NCBI RefSeq assembly: GCF_000317145.1
Contig: NC_019697.1
Span: 3,692,385 to 3,756,384 of the forward strand
Source of the DNA: Chamaesiphon minutus PCC 6605
Lineage (GTDB): Bacteria; Cyanobacteriota; Cyanobacteriia; Cyanobacteriales; Chamaesiphonaceae
DNA: 64,000 bases
Reading direction: 5' to 3'
Position 1 is the first letter of the stretch. Each line of letters starts with the position of its first letter. Positions 1-64,000 of the stretch are shown piece after piece. Both the position numbers and the translations under genes were made by a program. The notes under the pieces were generated by a model that was not told where the DNA came from, ran no database searches, and saw only the letters and a program-made list of their open reading frames with translations.

Positions 1-2
1 GC

Positions 3-896
3 AAATGGCGATCGATTCCGATTATCATCGTGACAGCGGCTGCTGGTAAATCAATTTTAGCTTCTTGTTTGGATGCAGGTGCAGACGATTTTATTAATAA
101 ACCAGTCGATGGTCTCGAACTCAGAGCTAGAGTCAAGTCGATGGTTCGCAATAAAAAGCAATTCGATCGGATCGAATCCTTATCAAAGCTTCAGCAAAAC
201 AATATTGCCTCATTAGAAAATAATCTCGGCGAATTAGTTGGTGATTTGGCAATCGGTTTTGTGACTGAACTAAGCACGCCGTTAACGAGTATTCAAGAGC
301 AACTTGAGGAGCTAAATACAAATTTAGATCGTTTTAGCACAACTCAAACTCGTTATTTAGTAGAACTAGCGAGTAAGTCGGCAAATAATATTCAAAAAAC
401 AACTTATAAATTTTGGACGTATCTAGATTTTGCTGCCGAGAAGAAGCAACTATATACCGATGAGATATGCAATATTAAAGAAATTATCGAGCAGATCTCG
501 ATCGTTCAAGCTCAATGGATAAATAGGGAAAGTGACTTAATTATCGACATCCAGATCGCGTCAGTTGCTGTGACGGCGAAGCATTGTGAGCTAATCATCA
601 AAGAATTATTAGATAATGCTTTTAAATTTTCTGATGTCGGGACGACGATCGAGATGTGCGGTCGCATTATCGGTAAATCCTTCCACTTTTGGATTGGAGA
701 TCGCCGCTCTGATTATCCGATCGATCGACCGATCTCTAACTCGAATCTACAGGAACAAGAATTAGGATTGGGCTTGAAAGTAGTTAAGAAAATAGTGGGC
801 ATGTACGATGGTTGTTTCGCGATCGATATCAACGAACGTAACGAAACGATCGTATATCTCACGCTGCCTTTGGGCGCAGCAGAGCATCAAAAGTAA
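3..896 (+). CDS. Receiver-domain protein with histidine-kinase-like ATPase domain (5' partial)
   Basis: The open frame runs in from the left edge (the codons before the first GTG at 30 read KWRSIPIIIV), so the N-terminus is missing. The first ~45 residues are the end of a response-regulator receiver: IPIIIVTA, then the conserved Lys in INKPVDG. A coiled stretch follows, then a four-helix-like region where a kinase would carry its H-box. Here it reads GFVTELSTPL, with Thr in place of His. The C-terminus is a HATPase_c fold with an N-box (IIKELLDNAFKF) and a G-box-like LGLGLKVVKKI. It probably works in a phosphorelay as a receiver-ATPase protein that cannot autophosphorylate at the usual His. 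The family is clear; the partner is unknown. Confidence 0.75.
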   Translation, partial: KWRSIPIIIVTAAAGKSILASCLDAGADDFINKPVDGLELRARVKSMVRNKKQFDRIESLSKLQQNNIASLENNLGELVGDLAIGFVTELSTPLTSIQEQLEELNTNLDRFSTTQTRYLVELASKSANNIQKTTYKFWTYLDFAAEKKQLYTDEICNIKEIIEQISIVQAQWINRESDLIIDIQIASVAVTAKHCELIIKELLDNAFKFSDVGTTIEMCGRIIGKSFHFWIGDRRSDYPIDRPISNSNLQEQELGLGLKVVKKIVGMYDGCFAIDINERNETIVYLTLPLGAAEHQK

Positions 897-1053
897 AACG
901 GCACAACAGCGCGATTTTCACTTACCAATCTCAATTGAATTGACGCTTGTTGGTTCTCGAACGCTCTCTCCCATCTCACATGCTCCCAATCCAGCGACAG
1001 CTATCGCACTTCCACTATAATTTAGTAATCCAGATTCTAGTTTCAACAGTCCA

Positions 1054-2463
1054 ATGGTATCGATATCCGCACCGCATCCCGACAGCCGCCAGTACTTGCC
1101 CTCAACTACTCCTGACGCATCGCCCAACCAACACATTCTCCCGCTCACTGCTAAAGTAAACGGCAGCGACTGTTTGGAAATCGGTGGCTGCGATGTCACT
1201 GAGTTAGTACAGCAATTTGGTTCTCCGTTATATATTCTCGACGAGCAGTCAGTTCGCACGGCTTGTCAACAATATCGGGATGGATGGCAGAAATATTATC
1301 CTGGTGAATCCTTGGTAATATATGCGTCCAAGGCGTGGAGTTGTTTGGCGGTATGCGCGATCGCTGGTAGTGAAGATTTAGGTATCGACGTGGTATCGGG
1401 TGGCGAAATTCTCACGGCAATTAAAGCGGGCGTGAGTGCGGACAAAATCTACTTCCACGGTAATAATAAATCAGTTGCCGAACTAGAACTGGCGATTCTC
1501 CAGGGGAGAGGCTCCGCCAACGCCAAAAACTGTCGAATCATTGCCGATAACTGGCTCGAACTCGAAAATATCGCCACGATTGCCAGCTCCCTGGGCAAAA
1601 ATGTCCCCGTGATGATTCGGCTCACGCCAGGAATCGAGTGCCACACTCACGAATACATTCGCACCGGACATTTAGATAGCAAATTTGGCTTCGATCCCAA
1701 TCAGCTCGATGAAGTTTTTGGTTGGTTGAGCAAACAGTCGGCGATTACCTGTATCGGCGTTCACGCGCACATCGGCTCCCAAATTTTCGAGCAACAACCC
1801 CACAAAGATTTAGCTGGGGTGATGGTGGAGTGGTACAAACTCGCACTCAGTCACGGCTTACCCGTTAGTGAAATTAACGTCGGTGGCGGTTTGGGCATTA
1901 AATACACCGAAGCCGACGATCCGCAAAGCATCGACGAGTGGGTAAAAAACGTCGCTACAGCCCTCAAAATCGCCTGTGACGCCCATGGCATTGCCTATCC
2001 TCGTGTTATATCCGAACCCGGACGTTCGTTGATTGGGAGTAGCTGCGTCACCGCTTACACCGTCGGCGGTAACAAAACCGTACCGGGAATTCGCACCTAC
2101 ATCAGCATTGATGGTGGCATGTCCGACAACCCTCGTCCGATTACGTATCAATCCCAATATCGGGCGATGATTGCTAATAAGATGTCCGCACCGATGACCG
2201 AAACCGTCACGATCGCGGGCAAACATTGCGAATCTGGCGATATCTTAATTAAAGATGCCCAAATTGCCGCTGCGGTACCTGGAGATATCTTAGTCGTTCC
2301 GGCGACTGGGGCGTATAACTATAGCATGTCTTCTAACTACAATCGGATTACCCGTCCGGCGGCTGTCTTAGTTAATAACGGCGAAGCAAATATCATTATT
2401 CAACGCGAAAGTTATCACGATCTATTACGGTTCGATCGGTTACCGCAACGATTGATAAAATAG
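1054..2463 (+). CDS. lysA: Diaminopimelate decarboxylase
   Basis: Last step of lysine synthesis: PLP-dependent decarboxylation of meso-diaminopimelate to L-lysine in the cytoplasm. The 469-residue protein has the alanine-racemase-like barrel: PLP Lys in YASKA (about residue 93), FHGNNKS (134-140), HAHIGSQ (237-243), the glycine loop GGGLG (277-281), EPGRS, and the C-terminal CESGD and GAY motifs of the active site formed across the dimer. The length is normal for cyanobacterial LysA, which carry an N-terminal extension. Residues ~151-158 (GRGSANAK) look like an extra loop and are encoded by a copy of a dispersed repeat (see findings). It stands alone rather than in a lysine operon. ATG start at 1054; no strong ribosome-binding site is visible. 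Confidence 0.95.
   Translation: MVSISAPHPDSRQYLPSTTPDASPNQHILPLTAKVNGSDCLEIGGCDVTELVQQFGSPLYILDEQSVRTACQQYRDGWQKYYPGESLVIYASKAWSCLAVCAIAGSEDLGIDVVSGGEILTAIKAGVSADKIYFHGNNKSVAELELAILQGRGSANAKNCRIIADNWLELENIATIASSLGKNVPVMIRLTPGIECHTHEYIRTGHLDSKFGFDPNQLDEVFGWLSKQSAITCIGVHAHIGSQIFEQQPHKDLAGVMVEWYKLALSHGLPVSEINVGGGLGIKYTEADDPQSIDEWVKNVATALKIACDAHGIAYPRVISEPGRSLIGSSCVTAYTVGGNKTVPGIRTYISIDGGMSDNPRPITYQSQYRAMIANKMSAPMTETVTIAGKHCESGDILIKDAQIAAAVPGDILVVPATGAYNYSMSSNYNRITRPAAVLVNNGEANIIIQRESYHDLLRFDRLPQRLIK
1504..1527 (+). repeat. Dispersed palindromic repeat word inside lysA
   Basis: The 12-mer AGGCTCCGCCAA (1509-1520) is the reverse complement of TTGGCGGAGCCT, found in intergenic repeats at 16537-16548 and 55459-55470. 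Here it is translated in frame as part of GRGSANAK. The match was seen directly; the conclusion that it is an insertion is inference. Confidence 0.55.
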
Positions 2464-2565
2464 CCAAATCTGATGCTCGATCGAAGCTATTGAAGCGTCA
2501 TGCGATCGTCGATCGAGTATAGCAACGCCGAACGGGTCAATCCAAGCGACACGATCGAACTCGTC

Positions 2566-2689
2566 CTACTTACTTCTATCTACCAACTCCTTAATAATGC
2601 GCTCCTGTTCTTCTACAGGTGTATCCGCTTTCATACAGTCGATCGGCAATCTTGCTAACATCTTCATGACTCAATAGGATGGTTTGCAT
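2566..2689 (-). pseudogene. Small frameshifted coding remnant
   Basis: On the minus strand an ATG at 2689 opens MQTILLSHEDVSKIADRLYE and then goes out of frame. A one-base shift after it restores KADTPVEEQERIIKELVDRSK and a stop at 2566. Together they would make a ~40-residue protein with an acidic/basic helical tail. The composition looks coding, but no family can be named with confidence; a small antitoxin-like protein is one possibility. It sits in the lysA-DUF6882 gap. Confidence 0.35.
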
Positions 2690-3119
2690 AAATACCTCTC
2701 AGCGTCGCTACATATTATGACAAGATCTAATAATCGATCGAGTCATTCGCTTAGCGTCTCAAAGGTAGAATCGATCCAATGAAAAGGCTATAATTATTCA
2801 ATCGCTCGATTCTATTTCCTGACTAATATCAGGACACAAATATTAATCTTGTAGGGGCAAGTTTGTGCGATCGATTCAAACCTGAAATCGACCTAATTCA
2901 AACCTGCCCAACCCCAACAATAACCTAAATATTTTTCTTCGCCAACGCGATCGATAAATTCGATCTGGATGTTAATTGTGGGTGAGGGCGGGTTCGTACA
3001 AAGGTTATTGTTACAATCGAAATTAATGGCATAAACCCGCCCCTACAGATTTTTGATTTTATGGTGATTCGTTAGTCAGCGTAGCCTCTCGCCTGGAGAA
3101 TCATATTGCAAATACATAA
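2690..3119. repeat. Intergenic stretch with a GTAGGGGC-bounded dispersed repeat
   Basis: No gene is seen here. The segment 2851-3046 is bounded by inverted GTAGGGGC / GCCCCTAC and contains internal ACCTGCCC and GGGCGGGTT words. A second segment of the same layout and size lies at 25049-25243. It looks like a small non-coding dispersed element. Confidence 0.5.
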
Positions 3120-3800
3120 TTAAGTTGCTAACAACTGTGGCTGAAGGGAACCACTAATCTCTGATATTCGCTTTTGAGAATCAAATATTATTTTAATTGT
3201 ATCATTGCCACGGATAGCGTTTATTTTATCTTCCGATAATTCAACGGTGAACCCTTGTGAATTGAGAAACGACTCACACATAATCCAATGCTCGACATCC
3301 ACATTGGAAATAACGTCAGTAATTACCTCAATTGCTTGAGCCGCATCTATAGAGGAGAAAACTTCATTTGGGACATTGAAGACTAGAAAAAACAAGGCAC
3401 CACCAGAATAAGGAGCGCGATAATAACAACATTTATTATCGTTTAAACCTGACGCTGCAAGGGATATTGAATGCCCATCAACGACATCAAGTGAAAAACT
3501 TCGATTTGTAAACTCTTCGATAGTATGCTGATTGCCAAAATCACGTAAAGCATTGCAAGACTGCAATATATTTGTTGAAAAATTGCTGCCCTCATTAGCC
3601 CAAGCCCATAGCCATGAATTATCTCCCTCAGCTTCTGTCCCTAGCAATTGAATTGGATACTGAAGATCCGCTCCAAATGCTACTACTCCTTGCTTGATGT
3701 TGATATTAAAATTTCGCTCTCCAAGGAATTGACCGAACTGGATTTGTTTGGCAAATGCAGTACCAACCTGCTGTGAAAGAATCTTAGTGAAGACATTCAT
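3120..3800 (-). CDS. DUF6882-like protein of unknown function
   Basis: A 226-residue soluble protein without signal peptide or membrane segment. The core NSWLWAWANEGSNF with the surrounding LQYPIQLLGTEAE pattern resembles the DUF6882 family, whose function is not established. The assignment is from memory of the motif, not a search. The gene is more AT-rich than its neighbours, is poor in CGATCG words, and stands alone between lysA and the divergently transcribed smc. ATG start at 3800 is the first in the frame. A recently acquired accessory gene is possible. Confidence 0.6.
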   Translation of the reverse strand: MNVFTKILSQQVGTAFAKQIQFGQFLGERNFNINIKQGVVAFGADLQYPIQLLGTEAEGDNSWLWAWANEGSNFSTNILQSCNALRDFGNQHTIEEFTNRSFSLDVVDGHSISLAASGLNDNKCCYYRAPYSGGALFFLVFNVPNEVFSSIDAAQAIEVITDVISNVDVEHWIMCESFLNSQGFTVELSEDKINAIRGNDTIKIIFDSQKRISEISGSLQPQLLAT

Positions 3801-3970
3801 AATCGATAGTATCTAGTCTTAGTATCATTAAGTGTTCCCTAATAATTCGATCGAGTTTGCCCAAACACACAAACAGATTCGACCCAGACGCTACATAGTA
3901 GGGATTCTCTGCTAAGATAAACTCTTGGGAAAATGCGGACTCGTGCCGCCAAGGGATGCATCTAGAACTT

Positions 3971-6900
3971 ATGGTACACATCAAACAGGTAGAACTGTCC
4001 CATTTCAAGTCCTTCGGTGGTACTACCAAAGTCCCGATCTTACCCGGATTTACCGTGGTATCGGGGCCGAATGGTTCCGGTAAATCGAATATTCTCGACG
4101 CACTATTATTTTGTCTGGGATTGGCTAGCTCCAAAGGGATGCGGGCGGAACGGTTGCCGGATTTAGTCAATCACGATCGATCGAATCACAAAGGCGCGTC
4201 TGAAGCGATTGTGACGGTGACGTTCGATCTGGAAAATGATGATGAGCCAGCACCAGAAATTGAGGTTGTAGATGTCAGTAGTGTCTCCCCTGCTCCGCCG
4301 AAGCAGCGGTTGGCGAATGAGTGGGTGGTGACGCGGCGGTTGCGGGTGAATGCTCAGGGCGGTTATACGTCGAATTATGCGATTAATGGCGAGGCTTGCA
4401 ATCTGGCGGAGTTGCACGAGCAATTGAACGCGCTGCGGATTTATCCTGAGGGCTATAATGTCGTGTTGCAGGGGGATGTCACCAGCATCATCTCGATGAA
4501 TAGTAAGGAGCGGCGGGAAATTATCGACGAGTTGGCAGGTGTGGCAGCATTCGATCGCAAGATCGATCGCGCGAAGGATACACTAGATGAGGTCAAGGAA
4601 AAGGTCGAGAAATGTAATATCGTCGCCGCAGAATTGGTGGTGCAACGGGATAAGTTAGCACAGGATAAGATTAAGGCGGAGAAGTACCAAAGATTGCGGA
4701 CGGAGTTTCAACAGAAATCTGTCGAAGAGGTGGTCTTAAAGTGGCAAAATTTACAACAGAAACAGGCGACAATTCAAACAGATTTAGGTAAGGGAAAAAT
4801 TGCTCTAGGCGAGCTGGACAAACAACTCGTCGATTTGCAAGGAGAAATCGGCACGACGACGGCGGAAGTCGAACGATTGAATGCGTGCGTACGGGCATTG
4901 GGTGAAGAGAAATTATTAGCCGCTCAAGCGGAACTGGCAACGCAACAGGCAGAGCAGCGGCAACTGACACTGCAAAAAGAAGAACTAACCGCAACTCGAT
5001 CGAACACTCATACTAACCAACAGCAATCCGCAAATCAATTAGCTAATTACGAGCAAGAATTTCATCGTTTAACTAGCGAGCAGCAGCAGTTAGAAACTAC
5101 CCAACTGAAAAAGTCGGTAGCCGATCGTGATGAAGCCAAATATCAACTAGAATTAACCAAAGAAAAAGCCAGCTCGATCGCATCTGCATCGACGGCGTGG
5201 GTAGAGGAACAAACTCAAGTTAGTCGGCAGATCGAAACGACTCTGCAACTATTAAGTAAACAGCGCACAGCTCAAGCGCAACTTACCGAACGTCGCAGTC
5301 AATTAACTGCAAAAATTGCTGAAGAAACCGCACGATTGGCAACTGTTACGCCAGAATTAGCAGCAAACCAAAACAAGGTTTCTGACTTAGAAAATAAACT
5401 CGCTCAAGCTACTGGCGACTTAGCGGTATTAGAGAATAAACTTAACGCCGTTCAAGCAAATGTCGATACCCAACTCGAAACCCAAAAAAGATTATTACAA
5501 GAACAGCGCGACAAACAGCGATTAGTAGATAAATTAGAAGCCCAAAATCAGGCGCAAGCAGAAGCCCAAGGCACTTTTGCGACCAAAATTATTAAAGAAG
5601 CCAAAATTCCTGGCGTCTATGGCTTGGTAGCCCAATTAGGTAACGTCGCTCCGGCTTATCAATTGGCTCTAGAGATTGCTGCTGGAGCGAGAATGGGTAA
5701 CTTAGTCGTCGAGGATGATGGCGTTGCTTCGCGCGCGATCGAAATTCTCAAACAAAAACGCGGCGGACGGGCGACATTTTTACCATTAAATAAGATTAAT
5801 GCTCAGCCATTAAAAGAGAATGCCGCACTCAGAGCGACTCAAGGTTTTATCGATTATGCCGTCAATTTGGTAGACTTCGATCGCGAGTATGAGAATATCT
5901 TTAATTATGTGTTTGGTGGGACAATTGTATTCGACAGGCTCGATCGAGCGCGGAGTTTATTAGGCAGACATCGGATCGTTACGCTCGATGGCGAATTGCT
6001 CGAATCCAGCGGGGCAATGACGGGGGGTAATATTTCCCAAAAATCCACGCTCCATTTTGGTACCGCCGATGCGAGTGAATCTGCCGAAGTTCGTAGTCTC
6101 CAGCAGCGGCTGGGCGAAATCGAACAGATTTTGCAAGTCAGTATTGAAGTAGTCAATAACAGCAATACCGAACTCCGTAAACTCACTACCGCTGTATCTG
6201 ATACTCGCCAAAATCAACGGGAAATCAAACTCAATTTCGAGCGCAATCAACAGGAAATCGGGCAATTAACAACCCAACAAACCCAACTTCAACAGCAGAT
6301 TTTTAAAAACCAGCAAGATCTCGATCGGACCATCACCGATCTTACTGCACTAGAACAAGCCTTACCCGCCCAGGAAGCCGCCCTCGCGGAGCTTCATGCC
6401 GAACTAGCCGAACTCGAAAAATCAGGCGTTCACAGCGATTGGCAAGCCATTCAGACAGAGATTAAATCCCAAGAACAACAATTAAATCAACGCCAACAAG
6501 CCTTAACCGCCTTCGAGCAAAAACTCCAAGAAATCGATCGCCAACGCAGTATCTTAACTGAAAAAATCTCTGAAAATCAGCGACGGACATCTGAATATAT
6601 CGAACAAATTGGCGGACTCGATCGCAAGTTGACCGATATTAATACTAGACTAACTGGGATTGGGGACTCGATCGCCACCACCAAAGCATCGCTCGTCATC
6701 CTCGAACAAGAACTTGGCACCGACAAACAAGAACGCGACAAAGCCGAAGCCAAACTGCGCCAACTCCACCTCAACCTCCAAGAATTGCAGTGGGAGCAGC
6801 AAAAACTCACCGAACTCCAACAGCAACGCCAAACCGAAATCGATAACCTGATTATCCAAATCGCCACCCAACGCACCGAACTCCCCGCCGAACTCCCCGA

Positions 6901-7582
6901 ACTCCCCCCCGAATCTCAAACCGACGAATACCTCGCCTCCCTCCAATCCCAAATCCGCCTGCTTCAAAAGCGGATGGAAGGAATGGAACCCGTCAACATG
7001 CTCGCCCTCGAAGCTTACGAAGAAACCAATAACCGCCTCCAAGAACTCAGCGACAAACTCGCCACTCTTGAAGCCGAAAGCATGGAACTCCTGCTCCGCA
7101 TCGAAAACTTCACCACCCTGCGCTTCCAAGCATTTAGCGAAGCCTTTGATGCCGTCAATGCCAACTTCCAAAACATCTTCGCCGAACTCTCTGACGGGGA
7201 CGGCTTCCTTCAATTAGAAGATGCTGAAAACCCCTTCAACGGCGGCTTAAATCTCGTCGCCCACCCTAAAGGTAAACCCGTTCAACGCCTTTCCTCAATG
7301 TCAGGGGGCGAGAAATCCCTCACAGCTCTAAGTTTTATCTTTGCCCTCCAACGCTATCGCCCATCGCCCTTCTACGCCTTCGATGAGGTAGATATGTTCC
7401 TGGATGGGGCGAATGTGGAACGCTTGTCGAAGATGATTCGCAAGCAAGCCAATCAAGCTCAGTTTCTAGTCGTGAGTCTGCGTCGTCCGATGATTGAAGC
7501 GGCGGATCGGACGATCGGGGTGACGCAAGCACGGGGAGCTTATACTCAGGTATTGGGCATCAATCTCAAGACTTCAGCGTAG
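3971..7582 (+). CDS. smc: Chromosome segregation SMC ATPase
   Basis: Condensin-type ATPase that organises the chromosome with ScpA/ScpB. The 1203 residues show the full SMC layout. The N-terminal ATPase half has Walker A GPNGSGKSN (about 32-40). Next come a long Gln/Glu-rich coiled-coil arm, a hinge (~535-660, including VYGLVAQL and a GGRATFLPL segment), and the returning coiled coil. The C-terminal half has the ABC signature LSSMSGGEKSL (~1107) and Walker B FYAFDEVDMFLD (~1133). The start was set at ATG 3971 (MVHIKQVELSHFKSF), the family's usual beginning; an ATG five codons upstream is also in frame. Codon use in the last third is visibly C-richer, with short CCGAACTCC tandem words around 6880-6910. 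Confidence 0.97.
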   Translation: MVHIKQVELSHFKSFGGTTKVPILPGFTVVSGPNGSGKSNILDALLFCLGLASSKGMRAERLPDLVNHDRSNHKGASEAIVTVTFDLENDDEPAPEIEVVDVSSVSPAPPKQRLANEWVVTRRLRVNAQGGYTSNYAINGEACNLAELHEQLNALRIYPEGYNVVLQGDVTSIISMNSKERREIIDELAGVAAFDRKIDRAKDTLDEVKEKVEKCNIVAAELVVQRDKLAQDKIKAEKYQRLRTEFQQKSVEEVVLKWQNLQQKQATIQTDLGKGKIALGELDKQLVDLQGEIGTTTAEVERLNACVRALGEEKLLAAQAELATQQAEQRQLTLQKEELTATRSNTHTNQQQSANQLANYEQEFHRLTSEQQQLETTQLKKSVADRDEAKYQLELTKEKASSIASASTAWVEEQTQVSRQIETTLQLLSKQRTAQAQLTERRSQLTAKIAEETARLATVTPELAANQNKVSDLENKLAQATGDLAVLENKLNAVQANVDTQLETQKRLLQEQRDKQRLVDKLEAQNQAQAEAQGTFATKIIKEAKIPGVYGLVAQLGNVAPAYQLALEIAAGARMGNLVVEDDGVASRAIEILKQKRGGRATFLPLNKINAQPLKENAALRATQGFIDYAVNLVDFDREYENIFNYVFGGTIVFDRLDRARSLLGRHRIVTLDGELLESSGAMTGGNISQKSTLHFGTADASESAEVRSLQQRLGEIEQILQVSIEVVNNSNTELRKLTTAVSDTRQNQREIKLNFERNQQEIGQLTTQQTQLQQQIFKNQQDLDRTITDLTALEQALPAQEAALAELHAELAELEKSGVHSDWQAIQTEIKSQEQQLNQRQQALTAFEQKLQEIDRQRSILTEKISENQRRTSEYIEQIGGLDRKLTDINTRLTGIGDSIATTKASLVILEQELGTDKQERDKAEAKLRQLHLNLQELQWEQQKLTELQQQRQTEIDNLIIQIATQRTELPAELPELPPESQTDEYLASLQSQIRLLQKRMEGMEPVNMLALEAYEETNNRLQELSDKLATLEAESMELLLRIENFTTLRFQAFSEAFDAVNANFQNIFAELSDGDGFLQLEDAENPFNGGLNLVAHPKGKPVQRLSSMSGGEKSLTALSFIFALQRYRPSPFYAFDEVDMFLDGANVERLSKMIRKQANQAQFLVVSLRRPMIEAADRTIGVTQARGAYTQVLGINLKTSA

Positions 7583-7640
7583 AGATATTGTGGTCGATCT
7601 CTGTCATTGCTTATACCTCGTGTCCTGTTATAACTAAGTC

Positions 7641-8111
7641 ATGTCTAATCTAGTTCCAGATTCAGGAGATCGCAGCGATAGCCAAATTACTCCGAATGAC
7701 AGAGATAGTCCCGATTTATATTTCCAGGAGCTAATCGTCCAGCAACAAAACTCCTTAACTCCCACAACAGATCTCGACGAGTACAAGAAAAGACTGGAGA
7801 TTATCCAGATGGCGATCGATCTCAGTGAAAAGAAGACCAATATAGAGCGCAAGGCTACTCAGGATGCAATAAATTTAGAGATTGCTAAAATAGAATTAAG
7901 CGATCGCCAGATTCGATCGACTGAAGTAAAATTCAAAACTATATTTAAGATCGTTGCTATTCCTGCATTCATTGGTGCTGGAATATATATCTGGTATACT
8001 TCCGATTCAATTTTAGGATCTGCGCTTTTATTTTTAGGCTTACGACTGGCTCTATCTAATGAAGATGCAATGAAAAGTATTAATACGATTAAAGACTTAC
8101 TTTCAAAATAG
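7641..8111 (+). CDS. Small coiled-coil membrane protein, unknown function
   Basis: A 156-residue protein of no recognised family. Residues ~1-40 are polar and probably disordered. Residues ~45-95 form a charged amphipathic helix (EYKKRLEIIQMAIDLSEKK and following). Residues ~100-137 hold two hydrophobic segments split by a short loop (FKIVAIPAFIGAGIYIWY and GSALLFLGLRLAL). A short charged tail follows. The layout suggests a cytoplasmic coiled coil anchored by a membrane hairpin. It lies 35 bp upstream of another two-helix membrane protein on the same strand, so the two are probably co-transcribed. Both are AT-rich beside smc. Confidence 0.65.
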   Translation: MSNLVPDSGDRSDSQITPNDRDSPDLYFQELIVQQQNSLTPTTDLDEYKKRLEIIQMAIDLSEKKTNIERKATQDAINLEIAKIELSDRQIRSTEVKFKTIFKIVAIPAFIGAGIYIWYTSDSILGSALLFLGLRLALSNEDAMKSINTIKDLLSK

Positions 8112-8145
8112 CTATTAGCTAGCCCTTAATATACAAGCCGATTAT

Positions 8146-8877
8146 ATGCAAGATCGAATCAATCAAAACATTGAAAAAAAATCAAATCTTACACCATCAA
8201 TTGAATTAATCAATGGATATTACTTATCATTTTTAGCAATAGGATTATCTTTAGTTTTATTGAGAAACGATCTTAGTAGCGACCTAAAGCAAGGATTATT
8301 TTTTGTCTTAATGGCTTTGATATTTGGTTCTATCGATCTATTCAAGAGTGCTGCTAACAAAGAAATCAATGCAGGCGAAGACAAGCGATATTCAAAAATA
8401 GTTGTACATGGAGATTATTATAATCGAATTGGAGATGAGGTCTACAATACATCAAATGAGAATATTGCAGATATCAAAATGGATACTCCATCTAACTACT
8501 TTGATGTCCTTAAAGTAATTGAGGTAGTACCAGATTCACCAAATCCAAACCAACCAGGCATCAAAGATGTATTGGTTCAATTACATTCTTATGTTGAATC
8601 TGATTCAACATTATTAGTATCAGAGAAAGAAAAAATATTTGAGTTAATTAAACAAATGGCGATCGAAGCCCAAGCAGATCCAATTAATAACTATGCAATA
8701 TCTGTTATTGAATCAATCCAGAAAATAGATAGAAACACAGATTTTAAAGCTCGGATTGTTCGGGCTTTAAAAGCTGGCTCAATGTTAGCATTTGATGAAT
8801 ACTTGTCCAAAAATTCATCTATAAAAATTGTGGAAGCTGCTATTAAAGGATGGATGGAAGAAACAAAACAAACATAG
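8146..8877 (+). CDS. Membrane-anchored protein with GDYYN segment, unknown function
   Basis: A 243-residue protein. Two hydrophobic helices near the N-terminus (about 25-42 and 49-66) form a membrane hairpin, followed by a cytoplasmic part. Its middle segment (VVHGDYYNRIGDEVYN) recalls the glycine/aspartate/tyrosine linkers (GDY...) of cyanobacterial signalling or conflict proteins. The C-terminal ~110 residues are helical, with a late Lys-Ala-Gly stretch like the end of those proteins. This resemblance is an inference; no enzyme motif is present. It probably forms an operon with the preceding membrane protein. It is strongly AT-rich, which suggests transfer. Confidence 0.65.
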   Translation: MQDRINQNIEKKSNLTPSIELINGYYLSFLAIGLSLVLLRNDLSSDLKQGLFFVLMALIFGSIDLFKSAANKEINAGEDKRYSKIVVHGDYYNRIGDEVYNTSNENIADIKMDTPSNYFDVLKVIEVVPDSPNPNQPGIKDVLVQLHSYVESDSTLLVSEKEKIFELIKQMAIEAQADPINNYAISVIESIQKIDRNTDFKARIVRALKAGSMLAFDEYLSKNSSIKIVEAAIKGWMEETKQT

Positions 8878-8910
8878 TAAGCTCGATCGTCGGTCGATTA
8901 TAATTTTAAG

Positions 8911-8958
8911 CTCGAAACGATCGAATATATTTAGGAGATCTTGCACAACAGGAGTCAT
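8911..8958 (-). pseudogene. Truncated antitoxin-like gene start
   Basis: On the minus strand a strong Shine-Dalgarno (AAGGAG, complement of 8965-8970) precedes ATG 8958 and the peptide MTPVVQDLLNIFDRFE. This resembles the start of small cyanobacterial antitoxin/addiction-module proteins (M-x-x-x-V-x-x-L-L-x-x-F-D). After ~16 residues the similarity stops, and the frame runs antisense into the neighbouring gene until a stop near 8818. It is most likely a decayed module fragment. Confidence 0.35.
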
Positions 8959-9040
8959 AGTTTTCTCCTTTTCAATTTTAAGTAGAAAGGGAATATAGGT
9001 AAATCCTTAGTAAACCTTCTTCCCTATCTACGGCTCGATC

Positions 9041-10522
9041 CTACAGCGAATCGATAAAGATCTCATCCGTCCAACTGCCATGCAATCCATAAGGAATGTG
9101 GTGAGTCAGATGTAGAGTAGCGACAGCTCCCTTGGTGAGATCTGCGGCGTCTAAAACGACCACAGCCGATCGATCCTTTGCACCATCATAAATCATCGCA
9201 ATCAGCCAGCCATCGTCCTCTTGGGTGCCACCAGGACGCGGTACAAAGACGGGTTCGTTGACATACCCAGTTGGTGCTGCCGTCCACAATTGCTGCTCGC
9301 CAGTTTCGCGATCTAATTTGAGGATGCTTTGGAGTGGCGCGTTACCATTACAGGTTTGCGCGGCACCCATGTAGACATAGCGATAGGGATAGCCGACATT
9401 AGCGGGATTGATGGTAGGAAATTCGCAGCAGCGGGGTTCGACTAGGGTGCTCTCTACCTGACGAGTTTGGAGATCCATTTCAAATCGCCAGAGTTGTCCT
9501 GGTGAAAGCGAACTAAAATTAGTATCGCGAAAATCTTTGCCCTCTTCAATTTCGGGGAAAGTAGCATATGCGATCGAATCGATCGAGATCTTACCATCGT
9601 GCTCGAAGGCATTGGCATGGTGGAAGACAAATCCCGATTTTGTTTCCAGCATTTGGACTTTCTCACCGCTGTGGGAATTGCGAGGAATGATAATAATCTT
9701 GGTGGGTTTTTCGGGTTGGAATTTGACACATTCACCCGCACCTTTTAAGCCAAATAAGAACGGGAAGGGGTTGAAGCCGACCGGATTTTGGAAGAAGATA
9801 CAATAGTTAGGCGTAATCGCAAAATCGTGAATGAATGCAAATCCAGGAATTGTGTGGGAATGTTCTTTGACGACTTTACCATCGAGATCTAATTCGTAGA
9901 TCGTAATTCCCGTCAGGAGTCCAGTGGTGTCGAATTTGCCAGCCTTCAATCCAAAGTTGACCATGCGGTTTTGTTTGGGATCGAATAATGGATGAGCGGC
10001 AAAAGGGTCACCTGGTTTGAGGGTGTTATTTAGATACTCAATACCTAATGTATTTAAAGTTTTGGGATCGAGGCGGTGGGGTTCGGCAGCTTCCCACAGC
10101 GCGAGTAATTTACCACCCCAATAAACGACTTGAGTATTGGCAATGTTCTTGAGATTGACATCAAAAGCATTACTCAACCAACCGCCAGCTTTTTGAGTAC
10201 CAAACACACCGCGATAGAGAAATTTTCCGGCAGCTTTTTCGGCAACGTAGGCTTCAGTTTGGACAAAACGATTGAGAAAGTGGGCTTTGCCATCCTTAAA
10301 TGTAATTCGACAAATCATCCCATCGCCGTCGAATGGATGACGAACTGCATCCTCATTAATATCGAATAATCCCGGCCCATTCCGGAATAATGTCCCCGTT
10401 AATTCGGGTGGGATTTGTCCATCAATTTCGGTAATTTGATAGTCATATTCTTGAGGTTGCGATCGATATCCTTGTCTCCATTGTGTAATGTCATATGGGA
10501 GTTCGGTAGATTTAGTTTGCAT
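9041..10522 (-). CDS. Carotenoid oxygenase (apocarotenoid-cleaving, RPE65 family)
   Basis: Non-haem iron dioxygenase of the carotenoid cleavage family (493 residues, a usual length), predicted to split apocarotenoids, for example to retinal, as the Synechocystis Diox1/ACO enzyme does. The four iron-binding histidines are visible in order: AAHPLFD, FIHDFAIT, VFHHANAFE and GLHGSW near the C-terminus. The N-terminal LFRNGPG and FDGDGM motifs are typical. ATG start at 10522. It is transcribed alone, with a BT1-family transporter further upstream on the same strand. The exact substrate cannot be read from the sequence. Confidence 0.92.
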   Translation of the reverse strand: MQTKSTELPYDITQWRQGYRSQPQEYDYQITEIDGQIPPELTGTLFRNGPGLFDINEDAVRHPFDGDGMICRITFKDGKAHFLNRFVQTEAYVAEKAAGKFLYRGVFGTQKAGGWLSNAFDVNLKNIANTQVVYWGGKLLALWEAAEPHRLDPKTLNTLGIEYLNNTLKPGDPFAAHPLFDPKQNRMVNFGLKAGKFDTTGLLTGITIYELDLDGKVVKEHSHTIPGFAFIHDFAITPNYCIFFQNPVGFNPFPFLFGLKGAGECVKFQPEKPTKIIIIPRNSHSGEKVQMLETKSGFVFHHANAFEHDGKISIDSIAYATFPEIEEGKDFRDTNFSSLSPGQLWRFEMDLQTRQVESTLVEPRCCEFPTINPANVGYPYRYVYMGAAQTCNGNAPLQSILKLDRETGEQQLWTAAPTGYVNEPVFVPRPGGTQEDDGWLIAMIYDGAKDRSAVVVLDAADLTKGAVATLHLTHHIPYGLHGSWTDEIFIDSL

Positions 10523-10713
10523 ATATATATGTGTGTGAGGAAAGAGAAATTAACTTTGGTTGGGTTTGCGTTACCCCCCAATATCCTTGCAAAGAGGGGA
10601 CTGTTTGGCTCTTGTTCTCTTCCCTTGGCAAAAAGGGCGATCGAGTGAAAGTTCCCCGTCTGAGCGAGATGCCCGCAGGTCAGATTGGGTAGATCTCCAC
10701 AGTAACTTCAACC

Positions 10714-12162
10714 TCAACCTTCTGCATTAGTTTCGAGGATTTCTGGCAACATATCGGGGAGAAAAGATTGGTTACCAACAATGCCCGTTTGTTGATGCTC
10801 GATTGCACTAGCAGGTGGGATCGATTGGTGAGTAGTGACTATTTCTGGTGGGTCTTCATTTGGTAATAAATTAATAAATATTAATGGCAACAGACTAACG
10901 AGATTGGCAATTAAAACCAACAACCATAACTTATCAAAATTATGTTCGTTTACTCCGAGTAAGTGAGTGAGAATTGCACCACCTTCTTTAGATACTAAAC
11001 CCGATAAATTTATTACCGACATCAGTAGCGCAAATAAAGTAGCTTCGATTCCGGGCGGACACAATCTCGCTGCCAAAACTAGCACTGGCATGAATGTCAA
11101 TTGACCCATTACCGTCAGCACCAAACTATCCCCAAGAGCAAACCAATGGTCGTCGATTCCTAATGTCCTATTCGTATGAGTCACTAATAATAGTGCTGTC
11201 AAACCGAGTAGAGATGAGAATAATGTCGTCCAGATAAAAATTTGCCGAAACGGGATGGTTTTTAAAAAGCGTTGAAATAACCACACGCCCAGTAGTGAGG
11301 CCAAACTAGTGACTAATCGCACCCTACCTAGAAATTCTGGTGTAAATCCCAATTCATTGGTACTGAAGTAGAAAAATGCCGAATCCGCCGTCGGTGTAGA
11401 TTGCCACAGAAACAGAAATAGTGTGGGCATCCAGATGACTTTCTGAGTCAAGGCTTGCCACAATTGCTGCATCTGCTCTTTAACTATTGTATTGCGTTCG
11501 CCATCGGCGGGGGTAATGGGTTCCTCGGCAATCCACAATGCTGCTGCCGAAACCAGCAACGGAAATGCCGCCGTAAACTCAAATACCGTGCGGGTATTAA
11601 AGTGCTCGAGGAGTTGACCGCTAAAATAGGCTGTCAGCAGTCCACCTAATGCCGACGCACCCCAACATAGCGATTGTAAAGAACCCGCTTTGGCTACCGA
11701 TTCATTCCTGGCACGTTCGACAATTAGGGAATCAACAATTACATCGCTAAATGCTACCGATAAAGAAGTAATCGCGATCGCAATTGTTGCAGTAGTAGCG
11801 GTATGTACCAGCGTTGCCAAGCTCAACCAAGCACCCACGCCCAACAAACCCGATAAAATCAGGTATGGACGTCGCCTATAACCAAAAATTGGCAAACCAT
11901 CGGAAATAAATCCGAAGACAGGCTTAATTACCCACGGCAAAGCAGCTATCCCCATCAGCGCAGCGACTTCGGCAGGCGATAGTGCTAGTTCGTCTTTAAG
12001 AAAAAAGCTTACCGCCAGTCGGGAGATGCCCAGAATGCCCTGAACGGCATATACCATCAAGATTGCCAGTAATTCGGGACTCGGTTGATGTCCGAATAGT
12101 ATCTTGGTAAAGAAGGAATTTTGAGGATCTATTTCTGGTGACTCAGAACGCTCGGTCAGCAT
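10714..12162 (-). CDS. Folate/biopterin (BT1 family) transporter
   Basis: A polytopic inner-membrane carrier of 482 residues in the folate-biopterin transporter family of the major facilitator superfamily. About twelve hydrophobic segments are visible. The diagnostic region is LPWVIKPVFGFISDGLPIFGYRRRPY near residues 75-100 (split here: LPWVIKPVFGFISDGLP, then IFGYRRRPY). Cyanobacterial members have been shown to carry folates. The N- and C-terminal tails are hydrophilic. It is on the same strand as the carotenoid oxygenase gene but 190 bp from it, so co-transcription is uncertain. A heptamer repeat array lies just upstream of its start. Confidence 0.9.
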   Translation of the reverse strand: MLTERSESPEIDPQNSFFTKILFGHQPSPELLAILMVYAVQGILGISRLAVSFFLKDELALSPAEVAALMGIAALPWVIKPVFGFISDGLPIFGYRRRPYLILSGLLGVGAWLSLATLVHTATTATIAIAITSLSVAFSDVIVDSLIVERARNESVAKAGSLQSLCWGASALGGLLTAYFSGQLLEHFNTRTVFEFTAAFPLLVSAAALWIAEEPITPADGERNTIVKEQMQQLWQALTQKVIWMPTLFLFLWQSTPTADSAFFYFSTNELGFTPEFLGRVRLVTSLASLLGVWLFQRFLKTIPFRQIFIWTTLFSSLLGLTALLLVTHTNRTLGIDDHWFALGDSLVLTVMGQLTFMPVLVLAARLCPPGIEATLFALLMSVINLSGLVSKEGGAILTHLLGVNEHNFDKLWLLVLIANLVSLLPLIFINLLPNEDPPEIVTTHQSIPPASAIEHQQTGIVGNQSFLPDMLPEILETNAEG

Positions 12163-12211
12163 TATTAATAAATGTTACGCGATATCTAAGCTCTATGTTA
12201 ACTCATCTTTA

Positions 12212-12290
12212 CGATTGGGGATTGGCGAGATTGGGGATTGAGGGTTCGAGATTGGGGATTGGGGATTGGGGATTGGGGGAGAGGGGAGCA
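12212..12290. repeat. Heptanucleotide tandem repeats (GGGATTG unit)
   Basis: Repeated GGGATTG heptamers with slight variants, of the STRR type known in cyanobacteria. The array sits just upstream of the BT1 transporter start and next to a second array of different unit. Confidence 0.8.
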
Positions 12291-12310
12291 AGCAACTAGA
12301 GTATTTTGCA

Positions 12311-12349
12311 TAAAGCCTAAAGCCTAAAGCCTAAAGCCTAAAGCCTAAT
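12311..12349. repeat. Heptanucleotide tandem repeats (AAGCCTA unit)
   Basis: Five tandem AAGCCTA heptamers, ending only a few bases beyond the apt stop codon. The unit differs from the GGGATTG array 20 bp away, yet both have period seven. Confidence 0.85.
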
Positions 12350-12355
12350 CCCTAC

Positions 12356-12868
12356 TCAATAATGAACCAATGAGATAATTGGTACATCTGGCAACAGAGA
12401 GCGACCATTGAGAGCATCCAATTCGATGACAAAGGCGCAACCGACTAAATTAGCACCAATTTCTTGCAATAACTTGGCTGTAGCTGCGGCTGTGCCACCA
12501 GTAGCAATTAAGTCATCGACGATTAAAATTCGACCATCAGGAGCTACAGCATCTTTGTGAATTTCTAGTTTGTCCGTTCCATATTCCAGTGCGTATTCCA
12601 CACAATGAACGTCAGCGGGTAATTTGCCTGGTTTGCGGACGGGGATAAAACCGATCCCTAATTTGTAAGCTAGTGCTGCACCAAAGATAAAGCCCCGCGA
12701 TTCCATCCCAACGATGTACTGAGGTTGTAGATCTACAACTTTAGCGGCTAAGGTATCGATCGAGTATTTTAATCCAGCGGGATCGCTTAGGAGCGTAGTA
12801 ATGTCGCGAAATAAGATTCCAGGTTTGGGAAAGTCAGGAATGTCACGAATGAGAGCTTTTAAATCCAT
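12356..12868 (-). CDS. apt: Adenine phosphoribosyltransferase
   Basis: Purine salvage enzyme: adenine + PRPP gives AMP + pyrophosphate. Its 170 residues match the family length. The PRPP-binding loop [16 protein letters not shown] is clear at about 114-129. The family start is also clear: [18 protein letters not shown] with [16 protein letters not shown] is the conserved flexible-loop region. ATG start at 12868. It is a single-gene unit flanked by heptamer repeats on its 3' side. Confidence 0.96.
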
Positions 12869-13209
12869 AATACCGATCGGGATGGGTTAAGGGTGAATAA
12901 GAATCGATCGTCGATGGTTAGGGGTTAATTGTCAATTGCGTTTGGGTACAGCAGAGGCTATAGGAGCGACGATTTAGAGGTTAAATCAAATTAAAATCGA
13001 AGTGAGATAATGGCCAACAGCAACGCCGAAGATCGGGTTTCGATCGAATTGAGTTACAGCAATGTGGTTAAGCTCTAAAATTCGGGTATGCTGATGTTGA
13101 CGATCGAAACCAAGAATTCAAGATCGAGTGCAACAATTTTGCCATGGAATTGAGTCTAGATCTCTAATAATTTCTACCGCATCTATACTAGTCGATCGAT
13201 CCTTGTAAT
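12869..13209. other. Intergenic stretch without recognisable features
   Basis: A 341-bp divergent gap between apt and the DUF3038 gene. No RNA gene, hairpin or open frame worth reporting was seen. The word AGCAACGCCGAA occurs here (about 13019) and near 2521, a weak sign of another dispersed repeat. Promoters for both flanking genes must lie here but could not be placed. Confidence 0.4.
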
Positions 13210-13824
13210 ATGACTGCATCGCTGATCAATGGCCCCATGTCCGAATCCCTCATGGGAATTATCGAAAGCTTACCCCACCCCGGTATCGTTGGAGACGCTT
13301 GTCCGCGCCGCACCAAAGTCGAACTCGATTTGATTTTACTCGCGATCGAAGCGATCGAGTCAGGCAGTTCGGAACAAATGTTACAACTTGCCAAAGAGTT
13401 AAACCTGAGCGAAATTATCAAAAATCGCATCGTCCTGTGGCGGATGCGCTCGACAAATCCGATGCGGCGCGCCCACACGCGGCGCATCCTATCGATTAAA
13501 GAAGCCAAAGCTCTCAGTGCGATCTCGTGTAGATTAGCCAGTCGTCTGGCCGTTCCCATTCGTCAACTCCTCCAAGCCGAGCAGCAGCTTAGCGACAAGC
13601 AAATTCCCCCTGAATACAATTTCCGCCTTTCGGAATATTTAGACCGCTTCCGCGCCCATTTTCGCAGTAGAATGAATCCTCGCCGCGCGAAGGTGAGTAT
13701 TTATCAAGAGGATGATAAGTTAAATGAGTTGGCAATTTCGTTGCTGACTAAGCTATTGTTTTGCACTGGTACGTTGGGTACGCAGCGGTTGTGGATGAGT
13801 CTATTTGATGGAGAAGTGAAGTAA
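13210..13824 (+). CDS. DUF3038 protein, conserved in cyanobacteria
   Basis: A 204-residue soluble, mostly helical and Arg-rich protein matching the cyanobacterial DUF3038 family by its overall pattern (CPRRTKVELDLILLAIEA near the start; RRILSIKEAKAL in the middle). Function is unknown, with no catalytic motif or membrane segment. ATG start at 13210; a later Met (MSESLM, residue 10) is an alternative. It is followed after 113 bp by a TPR protein on the same strand, with heptamer repeats between them. Confidence 0.8.
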   Translation: MTASLINGPMSESLMGIIESLPHPGIVGDACPRRTKVELDLILLAIEAIESGSSEQMLQLAKELNLSEIIKNRIVLWRMRSTNPMRRAHTRRILSIKEAKALSAISCRLASRLAVPIRQLLQAEQQLSDKQIPPEYNFRLSEYLDRFRAHFRSRMNPRRAKVSIYQEDDKLNELAISLLTKLLFCTGTLGTQRLWMSLFDGEVK

Positions 13825-13828
13825 AGTC

Positions 13829-13860
13829 GATTGTGGATTGCGGATTGCGGATTGCGGATT
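13829..13860. repeat. Heptanucleotide tandem repeats (GCGGATT unit)
   Basis: Four near-perfect GCGGATT units just after the DUF3038 stop. A further CCCCAAT heptamer pair sits at 13918-13931, directly before the TPR gene's ATG. Confidence 0.75.
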
Positions 13861-13937
13861 TTAGATTAAAATTCAAGAGCTGGGGCGATCGATCGATTAC
13901 CAGCAACTTAGTTTAAAATCCCCAATCCCCAATCGAT

Positions 13938-15230
13938 ATGACACAAGAATATTATCAGCAAGGATTAGCTAAAGCTAAAGCGGGAGATTACCGTGGGGCG
14001 ATTGCGGATTTCGAGTTGGCTTTGATTTCTGCGCCAGAATGGGCTGAACTTTACTATCGGCGAGGTTTAGCCTATTTCGATCTGGGCGAGGTTTTAACGG
14101 CGGTTTCTGACTATACACAGGCATTGGCAATCGATTCGCAGCATCGCGATTGCTCTTATGCTCGCGCTCTAGCCAGATTGACGCTGAAGAATTTTCCTGG
14201 CGCGATGGAAGATATCGATCGAGCAATCCTCTTCGGTCGAGATTACGCGCCAGCATATCAGCTCAAAGGGTTGGTGTGCAAAAAGCTAGCCAAATATCCA
14301 GAGGCGATTTCTGCTTATAAGGTAGCCGCAAATTTATATTTAACTCAACAAGATCCGATTAATAGTCAGCGATGTCTGGAGCTAGCGCGATCGTTACAAC
14401 CCAAACAATTCGAGGCTCCAATCGTCCCAAAGCCGATATCTAGACCCCCGTTAACCACTCCCGAACAGTTTTATGCCCAACTATTAGAACAAGGCGAACG
14501 CGGCGAGCTTCAAGGCGCGATCGATAATGCTAATTGGGCGATTCAAACTAGTCCGAATGATGCCTGGGCGTATGCCTGTCGTGGTGCATTATATACCAAA
14601 CGCGGCGATCGTTCGGCAGCTTTAGCAGATTTTAATCAAGCAATAAAACTCGATCCTAACTCCCATGTCGCTTATCGCGGGCGCGGCAAATTACGCGATC
14701 GCATGGGCGATTATCAGGGCGCGATTTTGGATTTCAATCGCGCTTTAACAATCGAACCAGGCGATGTATTTATCTATTTAGCACGCGGCAATGCACGGGT
14801 CAATCTACAGGAATATACCACGGCGATCGGCGATTTTACCCAAGCGATCGCGATCGATTCTCAAGAACCTTTAGCTTATCTATATCGAGCGCAAACATAC
14901 ATCAAAATAGAAGAATTAAACCAGGCGATCGACGACTATCAATTAGCTGCAAATATCTATTTAGAACGTCAAGATCTGACTAAATATCAAGACACACTCA
15001 AGAATTTACAAAAGCTCCAACGTTCCGCACCCAAAGCAACGCCACCACCAACTACAGCTCCTTCTAACTCGCCAGGAAATGAAGCACTTCGCCAACGCTT
15101 ATATATCTTAGTCAGCGGTCACTGGGCGATTGCGCAACGACTGATCGATAGGCTTAAAGAAGAGCATCCAGGAAATCCAGAAGATTGGTATTTGCAACGG
15201 GTAATCTCTAATCTAGAAAATGGATTGTAA
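13938..15230 (+). CDS. Tetratricopeptide repeat protein
   Basis: A 430-residue soluble scaffold protein. The first block (~1-150) holds about four TPR units (pattern A-x-D-Y-x-x-A-L with AELYYRRGLAYFDLG). A Pro-rich linker (~155-175) follows. The second block (~180-350) holds about five more units (AWAYACRGALYTKRGDRSAA, HVAYRGRGKLRDRMGDY and similar). After another Pro/Thr-rich linker comes a ~65-residue C-terminal region (ILVSGHWAIAQRLIDRLKE...PEDWYLQRVISNLE) seen in cyanobacterial TPR proteins. TPRs mediate protein-protein contacts; the partner is unknown. ATG start at 13938. Confidence 0.85.
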   Translation: MTQEYYQQGLAKAKAGDYRGAIADFELALISAPEWAELYYRRGLAYFDLGEVLTAVSDYTQALAIDSQHRDCSYARALARLTLKNFPGAMEDIDRAILFGRDYAPAYQLKGLVCKKLAKYPEAISAYKVAANLYLTQQDPINSQRCLELARSLQPKQFEAPIVPKPISRPPLTTPEQFYAQLLEQGERGELQGAIDNANWAIQTSPNDAWAYACRGALYTKRGDRSAALADFNQAIKLDPNSHVAYRGRGKLRDRMGDYQGAILDFNRALTIEPGDVFIYLARGNARVNLQEYTTAIGDFTQAIAIDSQEPLAYLYRAQTYIKIEELNQAIDDYQLAANIYLERQDLTKYQDTLKNLQKLQRSAPKATPPPTTAPSNSPGNEALRQRLYILVSGHWAIAQRLIDRLKEEHPGNPEDWYLQRVISNLENGL

Positions 15231-15318
15231 ACGCAACATCGATCGACAAGTAGGCGATCGTAATTAATTATAAAATAGTGTGTGGGTTGGGTAGTGCCCA
15301 ACAGCTAAGTTTCAGGTA

Positions 15319-16143
15319 TTATCTATGTGTTTCGATAAGTTGTTGAAAGGATAAAAGAGCTTGTTGATGGCGGGCACCCGCAACATCGGTAAAATCATTG
15401 TGTCCGGCATTTGCTATCCACAGATACATTTTAGGTTGTGGGGCAGCTTTGTAAAGCGATCGACCGTGGTCAAAGGGGATTATTTCATCAGATTGTCCGT
15501 GCATTACTAACACGGGACAGCGAACTTTTGAGATCTTATCGAGATTAGTAAACTTATCGAATGGTAATAAGGGAAAAGGGACGACGACTCGAAAGGCGGA
15601 TGTAAATGTGCTCTCTAAAATTAAGCCCCCAACTGTATTATTAGCGGCTAATTCAGTTGCCGAACCGCCACCGACAGATCGACCATAGATAATAATCTGA
15701 CTAGCTGGTATTTCGATCTGTCCGGTTAGATAAGTATATGCAGCATCGGCATCTTCATAAGCATTACTTTCGCTAGGTTTGCCGCTACTGGTACCGTAAC
15801 CGCGATAGTCATAGGCAAACACGCTAAATCCCCAGCTATGTAAACGCTCTAATTGCGAACGAATATCGCCCAGATCTTCGGCATTGCCATGAATGTAAAG
15901 TAAGGTATATTTAGCTTGAGGATTGGGTAAATATATTGCTGAAATCTGTTCTGTTTTAGCGATCGGCAATTTGATAATATCCTTGGTATCTATGTAACTA
16001 GCAGGCTGCGGCAAAAAAATCATGCTATCGGCTCGAACAAAGATAATTAGCGTAAAGCATACATAAACAAATAATAGCAATTGCCCCAATTTTTGCCAGC
16101 TAAAGTCACCAACGAGTAGTTTGTGAAATGGAAATTGGCGCAT
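15319..16143 (-). CDS. Alpha/beta hydrolase, membrane-anchored
   Basis: A 274-residue hydrolase. One N-terminal hydrophobic segment (~20-36, LLLFVYVCFTLIIFV) probably anchors it in the membrane. The fold is clear: oxyanion region YIHGNAEDLGD, nucleophile elbow GRSVGGG, acid in HGQSDEIIP and catalytic His in AGHNDF. The family (FrsA/DUF1749-like, often annotated as BAAT/Abhydrolase) covers esterases and peptidases, so no substrate is assigned. ATG start at 16143. It stands alone, and the next interval upstream is filled by nested repeats. Confidence 0.88.
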   Translation of the reverse strand: MRQFPFHKLLVGDFSWQKLGQLLLFVYVCFTLIIFVRADSMIFLPQPASYIDTKDIIKLPIAKTEQISAIYLPNPQAKYTLLYIHGNAEDLGDIRSQLERLHSWGFSVFAYDYRGYGTSSGKPSESNAYEDADAAYTYLTGQIEIPASQIIIYGRSVGGGSATELAANNTVGGLILESTFTSAFRVVVPFPLLPFDKFTNLDKISKVRCPVLVMHGQSDEIIPFDHGRSLYKAAPQPKMYLWIANAGHNDFTDVAGARHQQALLSFQQLIETHR

Positions 16144-16270
16144 AAATATTTAGAGCAAGTTCGATCGGATTATGTTGATGATGCCCGATTTTTAGACCGC
16201 GATCGATCCTGCTTGGAGAGAACGGGTTTTGTTTTGTATCCAACAGTACAATCAATATTAAATAGCATCA

Positions 16271-16672
16271 ACTCACATCTTGCACCAATACGGAAAGACT
16301 AGTCGGGTACCCACAAGGGGCACCCCTACGCAATTAATCTGTAGGGGTGCCCCTGTCTTGTCTTGTCTCGCATAATCCGGGAGGAAACCTCCCGGCTGCG
16401 AGCCGCTGACGCACACAAACGGGAGGGAGCGATGCGCGCACGCCTTTGTTTCCCGCCGGGATAGCGCATCAGCGACGCATCGACCTGGAGGTTTCCTCCA
16501 GGTTGTGTGCGTCAAGACAAGACAACCTCCCGTTCGTTGGCGGAGCCTTCCCGAAGGGAGCTGCGTCGCTTGTGGGTACCCTGGTTCTACACTCGGAGAC
16601 TGGGAGAAAGAAACGGTACCCTCATTTCCGCTGCTTAGAAATAGTATGCTTGAACTGGTGCAAGATGTGAGT
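16271..16672. repeat. Nested inverted-repeat element
   Basis: Concentric inverted repeats read directly. The outer pair is ACTCACATCTTGCACCA at 16271-16287 with its complement at 16656-16672 (17/17). The next is GGGTACCCACAAG at 16305-16317 and 16569-16581 (13/13). Then TTGTCTTGTCT at 16358-16368 and 16515-16525 (11/11). Inside are separate hairpins: GGGGCACCCCTAC 16317-16329/16341-16353, CCGGGAGG-aaa-CCTCCCGG 16377-16395 and CCTGGAGG-ttt-CCTCCAGG 16484-16502. No credible protein is encoded. It looks like successive insertion of small palindromic elements. Confidence 0.85.
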
Positions 16673-16840
16673 CAACCCGCCCCTACAGACCCATATCAAC
16701 TCATAATCGATCGAGATTACAACAATACCTTTCCAATCCTAGCCATTTTGCTAGGTGAAATTCCCCCCATCATTCTAGTACTGTCAGACTCGATCTCGCG
16801 GCACAATGAAAACATTCAAGCCAGACGCAGAGCAAAGAAC

Positions 16841-17740
16841 ATGTCTTCATTACTGGAATTATCTAATAGTTTAGCCGATACCGTCGCCGCAGCCGGAACG
16901 GCGATTGTCGCGATCGAGACCGGACGGCGATTTTCTCCTAGCGGCATCCACTGGCGCAAAGGCATAGTGGTTACTTCCGATGAATCTCTCAAAAGCCATG
17001 ACGATTTAATGCTCGTCAGTGCTAGCGGCAAAGCCACACCGATCGTCCTTCTGGGTCGCGATCCCTCTACAGATATTGCCGTATTTACACTTGCAGACGC
17101 CGATAGCCTGCCTGTAGCCACCGTCGGCGATACAGCTAACTTAAAAGTCGGTCATCTAGTCCTGGGGTTAGCTAGAAGCCCCGAAGGCGATATCCGCGCT
17201 TCACTGGGCACGGTGAGCGTGCTGGGCGACTCTTGGCAGAGTATGAGCGGCGGGACGATCGATCGCTATATCCGCCCCGATTTAACCCTCTACAGGGGAT
17301 TTGCGGGGGGTGCATTAGTCGATGCAGGCGGACGGATCGTGGGCATGAATACCACTGGGAAACGCGGTACCGCATTGACAATTCCAGCCGAAACGATCGA
17401 TCGAGTCGTCTCCCAACTAGTCGCCAAAGGACGCATCGCGCGAGGCTATCTAGGCGTGGGAATGCAGCCAGTCCGCCTATCCCCACAACTAACTAGCTCG
17501 CTCAATTTAAACATGCCAACTGGGGTCATCCTCATCAACGTCGAACCCCACAGCCCAGCCGAGAAAGGTGGTTTACTATTAGGCGATATCTTAATCCGTT
17601 GGGAGGGCACACCCATAGCCGATCCCAGCGATGTCCGCGCCTTCCTGAATCGCGGCGATCGCGTCGGACAACAAGTAAACATCAGCATCATCCGAGGCGG
17701 TACGCTAGTCGAACTATCGATCGAGATTGGCGAACGGTAG
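16841..17740 (+). CDS. HtrA-like trypsin-fold PDZ protein lacking catalytic His and Ser
   Basis: A 299-residue protein with a trypsin-like beta-barrel half and a C-terminal PDZ domain (~200-295; YLGVGMQPV, AEKGGLLLGDILI). Aligned to HtrA/Deg proteases, the acidic residue survives (GRDPSTDIAVFTL). The His-bearing NNHVV position reads SDESL, and the GNSGGPL nucleophile loop reads GFAGGAL, so both His and Ser are gone. It should be a non-proteolytic, peptide-binding paralogue. There is no signal peptide. ATG 16841 (MSSLLELSNSLADTV) was chosen because the upstream open frame is repeat DNA. It is followed by an intact protease and a regulator on the same strand, so a functional unit is likely. Confidence 0.85.
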   Translation: MSSLLELSNSLADTVAAAGTAIVAIETGRRFSPSGIHWRKGIVVTSDESLKSHDDLMLVSASGKATPIVLLGRDPSTDIAVFTLADADSLPVATVGDTANLKVGHLVLGLARSPEGDIRASLGTVSVLGDSWQSMSGGTIDRYIRPDLTLYRGFAGGALVDAGGRIVGMNTTGKRGTALTIPAETIDRVVSQLVAKGRIARGYLGVGMQPVRLSPQLTSSLNLNMPTGVILINVEPHSPAEKGGLLLGDILIRWEGTPIADPSDVRAFLNRGDRVGQQVNISIIRGGTLVELSIEIGER

Positions 17741-17910
17741 ATGAGGGAACGGGGGGACGAGGGGACGGGGAGACGCGTCCCGCCCCTCAACGGGGGGTCT
17801 GGGGGTCGGCACCCCCAGATCCGGGTTCTGTCCCCACCAGAAAACCCCACTAGTACAGGTATCGCTCGTTGACCAAAATACTAAGCACAATTAGTCACAT
17901 TCCAGAATTA

Positions 17911-18474
17911 ATGGCTATTACTGAAGTAGACACCCAACTAGCCGCACTGGCACACCAACTACGATCGATTACCGTCAAAATCCGCATCGGTAACCTCAGC
18001 ATCGGCACAGGCACCATTTGGCGATCGGACGGTTTAATCATCACCAACGCCCATGTCGCAACTAGAGCCAGATCGATCGTCGAACTACCCGACGGACGAT
18101 CGTTTCCTGCTATTCGCACCCACTTCGACCCCCAACAAGATCTCGCCGCACTGCAAATCGATACAACTAATCTCACAGCAGCCGAAATCGCCGACATCGA
18201 GAGATTGCGCGTCGGCGAACTAGTAGTAGCCGTTGGCAACCCCCTAAGCGATCGCGGTGCAGTCACCACCGGGACGCTGTACGCCAGCCAACCAGGAGCG
18301 ATCGTGGCCGATATCCAACTTTATCCCGGCAATTCTGGTGGCCCTTTAGCCGACTGTTTGGGAAGAGTTATCGGGATTAATACAATGATTGTCGATGGTT
18401 TGGCGATCGCGATCCCGATTACCAAAGTAGCAGCAATGCTCGATCTCGATCGTCACTCACGCGGAGTAGCCTGA
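17911..18474 (+). CDS. Trypsin-like serine protease (S1C family, no PDZ)
   Basis: A compact protease domain of 187 residues (201 if the upstream TTG at 17869 is used) with the complete HtrA-type triad: His in ITNAHVATRA, Asp in QQDLAALQI and Ser in PGNSGGPLAD. It lacks a PDZ domain and any signal peptide, which is short for an HtrA; substrate recognition may be supplied by the PDZ-bearing pseudoprotease encoded just upstream. The stop codon overlaps the start of the next gene by one base (TGATG), indicating translational coupling. The TTG/ATG start choice is uncertain; no clear ribosome-binding site separates them. Confidence 0.85.
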   Translation: MAITEVDTQLAALAHQLRSITVKIRIGNLSIGTGTIWRSDGLIITNAHVATRARSIVELPDGRSFPAIRTHFDPQQDLAALQIDTTNLTAAEIADIERLRVGELVVAVGNPLSDRGAVTTGTLYASQPGAIVADIQLYPGNSGGPLADCLGRVIGINTMIVDGLAIAIPITKVAAMLDLDRHSRGVA

Positions 18475-19103
18475 TGATTCGGGTATTGGTTGTAGCTACT
18501 GCGGCGGTGTCTCGTGCCGGATTGTCTGGCGCACTGTCGCTCGATCCTACACTCAAAGTTGTTGGCACAGCGGCAGATCTCGATACTTTGGGGGAGGAAG
18601 TCGATCGATGGCAACCCGACATCATCTTGCTCGATCTGGGCGACTCACCTCAAACATCCGTCTGGGATGAGTTAAATCGTCTGCAAGCGGCGCGATCGCC
18701 CGAACATATCCCGATCGCGCTTTACGATTGGGAGGGAGATTTTCAGGCAGCGATACAGGCTGGCGTGCGGGGAATCTTGCCCGATACAAGTACCGAATTA
18801 GAACTCGGTGCCGCGATTGCCGCGATTGCCAGAGGGTGGCTGGTGCTGCCGCCTAGCGCGATCGAGTTATTCGAGCTGCGAGAAAAAGTCACCACCGAAC
18901 CCGTAGCAATTTTGACACCCCGTGAGATTGAGGTCTTAGTTCAGATTGGGTTGGGGTTGGGAAATAAAGCGATCGCTCAAAATTTACATATTTCCGACCA
19001 TACGGTGAAATTTCACATTTCATCTATTTTTCAGAAGTTAAATGTTTCTACCCGTACCGAAGCTGTGACTGCGGGAATCCGGATGGGTTTAGTTTTGCTA
19101 TAA
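18474..19103 (+). CDS. NarL/FixJ-type regulator with degenerate receiver
   Basis: A 209-residue DNA-binding regulator. The C-terminal LuxR-type helix-turn-helix is intact (LTPREIEVLVQIGLGLGNKA...SDHTVKFHISSIFQKL, ~143-200). The N-terminal receiver keeps the Asp of ILLDLGD. It lacks the acidic pair after strand 1 (VVATAAVS instead of VDDH) and the conserved Lys (GILPDTS instead of the usual LLK), so normal phosphorylation control is doubtful. It overlaps the protease gene by one base and is most likely co-expressed with the pseudoprotease/protease pair. Target promoters are unknown. Confidence 0.85.
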   Translation: MIRVLVVATAAVSRAGLSGALSLDPTLKVVGTAADLDTLGEEVDRWQPDIILLDLGDSPQTSVWDELNRLQAARSPEHIPIALYDWEGDFQAAIQAGVRGILPDTSTELELGAAIAAIARGWLVLPPSAIELFELREKVTTEPVAILTPREIEVLVQIGLGLGNKAIAQNLHISDHTVKFHISSIFQKLNVSTRTEAVTAGIRMGLVLL

Positions 19104-19121
19104 CTGACATCTAACCTGAAT

Positions 19122-19274
19122 TTAGTAGACAAATTCCGTAAAAGGTAGTAAAACAAAAAATGCCAATATCCAAGCTGGAGAAGTCAAAGAAGTCGTTGGA
19201 TAAATAAGTAGACTGATAATTATATAAACACTGAAAAATAGAATAAATCTTTTAAGCTCGATCGCTGGTGACAT
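19122..19274 (-). CDS. Small hydrophobic protein (50 residues)
   Basis: A short open frame on the minus strand between two plus-strand genes. It starts at ATG 19274 (MSPAIELKRFILFFSVYI), stops at 19122, and is almost entirely composed of two hydrophobic segments (about 10-25 and 32-46) joined by PTTSLTSPA. The hydrophobic, ordered composition in an AT-rich gap supports a small membrane protein. No family is recognised and no strong ribosome-binding site is visible, so it may be chance. Confidence 0.4.
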   Translation of the reverse strand: MSPAIELKRFILFFSVYIIISLLIYPTTSLTSPAWILAFFVLLPFTEFVY

Positions 19275-19508
19275 GACTATATTTAAGCTCAAGCTGCAAA
19301 ATAATGGCGATAGATAGGTTGTTAGATTCCCGATCTAGCAAGGTTTTCCTAATCTAAAATCTAGAATCCGAAATAGTACAATGATTTTGCTAGATGACTG
19401 TCGATAACCAGCCAGATCGTTATCATAAGCATAGGGGACTAATTGTAGCCTTCAGCCTCCCCAGAATTGAGATAACTATTTACGCCGCTAGATCGCTGGG
19501 AGCAATCC

Positions 19509-20066
19509 ATGTATTCATTCGATCGAGATCGCTGGACACAAAAATCCCGTACCATCTTTCTGCGACAGCCGATCGATGACAAAGCTGCAAATGAGTCGAT
19601 CGCCCAATTGATTTGTTTAGATCTAGAAGATCCAGAGACACCGATTCAACTGTACATTAATACCGAATCGGTATCAGTACAGCCCCTAAAAACAAGCGTG
19701 GCAGCAGGATTGGCAATTTATGACACCATGCGAAGCTTGCGATCGGAAATACATACAATTTGTACCGGAACTGCCGACTCGATCGGTTCTTTGCTTCTAG
19801 CGATCGGTAGTCCCGGCAATCGCTTGGCACAGTCGCACGCGCGCATTCGCTTGGCGCAGGCTGACGAGGTGACATTAACCAAAGGTACGGCTCAAGAAAT
19901 CGAATCTGCTGCTAGATCGGTATTCAGACAAAGGCAAGTTTTGTATGAATTGTACGCCCAAGCCACGGGACAATCGATCGAAAGAATCGCCGCAGACACT
20001 GCCAAGCGGGAATACCTGTCTGCCACAGAAGCCCAAGCCTACGGACTGATCGATCGCATCCGCTAA
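19509..20066 (+). CDS. ClpP/ClpR-like protein lacking the catalytic His
   Basis: A 185-residue ClpP-fold protein. The handle and GQAxS region is recognisable (TICTGTADSIGSLLLAIGS), with the nucleophile Ser apparently kept and Asp in AADTAKRE. The catalytic-His strand of ClpP (MIHQP) reads RLAQA, so the His is Ala. Cyanobacteria encode ClpR, an inactive subunit assembling with ClpP3; this is probably ClpR-like or a further divergent paralogue. It is not next to a clpP gene here. It ends 4 bp inside the convergent tldD gene. ATG start at 19509. Confidence 0.8.
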   Translation: MYSFDRDRWTQKSRTIFLRQPIDDKAANESIAQLICLDLEDPETPIQLYINTESVSVQPLKTSVAAGLAIYDTMRSLRSEIHTICTGTADSIGSLLLAIGSPGNRLAQSHARIRLAQADEVTLTKGTAQEIESAARSVFRQRQVLYELYAQATGQSIERIAADTAKREYLSATEAQAYGLIDRIR

Positions 20067-21478
20067 TCCTCGTCTTCTAAATCCTCCATATCGCCGCCGA
20101 CAACCACGTCGCGAATCCGCAAACTCGGCCCACCAACGCCAACCGCCAAGCCACCTTGCCCAGCTTTACCGCAGCCGCCTGACTCATCCCAATAAAAATC
20201 GTCGCCGATCCCTTCGATGTCAGCTAGGGTTTTGAACACATTTCCCGACAGCGTGACATCCCGAACTGGCTCGGCAATTTCGCCATTGCGAATCATCCAC
20301 GCCTCACCCGCACCAAAGGTAAACATCTCACCATTAGTCATCCCGCCCAACCAGTTGCGTGCGTAGACGCCTTCTTTGATACCCGCAAACAAATCGGCTA
20401 CAGGCGTATGTCCGCGATCGATCCACGTATTCGTCATCCGCACGATCGGGGGATAATGATAATTTAAGCAGCGCGCATTGCCAGTGGCGGCTTCGTCCAA
20501 TCGTCCCGCCGTCTCCCGCGAGTGCAATCGCCCTACCAGCTTGCCATCTTTAATCAATTGCGTCGTCGTTGCTGGCGTCCCCTCATCATCATACAAGTAG
20601 CTGCCCCGATGTCCTTCTGGTGCAGCTCCATCGAAGATTTGTAAATCCTGACAACCGAACCGCCGTCCCATCGTCATGGTTTCCAGCAGATCGGGATTCT
20701 CATAAATCGAATCAGCTTCAGAAAGGTGCCCAAATGCCTCGTGAACGAACAATCCAGTTAAAATGGGGTCGATCACCACAGTATAAGCATTGCCCTTGAC
20801 AGGCGGCAGCGAGAGGGCAGCTACAGCCCGTTGCGCGGCACTTTCTACCTGGCGATCGAGTCCGATCGTGTCTTCATAAGCTTTGCGCGAACCGAGGGTT
20901 TCGCGTCCGGTTTGGACGGTATCTCCATCTCTGGCTGTCGCAGCAAAGCGGATTTCCATATCTATCCACGACTGCTCGATCAGGGTGCCTTCGGATGTGG
21001 CTAACACGATATGTTGCGCACTATCGCCATAACTGACGGAAGTCGTCGCAATCCGCCGATCTGTAGTCTGGAGAATGCGATTGTAATGCTCGCACATCGC
21101 CTTTTTACGCGCGATCGAAATCTCGCGTGGATCGGTACCAGTCAAGGGCAAACTACAGGTAGTTTGAATGATTTCGATCGGTGCCAAGATTGTTGTATCT
21201 TCGCCAATAATGCGCGCAGCGGCGATCGCTTCTTCAATTCTTTCGGCGAGCGTCTCTAGCCGATTGAAGCTGGCAAATCCCCAGCCACCTTTATAACAGG
21301 CGCGAACTTGTCCGCCAATGGCAAGATCTTCGCTCAGGGTTTCGACTTTATCGCCTCGGATCAGGATATCTGTTCCTTCCGATTCTTCTAGTCTGATCGC
21401 CAAATAATCTACGCGATCGCGGTAACGTTTAATTAAATCTGTCAGGCGGTTTTTGCTATCAACAACGATCGAAGGCAT
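20063..21478 (-). CDS. tldD: TldD-type metalloprotease
   Basis: A 471-residue protein of the TldD/PmbA (modulator of DNA gyrase) family, which degrades peptides and processes modified peptides. TldD usually pairs with a PmbA/TldE partner, not seen in this window. The zinc site HEAFGHLSEAD (HExxxH) is present near residue 245, and the C-terminal GCGKAGQ Cys region is intact. The acidic tail (GGDMEDLEDED) is unusual but plausible. ATG start at 21478. Its 3' end overlaps the convergent ClpR-like gene by 4 bp. Confidence 0.93.
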   Translation of the reverse strand: MPSIVVDSKNRLTDLIKRYRDRVDYLAIRLEESEGTDILIRGDKVETLSEDLAIGGQVRACYKGGWGFASFNRLETLAERIEEAIAAARIIGEDTTILAPIEIIQTTCSLPLTGTDPREISIARKKAMCEHYNRILQTTDRRIATTSVSYGDSAQHIVLATSEGTLIEQSWIDMEIRFAATARDGDTVQTGRETLGSRKAYEDTIGLDRQVESAAQRAVAALSLPPVKGNAYTVVIDPILTGLFVHEAFGHLSEADSIYENPDLLETMTMGRRFGCQDLQIFDGAAPEGHRGSYLYDDEGTPATTTQLIKDGKLVGRLHSRETAGRLDEAATGNARCLNYHYPPIVRMTNTWIDRGHTPVADLFAGIKEGVYARNWLGGMTNGEMFTFGAGEAWMIRNGEIAEPVRDVTLSGNVFKTLADIEGIGDDFYWDESGGCGKAGQGGLAVGVGGPSLRIRDVVVGGDMEDLEDED

Positions 21479-21483
21479 AGGTG

Positions 21484-21670
21484 AGGGAAGGGGATAGGGG
21501 TTAGGGGCTAGGGATTAGGGTTTAGGTTTTAGGCTTACATCTTGCATCAGTTTAGGTATGCTATTGCTTAGTGTAGACCCAGGGTACCCACAAGGGGCAC
21601 CCCTACAAGTTATCTGTAGTTTCAGATTAATCGTAGGGTGGGCACTGCCCACCACATAGGTTTCAGGTAA
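21484..21670. repeat. Mosaic of dispersed repeats upstream of tldD
   Basis: TTAGGG-type heptamer variants run from 21494-21535. A fragment of the nested element follows (CATCTTGCATCAGTTTAGG, GGGTACCCACAAGGGGCACC at 21582-21601). Next is the palindrome GTGGGCACTGCCCAC (21638-21652). All have relatives elsewhere in the window. No gene was seen in this gap. Confidence 0.7.
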
Positions 21671-21772
21671 TTTCTGTCTAATAAATCTAATAAATCATTT
21701 GCGTCCAGCTACGTTAATGAGGCTTTTACAATAAGATAACTACCTAACCCGAAACTTGACAGCCGAAGACCG

Positions 21773-22261
21773 ATGAATTATTACACAGCGATTTCAAATT
21801 ACAATCAGTGGATGAACCAGAAGTTGTACGCTGTCTGCGCCGATATTACCGAGGTCGATCGCAAGTCAGATCGCGGGGCTTTTTTTAAGTCGATCCACGG
21901 TACTCTCAATCATATCGCGATCGCCGACCTGATTTGGTTGGGGAGATTTACCCAACAACCATTTGCTGCCAAACTCGACGCAGAACTCTATAGCGATTTT
22001 AGCGAGTTACGGGCACAACGGGAACGACTCGATCGAAGGATTATCGAATGGGCAAATAATTTAACTCCAGACTGGCTGAATGCGGATTTAACCTATACCA
22101 ACAGTTCCGGCTTCACGCGCACGCTCCCACACTGGCTGCTGGTTACCCACATGTTCAACCATCAAACCCACCATCGCGGCCAATTAACCACTCTCCTCAA
22201 CCAGATGGGTTACGATGCTGGCGTGACAGATTTACCTGCAATGCCTGAGTTTCAGGTTTAG
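21773..22261 (+). CDS. DinB family protein
   Basis: A 162-residue four-helix-bundle protein of the DinB/YfiT superfamily, predicted to bind a divalent metal through three His. One His lies in TLNHIAIADLIWLGRF (~47); the other two are in NHQTHHRGQ (~129-133). These spacings are the family hallmark. Members include thiol-dependent transferases (mycothiol- or bacillithiol-type), but most, including this one, have no assigned reaction. ATG start at 21773. It is a single gene with a palindromic repeat downstream. Confidence 0.9.
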   Translation: MNYYTAISNYNQWMNQKLYAVCADITEVDRKSDRGAFFKSIHGTLNHIAIADLIWLGRFTQQPFAAKLDAELYSDFSELRAQRERLDRRIIEWANNLTPDWLNADLTYTNSSGFTRTLPHWLLVTHMFNHQTHHRGQLTTLLNQMGYDAGVTDLPAMPEFQV

Positions 22262-22303
22262 AGTATGTTTGGAAAGGATCGGGTAGCACTCGTGCACCCT
22301 AGA

Positions 22304-22378
22304 AAATCCCCCCTAACCCCCTTTTTAAGGGGGGAACAGGATTAAAGTCCCCCTTTTTAAAGGGGATTTAGGGGGATT
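22304..22378. repeat. MITE-like palindromic element
   Basis: About 75 bp with inverted ends (AATCCCCCCTAA near 22305, TTAGGGGGATT ending at 22378) and two internal palindromes around CCCTTTTTAAGGGG-type cores. This resembles non-autonomous dispersed repeats common in cyanobacteria. Non-coding. Confidence 0.7.
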
Positions 22379-22428
22379 GACCCACTACAAACGGAGCAAT
22401 TGGACTCATCCAAACATCCTCTTAGAAC

Positions 22429-23112
22429 ATGGATATTCGCCTGCGGGAAATTGAAGAACGCGGATTTACGACGATCGATTCATATCTCGATCCACACTCG
22501 ATCGACTTACTCATTGCTGATATTACCGCTCTCGATCTTACATCAGGTCGGGCAGGAATTAGAAACCTGTTGGAATTACTCCCCAGTGTCAACAAATTGG
22601 CACACAGCCAGGAGATTCGATCGCTAGTAGAGCCAATTTTGGGCGATACCACACGGGTTGTCAGGGGGATATTTTTTGACAAACAGCCGAATGCTAACTG
22701 GAAAGTACCATGGCATCAAGATCTGAGCATTGCTGTCAAACAACATCTCGATCTACCAGATTATCACCCCCGATCGATTAAAGAAGGCATTCCCCACGTT
22801 CAGCCGCCAACAGCTATTTTAGAACGAATGCTAACGGTACGGATTCACCTAGATCGCACGGATGAGTGGAATGGAGCGTTAAAAGTCATCCCTGGCTCTC
22901 ACCGTCATGGCAAATTGACTACCCCACAAATCAACGAATGGAAGCAACTCAATCGGGCGATTTCTTGCAATTGCCAAGCTGGGGGAATATTCCTAATGCG
23001 TCCATTATTATTACATTCATCCTCGATCGCCATCTTACCAAGTCATCGTCGGATCGTCCATCTTGAATACGCCGATCGTCAATTAGATAACGGACTAGAG
23101 TGGTATTACTAG
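22429..23112 (+). CDS. Phytanoyl-CoA dioxygenase family protein
   Basis: A 227-residue Fe(II)/2-oxoglutarate-dependent oxygenase with a double-stranded beta-helix. Iron ligands are visible: His and Asp in VPWHQDLS (~95-98) and the distal His in LLLHSSS (~185). The 2-oxoglutarate-binding Arg is in HRRIVHLEYA. The substrate-recognition core VIPGSHRHGKL is typical. The family hydroxylates varied small molecules; no substrate is assigned. ATG start at 22429. No biosynthetic genes are adjacent. Confidence 0.88.
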   Translation: MDIRLREIEERGFTTIDSYLDPHSIDLLIADITALDLTSGRAGIRNLLELLPSVNKLAHSQEIRSLVEPILGDTTRVVRGIFFDKQPNANWKVPWHQDLSIAVKQHLDLPDYHPRSIKEGIPHVQPPTAILERMLTVRIHLDRTDEWNGALKVIPGSHRHGKLTTPQINEWKQLNRAISCNCQAGGIFLMRPLLLHSSSIAILPSHRRIVHLEYADRQLDNGLEWYY

Positions 23113-23160
23113 GATCGATCGAGTTCCAAAAATCCGGTATTTATAGCAGAAGTAAGAAAA

Positions 23161-23220
23161 CTAAATCTGCTTTTGGGCATACTCAATTATATCCCCTATC
23201 GCCGCTACATTCAGGATCGT
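23161..23220 (-). pseudogene. Possible acyl-carrier-like gene fragment
   Basis: Between in-frame stops on the minus strand the 19 codons read TILNVAAIGDIIEYAQKQI. This resembles the last helix of an acyl carrier protein (I-x-x-V-x-x-I-x-D-Y-I). It has no start codon and is too short to be functional. The resemblance could be chance. Confidence 0.2.
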
Positions 23221-23318
23221 TATAATATTTACAAGTTAATAACAAAAACAGGAGCTTACAAATCGAATAGAATTAATTAGTTACAGTGCTTATAAAATAA
23301 ATAAACTTAATCTTAAAT

Positions 23319-24137
23319 ATGCATCACATATCAGATCGGTCAATAGATGATTATATCAGTCAAATTACGAAATTTAGCCAAAGCCAGAGGATTCCGACGC
23401 CCCAAGAACTGGACAGAATTGTTAGCGAATTGGGTATTACCGAAGAGCAGATGGCAGAAATTCAGAGAGTCTCTCAGGAACATCTGACTAGAGCTGATAC
23501 TTATATGAAGCTGCGCCAATGGGACTATGCGATTGAAGAGCTAGAAAAAGGCATACCTTTAAATCCATTTAGTTTAGACACGATCTCATGTCTAGGCGAA
23601 GCGTATTTAGGTCGGTGGTGCTTAAAGCATAAACGAGCAGATGGAGTAAATCTGCAAACAGCAGCCCGAAAATGCTTACAGATTCAACCAGACTCACCGA
23701 TTGCTATGAGCCTGCTGTCAAGATTTTATCGTTACTCTAAATGGCGTAGAAGTAGTCAGCTTATATTTGGTGCTATCTCGCTAGGTTTGATTGGAGGTGT
23801 TGTACTGGCAGCGACTCAAGATTCTTTAAGATCTCTAATAGTATCTCATACTCCAATCGGTACATTAATTGGCTATAAGGATAATATTGATACTGAGCGA
23901 GAAAGACTCTTGAGTACAGACAACAGGCAGGCTGAACTCAATCGACAAATTGAATCTTTTAAAACCCAACAGACTGCAATGCAAGCAGAAATTGAATCCC
24001 TTAAAACGAAGCAATCCTCGCTCCAAGCGGAAATCGAATCTCTTAAAACCGAGCACTCCGATCCAACATCTAATGAATCGGATAACCAAGCAACTCCCGA
24101 TAATTTACCCTCTCCTGAAGCAAAACAACTACAGTAG
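23319..24137 (+). CDS. Membrane protein with TPR-like N-terminus and periplasmic-type coiled coil
   Basis: A 272-residue protein. Residues ~45-135 are helical with TPR-like spacing (ADTYMKLRQWDYAIEELEKG, TISCLGEAYLGRW). One transmembrane helix follows (~147-166, LIFGAISLGLIGGVVLAA). Then come three tandem 14-residue coiled-coil repeats of the form xQAEIESLKTxQSS (~205-245) and a Pro/Asn/Ser-rich tail. The repeat DNA is nearly identical, so copy number could vary. No enzyme motif; function unknown. ATG start at 23319. Confidence 0.75.
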   Translation: MHHISDRSIDDYISQITKFSQSQRIPTPQELDRIVSELGITEEQMAEIQRVSQEHLTRADTYMKLRQWDYAIEELEKGIPLNPFSLDTISCLGEAYLGRWCLKHKRADGVNLQTAARKCLQIQPDSPIAMSLLSRFYRYSKWRRSSQLIFGAISLGLIGGVVLAATQDSLRSLIVSHTPIGTLIGYKDNIDTERERLLSTDNRQAELNRQIESFKTQQTAMQAEIESLKTKQSSLQAEIESLKTEHSDPTSNESDNQATPDNLPSPEAKQLQ

Positions 24138-24219
24138 TAGCAATAGTAGGGCACTGCCAGCCCTTTCAATACGAATACTATACCAGCAGATATGACTAGT
24201 GCTGAAGATGCGATCGTGT

Positions 24220-24270
24220 GGGTAAATCATGGCATACATCCTTCAAAATTCTCTATTCAAACTTGATTTA
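24220..24270 (+). repeat. Left 51-bp direct repeat flanking the toxin-antitoxin module
   Basis: Beginning GGGTAAATCATGGCAT and ending CTTGATTTA, this segment aligns without gaps to 24971-25021 at 40 of 51 positions, by my own count. Together the two repeats bracket the Phd/RelE module. Confidence 0.7.
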
Positions 24271-24303
24271 GCGATCGAATTTGACATCGATCCGATCGCC
24301 ATG

Positions 24304-24330
24304 GCATCATATAATCATGATATATGATGC
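24304..24330. promoter_or_regulatory. Palindromic operator candidate overlapping the toxin-antitoxin promoter
   Basis: A 27-bp near-perfect palindrome: 10-base arms GCATCATATA and TATATGATGC around ATCATGA. It contains a consensus -10 box TATAAT (24310-24315). A TTGACA lies at 24281-24286, though at 23 bp the spacing is long. Phd/YefM-type antitoxins repress their own promoter by binding such palindromes, so this is the likely autoregulatory site. The site placement is seen in the sequence; binding is inferred. Confidence 0.6.
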
Positions 24331-24337
24331 AAATTTT

Positions 24338-24631
24338 ATGCTCAACATCAGTCGAGACATCAACTCTCTTTCTAATTTCAAGCGTAATACTGCTAGCTTC
24401 ATCGATCGACTAAAAGACACAAAGTCACCACTAGTCCTCACTATTAATGGCGTATCCGAGCTAGTCGTCCAAAGTGCTGAAGGTTATCAGCAGCTACTCG
24501 ATCGTATTGAGTATCTCGAAACAACGGCTGGAATTAGAAAAGGACTAGACGAGCTAGTCGAAGGACAATCGGTTGCAGCCATCCCAGCTCTAGAGGAACT
24601 GAGGAGCAAGCTCCAACAGCCTAAATCATGA
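24338..24631 (+). CDS. Phd/YefM-type antitoxin
   Basis: Antitoxin of a type II module. From ATG 24338 it has 97 residues (MLNISRDINSLSNFKRNT...), with the Phd/YefM fold pattern: an N-terminal DNA-binding half containing LVLTINGVSELVVQSAEGYQ and a helical C-terminal half that should wrap the toxin. Earlier in-frame starts (24317, 24281) fall inside the operator/promoter, so 24338 is preferred. Its stop overlaps the toxin start by four bases (ATGA), the usual coupling. It probably represses the operon with and without the toxin. Confidence 0.88.
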   Translation: MLNISRDINSLSNFKRNTASFIDRLKDTKSPLVLTINGVSELVVQSAEGYQQLLDRIEYLETTAGIRKGLDELVEGQSVAAIPALEELRSKLQQPKS

Positions 24632-24942
24632 ACTACACTGTCGAAATTTTGCCGCAAGCACTCGATAATATTGAAGCTGCTTATCGTTGGATGGCGGATA
24701 ATTTCAGTCCAGAACGTGCCGAGCAGTGGTATGACGAATTAATGGTAGCCGTTCGATCTTTGGAGAAGTTTCCTAATCGTGCGCCTCAAGCTCCAGAAGC
24801 GGCTGAGTTTGAACTAGATATTCGTCAGTTGTTTGTGGGTAAAGGTCGGCAATATCGAATTTTGTTCTTGGTTGAGAAGGGACGTGTTTCTATTTTGTAT
24901 GTTCGTCATACTAGTCAATCTTGGTTGGAGCGAGAAGAATGA
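24628..24942 (+). CDS. RelE/ParE family toxin
   Basis: A 104-residue toxin of the RelE/ParE fold: MNYTVEILPQALDNIEAAYRWMADN at the start, a central Arg-containing region, and the family-typical strand LFVGKGRQYRILFLVEKGRVSILYVRHTSQ. ParE members poison gyrase, while RelE members cut mRNA at the ribosome; which applies here cannot be told. It is translationally coupled to the antitoxin just upstream, and a direct repeat follows 28 bp after the stop. Confidence 0.9.
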   Translation: MNYTVEILPQALDNIEAAYRWMADNFSPERAEQWYDELMVAVRSLEKFPNRAPQAPEAAEFELDIRQLFVGKGRQYRILFLVEKGRVSILYVRHTSQSWLEREE

Positions 24943-24970
24943 GATCTAGACTAAATACGATTGGGCTTTT

Positions 24971-25021
24971 GGGTAAATTATGGCATTCATTTGTCTAAAT
25001 TTGCCATTCAAACCTGATTCA
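24971..25021 (+). repeat. Right 51-bp direct repeat flanking the toxin-antitoxin module
   Basis: Partner of 24220-24270 in the same orientation and of exactly the same length (40/51 identical by hand alignment). Confidence 0.7.
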
Positions 25022-25048
25022 ATCGTCTTAATATTTTACACGCAATCT

Positions 25049-25243
25049 GTAGGGGCGGGTTTATGCTATGTATTTTATATGTACAGATAACCTTAAACAA
25101 ACCCGCCCGCCTCACTAATTATTCACGCATGTTTGTTCGCCTACAAATTGCAAAAGACGATCGACAGTTGCTGGTGGGGTTGGGCGGGTTTGTTCGATCC
25201 TGATGTACGGTCGCAAGCATTTCTTGCATAAACCTGCCCCTAC
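25049..25243. repeat. GTAGGGGC-bounded dispersed repeat
   Basis: About 195 bp starting GTAGGGGCGGGTTTA and ending AAACCTGCCCCTAC, with internal GGGCGGGTTTGTT and AACCCGCCCGCC words. Same design and length as 2851-3046. No coding frame. Confidence 0.65.
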
Positions 25244-25274
25244 AGGCTAATTGCATTCATGCAGATTAATTGTA

Positions 25275-25313
25275 TGCAAAAATATCCCGACTTCTTCAAG
25301 AAGTCGGGGATAT
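25275..25313 (-). terminator. Intrinsic terminator of thiC
   Basis: Twenty bases beyond the thiC stop there is a hairpin with perfect arms (CCCGACTTCTT / AAGAAGTCGGG). On the minus strand it is followed by ATATTTTTGC, a T-run. The hairpin core is itself a repeat common in cyanobacteria. Confidence 0.7.
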
Positions 25314-25332
25314 GGCATTACTTAAAACTAAA

Positions 25333-26812
<1,480 letters not shown>

Positions 26813-26881
26813 ATAGCTGTAGATCCTAACATTTTCGATCGAGTTTGGGGTCGAGACGTTGCAAATTGTCTCGATCGATAG

Positions 26882-27559
26882 TTATTTTTGCTCTAATATT
26901 GGCAAATCTTGAATTTGAGCGGCAAACCATAGTGCTGCATTGCCATTATTGTTATTCATTCTGGCGATCGTTCGTTCTAGCAATTCAATTGGTAATCCTG
27001 AGAGCGCGACTGATTCACTACACTCTCGATACTTACCATCTACCAGTCGAAAAGCCAGAACTCTTTTTCCTTTGACATCGACTACCCAGTATTCGGGTAT
27101 TTCTAATGCTAAATAGAGTTGTTTTTTTTCATCCAAATCGCTAGCTAGGGTAGTATCAGCAACCTCTACAACTAGATCGGGCAAGCGCGACTGACTCAGA
27201 TTTATGCGGCGCGGTTCGCCCTCCACATACTGCGGCGAACCCTCACCGATATATAAAACTTCATCGGGTGATGCCCCTTGAGTTTGGGGTTTCTCGATGA
27301 CACAACCACCTAGCAAGTCAAACTTGATACCTTCTATTCTGGAAAACCAGCAATAGAACAGCATTGTAAAAAGTTTATTAAACCTTGAGTGGCTGATGCC
27401 TTCATTACCCATATCTTCGATCCACAATGCTCCGAGATGAAAAAAGACGCGCTCTAGGTGACTATTGGTGTTTTCGACATGGTAGAGGTAGTCATCCCAA
27501 GTAGCCGAGTCGAGTCGCTTGACAATTACAGGTGGTGAGGTGCTAATAATTGCAGTCAT
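26882..27559 (-). CDS. Uma2 family (DUF820) endonuclease-like protein
   Basis: A 225-residue member of the PD-(D/E)XK-fold Uma2/DUF820 family, greatly expanded in cyanobacteria and of unknown biological role. The nuclease-like core is RLPDLVVEVADTTLASDLDEKKQLYLALEIPEYWVVD (given in parts: RLPDLVVEVADTT, then DLDEKKQLYLALEIPEYWVVD trimmed), with conserved Asp, Glu and Lys. It has a C-terminal Asn run (MNNNNGN). ATG start at 27559. Usually stand-alone, as here. Confidence 0.88.
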   Translation of the reverse strand: MTAIISTSPPVIVKRLDSATWDDYLYHVENTNSHLERVFFHLGALWIEDMGNEGISHSRFNKLFTMLFYCWFSRIEGIKFDLLGGCVIEKPQTQGASPDEVLYIGEGSPQYVEGEPRRINLSQSRLPDLVVEVADTTLASDLDEKKQLYLALEIPEYWVVDVKGKRVLAFRLVDGKYRECSESVALSGLPIELLERTIARMNNNNGNAALWFAAQIQDLPILEQK

Positions 27560-27718
27560 GGGAGGTTGCCTCTCAATCTGGTGCTGTAGTTAGTTCAATC
27601 TTATCCCAAGTCTTTGAGGTGTCTGTATGCAGTAAGCGATCGATCTAGCAGCAAGAATAAAAGATTCGATCGCAAATATTCGGGGTTAGGAGTTCTCATT
27701 ATTGAGCGTACCCACAGG

Positions 27719-27825
27719 GTCGAGCGGGGTTAATATGCGCCGCTCGACACACCACGATCGATCGTACAATTCAAAAGAGTAGAAAAAATTAGGGTGGGCA
27801 CTGCCCACCGCATACGTTTCAAACG
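27719..27825. repeat. Hairpin and GTGGGCACTGCCCAC repeat between pepA and the Uma2 gene
   Basis: A hairpin GTCGAGCGG / CCGCTCGAC spans about 27720-27749. The dispersed palindrome GTGGGCACTGCCCAC (27794-27808) follows, just beyond the pepA stop. The second may serve as a transcription stop, but there is no T-run. Confidence 0.5.
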
Positions 27826-27837
27826 ATCGATCCTAAT

Positions 27838-29313
27838 CTAACTCAAGACCCAATTCACCAAAGTTCTAACTGGATGACCTGTCGCGCCAGCATTATTCAC
27901 GCCGTTTTCCTTATCGCTCCAAACTGGCCCAGCTACATCTAAATGCGCCCAGGGCGTGTCTTTGACAAACTGTTTGAGGAATAGAGCTGCGGTAATCGAA
28001 CCGCCACCGCGCGGGCCAGTATTTTTAAGATCGGCGATAGGTGATTTGATGCCGTCGAAATACTTGTCTGCCAAAGGCATTTGCCAGAAGTTTTCACCTG
28101 CTAGTTCTGCGGCGGCGAGGATGCCATCGGCTAGTGACTTGTCAGGACTCCACAAGCCGGAAATATCGTCACCGAGGGCGATGATGCAGGCACCCGTGAG
28201 GGTTGCTAAATCGACGATCGCGTCTAAGCCCAATTTATCGGCATAAACCAGCGCGTCAGCCAGGGTTAAACGGCCTTCAGCGTCGGTATTGTTGATTTCG
28301 ATTGTTTTGCCATTTGAGGCGGTGAGGATGTCGCCAGGGTGCATGGCACGACCGCTAATCATGTTTTCGGTGACTGCACTAATGAAGTGAACTTCGACAT
28401 CGGGTTTGATTTGACCGATGGCTTTGGCCGCTCCGAACATCGCCGCAGCACCACCCATATCCATTTTCATGGTTTCGATGCCGCTACCCGCACCTTTGAT
28501 ATTCAAGCCGCCGGAGTCGAAGGTTAAGCCTTTACCGACGATCGCGATTTTGCGGCGAGGTGTTCCGGTTGGTGTATAAGTGAGATGGATGAATTTCGGC
28601 GGCATCTCAGAAGCTTGCGCGACGCCTAAGAATGCTCCCATGCCAAGTGCTTCGCATTCGGCTTGTTCGAGGATTTTGAGTGCGAATCCATACTCTTTAG
28701 ACATCTGTTCGGCTGTTTCGGCCATGCTCATCGGCGTGACGACATTGGCAGGTGCAGCGACTAGTTCGCGCGCCAAGATGACACCGTCGGTAATTGCTTG
28801 TGCTTTGGCAATGGCTGCATCGGTTCCGGCGGCGTCGAGCAGATGAACTTCTGCCAGCTTGAGCTGATTTTCGGGCTTGACTTCGGATTTGAAGCGATTG
28901 TCTTGGTGGAGTGCCAGGATTAAGCCTTCGCTAATAACTTGGGTGGTGGTGGCACTATCACTATTCCAGACGGGGAGACTGATGCCCAGGGTTTTGGCTT
29001 TTTCACGTTTGGCAGTACGGGCGATTGTCGCACCAGCTTTGCGGAGGGTGTCTAGTTTCAGCTCGTCTGCTTTACCCAAACCTACCAACATAATTTTCTG
29101 AACTGCGGTATCGACGCCGACACGAGTTACTGCACTGCTGGATTTGGCTCCTTTGAATTCAGTCTCTGCAATTAGTGCTGCGATGACGCTGCCCAGCTTA
29201 GTATTGAGTTCGGCAATATCGCCGCTGAGTTCGACAGCATCTTCATAAAACCCAATCGCCAAAAGATCTCCTGTCCAGTCTAGACGCGTTGTAGCGATCG
29301 CTTTGATATCCAT
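27838..29313 (-). CDS. pepA: Leucyl aminopeptidase (M17)
   Basis: Cytosolic two-metal aminopeptidase. From ATG 29313 ([18 protein letters not shown]) it has 491 residues, the usual length for cyanobacterial PepA; a longer in-frame opening to 29397 is unlike the family. The N-terminal domain is variable. The catalytic domain holds [16 protein letters not shown] (metal Asp and Lys), [13 protein letters not shown] and the signature [14 protein letters not shown]. It removes N-terminal residues in peptide turnover and forms a hexamer in characterised members. Confidence 0.95.
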
Positions 29314-29587
29314 ATTTACGTTGCGTAGCGGTAATTTAAATAGTTTTGTGTTGCGGGAGTGTTCGGTTTGGCTCCCGCTGCTGACTCGAAGAGTCAATTA
29401 CTCTCCTCATTGTAGCAATCCTCAGCACTATCATTTTTGGCATCTTACCAAAAGCCCTCTCGATCGCCTCTAAGATCGATATTGTCACTAGTGTCAATTC
29501 TGCTGCTAATGCAATAATTTAGCCGCTCGATTCGAGAGCGTTTAGATCGATCGAGGGTGCTTTCTTCAGCACTTTTTTATTTTTAAG

Positions 29588-29593
29588 TATAAT
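29588..29593 (+). promoter_or_regulatory. Consensus -10 box just before menH
   Basis: TATAAT ends five bases before the menH ATG at 29599, and no ribosome-binding site is visible. A weak -35 (TTCAGC, 29565-29570) is 17 bp upstream. If used, transcription would begin at or next to the start codon. Confidence 0.4.
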
Positions 29594-29598
29594 CATGT

Positions 29599-30429
29599 AT
29601 GTACCGATGGCATTTTATATCTACAGATAACCGTACTTTACCACCACTATTACTCTTGCATGGTTGGATGGGAAGCAGTCAAGATTATGTCGAACTTATC
29701 GATCGATTAAAATCTCAATTTTATTGCATCGCGATCGATTTACCAGGACACGGCAAAACTGAAGTTATCGATGAAGATAGAGGCTATGATTTCGTCAATA
29801 CTGCCAGCGGAATCATTGAATTATTAGATAGTTTAAATATCGATCGAACATCGATCTCGGGTTATTCTTTTGGTGGTAGATTGGCATTATATCTCGTGCT
29901 AGAGTTTCCCGACAGGTTCGTTGGTGTAGCCTCTGGGAACGAGAATCGAATTATATTAGAATCGACATCTCCAGGTTTAGCAACTGCCTTGGAGCGACAA
30001 GTGAGAATCGATCGCGATCGCCAAATTATCGATCGATTAGCAACTACTAGTTTTGATAATTTCGTGCGTGATTGGTATCGCCAGCCGATATTTATCGGGA
30101 TCGACTCTCGTCCAAATTTCCCCACTTTAATTCGCCGCCGGATCGCGACTAATAGACCGATTGATTTAGCTAAGTCTTTACAATATGCAGGCTTGGGAAT
30201 GCAACCTTATTTAGGCGATAGGTTGAAATTATCTACTCGATCGATCTCATTAATTGTTGGCGCACTCGATGAGAAGTTCGTCGATCTCAGTCGCGAACTA
30301 GATCGAATGTGTCCGAGCATTACTCTGAATATTATTCCCAATTGTAGTCATAATATCCACTTCGAGCAGCCAGCTTTATGGCTCGAACAAATTAAGTCTC
30401 AATCTTTAGGAACCACAACAGTTGACTGA
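29599..30429 (+). CDS. menH: SHCHC synthase-like alpha/beta hydrolase (phylloquinone pathway)
   Basis: A 276-residue alpha/beta hydrolase matching cyanobacterial MenH, which eliminates pyruvate from SEPHCHC in naphthoquinone (phylloquinone) synthesis. Signatures are LLHGWMGSSQDY (oxyanion loop), LPGHGKT, the nucleophile Ser in GYSFGGR, the MenH-typical ILESTSPGL and the catalytic His in CSHNIHFE. General hydrolases share most of these motifs, so the assignment rests mainly on the SPGL region. Its last 31 bp overlap the 3' end of the convergent transporter gene. Confidence 0.82.
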   Translation: MYRWHFISTDNRTLPPLLLLHGWMGSSQDYVELIDRLKSQFYCIAIDLPGHGKTEVIDEDRGYDFVNTASGIIELLDSLNIDRTSISGYSFGGRLALYLVLEFPDRFVGVASGNENRIILESTSPGLATALERQVRIDRDRQIIDRLATTSFDNFVRDWYRQPIFIGIDSRPNFPTLIRRRIATNRPIDLAKSLQYAGLGMQPYLGDRLKLSTRSISLIVGALDEKFVDLSRELDRMCPSITLNIIPNCSHNIHFEQPALWLEQIKSQSLGTTTVD

Positions 30430-31448
30430 GTACTAGCGGCGATCGAGGGTTGGGTAGCAGAGGTAGACTCACTGAGATTATCGACATTAAGTGGAATACC
30501 AGTTAATTGACTCCAAATATAGTCGCGTTGATTGATTAATAAAATACTGACTAATGTTAGCGAAACGCCACACCATTGGAGTAAATCGAGTGCTTCGCCC
30601 AAAAACAGACTACCGAATAACAGTGCGAATACTGGAGTTAAGAAAGTCAAAGAACTCAGACTGGTAAGATTGCCTTTGGAGGCAAAGTAGAAGAACAAAC
30701 CATAAGCGATCGCGCTGCCAAATATTGTCGAGTAGCCGATTGCCAGCCAATCATAACTATTAATCGCCGTCCACTGATTTGACTCCAAATAAAACGAACC
30801 GATCGCCAGCGGTACCCCGCCAATAATCATGTGCCAGCCCGTCGCAATCACCGGATCGACATACTTAGTAACAAAGGGGATTAAGATGGTTCCTACCGCC
30901 ATTGAGAGGGCAGCTAAGAGCATTAACCATTCACCGCGATCTGATAACCCAGATAGATCGAATTGACTGGCTACCGGACTAGTGGCAATTTGACTCAACC
31001 AGTCGATCGGTAGTCCGATGCAGCTAATCCCTAATACCCCCAAAATTAGCCCACAGATCCCAATCGCGCCAATTCGCTCTTTAAATAACCAAGCAGAAAG
31101 CAAAGCCACTGCCAACGGTTGGGAATCAATCATCACCGAACCCAATCCCGCCGTAGTTCGCACCAATCCCGCCGCCAAAAAGCCCTGAAATAACGTGCCA
31201 TCGACGATCGCAAACAGCAAGATCCACGCCCATGCTTGCCAGCTCTGCGGTTGCGCGCGCTTGGAAAGTGCCGCCACCATCAGCACGAGTACCCCCGCCG
31301 GAATCAGTCGCATTCCCGCCATGAACAGAGGCGTCGTATGCGGCATCACTCCTTTCATCGCCACCATTGCCGTCCCCCATAGAAAAAAGGGCATCACCAA
31401 CAAAATCGATGTTAAGCTGAAAGAATATGGGGACTTGTTTAACTGCAT
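30399..31448 (-). CDS. EamA/DMT family transporter
   Basis: A 349-residue inner-membrane protein with about ten hydrophobic helices arranged as two EamA repeats (~15-150 and ~175-310). The first contains VMPFFLWGTAMVAMKGV, typical of drug/metabolite transporters. A hydrophilic Ser/Thr-rich tail of ~35 residues follows. The substrate is unknown; exporters of amino acids or metabolites are common in the family. ATG start at 31448. It converges on menH with a 31-bp overlap. Confidence 0.9.
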   Translation of the reverse strand: MQLNKSPYSFSLTSILLVMPFFLWGTAMVAMKGVMPHTTPLFMAGMRLIPAGVLVLMVAALSKRAQPQSWQAWAWILLFAIVDGTLFQGFLAAGLVRTTAGLGSVMIDSQPLAVALLSAWLFKERIGAIGICGLILGVLGISCIGLPIDWLSQIATSPVASQFDLSGLSDRGEWLMLLAALSMAVGTILIPFVTKYVDPVIATGWHMIIGGVPLAIGSFYLESNQWTAINSYDWLAIGYSTIFGSAIAYGLFFYFASKGNLTSLSSLTFLTPVFALLFGSLFLGEALDLLQWCGVSLTLVSILLINQRDYIWSQLTGIPLNVDNLSESTSATQPSIAASTQSTVVVPKD

Positions 31449-31506
31449 GAATACTTAAATTGCGGCTCTTAACAAATTGTATATTTTCCTTACGAACTCT
31501 GCTAGG

Positions 31507-31660
31507 AATTAGGGGATAGGGGATAGGGAATAGGCTTTAGGCTTTCGGTTTTAGGCTTTAGGTACTGAAGATAGGTGTTACTCATTACCCATCCAGTCCC
31601 CCCGTCCCCCCGTCCCCCCGTCCCCTATCCCCTATTCACTATTCCCTATCCCCTATCCCC
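31507..31660. repeat. Heptanucleotide arrays between the EamA gene and sppA
   Basis: TAGGGGA/TTTAGGC-type heptamers run from 31507-31565. Three CCCCCGT units (about 31598-31622) follow, then CCCCTAT units to within seven bases of the sppA ATG. Confidence 0.75.
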
Positions 31661-31666
31661 TCATCT

Positions 31667-32488
31667 ATGTTCTGGCCGTTTAACAAGAAAGCTACTAAAC
31701 AAATTGCGCGCATTGAGATTGCTGGTGCGATCGGTAGTGGTACGCGCAAAGCTGTATTAAAAGCACTCAAAGAAGTTGAAGAACGCAAATATCCGGCATT
31801 AGTGCTGCGGATCGATAGCCCTGGTGGGACTGTCGGCGATTCTTACGAAATTTATCAGGCACTGGTACGACTGCAATCTAAGCTGAAAATAGTTGCCAGC
31901 TATGGCAATATTTCGGCTTCTGGGGGCGTTTACATTGGGATGGGTGCGCCGCACATTATGGCCAATCCCGGTACTCTCACGGGCAGTATCGGGGTAATTC
32001 TGCGCGGAAATAATCTAGAGAAATTACTCGATCGCGTGGGTGTATCGTTTAAAGTCATCAAATCGGGACCTTATAAAGATATCTTGTCGTTCGATCGCCA
32101 ATTGACTGCGGAAGAGGAACAAATCCTTCAAACTCTCATCGATAGTACTTACGAGCAATTTGTGAATACAGTTGCCGAATCTCGGCATCTCGAACCCGCT
32201 ACGGTCAAAACCTTTGCCGACGGACGTATTTTTACGGGCGAACAAGCGGTAGAATTTGGAGTGGTCGATCGACTGGGTTCGGAAGAAGATGCTAGGCTGT
32301 GGGCGGCGGAATTAGCTGGGTTAGATCCCGACAAGGCGAAACTGCACACGATCGAAGAACGCAAGCCCCTATTGACGAGATTATTACAAAATCAAGTTTC
32401 TGGGTTCTCAACAGTAGTATCGACCGCAGATTGGGTACAATTTGAACTAAGCACTAACGGACAACCTTTGTGGTTATATCGTCCCTAA
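31667..32488 (+). CDS. sppA: Signal peptide peptidase SppA
   Basis: A short SppA (273 residues, single protease domain) of the S49 ClpP-like family, which degrades cleaved signal peptides or acts on thylakoid proteins. The nucleophile Ser is in YGNISASGGVYIGMG (~82-96); the general-base Lys is in IKSGPYKDIL (~138). The ALVLRIDSPGGTVGDSYE segment is typical. There is no N-terminal membrane helix, so it may be peripheral. ATG start at 31667, directly after a heptamer repeat array. aroH follows 40 bp downstream on the same strand. Confidence 0.92.
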   Translation: MFWPFNKKATKQIARIEIAGAIGSGTRKAVLKALKEVEERKYPALVLRIDSPGGTVGDSYEIYQALVRLQSKLKIVASYGNISASGGVYIGMGAPHIMANPGTLTGSIGVILRGNNLEKLLDRVGVSFKVIKSGPYKDILSFDRQLTAEEEQILQTLIDSTYEQFVNTVAESRHLEPATVKTFADGRIFTGEQAVEFGVVDRLGSEEDARLWAAELAGLDPDKAKLHTIEERKPLLTRLLQNQVSGFSTVVSTADWVQFELSTNGQPLWLYRP

Positions 32489-32527
32489 GTAGCGTAATCT
32501 ATAGAAAATTTTGCGGAGGGCGATCGC

Positions 32528-32905
32528 GTGGAGTGGCAGATGAGGGCAATTCGAGGGGCAACGACAGCAAGTGAAAATACCGAAGTAGCGATTTCTGTCG
32601 CTGTCGCCGAACTGTTGCAAGAATTGGAGTATCGCAATCGGATCGATCCGGATCGAATTGTCAGCGTGATTTTTACTGCTACTAAAGATCTCGATGCGGT
32701 ATTTCCCGCTGCCATCGCCCGCCGCCTCTACCCCAATTGGCAAGATGTCGCACTAATGGACGTTCAACAAATGCACGTCGAAGGTAGTCTTCCCCGCTGT
32801 ATTCGCTTCCTGATCCACGCCCATCTCCCTATTGATGCCAAAATTTATCACCCCTATTTACGCGGCGCGAGTAATTTACGTCCCGATCGGAGCTTGGTTA
32901 GTTAA
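32528..32905 (+). CDS. aroH: Chorismate mutase (AroH type)
   Basis: Converts chorismate to prephenate, the branch to Phe and Tyr. The 125-residue protein is the monofunctional trimeric AroH type: VRAIRGAT-like start (MEWQMRAIRGATT), then EL..RN.I and VSVIFTATKDLDAVFPA, with active-site Arg residues in MRAIRGAT and PRCIRFLIH. GTG start at 32528. Probably co-transcribed with sppA. Confidence 0.94.
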   Translation: MEWQMRAIRGATTASENTEVAISVAVAELLQELEYRNRIDPDRIVSVIFTATKDLDAVFPAAIARRLYPNWQDVALMDVQQMHVEGSLPRCIRFLIHAHLPIDAKIYHPYLRGASNLRPDRSLVS

Positions 32906-32929
32906 GAATTGAGAATTGAGAATTTCAGA

Positions 32930-32980
32930 GTACCCATAAGGGGCATTCCTGCGGATTAATTGTGTAGGGGTGCCCCTGCT
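32930..32980. repeat. GGGTACCC/AGGGGTGCCCCT dispersed repeat
   Basis: A degenerate copy of the repeat at 16305-16353 (AGAGTACCCATAAGGGGCATT ... TGTAGGGGTGCCCCTG), ending 12 bp before the next start codon. Confidence 0.6.
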
Positions 32981-32992
32981 AATGCCTAAGCA

Positions 32993-35900
32993 ATGTCATC
33001 ACATCAATCGGCGGATTCTGCACAAGAGGGGCTAGCAGATAGCCTAATGTGTCCGATCGTAGGAATTGGGGCTTCAGCGGGCGGGTTAGAAGCATTTACC
33101 CAACTGCTCGAACACCTACCGACAGATACGGGGATGGCGTTCGTGCTGGTTCAGCATTTAGATCCCACACATGCTAGCCTCCTGACGCAAGTGTTAGCAA
33201 AAATAACGGCGATGCCCGTTGCCGAAGTTGCTGATGGGGTGGCGGTGATGCCCGATCGAGTATATGCGATCCCGCCCAACCGCGAATTAATCTTGGTCGG
33301 CAATAACCTCAAGCTTTTGGCGCGTCGGCAAGATCGCCGTCGGTTTTTACCGATCGATCGGTTTTTTCAATCTTTAGCAACAGATCGCCAACATCTGGCG
33401 ATCGCGGTGGTATTATCGGGTGCCGATGGCGATGGCTCGATCGGATTAGCCGCAGTCAAAGCGGCTGGGGGGATTACCTTCGCTCAAGATATTGCCTCGT
33501 CCAAATTTGAGGGAATGCCAAAACACTCGATCGCGACAGGTTGTGTCGATTTTATCTTACCACCAGAGGCGATCGCGGCGGAATTAGGCGCGATCGGTCG
33601 TCACTCCCGTGTCGCTCGTATCCCGCAGCACTCATCAGTGAAGTCAGTTGTGGGCGAGAATCAGAGCGAGTCGATCGCGAAGATTTTCAACCTACTCAGA
33701 ACCGAAAAAAGTGTTGACTTTACAGGTTATAAGCCTGCTACGCTCAAACGGCGGATCGTGCGCCGGATGGCTTTACATGATTTGGAACGGTGGGATGATT
33801 ACGTCCGTTTTCTTCAGACTAATCCGGCAGAATTACACGAGTTAGAGCGCGATCTGTTGATTAATGTCACTAGTTTTTTCCGCGATCCCGCAATTTTTAA
33901 TGCTTTCAAAAACACGGTATTTGCGGAGATTGTTGCCCAAAAATCTCCAGGAGTGCCGATTCGGATTTGGGTGGCGGGTTGCTCGACTGGCGAAGAAGCC
34001 TACTCGTTAGCGATGTGCTTGTTAGAATATTTAGAAGAATGCCAGATTCAGATCCCGATTCAGATTTTTGCGACTGATATTAGTGAAGCCGCAATTGCAA
34101 TCGCCAGAAGAGGCATCTATAAACCGGGGATGATGGGTAGAGTTACAAGCGATCGATTGCACCGCTTTTTTGTCGAAGTTGAGGATGGTTATCAAATCGG
34201 CAAATCTGTTCGCGAGTTGTGTGTTTTTGCCAGACAAAATCTGATTGCCGACCCGCCTTTTTCGCAACTCGATCTGATTAGTTGTCGGAATGTATTAATT
34301 TATTTAGGCGCGGACTTACAAAAACGATTGATTCCAATTTTTCACTATGCTCTCAAACCCAATAGTTTTTTGATGTTGGGTACTTCCGAAAGCATCGGTA
34401 AATTTTCTGATTTATTCGTACCTGTAGATAATAAATCTAAAATTTATGCGCGCAAATTGGCACCAAAAAGTCCATATCTAAAATTTAATAGTAGCGAGCG
34501 CGCTCTCAAAAAAGTGAAGCCCATGATGCCGATAGATGAAGATAGTCGCAACGATCGAGATTTACTCCAACAGGCAGATCGGCTCGTCCTCGATCGCTAT
34601 GCACCTGTTGGCGTGACGATCGATAATGACATGAATATCGTCCAATTTCGCGGCCAGACTGGAAATTATCTCGAACCACCCACGGGCAAACCGAGCTTCA
34701 ATCTGTTCAAAATGGCCAAACCCGAATTAGCAGTCGAATTACGTGCCGTCGTCCATCAGGCTAGGCAACAGCAAGAAATCATTCGGCAAGAAGGTGTGCA
34801 GGTAAAAACTGCCGATGGGATAAAAACGATCGCGATCGAAGCGATCCCATTTCAGAGCGGTACAGATGGTAGACCCTATTTATTAGTTCTATTTCAGGAA
34901 TCGGCAATCGCTGTTGATGCAGCTACACCCGCGCTCGTCCAGTCGAAAAAGGGCAAGCAAGCAGCCTTAGATCGAGAAAATACCCGACTCCTCCAAGAAC
35001 TAACGACGACGCGAGAATGTTTAGAGGCAATTATTGAGGAGCAAGAATCGACCAATCAAGCTTTACAAGTAGCAAATGAAGAGATTTTATCGAGTAATGA
35101 GGAGCTACAAAGTACGAATGAAGAGTTAGAAACCTCTCAAGAAGAGTTACAGGCAACTAACGAAGAATTGCACACCATTAATGAAGAACTCAATAGCCGC
35201 AATAGCGAACTCAGTCAGATTAATAACGACCTTCAGAATTTGTTGAGCAGCATTAATATTCCGATTCTGATGCTCGATGGCGAGTTGCGAATTCGGCGGT
35301 TTTCCGCGCTAGCGCAACAAATTTTTAACCTGATTCCGACAGATTTAGGGCGACCATTTAGCGATATTAAACCCAAGATATCGATTCCAGATCTGAGCGA
35401 ATCAATTCTGGAGGTGATTCAGACATTAGCCACCAAAGAGCAAGAGGTACAGGATCGGACAGGGAATTGGTATAGTTTGCGGATTCGACCATACCGGACG
35501 AGCGACAATCGGATCGATGGGGTGACGATCGGGTTAATCGATATCGATACGATGGTGCGCAATGCGGCAGTCGTCGAAGCCGCACGGGACTATGCCAATG
35601 CAATCGTCGAAACTGTCCACCAACCCCTGCTGGTGTTAGATGCAGACTTATGCGTAATTCGCGCCAATCAATGTTTTTACGAATCTTTTGGACTGACACC
35701 CGATCGCACCGAGCGGCAATCGATCTTTGAGTTGGAGGATCGGGTGTGGGATATTCCGAGTTTGCGATCGCTGCTCGAAACCGCGATCGATCGAGATACC
35801 GAGTTTCAAGACTTTGAGGTCATTCATACCCGTCCTGCCGAATCACCGCGCATTCTTTTACTCAATGCACGCAAAATTAGAGACGATCGTCAAGAAGATA

Positions 35901-36580
35901 GTATTCTGCTAGCGATCGAAGAAATTACCGCCCGTCGCCAATCCGAAGCTCAGATCCAAGAATCCCTCGCCGAAAAGGAAGTATTACTGGGAGAAATCCA
36001 TCATCGGGTCAAAAACAATCTCCAAATTGTTTCTAGTCTGCTGAGTCTGCAAAACAATCGCGTCACCGATTCACAAGCGAACACAATTCTCCAAGATAGT
36101 CAAAACCGTGTCAGTGCGATGGCAGCAATCCACGAGATTTTGTATCGATCGTCTAATTTAGCAGCTCTCAACTTTGATGAATACGTTCGCACCTTGGTCG
36201 ATAATCTGTTTGCAAGCTACACCGTCGATCGAGCGGCGATTTCCCTGAGTGTGGAAGTGTCACCAGATGTAGATATCGATGTCGATCGAGCCGTGTTGTG
36301 TGGCTTAATTATTAACGAATTAGTCACTAACGCTCTCAAATATGGCTTTGCAGACGGTCGGGAAGGTGAATTATCGATCCACTTAATAAGTAGTAACCAG
36401 ATCCTGACATTAGCCGTGGCAAATAACGGTCGGGAACTACCCCTAGATTTTGATATTCGTAACATTCGATCGATGGGACTCAATCTAGTCATGTCTCTGG
36501 TTAAACAAATCAAAGGCGAACTAACTGTAGAAACCGGGGCGATGACTGTGTTTAAAATCACCTTTCCCAAATCAATCTAG
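32993..36580 (+). CDS. CheB-CheR-PAS-histidine kinase fusion
   Basis: A 1195-residue signalling protein with domains in order. CheB methylesterase (~18-195) has Ser in GIGASAGGLEAF, His in VQHLDPTH and Asp in VVLSGADGDGS. CheR methyltransferase (~215-480) has the SAM loop IRIWVAGCSTGEEAYSLA. A highly regular coiled coil of ANEE/TNEEL repeats lies at ~675-745. One or two PAS domains follow (~750-985). Last is a HisKA_2-type kinase with phospho-acceptor His in GEIHHRVKNNLQIVSSLL (~1003) and a HATPase domain (NELVTNALKYG). There is no transmembrane segment. Such fusions sense cytoplasmic or receptor-linked signals; the linked receiver proteins immediately downstream are likely partners. Confidence 0.93.
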   Translation: MSSHQSADSAQEGLADSLMCPIVGIGASAGGLEAFTQLLEHLPTDTGMAFVLVQHLDPTHASLLTQVLAKITAMPVAEVADGVAVMPDRVYAIPPNRELILVGNNLKLLARRQDRRRFLPIDRFFQSLATDRQHLAIAVVLSGADGDGSIGLAAVKAAGGITFAQDIASSKFEGMPKHSIATGCVDFILPPEAIAAELGAIGRHSRVARIPQHSSVKSVVGENQSESIAKIFNLLRTEKSVDFTGYKPATLKRRIVRRMALHDLERWDDYVRFLQTNPAELHELERDLLINVTSFFRDPAIFNAFKNTVFAEIVAQKSPGVPIRIWVAGCSTGEEAYSLAMCLLEYLEECQIQIPIQIFATDISEAAIAIARRGIYKPGMMGRVTSDRLHRFFVEVEDGYQIGKSVRELCVFARQNLIADPPFSQLDLISCRNVLIYLGADLQKRLIPIFHYALKPNSFLMLGTSESIGKFSDLFVPVDNKSKIYARKLAPKSPYLKFNSSERALKKVKPMMPIDEDSRNDRDLLQQADRLVLDRYAPVGVTIDNDMNIVQFRGQTGNYLEPPTGKPSFNLFKMAKPELAVELRAVVHQARQQQEIIRQEGVQVKTADGIKTIAIEAIPFQSGTDGRPYLLVLFQESAIAVDAATPALVQSKKGKQAALDRENTRLLQELTTTRECLEAIIEEQESTNQALQVANEEILSSNEELQSTNEELETSQEELQATNEELHTINEELNSRNSELSQINNDLQNLLSSINIPILMLDGELRIRRFSALAQQIFNLIPTDLGRPFSDIKPKISIPDLSESILEVIQTLATKEQEVQDRTGNWYSLRIRPYRTSDNRIDGVTIGLIDIDTMVRNAAVVEAARDYANAIVETVHQPLLVLDADLCVIRANQCFYESFGLTPDRTERQSIFELEDRVWDIPSLRSLLETAIDRDTEFQDFEVIHTRPAESPRILLLNARKIRDDRQEDSILLAIEEITARRQSEAQIQESLAEKEVLLGEIHHRVKNNLQIVSSLLSLQNNRVTDSQANTILQDSQNRVSAMAAIHEILYRSSNLAALNFDEYVRTLVDNLFASYTVDRAAISLSVEVSPDVDIDVDRAVLCGLIINELVTNALKYGFADGREGELSIHLISSNQILTLAVANNGRELPLDFDIRNIRSMGLNLVMSLVKQIKGELTVETGAMTVFKITFPKSI

Positions 36581-36876
36581 TAGCCTACTGTGTAAATCTA
36601 GTTACTATTTTGGCGACTTTTCGCGCACCAAGCAGCAAGAGAAGACAGGGAGCAGGGCGCAATGCGGTTGCAGAAATCTGTCAAATCTCCCAAAAGATAG
36701 ATTTATAGATGTATCTTCAGTTTTACAATCATTGAGCGCAAATTAATAAAAAAGTTTAAGTTACAGCGCGATTTAAACCAGATACTTCGCAAGAGCTTAA
36801 TACTATAGAGAGATCGGAAGATACCGATCTGCGGTTATTCCTCAGATCCTCACTACCTATTGGCTAGCCACTTGTA

Positions 36877-38259
36877 ATGACGAATATACTCGTAGTTGAA
36901 GATGAATCGATTGTCGCTTGGGATATTAAAGAAACCTTAGAAAAATTAGGTCATCAGGTCGTCGATTTGGTGGTTTCTGGAACCGAAGCAATTCGAGCCG
37001 CGACAACTAGCCGCCCCGATTTAGTCCTGATGGATATTCGGTTAGCAGGAGAGATGGACGGTATTACGGCTGCGAATGAGATTTATCGGCAATTAAATAT
37101 TCCGGTGGTTTATCTTACCGCTCACGCCGACGAAGATACTCTAGCGCGGGCGATAAAAACCGCACCCTTCGGCTACTTGAGTAAACCTTTTCAAGCGCAA
37201 TCGTTACAGAGCACGATTAAGGTGGCACTCGAACGTTACAAAGTCGAAGCCTCTGCCCAGATGACTCAAGCGTGTTTGGGGGAGACTTTAGACAATCTAG
37301 GCAGTGGCATTATTATCACCGATCGGCAGGGATTGGTGACTTTTATCAATCCGATCGCTCAAACACTGACAGGTTGGAGTTTGATAACCGCTGTGGGTGT
37401 AAAGATCGAGCGAATTTACCCTCTCATCTGGGAAATAGACGGCACCGCGATCGAGAATCCCAGTAGGCAAGCGATGCGGTTGAAACAATGTATCAAATCG
37501 CCCGATCGCGCTTGGCTAGTCACCAAAGATCGATCGGAAATACCGATTCTTGATAGTGCTACACCGATTGTTAAGCCTGACGGTGAGATTGTCGGCAGTG
37601 TGGTGGTGTTTCAAGATAAAACCCCGCAGATTGCTGCTGAGATCGATCTATGGGAGCACAACCAAGATCTAGAAGCTTTTCAATTTAAGTTAATCTCTCG
37701 ACTCCAAGTCAAGACTGCCGAATATCAACAAGAGATCGCCTGCACGGGGGTAATGGATCGTCTCCTAGAGCTAGCTCAGACGGCTCCTCACACCAAACGC
37801 ATAGACTCAATCGACTTTGCGCTCCAACAATTAGGAATGGCCATTGATGCCGATTATTGTTGGGCTACTGTTTACGATCGCAAGCAGGGTACAGCCAGAA
37901 TTTGCTGCGAATATATCAATACAGACCGTCAGATTTATCCGATTAGTAAAATCGGTCAACAGATAGACTTATTTCAATATCCTCAGTTCTACAATTATTT
38001 ATTTGAAAGCGAAAATTGGATCGATCCGCCCTTAGAGATCCTGCCTACTGTTTACCTCGATCTCTTCAATTTTACAGACCGAATCTTGATTTGCCCGATC
38101 GCGCGCGAGTTGCCAAAAGTGGCAGACCGTTTTGGGCACCAACATCCTGAAACGCTCGGTGAAGTTGGGATCGTCGGCAAGGGCAGTCCAGATTGGACGG
38201 TAGAGAGCGCGCGCACGATCGCGCAAATCTTTCGTTATGCAGTTTATCTGTTTGATTGA
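36877..38259 (+). CDS. Response regulator REC-PAS-GAF-like, copy 1
   Basis: A 460-residue protein. The receiver (~1-120) has the acidic pair in VVEDES, phospho-acceptor Asp in LVLMDIRL (~53), Thr in YLTAHAD and Lys in YLSKPFQ, so it looks functional. A PAS domain follows (~130-250; GSGIIITDRQGLVTFINPIAQTLTGW), then a GAF-like region (~300-460). There is no kinase or DNA-binding domain, so the output is probably through protein contacts. A close paralogue follows directly downstream (see findings). It is 296 bp after the hybrid kinase. Confidence 0.9.
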   Translation: MTNILVVEDESIVAWDIKETLEKLGHQVVDLVVSGTEAIRAATTSRPDLVLMDIRLAGEMDGITAANEIYRQLNIPVVYLTAHADEDTLARAIKTAPFGYLSKPFQAQSLQSTIKVALERYKVEASAQMTQACLGETLDNLGSGIIITDRQGLVTFINPIAQTLTGWSLITAVGVKIERIYPLIWEIDGTAIENPSRQAMRLKQCIKSPDRAWLVTKDRSEIPILDSATPIVKPDGEIVGSVVVFQDKTPQIAAEIDLWEHNQDLEAFQFKLISRLQVKTAEYQQEIACTGVMDRLLELAQTAPHTKRIDSIDFALQQLGMAIDADYCWATVYDRKQGTARICCEYINTDRQIYPISKIGQQIDLFQYPQFYNYLFESENWIDPPLEILPTVYLDLFNFTDRILICPIARELPKVADRFGHQHPETLGEVGIVGKGSPDWTVESARTIAQIFRYAVYLFD

Positions 38260-38366
38260 TAATATCTTCACTCGCCAATCTTGAAAACAAATTCATTAAT
38301 AAAACTTTCAGATGCGAAGCTGCGGTGTGCTTCTGCTCCCCCCTATCCATTATTGAGCCACTGCTC

Positions 38367-39743
38367 GTGACTAACATACTTATAGTTGAAGACGAAAGTA
38401 TCGTCGCTTGGGATATCAAAGAAACTTTAGAAAAATTAGGTCATCAGGTCGTCGATCTGGTCGGTTCGGGAGCCGAAGCAATTCGATCGGCCACAACTAG
38501 CCACCCCGATCTGGTCTTAATGGATATCCGCTTGGCAGGAGAAATGGATGGAATTAGGGCTGGAGCCGAGATTTACGAGCGATTAAACATTCCCGTTGTC
38601 TACATAACAGCTAATGCCGACGAGCGCACCTTAGAGCGGGCAACTCAAACCAATCCCTTTGGCTATATTATCAAACCGTTTCAATGGCAAACGTTGCAGA
38701 GCACGATTAAAGTCGCACTCCAACGCCATCGTAGTGAATTAGCTACTAATTTGAATCGATCGGGTTTGACAAATACCTTAAATAGTATCGGCAAGGGTAT
38801 TATCGTTACCGATCGACAAGGGGTAGTGACATTTATCAACTCGATGGCTCAAGAGTTAACTGGTTGGACTGCGACAGAAGCACTCGGCAAACAGATCGGG
38901 GATGTTTTTCGCTTGCATTGGGAGTCAGATGGCATGGCGATCGAAAATCCGGGGATGCGTGCCATGCGATTGCAACAGCCAGTAAATTCACCCCATCGCT
39001 GTTGGCTAGTGACTAAATATGGTGCAGAAATCCCGATCTCCGATACTGCGACCCCGCTCTACCAGTCAGATGGTGAAGTTGTCGGCAGTACGATCGTATT
39101 TGACAATAATATCGAGCGACTCAGTGCTGAGATGGATTTACTGGAGCACAACCAAGATCTCGAAGATTTTCAACTCAACTTAATCTGCCAACTTCAAATC
39201 AAGACTGCCGAATATCGACAAGCAACCGCCTGTCTTGAGGTATTGAATAATATCTTCGATCGAGTTCGTACCGCCACCACTGAAACCGAGCTACTCCACG
39301 ACGCGCTCCAGCACTTAGGGATGGCTCTCGCTGCCGATTACTGTTGGTGTACTATTCATGACAGCCAAGACAGTACAGCCAGAATTATTAGTGAATATGT
39401 TAACACCGAACATCATATTTACCCTGCCAGCAAAGTTGGCCAGAAGATTAACATGCTGCGGTATCCTCAATTCTACAATTATCTATGTGAGGGCAAAAGT
39501 TGGATCGATCCACCTGCTGAGATTACGCCCGAACAATATCTAGGTCTTGTCGATCCAGCCGCTCAGACGATCGTTTGTCCGATCCTGGCTGCTGCCCCAG
39601 GAGCCGAATATGCGCTCGATCGGATTGAGGATTGGGCGATCGGGGAAATCGGCATCGTCAATACGGGGAAACCACTATGGACATCCGACCAAGCTCGCCT
39701 CATCAGCCAAATATTCAGCTATGCAGTCAAATTTTTTCGGTAA
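38367..39743 (+). CDS. Response regulator REC-PAS-GAF-like, copy 2
   Basis: A 458-residue paralogue of the preceding protein with the same three-part layout and long identical stretches (EDESIVAWDIKETLEKLGHQ, LMDIRLAGEMDGI, LEHNQDLE). The receiver residues are kept: VEDES, DLVLMDIRL and IIKPFQ. Divergence is highest in the GAF-like part. GTG 38367 (MTNILIVEDES) is chosen because it matches copy 1; the 37 codons upstream in the same frame are not conserved. It is followed by an ATPase-only kinase fragment. Confidence 0.9.
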   Translation: MTNILIVEDESIVAWDIKETLEKLGHQVVDLVGSGAEAIRSATTSHPDLVLMDIRLAGEMDGIRAGAEIYERLNIPVVYITANADERTLERATQTNPFGYIIKPFQWQTLQSTIKVALQRHRSELATNLNRSGLTNTLNSIGKGIIVTDRQGVVTFINSMAQELTGWTATEALGKQIGDVFRLHWESDGMAIENPGMRAMRLQQPVNSPHRCWLVTKYGAEIPISDTATPLYQSDGEVVGSTIVFDNNIERLSAEMDLLEHNQDLEDFQLNLICQLQIKTAEYRQATACLEVLNNIFDRVRTATTETELLHDALQHLGMALAADYCWCTIHDSQDSTARIISEYVNTEHHIYPASKVGQKINMLRYPQFYNYLCEGKSWIDPPAEITPEQYLGLVDPAAQTIVCPILAAAPGAEYALDRIEDWAIGEIGIVNTGKPLWTSDQARLISQIFSYAVKFFR

Positions 39744-39791
39744 ACACATCGTGAATCGCTCGCTCGAACATCTTTGGCGAAGCCTCGCCAA

Positions 39792-40541
39792 ATGAGCATC
39801 TCCCATTCCTTAAAATGGCTCGATAGCCTCAAAGATGAGTTCCGAAAGTCGCTCTTAGATATCAATCGCGCGATGCGGATTTCAGCAGAAATTCTCCAAG
39901 ACCAAATTCGCTCGATCGATCTCAATACAGCTAATTCAGCAGTCGTCGAGCAACATCGATCGATGCATCATGGACTAGCTTTTAACCTGCAAATATTGCA
40001 AGCGGAATGGCAACGACAATTTCAGCTCATCGATATTTTAATCGCTCTACAAACTAACTATAAAACTCATCCGATTCAATCTTTGAGCGATGTTGAATTC
40101 CGTAACTGGATTGGCGATATCGCGAACGAATGCAACACGATCGCCTACCGATATCAGCACCAAATCGGTCATACAATTAGCGATCGACTACCGCAAAACT
40201 TGTCCTATCCGTTCACTATTATCGAACTAATTGCGATCGAAATGTTTGAAAATGCTTGTAAATATACTCCACTGCGACACCCGATCCGATTGGAAGTAAA
40301 TGTCTGCGATCGTCAGTTGCAGTTGGCTGTTGTCAGTACGGGTATCCAACTATCCGCACGGGAATTAGAGCTGCTGTTTCTCCCTTTTGCCCACGATGCC
40401 CCAGAATTTGCGGCAACATCTGGTATTACTAGTTTGGGTTTATCGGTAATCGACAAGTTAATCCCGCTCTTAGGTGGCAATATTCAATTCACTACCGATC
40501 GTGACGCGACGCGCTCGATCTTGACTGTGCCAGCAGCTTGA
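39792..40541 (+). CDS. Histidine-kinase-like ATPase protein without H-box
   Basis: A 249-residue protein with a helical N-terminal half and a C-terminal HATPase_c domain: N-box EMFENACKYTP (~153-163) and G-box-like TSGITSLGLSVIDKL. The helical half has no recognisable phospho-acceptor His, so it may phosphorylate a His on another protein or act only by binding. ATG 39792 (MSISHSLKWLDSL) is preferred over the TTG six codons earlier. It probably belongs with the two receiver proteins just upstream on the same strand. Confidence 0.82.
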   Translation: MSISHSLKWLDSLKDEFRKSLLDINRAMRISAEILQDQIRSIDLNTANSAVVEQHRSMHHGLAFNLQILQAEWQRQFQLIDILIALQTNYKTHPIQSLSDVEFRNWIGDIANECNTIAYRYQHQIGHTISDRLPQNLSYPFTIIELIAIEMFENACKYTPLRHPIRLEVNVCDRQLQLAVVSTGIQLSARELELLFLPFAHDAPEFAATSGITSLGLSVIDKLIPLLGGNIQFTTDRDATRSILTVPAA

Positions 40542-40579
40542 GGGTGGATGGATAATAGACAACCAGGCAGCCCTACCCC

Positions 40580-41632
40580 CTAGCTCTGCTGATTTGCCCG
40601 CAATTGCCCGCAAGCAGCACTCGCACCTAAGCCTTTAGAATATCGCACGCTGACGGCGATATGCTGCTGTTCTAAGACATCGACAAAGGCTTTAATATCT
40701 CTAGGTGTCGGTCGATCGAAATCGGCATCCTCGATCGGATTGTAGGGAATTAGATTAACATGGGTTTGAAAGCCGCGTAATTGACTGGCTAATTCGGCAG
40801 CCTGTTTGGGATCGTCATTGACGCCTGCTAGGAGGATATATTCCACGCTCAGCCTTCTGCCAGTGATGCGGACATAATCGCGACACTCGTCGAGCAGATC
40901 CTCAATTGGGTAATGTTCCGCCGTAGGGACGAGCTTGGTACGCAGTCTTTGAGTGGGTGCGTGGAGACTAACTGCCAGGGTGACTTGGAGTTCGTGTTCG
41001 GCGAGTTCGTGAATTTTACCAGGTATTCCCACGGTAGAGACAGTAATCGATCGCTGCGAAATCCCGATATCTTTATTTAAACACTGTACGGCTTTAACGA
41101 CATTATTCAGGTTCGCCAATGGTTCGCCCATGCCCATAAACACCACATGACTGACGCGCTCGTTGAAATCTTCCTGTACGGTTAATACCTGATCGATAAT
41201 TTCGTGCGGCTGGAGATGGCGCATAAATCCACCCTTACCAGTCGCGCAAAAAGTGCAAGCCATCGCGCAGCCAACCTGAGACGATACGCAGACTGTCAGT
41301 CGCTTCGCCGTGGGAATGCCAACTGCTTCGATGATTTGCCCATCTTGAAGCTCCAGCAAGTACTTGATCGTACCATCGGTAGCCACGGCGCGGTGATGGA
41401 TCTTCGATCGACCGATCGGGGTATCCTTGACTGTCTCCCGCCACTGCTTAGAAAATACGGTAATATCGGCCAGCGATTTGGCACCCTGCTGATAAATCCA
41501 CTGATATAGTTGCTTGCCGCGATAAGCTGGCTGACCCTGCGCCTGTACCCAAGTAGTCAATTCTGCTAAACTCAAGCCTAGTAATGGGGTAATCGCGATC
41601 TGAGAATCTGGTTCTAAAGTAATGACAGACAT
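40580..41632 (-). CDS. rlmN: Dual-specificity 23S rRNA/tRNA A2503/A37 methyltransferase
   Basis: Radical-SAM enzyme that methylates C2 of A2503 in 23S rRNA and of A37 in tRNA. From ATG 41632 it has 350 residues. Visible features: the cluster motif [11 protein letters not shown] (CxxxCxxC), the SAM-binding GMGEPLAN and the second catalytic Cys near the C-terminus in [10 protein letters not shown]. Cfr-type resistance enzymes are related, but the N-terminal LSLAELTTW and [13 protein letters not shown] are RlmN-like. It converges on the upstream signalling genes. Confidence 0.95.
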
Positions 41633-41984
41633 GTTTTGGAAGGTTATGATGACGGGAGGCGAGCGAAAACTGAATACTGGCAACGAGATCTACACGTATT
41701 TAAGGGCAATCGACAGGCTGAATGCTGAATATCGATCGGTTCTTTTTGTGTCTAACTGGGAATAATATTTTAACCGATCGCTGAATATTGGGGTTGCCGA
41801 TGTAGGCTCGATCTTGCTAATCGAATCAACGGCTCGACGAACGACTGTTAATTTAATGTCGATTCTATATTTACAGCCTATTTTATGACATTTCTGATTG
41901 CAGGATCGAGTTATTCTCGCTCGGCCATTATACCTAACATATATCTTATCCCCGCTACTCCCTACCCTTTATTCTCTACCCCCT

Positions 41985-42860
41985 ATGGCTAGACCGATCC
42001 AACAAGTCGAACAAGATTTGACTCAACTGAGAAAAGCTAGTAGTCAACTAGGCCAAGAATTGACTGCGGCTTATCAAAGTTACTTTACCAGCCTAGCATT
42101 AACACTCAGAAAACAGTCGATTCAAGGTTGTTATTATTTGTGTACGACTTGTTATCCCGAAGCTTTCTTAAAATTAAATTACGATCGCCGCACCCAGTTA
42201 CTCATCACCTTAAAACGCGTCATTCGGAATGTCATTAGCGATCTCGTCGTGCATATCGAACCCCACCGTCCTAAACATCGTCCCACTGATGAGGATGAGC
42301 CGACAGGAGAGTTAACTTCGATTCCGGTAATGCCAATGGATTGGTTTGAAACGCCAGCATCGCTGGCAACTTGGCAACAGAATATCGAAGCCGAGATCGG
42401 CCATAGTTTGAAAGAGATTTCTTATAAGGTAAATCTGCTGTTGCAGCAAGCACAAATTATGCCGCCAACTATTCCCAAACAAATATTAGAAGCCAGTGCT
42501 GAAGCCGATCGTCAAGGTGGTAGTACGGCAAATGTTCCGAATATTTTAAGTATCCTAATCGAACGAGAGACTACTGGCGGACACATACCAGAAGATAATG
42601 CCGACGATCGATTGATGTTATCTACTGCCATCGAACTCGATCGAGCCGATGAGTCACCGCAGATCGTGCAAATTCATAGCCTCTATCTACGTTTGACCGA
42701 AGTTGAGTTTTCGGATGTGACTGTCTTAAGTTTGCGAAAAAACATCAGTCAATTGGTTGATAAAGTTAACAAGCTCCGCCGTGAGTACATCCACAAGCAA
42801 CAAGAACTAAAAATCGCCGAAGCTGAATCAGCTTGGCGCAATAGTTGGTTTGAAGATTAA
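41985..42860 (+). CDS. Conserved cyanobacterial protein with Cys cluster, unknown function
   Basis: A 291-residue, largely helical, acidic soluble protein. An N-terminal helical region is followed by a short Cys cluster GCYYLCTTCYPEAF (C-x3-C-x2-C) near residue 50, a charged linker (RPKHRPTDEDEP), and a C-terminal coiled-coil stretch (LRKNISQLVDKVNKLRREYIHKQQEL, given only in part: VDKVNKLRREYIHKQQEL). I recognise it as a cyanobacterial hypothetical but know of no function. ATG 41985 directly follows CCCCTAT heptamer-like repeats. The next gene is recG, 197 bp on. Confidence 0.7.
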   Translation: MARPIQQVEQDLTQLRKASSQLGQELTAAYQSYFTSLALTLRKQSIQGCYYLCTTCYPEAFLKLNYDRRTQLLITLKRVIRNVISDLVVHIEPHRPKHRPTDEDEPTGELTSIPVMPMDWFETPASLATWQQNIEAEIGHSLKEISYKVNLLLQQAQIMPPTIPKQILEASAEADRQGGSTANVPNILSILIERETTGGHIPEDNADDRLMLSTAIELDRADESPQIVQIHSLYLRLTEVEFSDVTVLSLRKNISQLVDKVNKLRREYIHKQQELKIAEAESAWRNSWFED

Positions 42861-43057
42861 TTAATAATTGATAAGCGATAAGCGATCGATTAAAATTAGA
42901 GGATATTGGGTGTAGGTTGGGTTGAGACTCGAAACCCAACAGCACCAATGTTGTAGTACAGTCAGCGATCGATATTTAATTAAGCGTAACTACTTAGATT
43001 AAATGTCTAGCATTTTAAAGTAAGATTTTCAAATCCTAATGTTAAATTTCGAGATTC

Positions 43058-45565
43058 ATGTCTGATGCTCCTGATTGGTCGAGAATTCAAAAAGCGTTAG
43101 CGGTCGAAGCGCAGTATGGCTACACCGATCTAGTCGGGCAACAATATCGCTTTGGTGAGTTTTTGTGTTTGAGTTTCGGAAAACCACCAGCGCATACAAC
43201 TTCTAAAGATCGCCAACACTGGCGCGAATTAGCTTTTGAATTCGATAAATATCACGACCTTACACTTGTCGAACGTAGAGAATTAATTGCTAGAGCCAGC
43301 CAATTTCTGACAGTCGCCGAGCAAGTTTGCGCTCATCAGCATGGCGATCGATCGGTACCTGCACCGACGGTAAATGAATCGCCGCGTCAAATTATCCCCA
43401 GCAAACCGACAGCCAATCTTAAGGTTGCACCCGCCACAATTCCAGTACGGGGAGATACTAATTTAACACTCGATCGATATCTACGAGATATTCCTAAACT
43501 TGGCATCCGTAAAGCCGAGATTTTGGCGAGATTGGGATTATTAACCGTCAAGGATGTTTTATATTACTATCCGCGCGACCATATCGACTATGCCAAACAG
43601 ATAAACATCATCGAATTAGAACCAGGTACCACTGTTACACTGGTAGGCATAGTTAGAAAAATCAACTTTTTTACTAGTCCCAAAAACAAGAAGCTTAACG
43701 TCTTAGAACTCACCATCAAAGATGAAACCGGACAACTCAAAATTAGTCGCTTTTATGCTGGGACTCGCTACAGTAGTCGCGGTTGGCAAGAATCCTTAAA
43801 ACGTAAATATCCCGTCGGCAGTTGGATTGCTGCATCGGGCTTAGTCAAGCAGGGGAAATATGGCATCAATTTAGATAATCCCGAAATCGAAGTCTTAGCA
43901 GATGCCGATGCGAGTATTTCCTCTCTTAAAATCGGGCGCGTATTACCCGTATATCCTCTCATTGAAGGCGTTTCCGCAGATGTCGTCCGCGAAGCCGTCG
44001 TGACGGTGTTACCTGCTGCCGAGCAATTAACCGATCCTTTGCCCAAAGTCGTGCGCGAACAATATGGATTGATGGAACTCGCCGCATCAATTCAGAATAT
44101 CCATTTTCCTGAAGATAGCGATACCAAAGAAGCCGCACGACGGCGATTGATTTTCGATGAGTTTTTCTATCTGCAATTAGGCTTCCTGCAACGTCGCCAT
44201 CTGATGCGTCAGGTGCATACTCAGGCAATCATTACCCCGACAGGAGTATTAATCGATAGGTTCAGGGAACTACTACCCTTTCAACTCACCAACGCTCAAC
44301 AACGAGTAGTGAGCGAAATCCTCTCAGATCTCCAACTACCCGCACCGATGAATCGCTTGGTGCAAGGTGATGTCGGTTCGGGCAAAACTGTAGTAGCCGT
44401 ACTAGCAATTTTAGCCGCAATTCAATCTGGCTATCAAACCGCATTAATGGCTCCAACCGAAGTACTCGCCGAGCAACATTATCGCAAACTCGTCGGCTGG
44501 TTCAATCTCTTACATTTACCCGTCGAACTCCTGACGGGTTCTACCAAAGCAGCTAAACGCCGCCAGATCTACAGCGAATTAGAAACAGGCGAACTCTCGA
44601 TCGCCGTCGGCACCCATGCTTTAATTCAAGATAAAGTCAACTTCCGCAACCTCGGCTTAGTCGTCATCGACGAACAACATCGTTTCGGCGTCTTCCAGCG
44701 CGCTAAATTGCAGCAAAAAGGCTCCCAGCCGCACGTTCTCACCATGACCGCTACGCCCATCCCCCGCACCCTCGCCCTCACGCTCCACGGCGATTTAGAC
44801 GTCAGCCAGATCGACGAATTACCAGCCGGACGCCAGCCAATTCAAACCAACGCTGTCAATAGTCGCCAGCGCAGTCAAGTTTACGAACTAATGCACCGCG
44901 AAATCGCTCAAGGGCGACAGGTATATATCGTCCTGCCCCTGGTCGAAGAATCCGAAAAACTCGACCTCCGTGCCGCCACCGAAGAACACGAGCGGTTGGC
45001 CACTGAAGTCTTCCCTCAATATCAAGTCGGCTTACTCCACGGACGCATGAGTTCGGCAGATAAAGATGCTGCGATTACTGCATTTCGCGATAATCTTACC
45101 CAAATTATTGTCTCCACAACGGTCATCGAAGTCGGCGTAGATGTACCTAACGCCACCGTCATGTTGATCGAAAATGCCGAACGCTTTGGTTTATCCCAAC
45201 TCCACCAATTACGCGGACGCGTCGGACGGGGCGCGCATCGTTCTTACTGTTTACTGATGAGCAGCAGTACCTCAGGCGATGCCAAACAACGCTTACAGGT
45301 GCTAGAACAATCCCAAGATGGATTTTGGATCTCTGAGATGGATATGCAATTACGCGGCCCCGGACAGGTGCTAGGCACCCGTCAATCGGGGATGGCAGAT
45401 TTTGCCCTAGCCAGTTTAGCAGAGGATGGCGAGGTACTAACGATCGCGCGCGATGCAGCAGAAAAAGTGATTTTACAAGATAACGACTTGAGCGAGTCGC
45501 CACGATTGAAAGCAGAACTAGATTATCGGTTTCAAAAACTGATGGGGGGAAGTATTCTGACTTAA
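43058..45565 (+). CDS. recG: ATP-dependent DNA helicase RecG
   Basis: Branch-migrating helicase that regresses stalled forks and processes recombination intermediates. The 835 residues include an extra ~120-residue N-terminal region usual in cyanobacterial RecG and the wedge/OB domain (~190-290). The SF2 motor follows: Walker A QGDVGSGKT, motif II VIDEQHRFGVFQR, motif III MTATPIPRT, motif V STTVIEVGVDVPNA and motif VI QLRGRVGRG. ATG start at 43058. Confidence 0.97.
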   Translation: MSDAPDWSRIQKALAVEAQYGYTDLVGQQYRFGEFLCLSFGKPPAHTTSKDRQHWRELAFEFDKYHDLTLVERRELIARASQFLTVAEQVCAHQHGDRSVPAPTVNESPRQIIPSKPTANLKVAPATIPVRGDTNLTLDRYLRDIPKLGIRKAEILARLGLLTVKDVLYYYPRDHIDYAKQINIIELEPGTTVTLVGIVRKINFFTSPKNKKLNVLELTIKDETGQLKISRFYAGTRYSSRGWQESLKRKYPVGSWIAASGLVKQGKYGINLDNPEIEVLADADASISSLKIGRVLPVYPLIEGVSADVVREAVVTVLPAAEQLTDPLPKVVREQYGLMELAASIQNIHFPEDSDTKEAARRRLIFDEFFYLQLGFLQRRHLMRQVHTQAIITPTGVLIDRFRELLPFQLTNAQQRVVSEILSDLQLPAPMNRLVQGDVGSGKTVVAVLAILAAIQSGYQTALMAPTEVLAEQHYRKLVGWFNLLHLPVELLTGSTKAAKRRQIYSELETGELSIAVGTHALIQDKVNFRNLGLVVIDEQHRFGVFQRAKLQQKGSQPHVLTMTATPIPRTLALTLHGDLDVSQIDELPAGRQPIQTNAVNSRQRSQVYELMHREIAQGRQVYIVLPLVEESEKLDLRAATEEHERLATEVFPQYQVGLLHGRMSSADKDAAITAFRDNLTQIIVSTTVIEVGVDVPNATVMLIENAERFGLSQLHQLRGRVGRGAHRSYCLLMSSSTSGDAKQRLQVLEQSQDGFWISEMDMQLRGPGQVLGTRQSGMADFALASLAEDGEVLTIARDAAEKVILQDNDLSESPRLKAELDYRFQKLMGGSILT

Positions 45566-45678
45566 ATATTGAGGGATTCTCTGTCGCATTGATTGGATAG
45601 ATTGATAGTCAATTTCCATATATGTTGTGAGAACTTTATCTCCTAGGTAGTTACACTGATTGTAATTATAAGTAAATA

Positions 45679-45903
45679 GATAAACTAACTAATTTAGGTC
45701 AAGTTCATGATTGGGGTGATAATAATTGGAACATCGGTAAAGTCCCTAATCTTCATAGTTTAATACCATATTCTTTGGAAGCACGCAAGCCTGTTTTTGA
45801 CTGTACATCAAAAGATGGACTGAATGGTGCCCATATTACTCGTGCTCGCGAATCAAAACAGCACTTCGATCCAATAGTTTCCAAATTATTAAAAGTTCTA
45901 TAG
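45679..45903 (+). pseudogene. C-terminal remnant of a ParA-like ATPase
   Basis: An open frame with no start codon and an in-frame stop just upstream reads DKLTNLGQVHDWGDNNW, then NIGKVPNLHSLIPYSLEARK, PVFDCTSKDGLNGAHITRA and a terminal KLLKVL. The order 'LHSLIPxSxEARKPxFxxTxxDGxxGAH' is typical of the C-terminus of ParA-type partition ATPases. The ATP-binding two-thirds are absent. It is a decayed gene in an AT-rich islet, perhaps left by a plasmid or integrated element. Confidence 0.5.
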
Positions 45904-46057
45904 TTAATTAAGAATTAACTATAAATAAATTTAATGAAGACAATCGAGTTTATATCTCTAAAAGCTCAATTGTCAATATCAAGACATCTTAAAAATTCAA
46001 ACAAGTATTTAAAGAATATTTTTGATATAATTCAATTGATAAGATGTATTTCACATA

Positions 46058-46591
46058 ATGAACGATCGAATCGAAGTATACGGTTATCATGGAACGAGCC
46101 AAACTAAAGCTGCCAGTATCCTCAAAAATGGATTCCTTTCCAGTGACAATGATTATGATTGGTTAGGTACGGGTATATATTTTTTTCAGGATGCTCCAAT
46201 GAGAGCCAAAAAATGGGCAACAGAAATGCATCCAGATGAACCAGCGGTAATTTGTTCGCTAATAGAGTTAGACAACTGTATAGATTTATTTGATATCATG
46301 TGGTTTCCCATACTTAAAAACGTCTATAATCTATTTGATGAAGAGTATCGATCGACAAATAGACCTTTCCCCAAACAAAATCCATCTCGATCTAAAGCTC
46401 ACCGCTTAGACTGTGCATTTTTCAACTATGCTAGCCAGTTTCTTTCCCGTCAGGGACAGATCGTAACAAGTATAAGAGCAGTTTTTGTAGAAGGCGAGTG
46501 CATATTTCCCGATTCAGCAATTTTCGATCTAGCTCATGTCCAAATAGCAGTTAGAAATCCTGCTGTAATTAAAGAATCTTATCTAGTCTAA
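46058..46591 (+). CDS. Possible ADP-ribosyltransferase-like toxin
   Basis: A 177-residue soluble protein. The N-terminus VYGYHGTSQTKAASILKNGF, followed by WLGTGIYFFQDAPMRAKKWA, has the order of PARP-type ADP-ribosyltransferases (Y-H-G-T, ...I-x-x-x-G-F, then G-x-G-I-Y-F). Later come a Glu-containing FVEGECIF and HVQIAVRNP. H-Y-E-class residues are suggested but not proven. AT-rich and isolated from its housekeeping neighbours. A small gene follows 18 bp downstream with a strong ribosome-binding site. A toxin of a two-gene conflict module is the working hypothesis; an unrelated YHGT family is possible. Confidence 0.6.
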   Translation: MNDRIEVYGYHGTSQTKAASILKNGFLSSDNDYDWLGTGIYFFQDAPMRAKKWATEMHPDEPAVICSLIELDNCIDLFDIMWFPILKNVYNLFDEEYRSTNRPFPKQNPSRSKAHRLDCAFFNYASQFLSRQGQIVTSIRAVFVEGECIFPDSAIFDLAHVQIAVRNPAVIKESYLV

Positions 46592-46595
46592 ATTT

Positions 46596-46601
46596 AAGGA
46601 G
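46596..46601 (+). promoter_or_regulatory. Strong ribosome-binding site of the downstream cassette gene
   Basis: AAGGAG eight bases before ATG 46610. Shine-Dalgarno sequences this good are rare in the window, and it fixes the start of the small gene. Confidence 0.7.
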
Positions 46602-46609
46602 TCGAGCTG

Positions 46610-46885
46610 ATGCTAGATGTAAATAAATGCAAGGAAATACTAGAAAATCATTTTGCCACAGTAACTCATGAGGAATTCTTGGCTAATTTAGAAGAATTTT
46701 GCCCAGAATTATTTGAAGCAGGTTCTGATGAAATGATGTCTGATAAGCTTCAAGATGTAGAACTTTATCAGCAAGCAAAGCAAGAGAGTAAACTAGAAAT
46801 TGCTCCTAAACTTTTGAAGAAAGGGCTAAGTATTCAGGAAGTAGCTGAAATCCTCGAATTGGATGTACAGCTTCTCACCAAATAA
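46610..46885 (+). CDS. Small partner protein of the ADP-ribosyltransferase-like gene
   Basis: A 91-residue protein. The N-terminal ~40 residues (MLDVNKCKEILENHF, HEEFLANLEEFCPELFE) are helical and unlike anything I can name with confidence. The C-terminal ~35 (QESKLEIAPKLLKKGLSIQE, ILELDVQLLTK) resemble the tail of cyanobacterial Rpn/PD-(D/E)XK nucleases (the ...L-L-x-x-G-L-S-x-E-x-x-A-x-x-L... pattern). Size, acidic character, tight spacing and a strong ribosome-binding site fit an antitoxin/immunity partner of the upstream protein. Function is inferred from context only. Confidence 0.6.
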   Translation: MLDVNKCKEILENHFATVTHEEFLANLEEFCPELFEAGSDEMMSDKLQDVELYQQAKQESKLEIAPKLLKKGLSIQEVAEILELDVQLLTK

Positions 46886-46926
46886 ATAATTCAGATATAG
46901 AGAAATATTTGACTCATCGAGTCAAT

Positions 46927-46957
46927 AAAAAAAGGCGGATATTACCCACCTTTTTTT
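46927..46957. terminator. Bidirectional terminator between the cassette and guaA
   Basis: AAAAAAAGGCGG and CCACCTTTTTTT form a stem (one mismatch) with A-runs on one side and T-runs on the other, so it can end both the plus-strand cassette and the minus-strand guaA transcript. Confidence 0.7.
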
Positions 46958-46977
46958 ATATTTAAACTAATAAAAAA

Positions 46978-48609
46978 CTATTCCCATTCAATCGTGCCAG
47001 GTGGCTTGGAAGTGATATCATAAACCACGCGGTTGACACCTTTTACTTCATTCACGATCCGGTTAGAAACAATCTCTAGAAACTCATACGGCACCTTCGA
47101 CCAATCGGCAGTCATCCCATCTTCACTAGATACACAACGTAAAACGATTGGGTGTGCGTAAGTGCGTTGGTCGCCCATGACGCCGACACTATTAACATCT
47201 GCGAGTAGCACCGCGAAAGCTTGCCAAAGTTTGTGATAAAGTCCCTGTTTATTAACTTCCTGACGAACGATTAGATCGGCATCGCGGAGAATATTTAGCC
47301 GCTCGGCGGTAACTTCACCAATAATCCGAATTGCCAAACCGGGGCCGGGGAAAGGTTGACGTTGGACGATTTCTTCTGGTAAACCGATCGAGCGTCCGAC
47401 TTTACGCACTTCATCTTTAAATAATTTGCGTAAGGGTTCTACAAGTTTAAATTGCAAGTCTTTAGGCAAGCCGCCGACGTTGTGATGGCTCTTAATTTTG
47501 ACCGCGACGCGTTCGCCAGTTTGCGGATCGACATTGGTGTCTGCCGATTCGATGACGTCGGGATATAATGTGCCCTGTGCGAGATAATCAAATGGCCCCA
47601 ATCGTTTTGATTCTGACTCGAATACGCGAATAAATTCAGCACCAATGCGTTTGCGTTTGACTTCGGGATCGGTAACGCCTGCGATCGCATTAATAAACCG
47701 TTCGCGCGCCATTACATATTCAACTTTGATATGGAATTGGTCTTTGAATAAGGTAACTAATCGTTCTGGTTCGAGCTTGCGCATGAACCCTTGATCGATG
47801 AACATACACGTCAATCGATCGCCGATCGCGCGGTGTAATAAGAATGCTAAAGTCGAAGAATCAACACCACCAGATAATGCCAGTAAGACTTTTTTATCGC
47901 CTACGCGCGCGCGAATATTGCGGATGGCTTCTTCGACAAATGCTTCCGTCGTCCAAGTAGGTTGACAAGCGCAAATATGATAGACAAAGTTGCGAATCAG
48001 GGCGAGTCCACCAACTGAATGTACGACTTCGGGGTGAAATTGGACGCCATATAGTTTGCGCTGATGGTCGGCGATCGCCGCGCAGGGTGTATTCTCAGTA
48101 TGCGCCAGCAGCTCGAATCCAGTCGGGAGGCGTTCGCAAGAGTCGCCATGACTCATCCACATGATCGAACCTTCCTCGACATTCGTTAGCAGGTCGATCG
48201 GATCGTCGATGAGAATTTCGGCTTTGCCATACTCGGCTTTTTTGGCTTTGATAACTTCGCCACCAAGCTGCTGCACCATGAGCTGCATTCCATAGCAGAC
48301 ACCCAAAACGGGAATGCCGAGATTCCAGATTTCGGGGTCGCATTGGGGCGCACGATCGTCATAAACGGAGCTAGGGCCGCCAGAGAGAATAATTCCCTTC
48401 GGATTTAGTAATTTCAGTTGCTCGGCAGTAGTGCGATAAGAGATAACTTCAGAATAAACTTGAGTCTCGCGAATTCTACGGGCAATTAGTTCGGAATACT
48501 GGGAGCCGAAGTCCAGAATGACGACCATTTGATGATTTAAGCTTACGTGTTCTAAAGGATTAGCGGTAAGCTGAAGATCTGTTGAACTAGTTTCGGTTTC
48601 TGTTGTCAC
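46978..48609 (-). CDS. guaA: GMP synthase (glutamine-hydrolysing)
   Basis: Converts XMP to GMP with glutamine and ATP. Domains in order: glutamine amidotransferase (~28-215) with [18 protein letters not shown], catalytic Cys in GVCYGMQLM and His/Glu in GVQFHPEV; the ATP-pyrophosphatase with SGGVDSS; and the C-terminal dimerisation domain ending PGTIEWE. GTG 48609 (MTTETETSS) gives 543 residues, typical of cyanobacteria. The frame is open further upstream to 48756 and has ATG 48528 as an alternative. It follows cbiD on the same strand, a common cyanobacterial neighbourhood. Confidence 0.96.
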
Positions 48610-48749
48610 TGCGGACTCCCTGGGATTTGATACGTGTAGACGACTGGAGCTACGACCGTCTGGATTTGAGATGACTGACTCTACGATTTGAAGAGTGCGA
48701 TCGAGCGAGATTTTTACTAAGTAATTAAAAAAATTATATTCGATTAAAT

Positions 48750-49889
48750 TTAGCACAATTGGGTCAAAAATGTTCTGCCAGTTGGACTAGTGGCAATAAC
48801 TCGCCGCTGTCGATCGAATACTACGGAACCGACACTTACAGATTGCTGACTTTGGCTATAAATGTATGTTTGCGATCGATTATCGATCCGCTCGGTGAGA
48901 TATCCGTAAATCTGAGTTACCCAATTACTACCACCGTCAGAACTTATCTGGAGATATTTCAGGACATCTTCTGCCGTCTCACAGTCGAATAACTCTGACA
49001 AGTGTGCTGCGGGTAAACCCATCCGCGCCGCTGCTGCAACCAAAATCTCTAATCGACCATCAGCTAAATGGTGATGTGTGTGAAAAATTCCCCCCGCCAA
49101 CTTGATTAACTTGCCGTGATAGCCAAATAGTAATAACTTGGGCACTCCTAAGCTGCCCGCCTCAGCTAATAATGGCCCCAACCAATTTGCCGTCTTAATA
49201 ATTCGATCGCGTTTAATTCCCATCTGCTGTGCCAGATCTAACCCATTTTCCCCAATACAAAACACCAACGGCAAGCTCTCCGAGTCCCCCCCTTTCCCCC
49301 TCTCTCCCTCTCCCCACTTCCCCCTCAACTCCGTCAAACAAGCCTCCAACTGTCCCGGCGCACTCAACGGTTGCGAAATACCCGTCGTCCCTAGCAACGA
49401 TAAACCTTCAACTACTCCAAATGCCGCATTTGAAGTCCGAGTTGCGAGGATTCTGCCTGCGGGTAAAATAATCGTCACCCGAATTTTTTGTGCTGGCGTC
49501 AGTAAGAGGCCTAGATTCGCCTGTAAGAGCTGTCGAGCGTATTTATAGATAGCAGGCAGATCGTCGAGATTTGACTGCTTGCCGACCCCTTCACCCCCCA
49601 CTAGCGCGATCGTTTCGACCTGGCTGGGATCTGCCCATTCCACGACTGCCCAAACTGGAGTATCGCGCGTTAAATCTAAATTGTCGCCAGGATCGCTATG
49701 AGTAATACCTAACGCCATTCCTGACTGAATCAGCGCGACTTGCGCGATCGAAATTTCTACCCGTTGGGGTGGGGTAATTAAATCGATCGTCACAACTGGC
49801 TTATTTGTCGGAGAAGATTGTTGTAGACACTGCAAAGCCGCGATTGCGCTAGCAGTGGCAAAGACGGGTAAGGTATAACCAGAGCGCAT
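48750..49889 (-). CDS. cbiD: Cobalt-precorrin-5B (C1)-methyltransferase
   Basis: SAM-dependent methylation at C1 in the anaerobic (early-cobalt) route to adenosylcobalamin. The 379 residues match Cbi[20 protein letters not shown] at the start, [24 protein letters not shown] and [16 protein letters not shown]. An extra loop at about residues 190-206 ([16 protein letters not shown]) is encoded by CCCCCTC/TTTCCCC heptamer-like repeats at 49286-49331 (see findings). No cobalamin riboswitch was seen upstream. ATG start at 49889. Confidence 0.94.
49286..49331 (-). repeat. Heptamer-like tandem repeats within cbiD
   Basis: Pyrimidine-rich units CCCCCTTT, CCCCCTCTCTCCCTCTCC and CCACTTCCCCC of about seven bases lie in the coding strand's complement. 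The resulting peptide is Gly/Glu/Lys-rich and low complexity, unlike the rest of CbiD. Confidence 0.65.
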
Positions 49890-49921
49890 GAGACAGGGAA
49901 TAGGGGATATTAATTAGTTTA

Positions 49922-49980
49922 GATCTAGGGGCACCCCTACAAGTTATCTGTAGGGGTGCCCCTTACGGGTACCTGTGGGT
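49922..49980. repeat. GGGGCACCCCTAC hairpin repeat upstream of cbiD
   Basis: GGGGCACCCCTAC and GTAGGGGTGCCCC form a perfect 13-bp stem, followed by a GGGTACCTGTGGGTT relic. It belongs to the same family as 16305-16353, 21582-21610 and 32930-32980. Confidence 0.75.
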
Positions 49981-50027
49981 TGTAGCAGTAATAATATCTA
50001 CGAATTGTCTCGATGCGTTCTATCAAT

Positions 50028-52001
50028 TTACGGTTTTGGCCGATTATCCTCAAATTTCCAGGCTCCGCTTTCGACCAATTGTAGATCTTCGACCTGCTGG
50101 ATTTGTTGTTTTTGGTAGATAGCCAGATCGAACCAGAAGGTCGTACCTACACCCACCGCGCTGGTAATATTAATTTGAGTGTGATGTTTCTCAATAATAT
50201 TTTGGACGATCGATAGTCCCAATCCAGTGCCCTCTAAAGTATGGACGCGGTTCTCAACTCGGAAGAACCGATCGAAAATTGCCTGCTGATCTTCGGGATC
50301 GATGCCGATTCCGGTATCGACAACTTCTACTCTAACTACATCCGAGGTAATCTCATCGCCAACCTCAGGAGTTAATATCGCGCGATGAGCGCGAAGAGTG
50401 ACCTTGCCATTCGCTTTGGTAAATTTGAGGGCATTACCGACCAGATTTGCTAGCACCTGGAGGATCAAATCGTAGTTACCTAAGATAGATGGCAGTTCGG
50501 GTTCGATATCTTGACACAGTTCGATGCCTTTGTCTCTGGCATTAAGCTGATAGGTACGTAAGGTTTGTTCGATCGCTCGATCGAGTTCGACGGCATCGAA
50601 GAGGTAGGTATGAGAAGATTCTAACTTGGATAAATCTAAGACGTCATTTACCAATCGCGTCAGTCGATCTGTTTCCCGATTAGCAGTGTCGAGAAATTCG
50701 CTACGCTCGTCTTTAGTTAGTTCATCGCCATATTCATGTAAGGTTTCGATGAATGATTTGATATTAAATAGCGGCGTCCGCAATTCATGCGAAACATTAC
50801 TAATGAATTGACTTTTCGCTTCATTCAATTCTACCTCGCGAGTAATATCTTGAATCGTCATCGCGATCGCGCGGACATTTTCTTTAACCGGATCGAGTAC
50901 GTTGGTAATTAAAATTCTCACCGTCCGCTGTCCGGGTTGATTGAGTGTAATCCGAAATTCTTCGCCTTCGAGTTTGCCCGCAGCCACTTGATACAGGGGG
51001 CGTGCGAGTTCGGCAGATACGCTCCCAGGTAAAACGTGCAAGACATTAGTCCCATTTAAATCCAGATGATCCCAACCAAAGAAGCGACGCGCGTTGGGAT
51101 TGACTAAGACGATATTGAGATTATTATCGATCAGTACAGCACCATCAGCGATCGTGGTGACGAGGGTTTCTAGCTTAGCTTTTTCGGCAGTTAATTCATC
51201 GATATTTTGTTCTTCAAATATCTCTAGCTTTTCTGCCATTTCATTAAAGCTATCGATCAATTCTCCCAGTTCGCCGCCTAAAGGTAAATCGATCCGTTGC
51301 TTAAAATTACCAGAGGCAATATTCTTAACACCAGAGAGTAATTCTTTAATCGGTTTGGTAATTTGGAGAGCATTAAATACCGCCCCCAAAATTACCATCA
51401 CCCAAATCGATACAAATACCGCGATCGTGACATCTCTGGTCAATCCGGTGGACGCAACTACGGTAGGATTGGGATTGATGCCGATCGCGAGCGTACCTAA
51501 GAATTTACCCTCATGTTCGATCGGTACGAACACATCGGTGACGATCCCTTCTGGCGTCTGATGTTGGCGTACTAAGGGCAAATCGTGATTTCCGCTGCTT
51601 TCTGGTAAGTGAATGCGGCGTTCGATCATTAATGAATTTTGCACTTCTGATTCGGAAAAGGGAATCCCCAGCCGAATCCCACCAGCATCATCAGCATAGA
51701 GGATATACCTCAGACTAGATGTGCTGTGATAGAAGCGGTTGGAAAAGCGCGCGACAGCCGTCAAATCGTTCTCGGCTAATTGGGGGGCGATATTCGCCGC
51801 CAACAGCAGCCCCAAATCTCGCCCGAAGCGCGTATCGTTGATCCGTGCATCTGCTTGAATGGTATTGACAGCCCAAAAGGTTAAGCCACTCACAATCAGC
51901 GACACCACCAAAGTAGCTGCTCCCATCAGTTTGGTTTGGAGTGTAAACTCCATCCACCAATGGCGAATGAGGTCGCGCAATTTGTCAAACATGGCTAGCA
52001 T
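50028..52001 (-). CDS. nblS: NblS/Hik33-type sensor histidine kinase
   Basis: The conserved cyanobacterial kinase controlling high-light, nutrient and cold responses (NblS/DspA/Hik33). The 657 residues show a first transmembrane helix (~28-48), a periplasmic or extracytoplasmic sensor region, and a second helix (~195-215, AVFVSIWVMVILGAVF). A HAMP domain (~217-270) and a PAS domain (~285-400) follow. HisKA has its His in FISNVSHELRTPL (~418), and HATPase has NLVGNALKFTKA, DTGIGI and GTGLGLSIVQ. ATG start at 52001; ATG 51992 is an alternative. The partner regulator (RpaB type) is not in the window. Confidence 0.93.
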   Translation of the reverse strand: MLAMFDKLRDLIRHWWMEFTLQTKLMGAATLVVSLIVSGLTFWAVNTIQADARINDTRFGRDLGLLLAANIAPQLAENDLTAVARFSNRFYHSTSSLRYILYADDAGGIRLGIPFSESEVQNSLMIERRIHLPESSGNHDLPLVRQHQTPEGIVTDVFVPIEHEGKFLGTLAIGINPNPTVVASTGLTRDVTIAVFVSIWVMVILGAVFNALQITKPIKELLSGVKNIASGNFKQRIDLPLGGELGELIDSFNEMAEKLEIFEEQNIDELTAEKAKLETLVTTIADGAVLIDNNLNIVLVNPNARRFFGWDHLDLNGTNVLHVLPGSVSAELARPLYQVAAGKLEGEEFRITLNQPGQRTVRILITNVLDPVKENVRAIAMTIQDITREVELNEAKSQFISNVSHELRTPLFNIKSFIETLHEYGDELTKDERSEFLDTANRETDRLTRLVNDVLDLSKLESSHTYLFDAVELDRAIEQTLRTYQLNARDKGIELCQDIEPELPSILGNYDLILQVLANLVGNALKFTKANGKVTLRAHRAILTPEVGDEITSDVVRVEVVDTGIGIDPEDQQAIFDRFFRVENRVHTLEGTGLGLSIVQNIIEKHHTQINITSAVGVGTTFWFDLAIYQKQQIQQVEDLQLVESGAWKFEDNRPKP

Positions 52002-52194
52002 GAAGTGGGATAGGGGATAGCGAAAATAGACTCTATAACTAGCAATATTTTCTAGGTGCGACGAGTACCATTTGGTTCGATATATCTACAGATGTCAGGC
52101 TGTATCCACTCTCACTATAACAGCGATCGCCCAGATGACCGGAAGATTAACACGTTGTATAAGCTGGATATCTCGTGATGGATAGTGGATGGTG

Positions 52195-52330
52195 GATATT
52201 TGCCTCGAAGTTCCCTCTAGGTTTAGCGCAACCTTGCAGCGAGACAACCTCCGAGTGATGTGCGCCAACAGAGGTTTCCTCCAAGTTAAGCGCGTCAGCG
52301 ATTCCAGACAAGACAAGACATAGGGGATCT
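52195..52330. repeat. Copy of the AGACAAGACA/GAGGTTTCCTCC repeat
   Basis: GAGGTTTCCTCCAAGTT (52271-52287) and AGACAAGACAAGACA (52306-52320) recur from the nested element at 16484-16525. The rest of the gap upstream of nblS (52002-52406) holds GGATAGT heptamer bits and no gene. Confidence 0.65.
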
Positions 52331-52406
52331 AGATCCCGAGGCTCTGGCGGGATGAGGGTAGCTTGGGTTTTCGATCGCAGGCGAAGGGTTTGTGACGATC
52401 GAGTCT

Positions 52407-53294
52407 TTACTTATATTTAAGATTTATACAGCTCCACTCCAAGCGATTCCAGACAGTACCAACAGTCCAGCCATGTTGTTCGAGTACATGGGAAACATCA
52501 GCGACTTGGCTCGATAAAACCCCACTTAATATCGCCCAACCTTTGGGTTTGACGAGTGCGGACATGGATGGTGCTAATTGGATAATAACATCGGCTAAAA
52601 TATTGCAGACAAATCCATCTACAGGCTCGGGAAGCATCGCACGCAAATGTTCGATACTGCCCAATTCAACAACTAAATTTGGGGCAGGAATACCATTTAA
52701 ATCGCGATTTTCACCAGTTGCTTTGACGGCTAAAGGATCGTTATCGACAGCATAAATCTGTTTGGCACCTAACAAGAATGCAGCAGTAGAAAGAATGCCA
52801 GAACCGCAGCCCAGATCGGCAATGGTCGAAGCAGTACCGGGTTGTAAGCGCATTTCCAGAGCTTCGAGACATAATTGAGTCGTCGCATGAGTGCCCGTGC
52901 CAAATGCCACACCAGGGTCGAGTTGGAGGATAATTCGATCGGTTTCTTTTGGTACTTCCAACCAGGCTGGATTGATTAATAATCGATCGCCGATTGGTTG
53001 TGGTTGCCAATGTTGCTTCCAACTACTAGACCAATCTTCTTCATCGATGAGATTGCATCTAGTTACAGGTAGTGGACTGCCGATTTCGTTGGCATCATCT
53101 TCTAATTGCAACGATAGATCGGAAATCTCTAATAGTTTGACTTGAGTTTGAGGAATATAGGCAGAAATTAAGATTTCTTTGCCTTGTTGCTGAGTAGACA
53201 TTCCTTTGCAGCCAAATTCACTCAGTCTCCAAAAGATATTTTCTTCGAGATCTGCCGTGCAATCGATTTTAATTTCCCACCAGCTATTAGACAT
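52407..53294 (-). CDS. prmA: Ribosomal protein L11 methyltransferase
   Basis: SAM-dependent trimethylation of L11 lysines and N-terminus. A 295-residue protein with an N-terminal L11-recognition domain (~1-90) and a Rossmann methyltransferase domain containing LDPGVAFGTGTHATTQLCLE, VADLGCGSGILS (SAM loop) and CNILADVII. ATG start at 53294. It lies downstream of serA on the same strand, separated by a repeat and a long palindrome. Confidence 0.95.
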   Translation of the reverse strand: MSNSWWEIKIDCTADLEENIFWRLSEFGCKGMSTQQQGKEILISAYIPQTQVKLLEISDLSLQLEDDANEIGSPLPVTRCNLIDEEDWSSSWKQHWQPQPIGDRLLINPAWLEVPKETDRIILQLDPGVAFGTGTHATTQLCLEALEMRLQPGTASTIADLGCGSGILSTAAFLLGAKQIYAVDNDPLAVKATGENRDLNGIPAPNLVVELGSIEHLRAMLPEPVDGFVCNILADVIIQLAPSMSALVKPKGWAILSGVLSSQVADVSHVLEQHGWTVGTVWNRLEWSCINLKYK

Positions 53295-53342
53295 GATTGT
53301 AGATATCGCCGGATAAATTCTAATAACTTTGTTTAGATATTA

Positions 53343-53377
53343 ACTGTGGTGAATAGATAATTATCTTTCACCACAGT
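53343..53377. other. Long palindrome upstream of prmA
   Basis: Arms ACTGTGGTGAA and TTCACCACAGT pair perfectly. The centre AGATAATTATCT is also self-complementary, giving a stem of over 15 bp with one unpaired base. No T-run follows on the minus strand, so an operator or RNA-processing hairpin is as likely as a terminator for serA. Confidence 0.6.
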
Positions 53378-53454
53378 ATCACAATCTGGAGCGGGATTGA
53401 AGTAAGCGCGGTTAACTAATATGGGCGGGGGTGGATGGGTAATGAATTTTGGAT

Positions 53455-53560
53455 TTTGGATTGCGGATTGCGGCTCTCACTCGTCGGGAAACCCGACGGT
53501 ATAGAGAGACAGCGACACATCGAACGAGAGATTGTGTGCGTTAAGACAAGACAGCGGATT
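53455..53560. repeat. Third copy of the GTGTGCGTxAAGACAAGACA repeat
   Basis: GTGTGCGTTAAGACAAGACA (53534-53553) matches 16505-16524 at 19 of 20 positions. A CGTCGGGAAACCCGACG hairpin precedes it (about 53482-53498), and GGATTGC heptamers lie at its left edge. Confidence 0.65.
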
Positions 53561-53605
53561 GGAAATGTCCTCCCTCTCTCCCAGTCTCCCCGCTCCTCGC
53601 TCCAG

Positions 53606-55192
53606 TTAGCTAGTCAAAGTCACAGTATAAGCGTCGCTAATTCCCGTTACTTGTTTGATTTCGTTCAAGATGCCATCGGGTAAAGGATCGTCGAGGCTCA
53701 ATACCATTACAGCATCGCCTCGGACGATTTTGCGTCCGACTTGCATACTGGCAATGTTGACATTAAATTTGCCGAGTAGGGAACCGATAATTCCAATAAT
53801 TCCCGGTACATCTTTATGCACTGTGAATAGCATGTTTTGAGTCGGTACTACGTTGACGGGGAAATCATCGACGCTAGTAATCCGCATTTCGGCATCACCC
53901 AACAGCGCACCCGTGACCGAATGTTGACCTAAAGAACCTTTAGCAACTAATTTGAGCGTCGCTGTGTAGTCGCGCACTGAGGCGTCGCGAGTTTCGGAGA
54001 CGTGAATGCCGCGCTCTTTGGCTTCGATGCCAGCGTTGACGTAGTTTACTCGTTCCCGGAGTGCGGGTGATAATAACCCTTTGAGCGCAGCAGTGACGAT
54101 CGGTTTGGTTTGTTGTTCGGCGAGATCGCCATATAAACCTACCTGAAGATCGTTAATGCGTCCACCAGCCAGTTGACTGACCATATTACCGAGAGTTTCG
54201 GCAAGTTGGAGATAAGGCTTGAGTTGGGCGATCGCGTCTGGGTGCAAGCCAGGAATGTTCACCGCAGACCGGGCTGGTAGCCCCAGCAAGACGTCCCGAA
54301 TCTGTTCGGCTACATCGATCGCGACATTCACCTGCGCCTCGGCTGTAGACGCGCCTAGATGGGGCGTGAGGACGATTTCTTTACCTAGCGATCGCAATTC
54401 GGATTCGCCTAAAGGTTCGACGCCAAATACATCGATCGCCGCACCAGCAATGGTACCTGCTTTGAGGGCAGCAGCCAAAGCTGCTTCGTCGATAATGCCG
54501 CCGCGCGCGCAGTTAATAATCCGCGCTTGGGGTTTCATTTTTGCCAGCGTTTCGGCATTAATCAGATTTGTCGTTTCTGGCGTCTTAGGAATATGGAGCG
54601 TGATATAGTCCGATTCGCGGAAAATCGTATCTAAATCGACCAATCTGCAACCGAGTTGCTCGGCACGTTCGGCAGAAATAAACGGGTCGAATGCCAATAA
54701 TTTCATGCCCATGGCTTTGGCAACGGTAACGACGTGGGAACCAATTTTACCCAAGCCGACAACGCCGAGTGTTTTCTTATAAACTTCTGTACCGACGAAC
54801 TGTTTGCGGTTCCATTGACCGCTTTTCATCGATCGATCGGCTTCGGGAATGTAGCGAGACATCGATAACATCATTGCCAGAGCGTGTTCCGCAGCAGCAA
54901 TCGTATTACCTTCAGGAGAATTAACTACCACGATTCCTTTCCGGGTGGCGGCGGGGACATCCACATTATCCACACCCACACCAGCACGTCCGACAATCTT
55001 GAGATTGGTAGCAGCTTCGATAATTTCTTTGGTGACGCGGGTTTCCGATCGAATCATAATCGCATCGTAGTCACCGATAATCCGCGCTAATTCCGCTGGT
55101 GGTAAGCCAATTTTAACGTCCACTCGAGCGACTTGCGAGAGGATATCGATCCCCGCTTGGTCGATTGGGTCAGAAACAAGAACTTTAGACAC
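53606..55192 (-). CDS. serA: D-3-phosphoglycerate dehydrogenase
   Basis: First step of serine synthesis: 3-phosphoglycerate to phosphohydroxypyruvate with NAD. The 528-residue long form has a Rossmann domain (GVVGLGKIGSHV), catalytic Arg in INCARGGIIDE, Glu in the following region and His in VLTPHLGAST. An intervening ASB domain (~315-450) and a C-terminal ACT domain (~455-528; VPGIIGIIGSLLGKFNVNI) bind regulators such as serine. GTG start at 55192 (MSKVLVSDPID). Confidence 0.97.
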   Translation of the reverse strand: MSKVLVSDPIDQAGIDILSQVARVDVKIGLPPAELARIIGDYDAIMIRSETRVTKEIIEAATNLKIVGRAGVGVDNVDVPAATRKGIVVVNSPEGNTIAAAEHALAMMLSMSRYIPEADRSMKSGQWNRKQFVGTEVYKKTLGVVGLGKIGSHVVTVAKAMGMKLLAFDPFISAERAEQLGCRLVDLDTIFRESDYITLHIPKTPETTNLINAETLAKMKPQARIINCARGGIIDEAALAAALKAGTIAGAAIDVFGVEPLGESELRSLGKEIVLTPHLGASTAEAQVNVAIDVAEQIRDVLLGLPARSAVNIPGLHPDAIAQLKPYLQLAETLGNMVSQLAGGRINDLQVGLYGDLAEQQTKPIVTAALKGLLSPALRERVNYVNAGIEAKERGIHVSETRDASVRDYTATLKLVAKGSLGQHSVTGALLGDAEMRITSVDDFPVNVVPTQNMLFTVHKDVPGIIGIIGSLLGKFNVNIASMQVGRKIVRGDAVMVLSLDDPLPDGILNEIKQVTGISDAYTVTLTS

Positions 55193-55531
55193 GATCGGTT
55201 TAAGTAGGATAAAGGTCAGTGCAATAGCACATTCTAACTGGATAAGTTGTCTAACGGGGTTATCCTTTGGCTCAATTTTACAATCTATACTGGATGACGA
55301 CCCTTGCTAGCCGACCCCATTTGGATTGTGGATTGTAGATTGTGGATTGTAAAATCCATGCATAGCAAGGGTTTTGCTTACTCATCTATCGTTACTATTT
55401 TTTTAAGTTTGGTTATGAGTTTTATCTCCTCAGTCCGCACCCGATCGATGAGATCGCCTTGGCGGAGCCTGCCGTTAGACACAGCGTCGGCTCTGCCGAA
55501 TCGATCGAAATTCTTTTATAATTAAATTATT
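55193..55531. repeat. Intergenic stretch with heptamers and a TTGGCGGAGCCT repeat
   Basis: GGATTGT heptamers run from 55321-55350. The dispersed word TTGGCGGAGCCT lies at 55459-55470, followed by GCCGTTAGACACAGCGTCGG. No gene was seen. The promoters of serA (minus) and the following gene (plus) must lie here. Confidence 0.55.
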
Positions 55532-56050
55532 ATGGATACTAATTATCTCGTGGCTGTGTTATCCGATCGCATCCAAGCTGAATCGGCTTATACTTTGTTG
55601 GAGCAACAAGGTTTACCCTTGAAAAAAGTGACGATCCTCGGTCGCGGCTACAAAACTGCTGATGAATTTGGCCTGATCGACCCCAATGAAGTCGCTCGCA
55701 AACAAGCCAAACTGATGGCGATTTGGTTGATTCCATTTGGCTTTTTGGCTGGCATCGGCTTTAGTTTAACTACCAATTTACACACATTTGCCTGGGCCGG
55801 AGAAATCGGCGATCGACTCATTAGCGGATTGCTCGGTGCCTTTGGTGGCACCATGGGGAGTATCTTCATCGGTGGCGGTGGTGGCATTGCCTTTGGTACT
55901 GGGGACGCGCTCCCCTATCGCAATCGGATTAATGCAGGTAAATATCTAATTGTTGTCGAAGGTTCGCAACTACTCCTCCAGCAAGCCACCACAATCCTCC
56001 GCAAATTCGACCTCGAAAATATCAAAACCTACACGGATATGTATCAATAA
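55532..56050 (+). CDS. Glycine-rich membrane protein, conserved in cyanobacteria
   Basis: A 172-residue protein. An N-terminal cytoplasmic part (~1-60; YLVAVLSDRIQAESAYTLLE) is followed by two transmembrane helices (~68-84 and ~105-125) with a Gly-rich FGGTMGSIFIGGGGGIAFGTG, then a C-terminal part (~135-172; GKYLIVVEGSQLLLQQATTI). The two soluble parts look like halves of one ferredoxin-like domain. Function unknown; related proteins are annotated as general-stress or hypothetical. ATG start at 55532. Confidence 0.75.
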   Translation: MDTNYLVAVLSDRIQAESAYTLLEQQGLPLKKVTILGRGYKTADEFGLIDPNEVARKQAKLMAIWLIPFGFLAGIGFSLTTNLHTFAWAGEIGDRLISGLLGAFGGTMGSIFIGGGGGIAFGTGDALPYRNRINAGKYLIVVEGSQLLLQQATTILRKFDLENIKTYTDMYQ

Positions 56051-56092
56051 AAAACTGTCAGGTTGGTGCTGTTGGGTTTCGTGCCTTAGCCC

Positions 56093-56127
56093 AACTATCA
56101 ACTATCAACTATCAACTATCAATTATC
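56093..56127. repeat. Heptanucleotide tandem repeats (AACTATC unit) abutting a start codon
   Basis: Four tandem AACTATC units plus one variant end two bases before ATG 56130, occupying the place of a ribosome-binding site. Confidence 0.85.
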
Positions 56128-56129
56128 AG

Positions 56130-56909
56130 ATGCTTCCAAGAGAAGAATTATTAAAACGCGTCGAAAATCGGGAAGTCGTTGCTAGAGCGATCGATTTGGC
56201 CGATCGCGCAATCAAGAATTGGGAAGTCGTCGAAACAGATTTCCTGTCTCCACCAGAAATTGCCGAAATCAAAAGCGTATTTAGCCGTCTTAGCGACGTC
56301 GAAATTATCGCCACAGGTGGCTATCCCCAGGCTGAGAGACAGCGACTGGGCATCTGTCGGGCTGAATTACCATTTGAACCCAGCCAAGTGCCCCTAGCGG
56401 CCATTCAGATTGCCGGAAATTTCTTATTCGATCCGCCGACGCATCGTGACTTTTTGGGTGCGATGTTGGGTTGTGGCATCGTCCGCGACAAAACAGGTGA
56501 TATCATCGTGCTGGGCGAACAAGGTGCTCAAGCGATTGTCGCCCCAGAATTGGTGGAGTTTTTAGAAACTAATTTAACTCAAGTGCGATCGGTTCCGGTT
56601 AAGACTCAACGGATCGATTTGAGTGAATTAAAGATTCGCGAACCGAAGAAAAAAGAAATGACAACCGTCGAAGCTTCGCTCAGATTGGATGCGATCGCGT
56701 CTGCTGGTTTTGGGATGTCTCGCAGTAAAATGGTCGATCTAATTTCAAGCGGTGATGTCCGCGTCAATTGGAAAGAAATCGGTCAATCTGCTCACGCACT
56801 CAAAGCTGGAGATCTGGTTGCCATTCGCGGCAAAGGTCGATTAGAAATTGGTGAAGTAGCGATTACTAAAAAGGAACGCTATCGTGTTAATTTAACTAGA
56901 TATATGTAG
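56130..56909 (+). CDS. Photosystem II S4 domain protein
   Basis: A 259-residue protein of the PSII S4-domain family found in cyanobacteria and plastids. The N-terminal domain (~1-180; MLPREELLKRVENREVVARA, GGYPQAERQRLGICRAELP) is family-specific. The C-terminal S4 RNA-binding domain (~188-250) has RLDAIASAGFGMSRSKMVDL and SGDVRVNW. Its precise role near PSII or RNA is not settled. ATG 56130 matches the family start; the open frame upstream to 55950 overlaps the previous gene and is not used. Confidence 0.93.
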   Translation: MLPREELLKRVENREVVARAIDLADRAIKNWEVVETDFLSPPEIAEIKSVFSRLSDVEIIATGGYPQAERQRLGICRAELPFEPSQVPLAAIQIAGNFLFDPPTHRDFLGAMLGCGIVRDKTGDIIVLGEQGAQAIVAPELVEFLETNLTQVRSVPVKTQRIDLSELKIREPKKKEMTTVEASLRLDAIASAGFGMSRSKMVDLISSGDVRVNWKEIGQSAHALKAGDLVAIRGKGRLEIGEVAITKKERYRVNLTRYM

Positions 56910-56910
56910 C

Positions 56911-57110
56911 AAAAGTAGGGTGGACACTGCCTACCGCAAAGATTTAAGATGTTTGCGGTAGGCTAGATATATTCATTAATTTATTTGAATATATTGCAAT
57001 CGGTAAATAAACGATCGATCGAAGTTGAGATGATGTGAGTGGTGGGCACTGCCTACCCTACTCAGGTTCAAGCTGTCTATTCTGATGGTTGGCAGTGCCC
57101 ACCTTACTCT
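56911..57110. repeat. GTGGGCACTGCC-type repeats
   Basis: AGTAGGGTGGACACTGCCTACCGCA (parts at 56916-56938) with an inverted partner TGCGGTAGGC (about 56956-56965), then GTGGGCACTGCCTACC and GGCAGTGCCCACC up to 57107. These are mosaics of the family also seen at 21638 and 27794. Confidence 0.65.
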
Positions 57111-57159
57111 AAAGACTATCGATTGATTCTAAAATTCTAAAACCTAAAGCCTAATTACC

Positions 57160-57612
57160 ATGCAAGTTCAATTTCGTGAGTTCAGTCAATTTGATGTGTG
57201 GTTTTGGTTAGAATTTGCTAATGTCCCGTCAGAACAAGAAAAAAAGTTAGTCGAAGAAGTGTTTTCTTCATGGTTCTTTTTGGGCAAATTAGGTGGGTTT
57301 AATGCCGAAAATACTCAAGTTCAAGAAACAGGATTGGAACTAAGTTATATGGATTATGACAATGATGCTGCCGATAGCACGATGATGTCATTGATGCATA
57401 ATATGGGTGATTTTGAATATGAAGGTAATTGGGGACGCTGTTGGCTAGATTTAGGAACTAGCGACTCGATCGCAATCGATATTTTAATCAATTCTCTCGC
57501 GCAATTGAGCAAAGAGTATGTAGAAATTCTCCAACTATTAATTGGTGGTGAAAACGAAGATTGGGAAATCGATCCTAGTTATAAAGAATCATTGTTTCAA
57601 GATATTAATTAA
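57160..57612 (+). CDS. DUF3531 protein
   Basis: A 150-residue acidic soluble protein of the DUF3531 family, conserved in cyanobacteria and plant chloroplasts, function unknown. The match is from its start (MQVQFREFSQFDVWFWLEF) and the DLGTSDSIAIDILINSLAQLS region. ATG start at 57160, four bases after a TAAAGCCTAA heptamer remnant. Single-gene unit. Confidence 0.88.
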   Translation: MQVQFREFSQFDVWFWLEFANVPSEQEKKLVEEVFSSWFFLGKLGGFNAENTQVQETGLELSYMDYDNDAADSTMMSLMHNMGDFEYEGNWGRCWLDLGTSDSIAIDILINSLAQLSKEYVEILQLLIGGENEDWEIDPSYKESLFQDIN

Positions 57613-57751
57613 TCGAAATAATTTATTATTAGCATAACAGCGGCGGTGCAGTCATTTGGGCAGTTCACCAGCCCAAAGCTTTGCAGCGAGCTAATCTAGT
57701 AAGTTCGTCTCCAATAGATAAGTCTTCGATCGGCTAAATCTCCTTGCCAGT

Positions 57752-57787
57752 CTCACTATCGAGCGATCTAGATCGCTCGATAGTGAG
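57752..57787. other. 36-bp perfect palindrome
   Basis: The half-site CTCACTATCGAGCGATCT (57752-57769) is followed immediately by its exact reverse complement, with no spacer. It lies alone in a 330-bp gap that holds no gene. It could be an operator, a cruciform site or half of a transposon-like inverted repeat. Confidence 0.8.
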
Positions 57788-58034
57788 TCGATCTAACGGA
57801 GATCGAGTCTAAATCTATCACTCGACAGATGTCTTGGCAACAATTAATTGTGAGACTGTAAAGGGTAAGCTGACAACCTAACGTCAGACTTTGTGCGAGA
57901 CTAATACCCCGATTTCAGTAAATTTGTAAATGGCTTGTTGATGTTTGAAAGTGTTTCCGAATCGATCGGACAACCTGCGAGCATCGATCGACTTCTTATT
58001 TGGACTGCAATCGTTGTGTATAGGTGGAAAAATT

Positions 58035-58733
58035 ATGCGAAATCCTCGGACGAATATTAGAAAGATCGCCCAGAACATATTGACAAAGGAGCCAACTAAG
58101 ATTGGCATAACTTCACCCTCATACGAGCGAGATGTCGTAGCAATGGCACCGCACAAAACACAGCCAGTCAAACGGCTATTTTTATGGGAAAAGTTATTCG
58201 CCTCGATCTCAGTGGGACTGGGGATAATGATGATGGGAGTAGGGGCGATCGAATATCCTGGGCAATCTACCGCGCTCCGTCAAGTCACACTCACAGAATC
58301 GATCGATCGGCAGCCACTGCAAACAATCGCTACCACTTCAGATTTGCCAGCTAAACAAAACAGAATTACCACAGCTCCAGGTACCAAGCCAGATCCGATC
58401 CAAATTGCCCAAGCTGCTTTGCAAGAAGCAAAAACAGCACTTACCCTGTCACGAGCTGATGTAGCTCAAGCGGATATCAATATCCAAACATTTAAAAAAG
58501 ATTACGATCGCGATCGAGAGCTGTATAAACAAGGCAAAGCAAGTAGTCAACAATTGGCACAAGCCAAGAGCGAATATGACTTTGCCCAGCAACAAAAGAG
58601 ATATGCGCTGCACGGATTAAAACAAGTAGAGCAACAGGTAGAGGCTGCTGAAGCCGCTCTCGATACAGTACGATCTCAATTGCGATCGAGTAAAATCTGC
58701 TCGCGACGCTCAATCCGTAAATCGGGAGCATAA
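58035..58733 (+). CDS. Truncated HlyD-like membrane-fusion protein
   Basis: About 232 residues from ATG 58035 (other starts 57945 TTG, 58143 ATG). One transmembrane helix (WEKLFASISVGLGIMMMGVG) is followed by a HlyD/MFP-type coiled-coil hairpin (DPIQIAQAALQEAK, YDRDRELYKQGKASSQQLAQ). The barrel-sandwich hybrid domain expected before and after the hairpin is missing. The protein ends abruptly in SSKICSRRSIRKSGA, just after an AAAA run. A one-base shift there would open a frame that continues without a stop into the following gene. Likely a broken or degenerating secretion adaptor. Confidence 0.7.
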   Translation: MRNPRTNIRKIAQNILTKEPTKIGITSPSYERDVVAMAPHKTQPVKRLFLWEKLFASISVGLGIMMMGVGAIEYPGQSTALRQVTLTESIDRQPLQTIATTSDLPAKQNRITTAPGTKPDPIQIAQAALQEAKTALTLSRADVAQADINIQTFKKDYDRDRELYKQGKASSQQLAQAKSEYDFAQQQKRYALHGLKQVEQQVEAAEAALDTVRSQLRSSKICSRRSIRKSGA

Positions 58734-58806
58734 ATACCATCGATACCAGATCGAGGCAGTTAACACCCGATCTTCTAAAGCGGTTTCGACCGTTCCAATT
58801 AGAAGT

Positions 58807-59289
58807 ATGAAACGCTCGTCAGTGCTTGACTCCATTCTCAATCCGCTATTGCCCTTAGCATTAATTTTGGGACTGGTACTGTTACTCAACTTGAATGTTG
58901 GGCAAACAACGGGAGAAGCTGCGGCGGCGCACAGTGCTCCAGCATCATGGCTAAAGTTGCTAATCGGTTATTTAGAAAGTGGTGCAGAAATTGCGGCAGC
59001 GATCGTCATTGGCTCGTCCGTAATTCGAGGATTTATCGTCTATGTTAAGCAACTTTTTTATCGAAGGCAACATATCGATGCCACCGAGCAAATCCGCCTA
59101 CAATTGGGGCGCGGGTTAGCCTTGGGATTGGAATTTACGGTAGCTAGTGATATCCTCCGCACAGCCATTGCCCCAACGCGGCAAGATATTCTCAATTTGG
59201 GTGCGATCGTGTTGCTGCGAACGCTACTAAACTACTTCCTAGAGCGTGAAATTAGACAAGGCGAAGAAAGAAGTAAATCTGACGAGTAG
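58807..59289 (+). CDS. DUF1622 membrane protein
   Basis: A 160-residue integral membrane protein with three or four hydrophobic helices (~13-30, ~45-65, ~100-140). The segment RLQLGRGLALGLEFTVASDI is typical of the DUF1622 family, whose function is unknown. The C-terminus is a charged tail. ATG start at 58807. The upstream truncated HlyD-like gene is in the same orientation and might be co-transcribed. Confidence 0.88.
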   Translation: MKRSSVLDSILNPLLPLALILGLVLLLNLNVGQTTGEAAAAHSAPASWLKLLIGYLESGAEIAAAIVIGSSVIRGFIVYVKQLFYRRQHIDATEQIRLQLGRGLALGLEFTVASDILRTAIAPTRQDILNLGAIVLLRTLLNYFLEREIRQGEERSKSDE

Positions 59290-59354
59290 AATAATCGATT
59301 TCCTAAAAAATGCCCAAAATTTAGAGCAGGGGCAATTCATAAATTATCCCTGCT

Positions 59355-60512
59355 CTAAATTTTAGATAATATTTCTTTGGCAACGCGATCGCATACACCA
59401 GTCTCGCCTAATACCGCCCGCATTTGACTATAATCAGCCAACATCCGAGCGCGACGTTCTATATTTAAAATTAGTTCGAGACTTTCGACAGCAATCCGAG
59501 CTGGATTGGCGTCATCTTGCATTAATTCCGGTACGATCGATTTTACAGCGATCAGATTGGGTGGCGACATATAAGGAATCGAGAATTTGAGAACGTGCTT
59601 GGCAATCCAAGCTGTTACCCTACTTACCCGATAGATTGTAACTTGAGGAATATTTAATAGTGCTAGCTCTAAACTGACGGTACCGCATTTGGTAATTGCT
59701 AAATCTGCTGATGAGAGGACGAGATCGGCATTTTGGGTAATTAAGGTAGCGTCGATTTGATATGCTTTAATTTGGCTTTCGATCTCTGCTTGAAAATCGG
59801 GACGAGAGAGAGGAATCCAAAACCGGACGTTAGGTAATTGAGACTGAATTTTTCGTGCTGCTGCAAAAATGGCTGGCAGTAAATATTTCAATTCTTGTTT
59901 TCTGGAGGCTGGAATTAAGGCGATCGCAACTTCATCTTCAGTAATTCCTAGCTTATCGCGAGCGACTTCGCGGCTGGGTATAGTTGCAACTCGATCGACT
60001 AAAGGATGTCCGATAAATTTAGCCTTTGCTCCTTGCTGTGCAAAATAATGTGCTTCTCCAGGAAAGATTGCAAAGATTTCATCGGTAAATTTAACAATTG
60101 CTTGAGTATTTTTCTTGCCCATCGACCACACCCATTCCTGTGGGGCAATATAATAATAAATCGGTACTTTTGGCAATTCAGTATGAGCGTAATTACCGAT
60201 CTGGATATTGGTCGCGATATAATCAATTAAGATAATGATGTCGGGTGGTGTTGTTTGTAAATACTGTTTGGCAATATTGCGAACTTGAGTTGAGGAGCGT
60301 GCATAAATTAGAGCTTCCCAAAATCCCATCGCACTAATTACCGCAGTATCGACGAGGATTATTGCGCCTGCTGCGGCCATTTTACTGCCCCCGAGTGCGA
60401 CAATGTTTAGATCTATTCCCGCTGCTGCACCTAGTCGCTTGAGTGCTGTGACGAGCAAGGCACCTTGAAGATCGCCAGAGACTTCTCCGGTACTAATAAA
60501 GATTGTTTTCAC
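59355..60512 (-). CDS. lpxB: Lipid-A-disaccharide synthase, copy 1
   Basis: Glycosyltransferase (GT19) joining UDP-diacylglucosamine to lipid X to form the tetra-acyl disaccharide backbone of lipid A. A 385-residue protein with ISTGEVSGDLQGALL at the start (the family GExSGD motif intact), PIYYYIAPQEWVWSMGK, KFIGHPLVD, LIPASRKQELK and TKCGTVSLELALLNIPQ. GTG start at 60512. It lies directly downstream of a second lpxB on the same strand. Confidence 0.95.
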   Translation of the reverse strand: MKTIFISTGEVSGDLQGALLVTALKRLGAAAGIDLNIVALGGSKMAAAGAIILVDTAVISAMGFWEALIYARSSTQVRNIAKQYLQTTPPDIIILIDYIATNIQIGNYAHTELPKVPIYYYIAPQEWVWSMGKKNTQAIVKFTDEIFAIFPGEAHYFAQQGAKAKFIGHPLVDRVATIPSREVARDKLGITEDEVAIALIPASRKQELKYLLPAIFAAARKIQSQLPNVRFWIPLSRPDFQAEIESQIKAYQIDATLITQNADLVLSSADLAITKCGTVSLELALLNIPQVTIYRVSRVTAWIAKHVLKFSIPYMSPPNLIAVKSIVPELMQDDANPARIAVESLELILNIERRARMLADYSQMRAVLGETGVCDRVAKEILSKI

Positions 60513-60579
60513 TGAGTGGATAGTGGATAGTGGACAGTTGATAGTTGATAGTGAATAGTTGCTGGCGTAAATTCACTGG
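60513..60579. repeat. Heptamer repeats between the lpxB copies
   Basis: GGATAGT/TGATAGT heptamers fill the spacer between the two lpxB genes, reaching within two bases of the copy 1 GTG start. Confidence 0.75.
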
Positions 60580-61746
60580 TTACAATTTGGCTAAAATTTC
60601 TACGGCGACGCGATCGCATACACCAGTATCGCCTAAAGCTGCACGCATTTGACTATAATCGGCTAACATGCGATCGCGACTTGCTTTATTTAAGATTAGT
60701 TCGAGACTTTCGGCGGCAATTCGATCGGGATTGGCTTCGTCTTGCAACAATTCGGGCACGATCGATTTCATCTCGACCAAATTAGGTGGCGACATGTATG
60801 GAATCGCAAATTTGAGTACATTTTTAGCGATCCAAGCGGTGATTTTACTAACTCGGTAAATAACCACTTGTGGAATGTTAAGCAGAGCTAATTCTAGTGT
60901 GACAGTGCCACATTTGGTAATGGCTAAATCTACTGCCGACAGCACTAAATCAGGATTATTAGTAACTAAATTAGCATTAATTTTATATGCTTTAATTTGG
61001 CTTTCGATCTCTGCTTGAAAATCTGGACGAGATAGCGGAATCCAAAATCGTACATCGGGTAATTTAGCCTGAATCTGCTGTGCGGCCTCAAATATTGCTG
61101 GCAGCAAATATTTCAATTCTTGTTGGCGAGAAGCAGGAATGAGCGCGATCGCCGTTTCATCTGGAGTAATACCCAACTTTTCGCGGGCAACTTCGCGACT
61201 GGGTATTGTTGCAATTCGATCGACTAAAGGATGCCCGACAAATTTGGCTGTAGCTCCTTGCTTGGTAAAATATTCTGCTTCGATCGGGAAAACCGAGAAG
61301 ATTTCATCGACAAAACTAGCAATTAGTCGCGCGCGTTTATGTTGCCTCGGCCATACCCAATCTTGAGGGGCGATATAGTAAAGAATCGGAATATTTAGGC
61401 CGATACTTCTGGTATATTTACCGATGGCAATATTCGGATCGACATAATCGATTAAAACGATCGCATCTGGTGGCGTGGTTTTTAAATACTCTCTGGCAAT
61501 CTTTCCAGCTTGAATTGAAGGCTTAATAAAGGCGGCGTGCTCGACAATTCCCATCGAACTAATTGATGCAGTGTCCGCTAGCACTTTCGCCCCGGCTGCG
61601 GCCATTTTAGTACCACCGAGGGCGACAATATTCAGGTCGATACCCACTTTTTCAGCTTGTTGTCTGAGTGCAGTAATTAGCAACGCACCCTGAAGATCGC
61701 CAGATACGTCTCCAGTGGTAATGAAGATGGTTTTTGGTTGAGTCAC
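60580..61746 (-). CDS. lpxB: Lipid-A-disaccharide synthase, copy 2
   Basis: A 388-residue paralogue of the next gene with the same motif order (PILYYIAPQDWVWPRQHK, KFVGHPLVD, ALIPASRQQELKYLL, TKCGTVTLELALLNIPQ). The start motif reads TGDVSGD, with Asp in place of the usual Glu. GTG 61746 (MTQPKTIFITTGD) matches copy 1; the frame upstream to 61842 is heptamer repeat. It is the first lpxB after lpxA, the position of the single gene in other cyanobacteria. Confidence 0.95.
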   Translation of the reverse strand: MTQPKTIFITTGDVSGDLQGALLITALRQQAEKVGIDLNIVALGGTKMAAAGAKVLADTASISSMGIVEHAAFIKPSIQAGKIAREYLKTTPPDAIVLIDYVDPNIAIGKYTRSIGLNIPILYYIAPQDWVWPRQHKRARLIASFVDEIFSVFPIEAEYFTKQGATAKFVGHPLVDRIATIPSREVAREKLGITPDETAIALIPASRQQELKYLLPAIFEAAQQIQAKLPDVRFWIPLSRPDFQAEIESQIKAYKINANLVTNNPDLVLSAVDLAITKCGTVTLELALLNIPQVVIYRVSKITAWIAKNVLKFAIPYMSPPNLVEMKSIVPELLQDEANPDRIAAESLELILNKASRDRMLADYSQMRAALGDTGVCDRVAVEILAKL

Positions 61747-61775
61747 TGAAATAGTCGATGTTGATTGGTAAAATA

Positions 61776-61904
61776 GTGGATAGTGGATAGTGGATAGTGT
61801 TTGGGGACTGGAAAGGCAAGGAAAAGATCGAGAGCCAAACACACAATAGTTGGAAACTATCGACGATCGAAATACTTTAACTATCCACTATCCACTATCC
61901 ACTA
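61776..61904. repeat. Heptamer repeats between lpxA and lpxB copy 2
   Basis: GGATAGT units at 61776-61799 and CTATCCA units at 61880-61902 face each other as an inverted pair about 80 bp apart. Confidence 0.75.
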
Positions 61905-61906
61905 AA

Positions 61907-62728
61907 TTAGTCACCCTTATTATCCACTGATTTACCAGGAATCGGGCCTCTGCGCTTGTTATCTTTCTTTCCTTCGATCGATTGTCTCAAGAATCTTTGC
62001 AGGTGTTGAACGCTCTCGTAGCTGGGGAATAAATCCAAATCTTCCAGAGCTTGAGCGAGCGTTTTGTGGGAGTAATAAATCGTCCGAAATGCTTTTTTGA
62101 GAATGGCGATTTCTTCAGGGGTTGCTCCCGCGCGATCTAAACCGACAAAATTGAGCGAACGGACTCTAGCGGGTGTACCTTCAACGATCGTATAGGGGGG
62201 TACATCTCGCTGAATCCTGGTCATGCCGCCGATCATTGATAATCTACCGACGCGCACGAATTGATGGATGCCCAATACGCCGCTAATTACAGCCTCAGAT
62301 TCGACGTAAACATCGCCAGCTAAAGATGTTGCGTTGGCAATTTTGACATTATCCTCGATCGTACAATTGTGAGCCACATGAACGTAAGCCATCAACAGAT
62401 TGTGATTGCCGATGACGGTAGCTTCGCCGATGCCTGTGGCGCGGTTGATGGTGACATACTCGCGAATCCGATTGTAGTTACCAATTTTGACCCACGTTTC
62501 GCCGCCTTTGTATTTTAAATCTTGACTTTCTAAACCGATCGCCGCTCCCGGGAAAATCTGATTGCCAACGCCAATAATAGTCGGCCCTTCGATGATGGCA
62601 TGGGCACCGACTGTAGTTCCCGCACCGATTTTAACATTCTCGCCGATAATCGCATAGGGGCCGATTTGCACAGTCGGGTCGAGTTCCGCGCTAGGATGCA
62701 CCACAGCGGTAGGATGAATTCGTGTCAT
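61907..62728 (-). CDS. lpxA: UDP-N-acetylglucosamine acyltransferase
   Basis: First step of lipid A synthesis: transfer of a 3-hydroxyacyl chain from ACP to O3 of UDP-GlcNAc. The 273 residues form a left-handed beta-helix of hexapeptide repeats ([LIV]-G-x-x-x-x; HPTAVVHPSAELDPTVQIGPYAIIG shown in part as VQIGPYAIIGENVKIG). The catalytic His is in MAYVHVAHNC (~120). The C-terminal helices carry a basic tail. ATG 62728 (MTRIHPTAVVHPS) is the family start. Confidence 0.95.
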   Translation of the reverse strand: MTRIHPTAVVHPSAELDPTVQIGPYAIIGENVKIGAGTTVGAHAIIEGPTIIGVGNQIFPGAAIGLESQDLKYKGGETWVKIGNYNRIREYVTINRATGIGEATVIGNHNLLMAYVHVAHNCTIEDNVKIANATSLAGDVYVESEAVISGVLGIHQFVRVGRLSMIGGMTRIQRDVPPYTIVEGTPARVRSLNFVGLDRAGATPEEIAILKKAFRTIYYSHKTLAQALEDLDLFPSYESVQHLQRFLRQSIEGKKDNKRRGPIPGKSVDNKGD

Positions 62729-63081
62729 TAACATTGCTACTCCAGCCATCTTGTCATTTTCCTGCCATTGGGTTATCGGTGATGCAGATGCTTTGCATAT
62801 TCGCTTGGTTTACAGTTGCGAACCCAACCTACCGAGCCGACTTGGATGAGTTGGAAGCTAATGCCATTTCCCCGTGTCATAGTCGCAGGAATTTGGTACT
62901 TTTCACTGTTTGCATAGGCGAGGGCACAAGCTATTCAACGAAGGGGTTGCAAGTTAGTCTTCAGACAGTAATTTAGTGCCTTACTCACTATTATGCCCAG
63001 GTTGAAAGATGCTAGCACTTTATATCTGCTGTGGATCTTCGTTGGCAAAGTCTCTCCTCCGGAGAATTGCCAATGTATCGA
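62729..63081. other. Gap between fabZ and lpxA with a terminal hairpin
   Basis: About 350 bp without a credible gene, although a plus-strand frame is open across 62722-62976. Just beyond the fabZ stop a hairpin (TTGGCAA 63042-63048 / TTGCCAA 63067-63073, with inner TCTCC/GGAGA) may attenuate or process the lpx transcript. No T-run follows it. Confidence 0.45.
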
Positions 63082-63600
63082 TTACACTTCTACTAGAGCA
63101 AACATGAGATCTCCAGCAGCAGCTAGTTGACCATCGACTTCAGCGCGCGCGTGCATCTTGGCAAATCGACGACGTTTAAACGCTTGGAGTTCCACTGTCA
63201 TGATTAATTGGTCTCCCGGAACTACTTGCTGACGAAATTTAGCTCCATCGATTCCGGTAAATACAAATAATCCGCCATTATATTCAGGAAGTTGTGTCAA
63301 GACAATTCCACCAACTTGTGCCATTGCCTCGATAATCATTACTCCAGGCATGAGTGGATGTCCGGGAAAATGTCCTTGAAAAAAGGGTTCGTTAAAGGTG
63401 ACATTTTTGACCCCAACCGCTTTTTCTCCCGGTACGAAGTCGATAATCTTATCGACGAGCGCGAACGGGTAGCGATGGGGGAGCAGTTTGTGAATTTCCT
63501 GGATGTTAAAGGTCTTTTTGGGTGGATTGGCGTCGTTGGTATGCTCTGGTTCGTCAACAGTGGCAATGGTATCTTGAGATCGATCGAGGGTAGTGGACAT
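63082..63600 (-). CDS. fabZ: 3-hydroxyacyl-[ACP] dehydratase
   Basis: Dehydrates 3-hydroxyacyl-ACP in fatty acid elongation and competes with LpxA/LpxD for 3-hydroxyacyl chains. A 172-residue hot-dog fold with the catalytic His in [12 protein letters not shown] and Glu in [12 protein letters not shown], plus the [14 protein letters not shown] signature. The ~30-residue polar N-terminal extension is common in cyanobacteria; alternative starts lie within it. ATG start at 63600. Sits between lpxC and lpxA as usual. Confidence 0.96.
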
Positions 63601-63673
63601 TAGACCTACTATGTTTGGTGATTTTTTACTAATCGCTGGTCGATAGATGCTAAGTGTGCAATGATGTCTGGAT

Positions 63674-64000
63674 TTAATATCCCATGTCGTGGAGCCTTTG
63701 TGCCAATCGGACGTGTAATTGGTGACTGGCTTTGTATGCGAGGAAATGTGCTTGGGGAAATTTGCCTAGCAGACTGAGATCCCCAATTAAGTCTAATAGT
63801 TTATGACGCGATGGCTCATTTGGGAATCGTAATGGCGGATTCAACCACTGTCGATCGTCACAAACCAACGCATTATCTAAGCTACCACCTTTAATTAAAC
63901 CTGCCGATCGCAACTGTTCGATCTGATGTGCCAATCCAAATGTGCGCGCGGGAGCAATTTCGATCGTAAAATCCTCTTTATCCGATCGCCAACTATGCCA
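63674..64000 (-). CDS. lpxC: UDP-3-O-acyl-N-acetylglucosamine deacetylase (5' end beyond window)
   Basis: Zinc deacetylase committing the lipid A pathway. The window holds the C-terminal 108 codons: [55 protein letters not shown] (zinc-ligand His and Asp, shown in part as [18 protein letters not shown]), and [14 protein letters not shown] with the catalytic His. The frame stays open to the window edge, so the gene is cut there. First gene of the lpx cluster. Confidence 0.95.

Follow-up and report, generated by a model that had tools for sequence, protein, structure and literature searches.

A conserved operon of HtrA-type proteins and a LuxR-type pseudo-receiver: a candidate self-regulating, cytoplasmic protein-damage sensor

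What could an HtrA-like protein without a working active site be doing beside an intact protease of the same fold and a LuxR-type regulator whose receiver is itself degenerate? The question is raised by three consecutive same-strand genes, hereafter A, B and C, in a 64,000-nucleotide stretch of the Chamaesiphon minutus PCC 6605 genome (the window; Table 1). The initial annotation read them as a split, cytoplasmic Deg-like signalling system in which the dead PDZ protein A supplies peptide binding to a PDZ-less protease B, with a possible transcriptional output. Our gene models agree with it on the extents of all three genes, down to the one-base overlap of B and C (TGATG), which in 71 of 78 relatives is an overlap of 4 bp (ATGA). 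For the start of B, alignment to relatives favours the ATG at 17911 over an alternative TTG at 17869. The distance between A and B ranges from -14 to 540 bp among relatives; in the window this gap holds a G/C-rich imperfect inverted repeat (17741-17868), found in a single copy within the window. Just 3' of the module, at 19509-20066, inspection by eye picked out a ClpP-like gene in which the Ser motif GTADSIG is kept and the catalytic His position is Ala (RIRLAQAD), a substitution suggesting that it may encode another inactive protease, of the ClpR-like kind.

Table 1. Features of the A-B-C module, in positions of the 64,000-nucleotide window
Feature	Position	Strand	Evidence
Gene A, HtrA-like pseudoprotease, 299 aa	16841..17740	+	Domain matches, alignments, AlphaFold model
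PDZ domain of A, with YLG carboxylate-binding loop	17444..17728	+	PF13180, residues 202-296
Gene B, trypsin-like protease, His/Asp/Ser intact, PDZ-less here	17911..18474	+	Domain matches, alignments
Gene C, NarL/LuxR-type regulator with degenerate receiver, 209 aa	18474..19103	+	Domain matches, alignments, model
LuxR/GerE DNA-binding domain of C	18909..19070	+	PF00196, residues 146-199
C-terminal tail of C, GLVLL-COOH (Phi-x-Phi-COOH), candidate PDZ ligand	19086..19100	+	
Candidate operator upstream of A, two copies	16738..16780	+	Comparison of loci and matrix scan

Protein A consists of a Trypsin_2 and a PDZ_2 domain, and its AlphaFold model (pLDDT 91.2) finds DegQ, AlgW, MucD and DegP as matches in the PDB. 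It thus has the trypsin-like domain and at least one PDZ that characterize the HtrA family (MEROPS S1C), and in the window it lacks the catalytic His/Asp/Ser of that family, reading E/D/A. Alignment to solved HtrA structures (DegP-like, AlgW) and to relatives puts Glu48 where the catalytic His would be and Ala155 where the Ser would be, with no alternative His or Ser to be found; A is dead at both positions, as had been proposed, and it keeps Asp78, which the initial annotation left unmentioned. The HDS triad is present at 41 of 125 loci, only one of them cyanobacterial: it is degenerate in 81 of 82 cyanobacterial loci and complete in 40 of the 43 others, the exceptions being two Gemmatimonadota and one Acidobacteriota. 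The carboxylate-loop motif [YFW][LI]G of the PDZ domain is found in all 125 relatives of A. A hydropathy scan of 82 A and 82 B proteins found no N-terminal hydrophobic segment above threshold, of the kind expected for export or anchoring; this absence of anything like a signal peptide supports a cytoplasmic, Deg-like signalling unit.

A contig scan with B as the query returned 80 loci from Nostocales, other cyanobacteria and records labelled Chloroflexota, Acidobacteriota and Gemmatimonadota, nearly all of which carry A, B and C together, on the same strand and in the same order; one locus comes from a MAG labelled 'Proteobacteria', whose genome belongs to the phylum sample that also contains the Chloroflexota one. 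The gene order, whose conservation across cyanobacteria had been put forward as a check, is thus conserved well past them. Among 386 cyanobacterial genomes, nine have A at 397 bits or more and the next HtrA scores 210 bits, and the A family is therefore both sharply separated and patchy. At a profile cut-off of 1e-75 the A family occurs in 72 of 251, 4 of 247 and 18 of 150 genomes from the phyla to which the Chloroflexota, Acidobacteriota and Gemmatimonadota members respectively belong, and a Paraburkholderia plasmid carries the A+C form. C adjoins A at 120 of 125 distinct A loci; four of the remainder stop at contig or locus ends, and the last, from a Nostoc MAG (L052), has A with a truncated B, truly lacks C and is possibly a decaying module. 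Generic HtrA genes, their neighbourhoods inspected likewise, had no adjoining B or C. Since the gene set recurs in several phyla, and since most of 45 control regulators (see below) are canonical, the association is not a matter of chance. Divergence is correlated between all members (A-C, r = 0.93; A-B, 0.90; B-C, 0.88), values that include their common phylogeny. Some Acidobacteriota and Chloroflexota have C on the upstream side of A (L216, 5283-6970 on the minus strand; L161), and the A-C link therefore outlasts changes in gene order. By these comparisons the invariant partner of A is C rather than B. No further conserved family was seen among the neighbours across phyla, including any conserved kinase or anti-sigma gene. 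At 11 cyanobacterial loci, among them L054 (788-1426, plus strand), a gene that by eye looks like one for an Hsp20 small heat-shock protein sits some 2.7 kb upstream in the same orientation.

In the window, B has the complete triad and lacks a PDZ, just as the initial annotation described it. It retains the HDS residues of the HtrA family, as do all 117 scorable relatives, without the protease-plus-PDZ architecture that most of these relatives have; the lack of a PDZ is real in the window and does not hold as a family trait, most related B proteins bearing one at the C-terminus. By parsimony, the presence of the PDZ in B changes 14 times on the A tree and 13 times on the B tree, both weakly supported, and the PDZ of A is never lost on either, the sole PDZ-less A sequence (L002) being a contig end. 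Because relatives mostly bear the domain, with repeated changes on the trees, the window B has lost its PDZ secondarily. This history is compatible with the suggestion that A supplies a PDZ to B; as the core idea, however, the suggestion has against it that most B proteins have their own, that A is catalytically intact at most non-cyanobacterial loci and that A+C occurs without B. Several Gemmatimonadota, Acidobacteriota and Chloroflexota genomes have no B beside A and C; in one cyanobacterium (G021; L003/L217) an internal deletion has left only 95 residues of B (L217, 5944-6228, minus strand), flanked by a dead A and an intact C, which amounts to a natural loss of B; and L176/L211 have A and C without a linked B, with A again dead. 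These last two cases rule out the idea that a dead A always goes with a B. Across loci no correlation was seen between loss of the triad in A and loss of the PDZ in B, and in Gemmatimonadota A is mostly intact and B mostly PDZ-less. B is an optional member of the module.

C joins a receiver to a GerE/LuxR helix-turn-helix and has a NarL/FixJ-type fold, without the complete phosphorylation pocket (acidic pair, Asp, Lys) of that family. The loss of the acidic pair and the Lys, already noted in the initial annotation, is evident in the window, where the D-D pair has become A8-T9 and the Lys Asp104; the phospho-acceptor Asp54 is kept. Neither the acidic pair nor the Lys is found in any of 108 scorable C proteins, in which Asp54 is mostly kept; of 45 controls, ordinary regulators of the LuxR type encoded in these genomes, 41 have the acidic pair and Asp and 42 the Lys. 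The pattern is the opposite of that of aspartate-less receivers, in which the phospho-Asp is replaced and the acidic triad-1 and Lys are largely kept (PMC4395418): C has mostly kept the Asp and lost the other two. Because Asp54 is retained in most cyanobacterial members, some phosphorylation-related role is conceivable.

The other end of C is conserved in a different manner. Phi-x-Phi-COOH terminates 101 of 102 complete C proteins, against 3 of 65 other LuxR proteins, counts that, like our other significance counts, treat related sequences as independent; the one exception (L040) is an interrupted gene. The consensus, G-L-[ILV]-x-L-COOH, is of the type seen in class II PDZ ligands, which makes the tail a candidate ligand. 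In the model of C it is a coil past the last helix (pLDDT of the last block, 72), and its role could alternatively be confined to helping the final helix of the DNA-binding domain pack or dimerise.

Upstream of A lies an element in two copies, CCTAGCCATTTTTCTAGG-N7-CTCCCCATTTTTCCGATG. In the window it lies 103 bp upstream of A and comprises a perfect dyad, CCTAGCCATTTTGCTAGG (16738-16755), a 7-bp spacer and a second copy, CCCCCCATCATTCTAGTA (16763-16780), and the CCATTTTTC core of copy two starts 24 bp after that of copy one. The exact dyad occurs once in the 64 kb, against 0.02 expected. When 47 cyanobacterial loci are aligned, the majority fraction averages 0.91 within the element and 0.42 over the preceding 60 bp, a contrast partly built in because the alignment is anchored on the dyad. 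Of the 386 cyanobacterial genomes, 8 contain the composite 37-mer, each a single time and at no site but the module promoter. All 8 belong to the nine that bear the module, of which the remaining one has a diverged copy, and none of the 386 has a second composite element. A matrix trained on cyanobacteria finds the element upstream of A in 14 of 20 Chloroflexota (p<=0.01), with weaker matches in 1 of 6 Acidobacteriota and on the Paraburkholderia plasmid and none in 15 Gemmatimonadota; among controls it matched 0 of 23 generic HtrA genes and 1 of 64 other LuxR genes.

The element is conserved together with the module in different phyla, which suggests that its binder is the cognate regulator C, and its occurrence once per genome points to autoregulation, so that C would bind it and control its own operon; the element could also be a site for another regulator. 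The transcriptional output envisaged at the outset is plausible on account of this conserved, operator-like sequence. A wider regulon was considered and rejected: single dyads in 12 module-bearing cyanobacterial genomes lie mostly inside coding frames, including a transporter-like frame and one of 1005 residues, or are poor matches, and in the window genome they show no excess over a reversed-pattern control. There was no Rfam match, which disposes of an RNA element, and no sigma-70 promoter could be identified by consensus. A defence-system reading was likewise dropped, the PADLOC matches being to generic trypsin and HTH domains alone.

From comparison come the conservation of the module, the states of the active sites, the pseudo-receiver, and the conservation of tail and element. 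On these we build, tentatively and at something short of an even chance, a self-regulating, phosphorylation-independent cytoplasmic HtrA circuit, for which we infer the binding of C to the element and of PDZ to the tail, cleavage, the direction of regulation and the stress signal. C, sitting on the two-copy element, would control the A-B-C operon itself. In the unstressed cell, the PDZ of A, and that of B where B has one, would hold the hydrophobic tail of C, which would be kept inactive or passed on to B, the active protease. Damaged proteins of the cytoplasm that expose hydrophobic C-termini would compete for the same PDZ site, and C, released or spared, would induce the operon until this load has been removed. 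The cyanobacterial A would act purely as a binding or allosteric pseudoprotease, with B as the catalytic member; in most relatives from other phyla A retains its triad, and B is sometimes absent. Rather more doubtful, though possible, is the broader claim that this is a new class, a one-operon cytoplasmic proteostasis circuit present in at least four phyla and on a Paraburkholderia plasmid. Its HtrA-type PDZ proteins would recognise the C-terminal end of a LuxR regulator that works independently of phosphorylation and acts on no operon but theirs, and repeated loss of catalysis (A) or of the PDZ (B) would produce variants.

The alternative that survives best, unlikely as we judge it, is regulated proteolysis, in which B, positioned by A, would cleave C or an inhibitor and so switch transcription, and A would activate B allosterically in the way that MamO activates MamE. 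The invariably intact triad of B, the translational coupling of B and C, the resemblance of the C tail to a PDZ/C-degron signal and the precedent of a pseudo-HtrA that activates its partner protease (PMC4794232) are all consistent with it, but several phyla have A+C systems that lack a linked B, and in two of these systems (L003/L217 and L176/L211) A is dead, so that cleavage by a cognate protease cannot be needed everywhere. More generally, the systems without B argue that neither cleavage of C by B nor the lending of a PDZ by A to B is universal. It is improbable that A and B are two ordinary stress proteases with a regulator of their own that senses an unrelated signal, such as a small molecule or a protein docking on the receiver: pseudo-receivers in other regulators do take non-phosphate inputs and Asp54 is retained in many C proteins, yet the tight A-C linkage across phyla, the cytoplasmic location and the conserved Phi-x-Phi tail beside PDZ partners all speak against it. 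Least probable is a split Deg protease in which A lends its PDZ to a PDZ-less B and C is merely co-transcribed, since the 13-14 parsimony steps of PDZ loss in B, with A retaining its own, on weakly supported trees, must be set against the PDZ of most B proteins, the failure of this loss to track loss of the A triad (Gemmatimonadota again) and the fact that A stays with C, not B, when one member is missing.

The domains are ordinary, and their arrangement, of the kind of protease-linked stress regulation, is apparently undescribed: we found no description of the A-B-C module in the open literature, a corpus that leaves out most subscription journals. That the module brings along a conserved control site of its own in the DNA suggests a sensor of protein damage that regulates itself. 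As HtrA proteins are known mainly for quality control in the envelope or in organelles, a cytoplasmic, regulator-coupled lineage across phyla would, if true, represent a new, kinase-free way of sensing protein damage. Its intact, half-dead and B-less versions form a natural series for testing what pseudoproteases do, and the module offers short testable parts in one DNA element and a five-residue tail.

PDZ and HtrA proteins are tied to transcriptional induction of proteases in DegS-RseA-sigmaE and CssRS-HtrA, envelope systems that use an anti-sigma factor or a histidine kinase; the parts of the present module, in contrast, all appear cytoplasmic, and no gene of either kind was seen among conserved neighbours. 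With NarL, VraR, LiaR and DesR, C shares the receiver and GerE/LuxR DNA-binding architecture and fold, but it differs from these response regulators in that all scorable members lack the acidic pair and Lys and in its conserved hydrophobic tail. HtrA, DegP, DegQ and AlgW have the protease and PDZ fold of A, and B has the same protease domain; unlike them, the module has no signal peptide-like segment, its A is dead in cyanobacteria, it is linked in an operon to a LuxR-type regulator and it scores far under the NCBIfam equivalog cut-offs. Like the module, MamE and MamO of magnetotactic bacteria pair an active HtrA with an HtrA pseudoprotease, and MamO activates MamE-dependent proteolysis (PMC4794232). 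These are, however, magnetosome biomineralisation factors, and the pair has been described without a regulator gene; no evidence of orthology emerged, MamO being a weak domain match at most. A protease with an activating pseudoprotease and no regulator, as in MamE/MamO (PMC4794232), is nevertheless the nearest precedent for the module.
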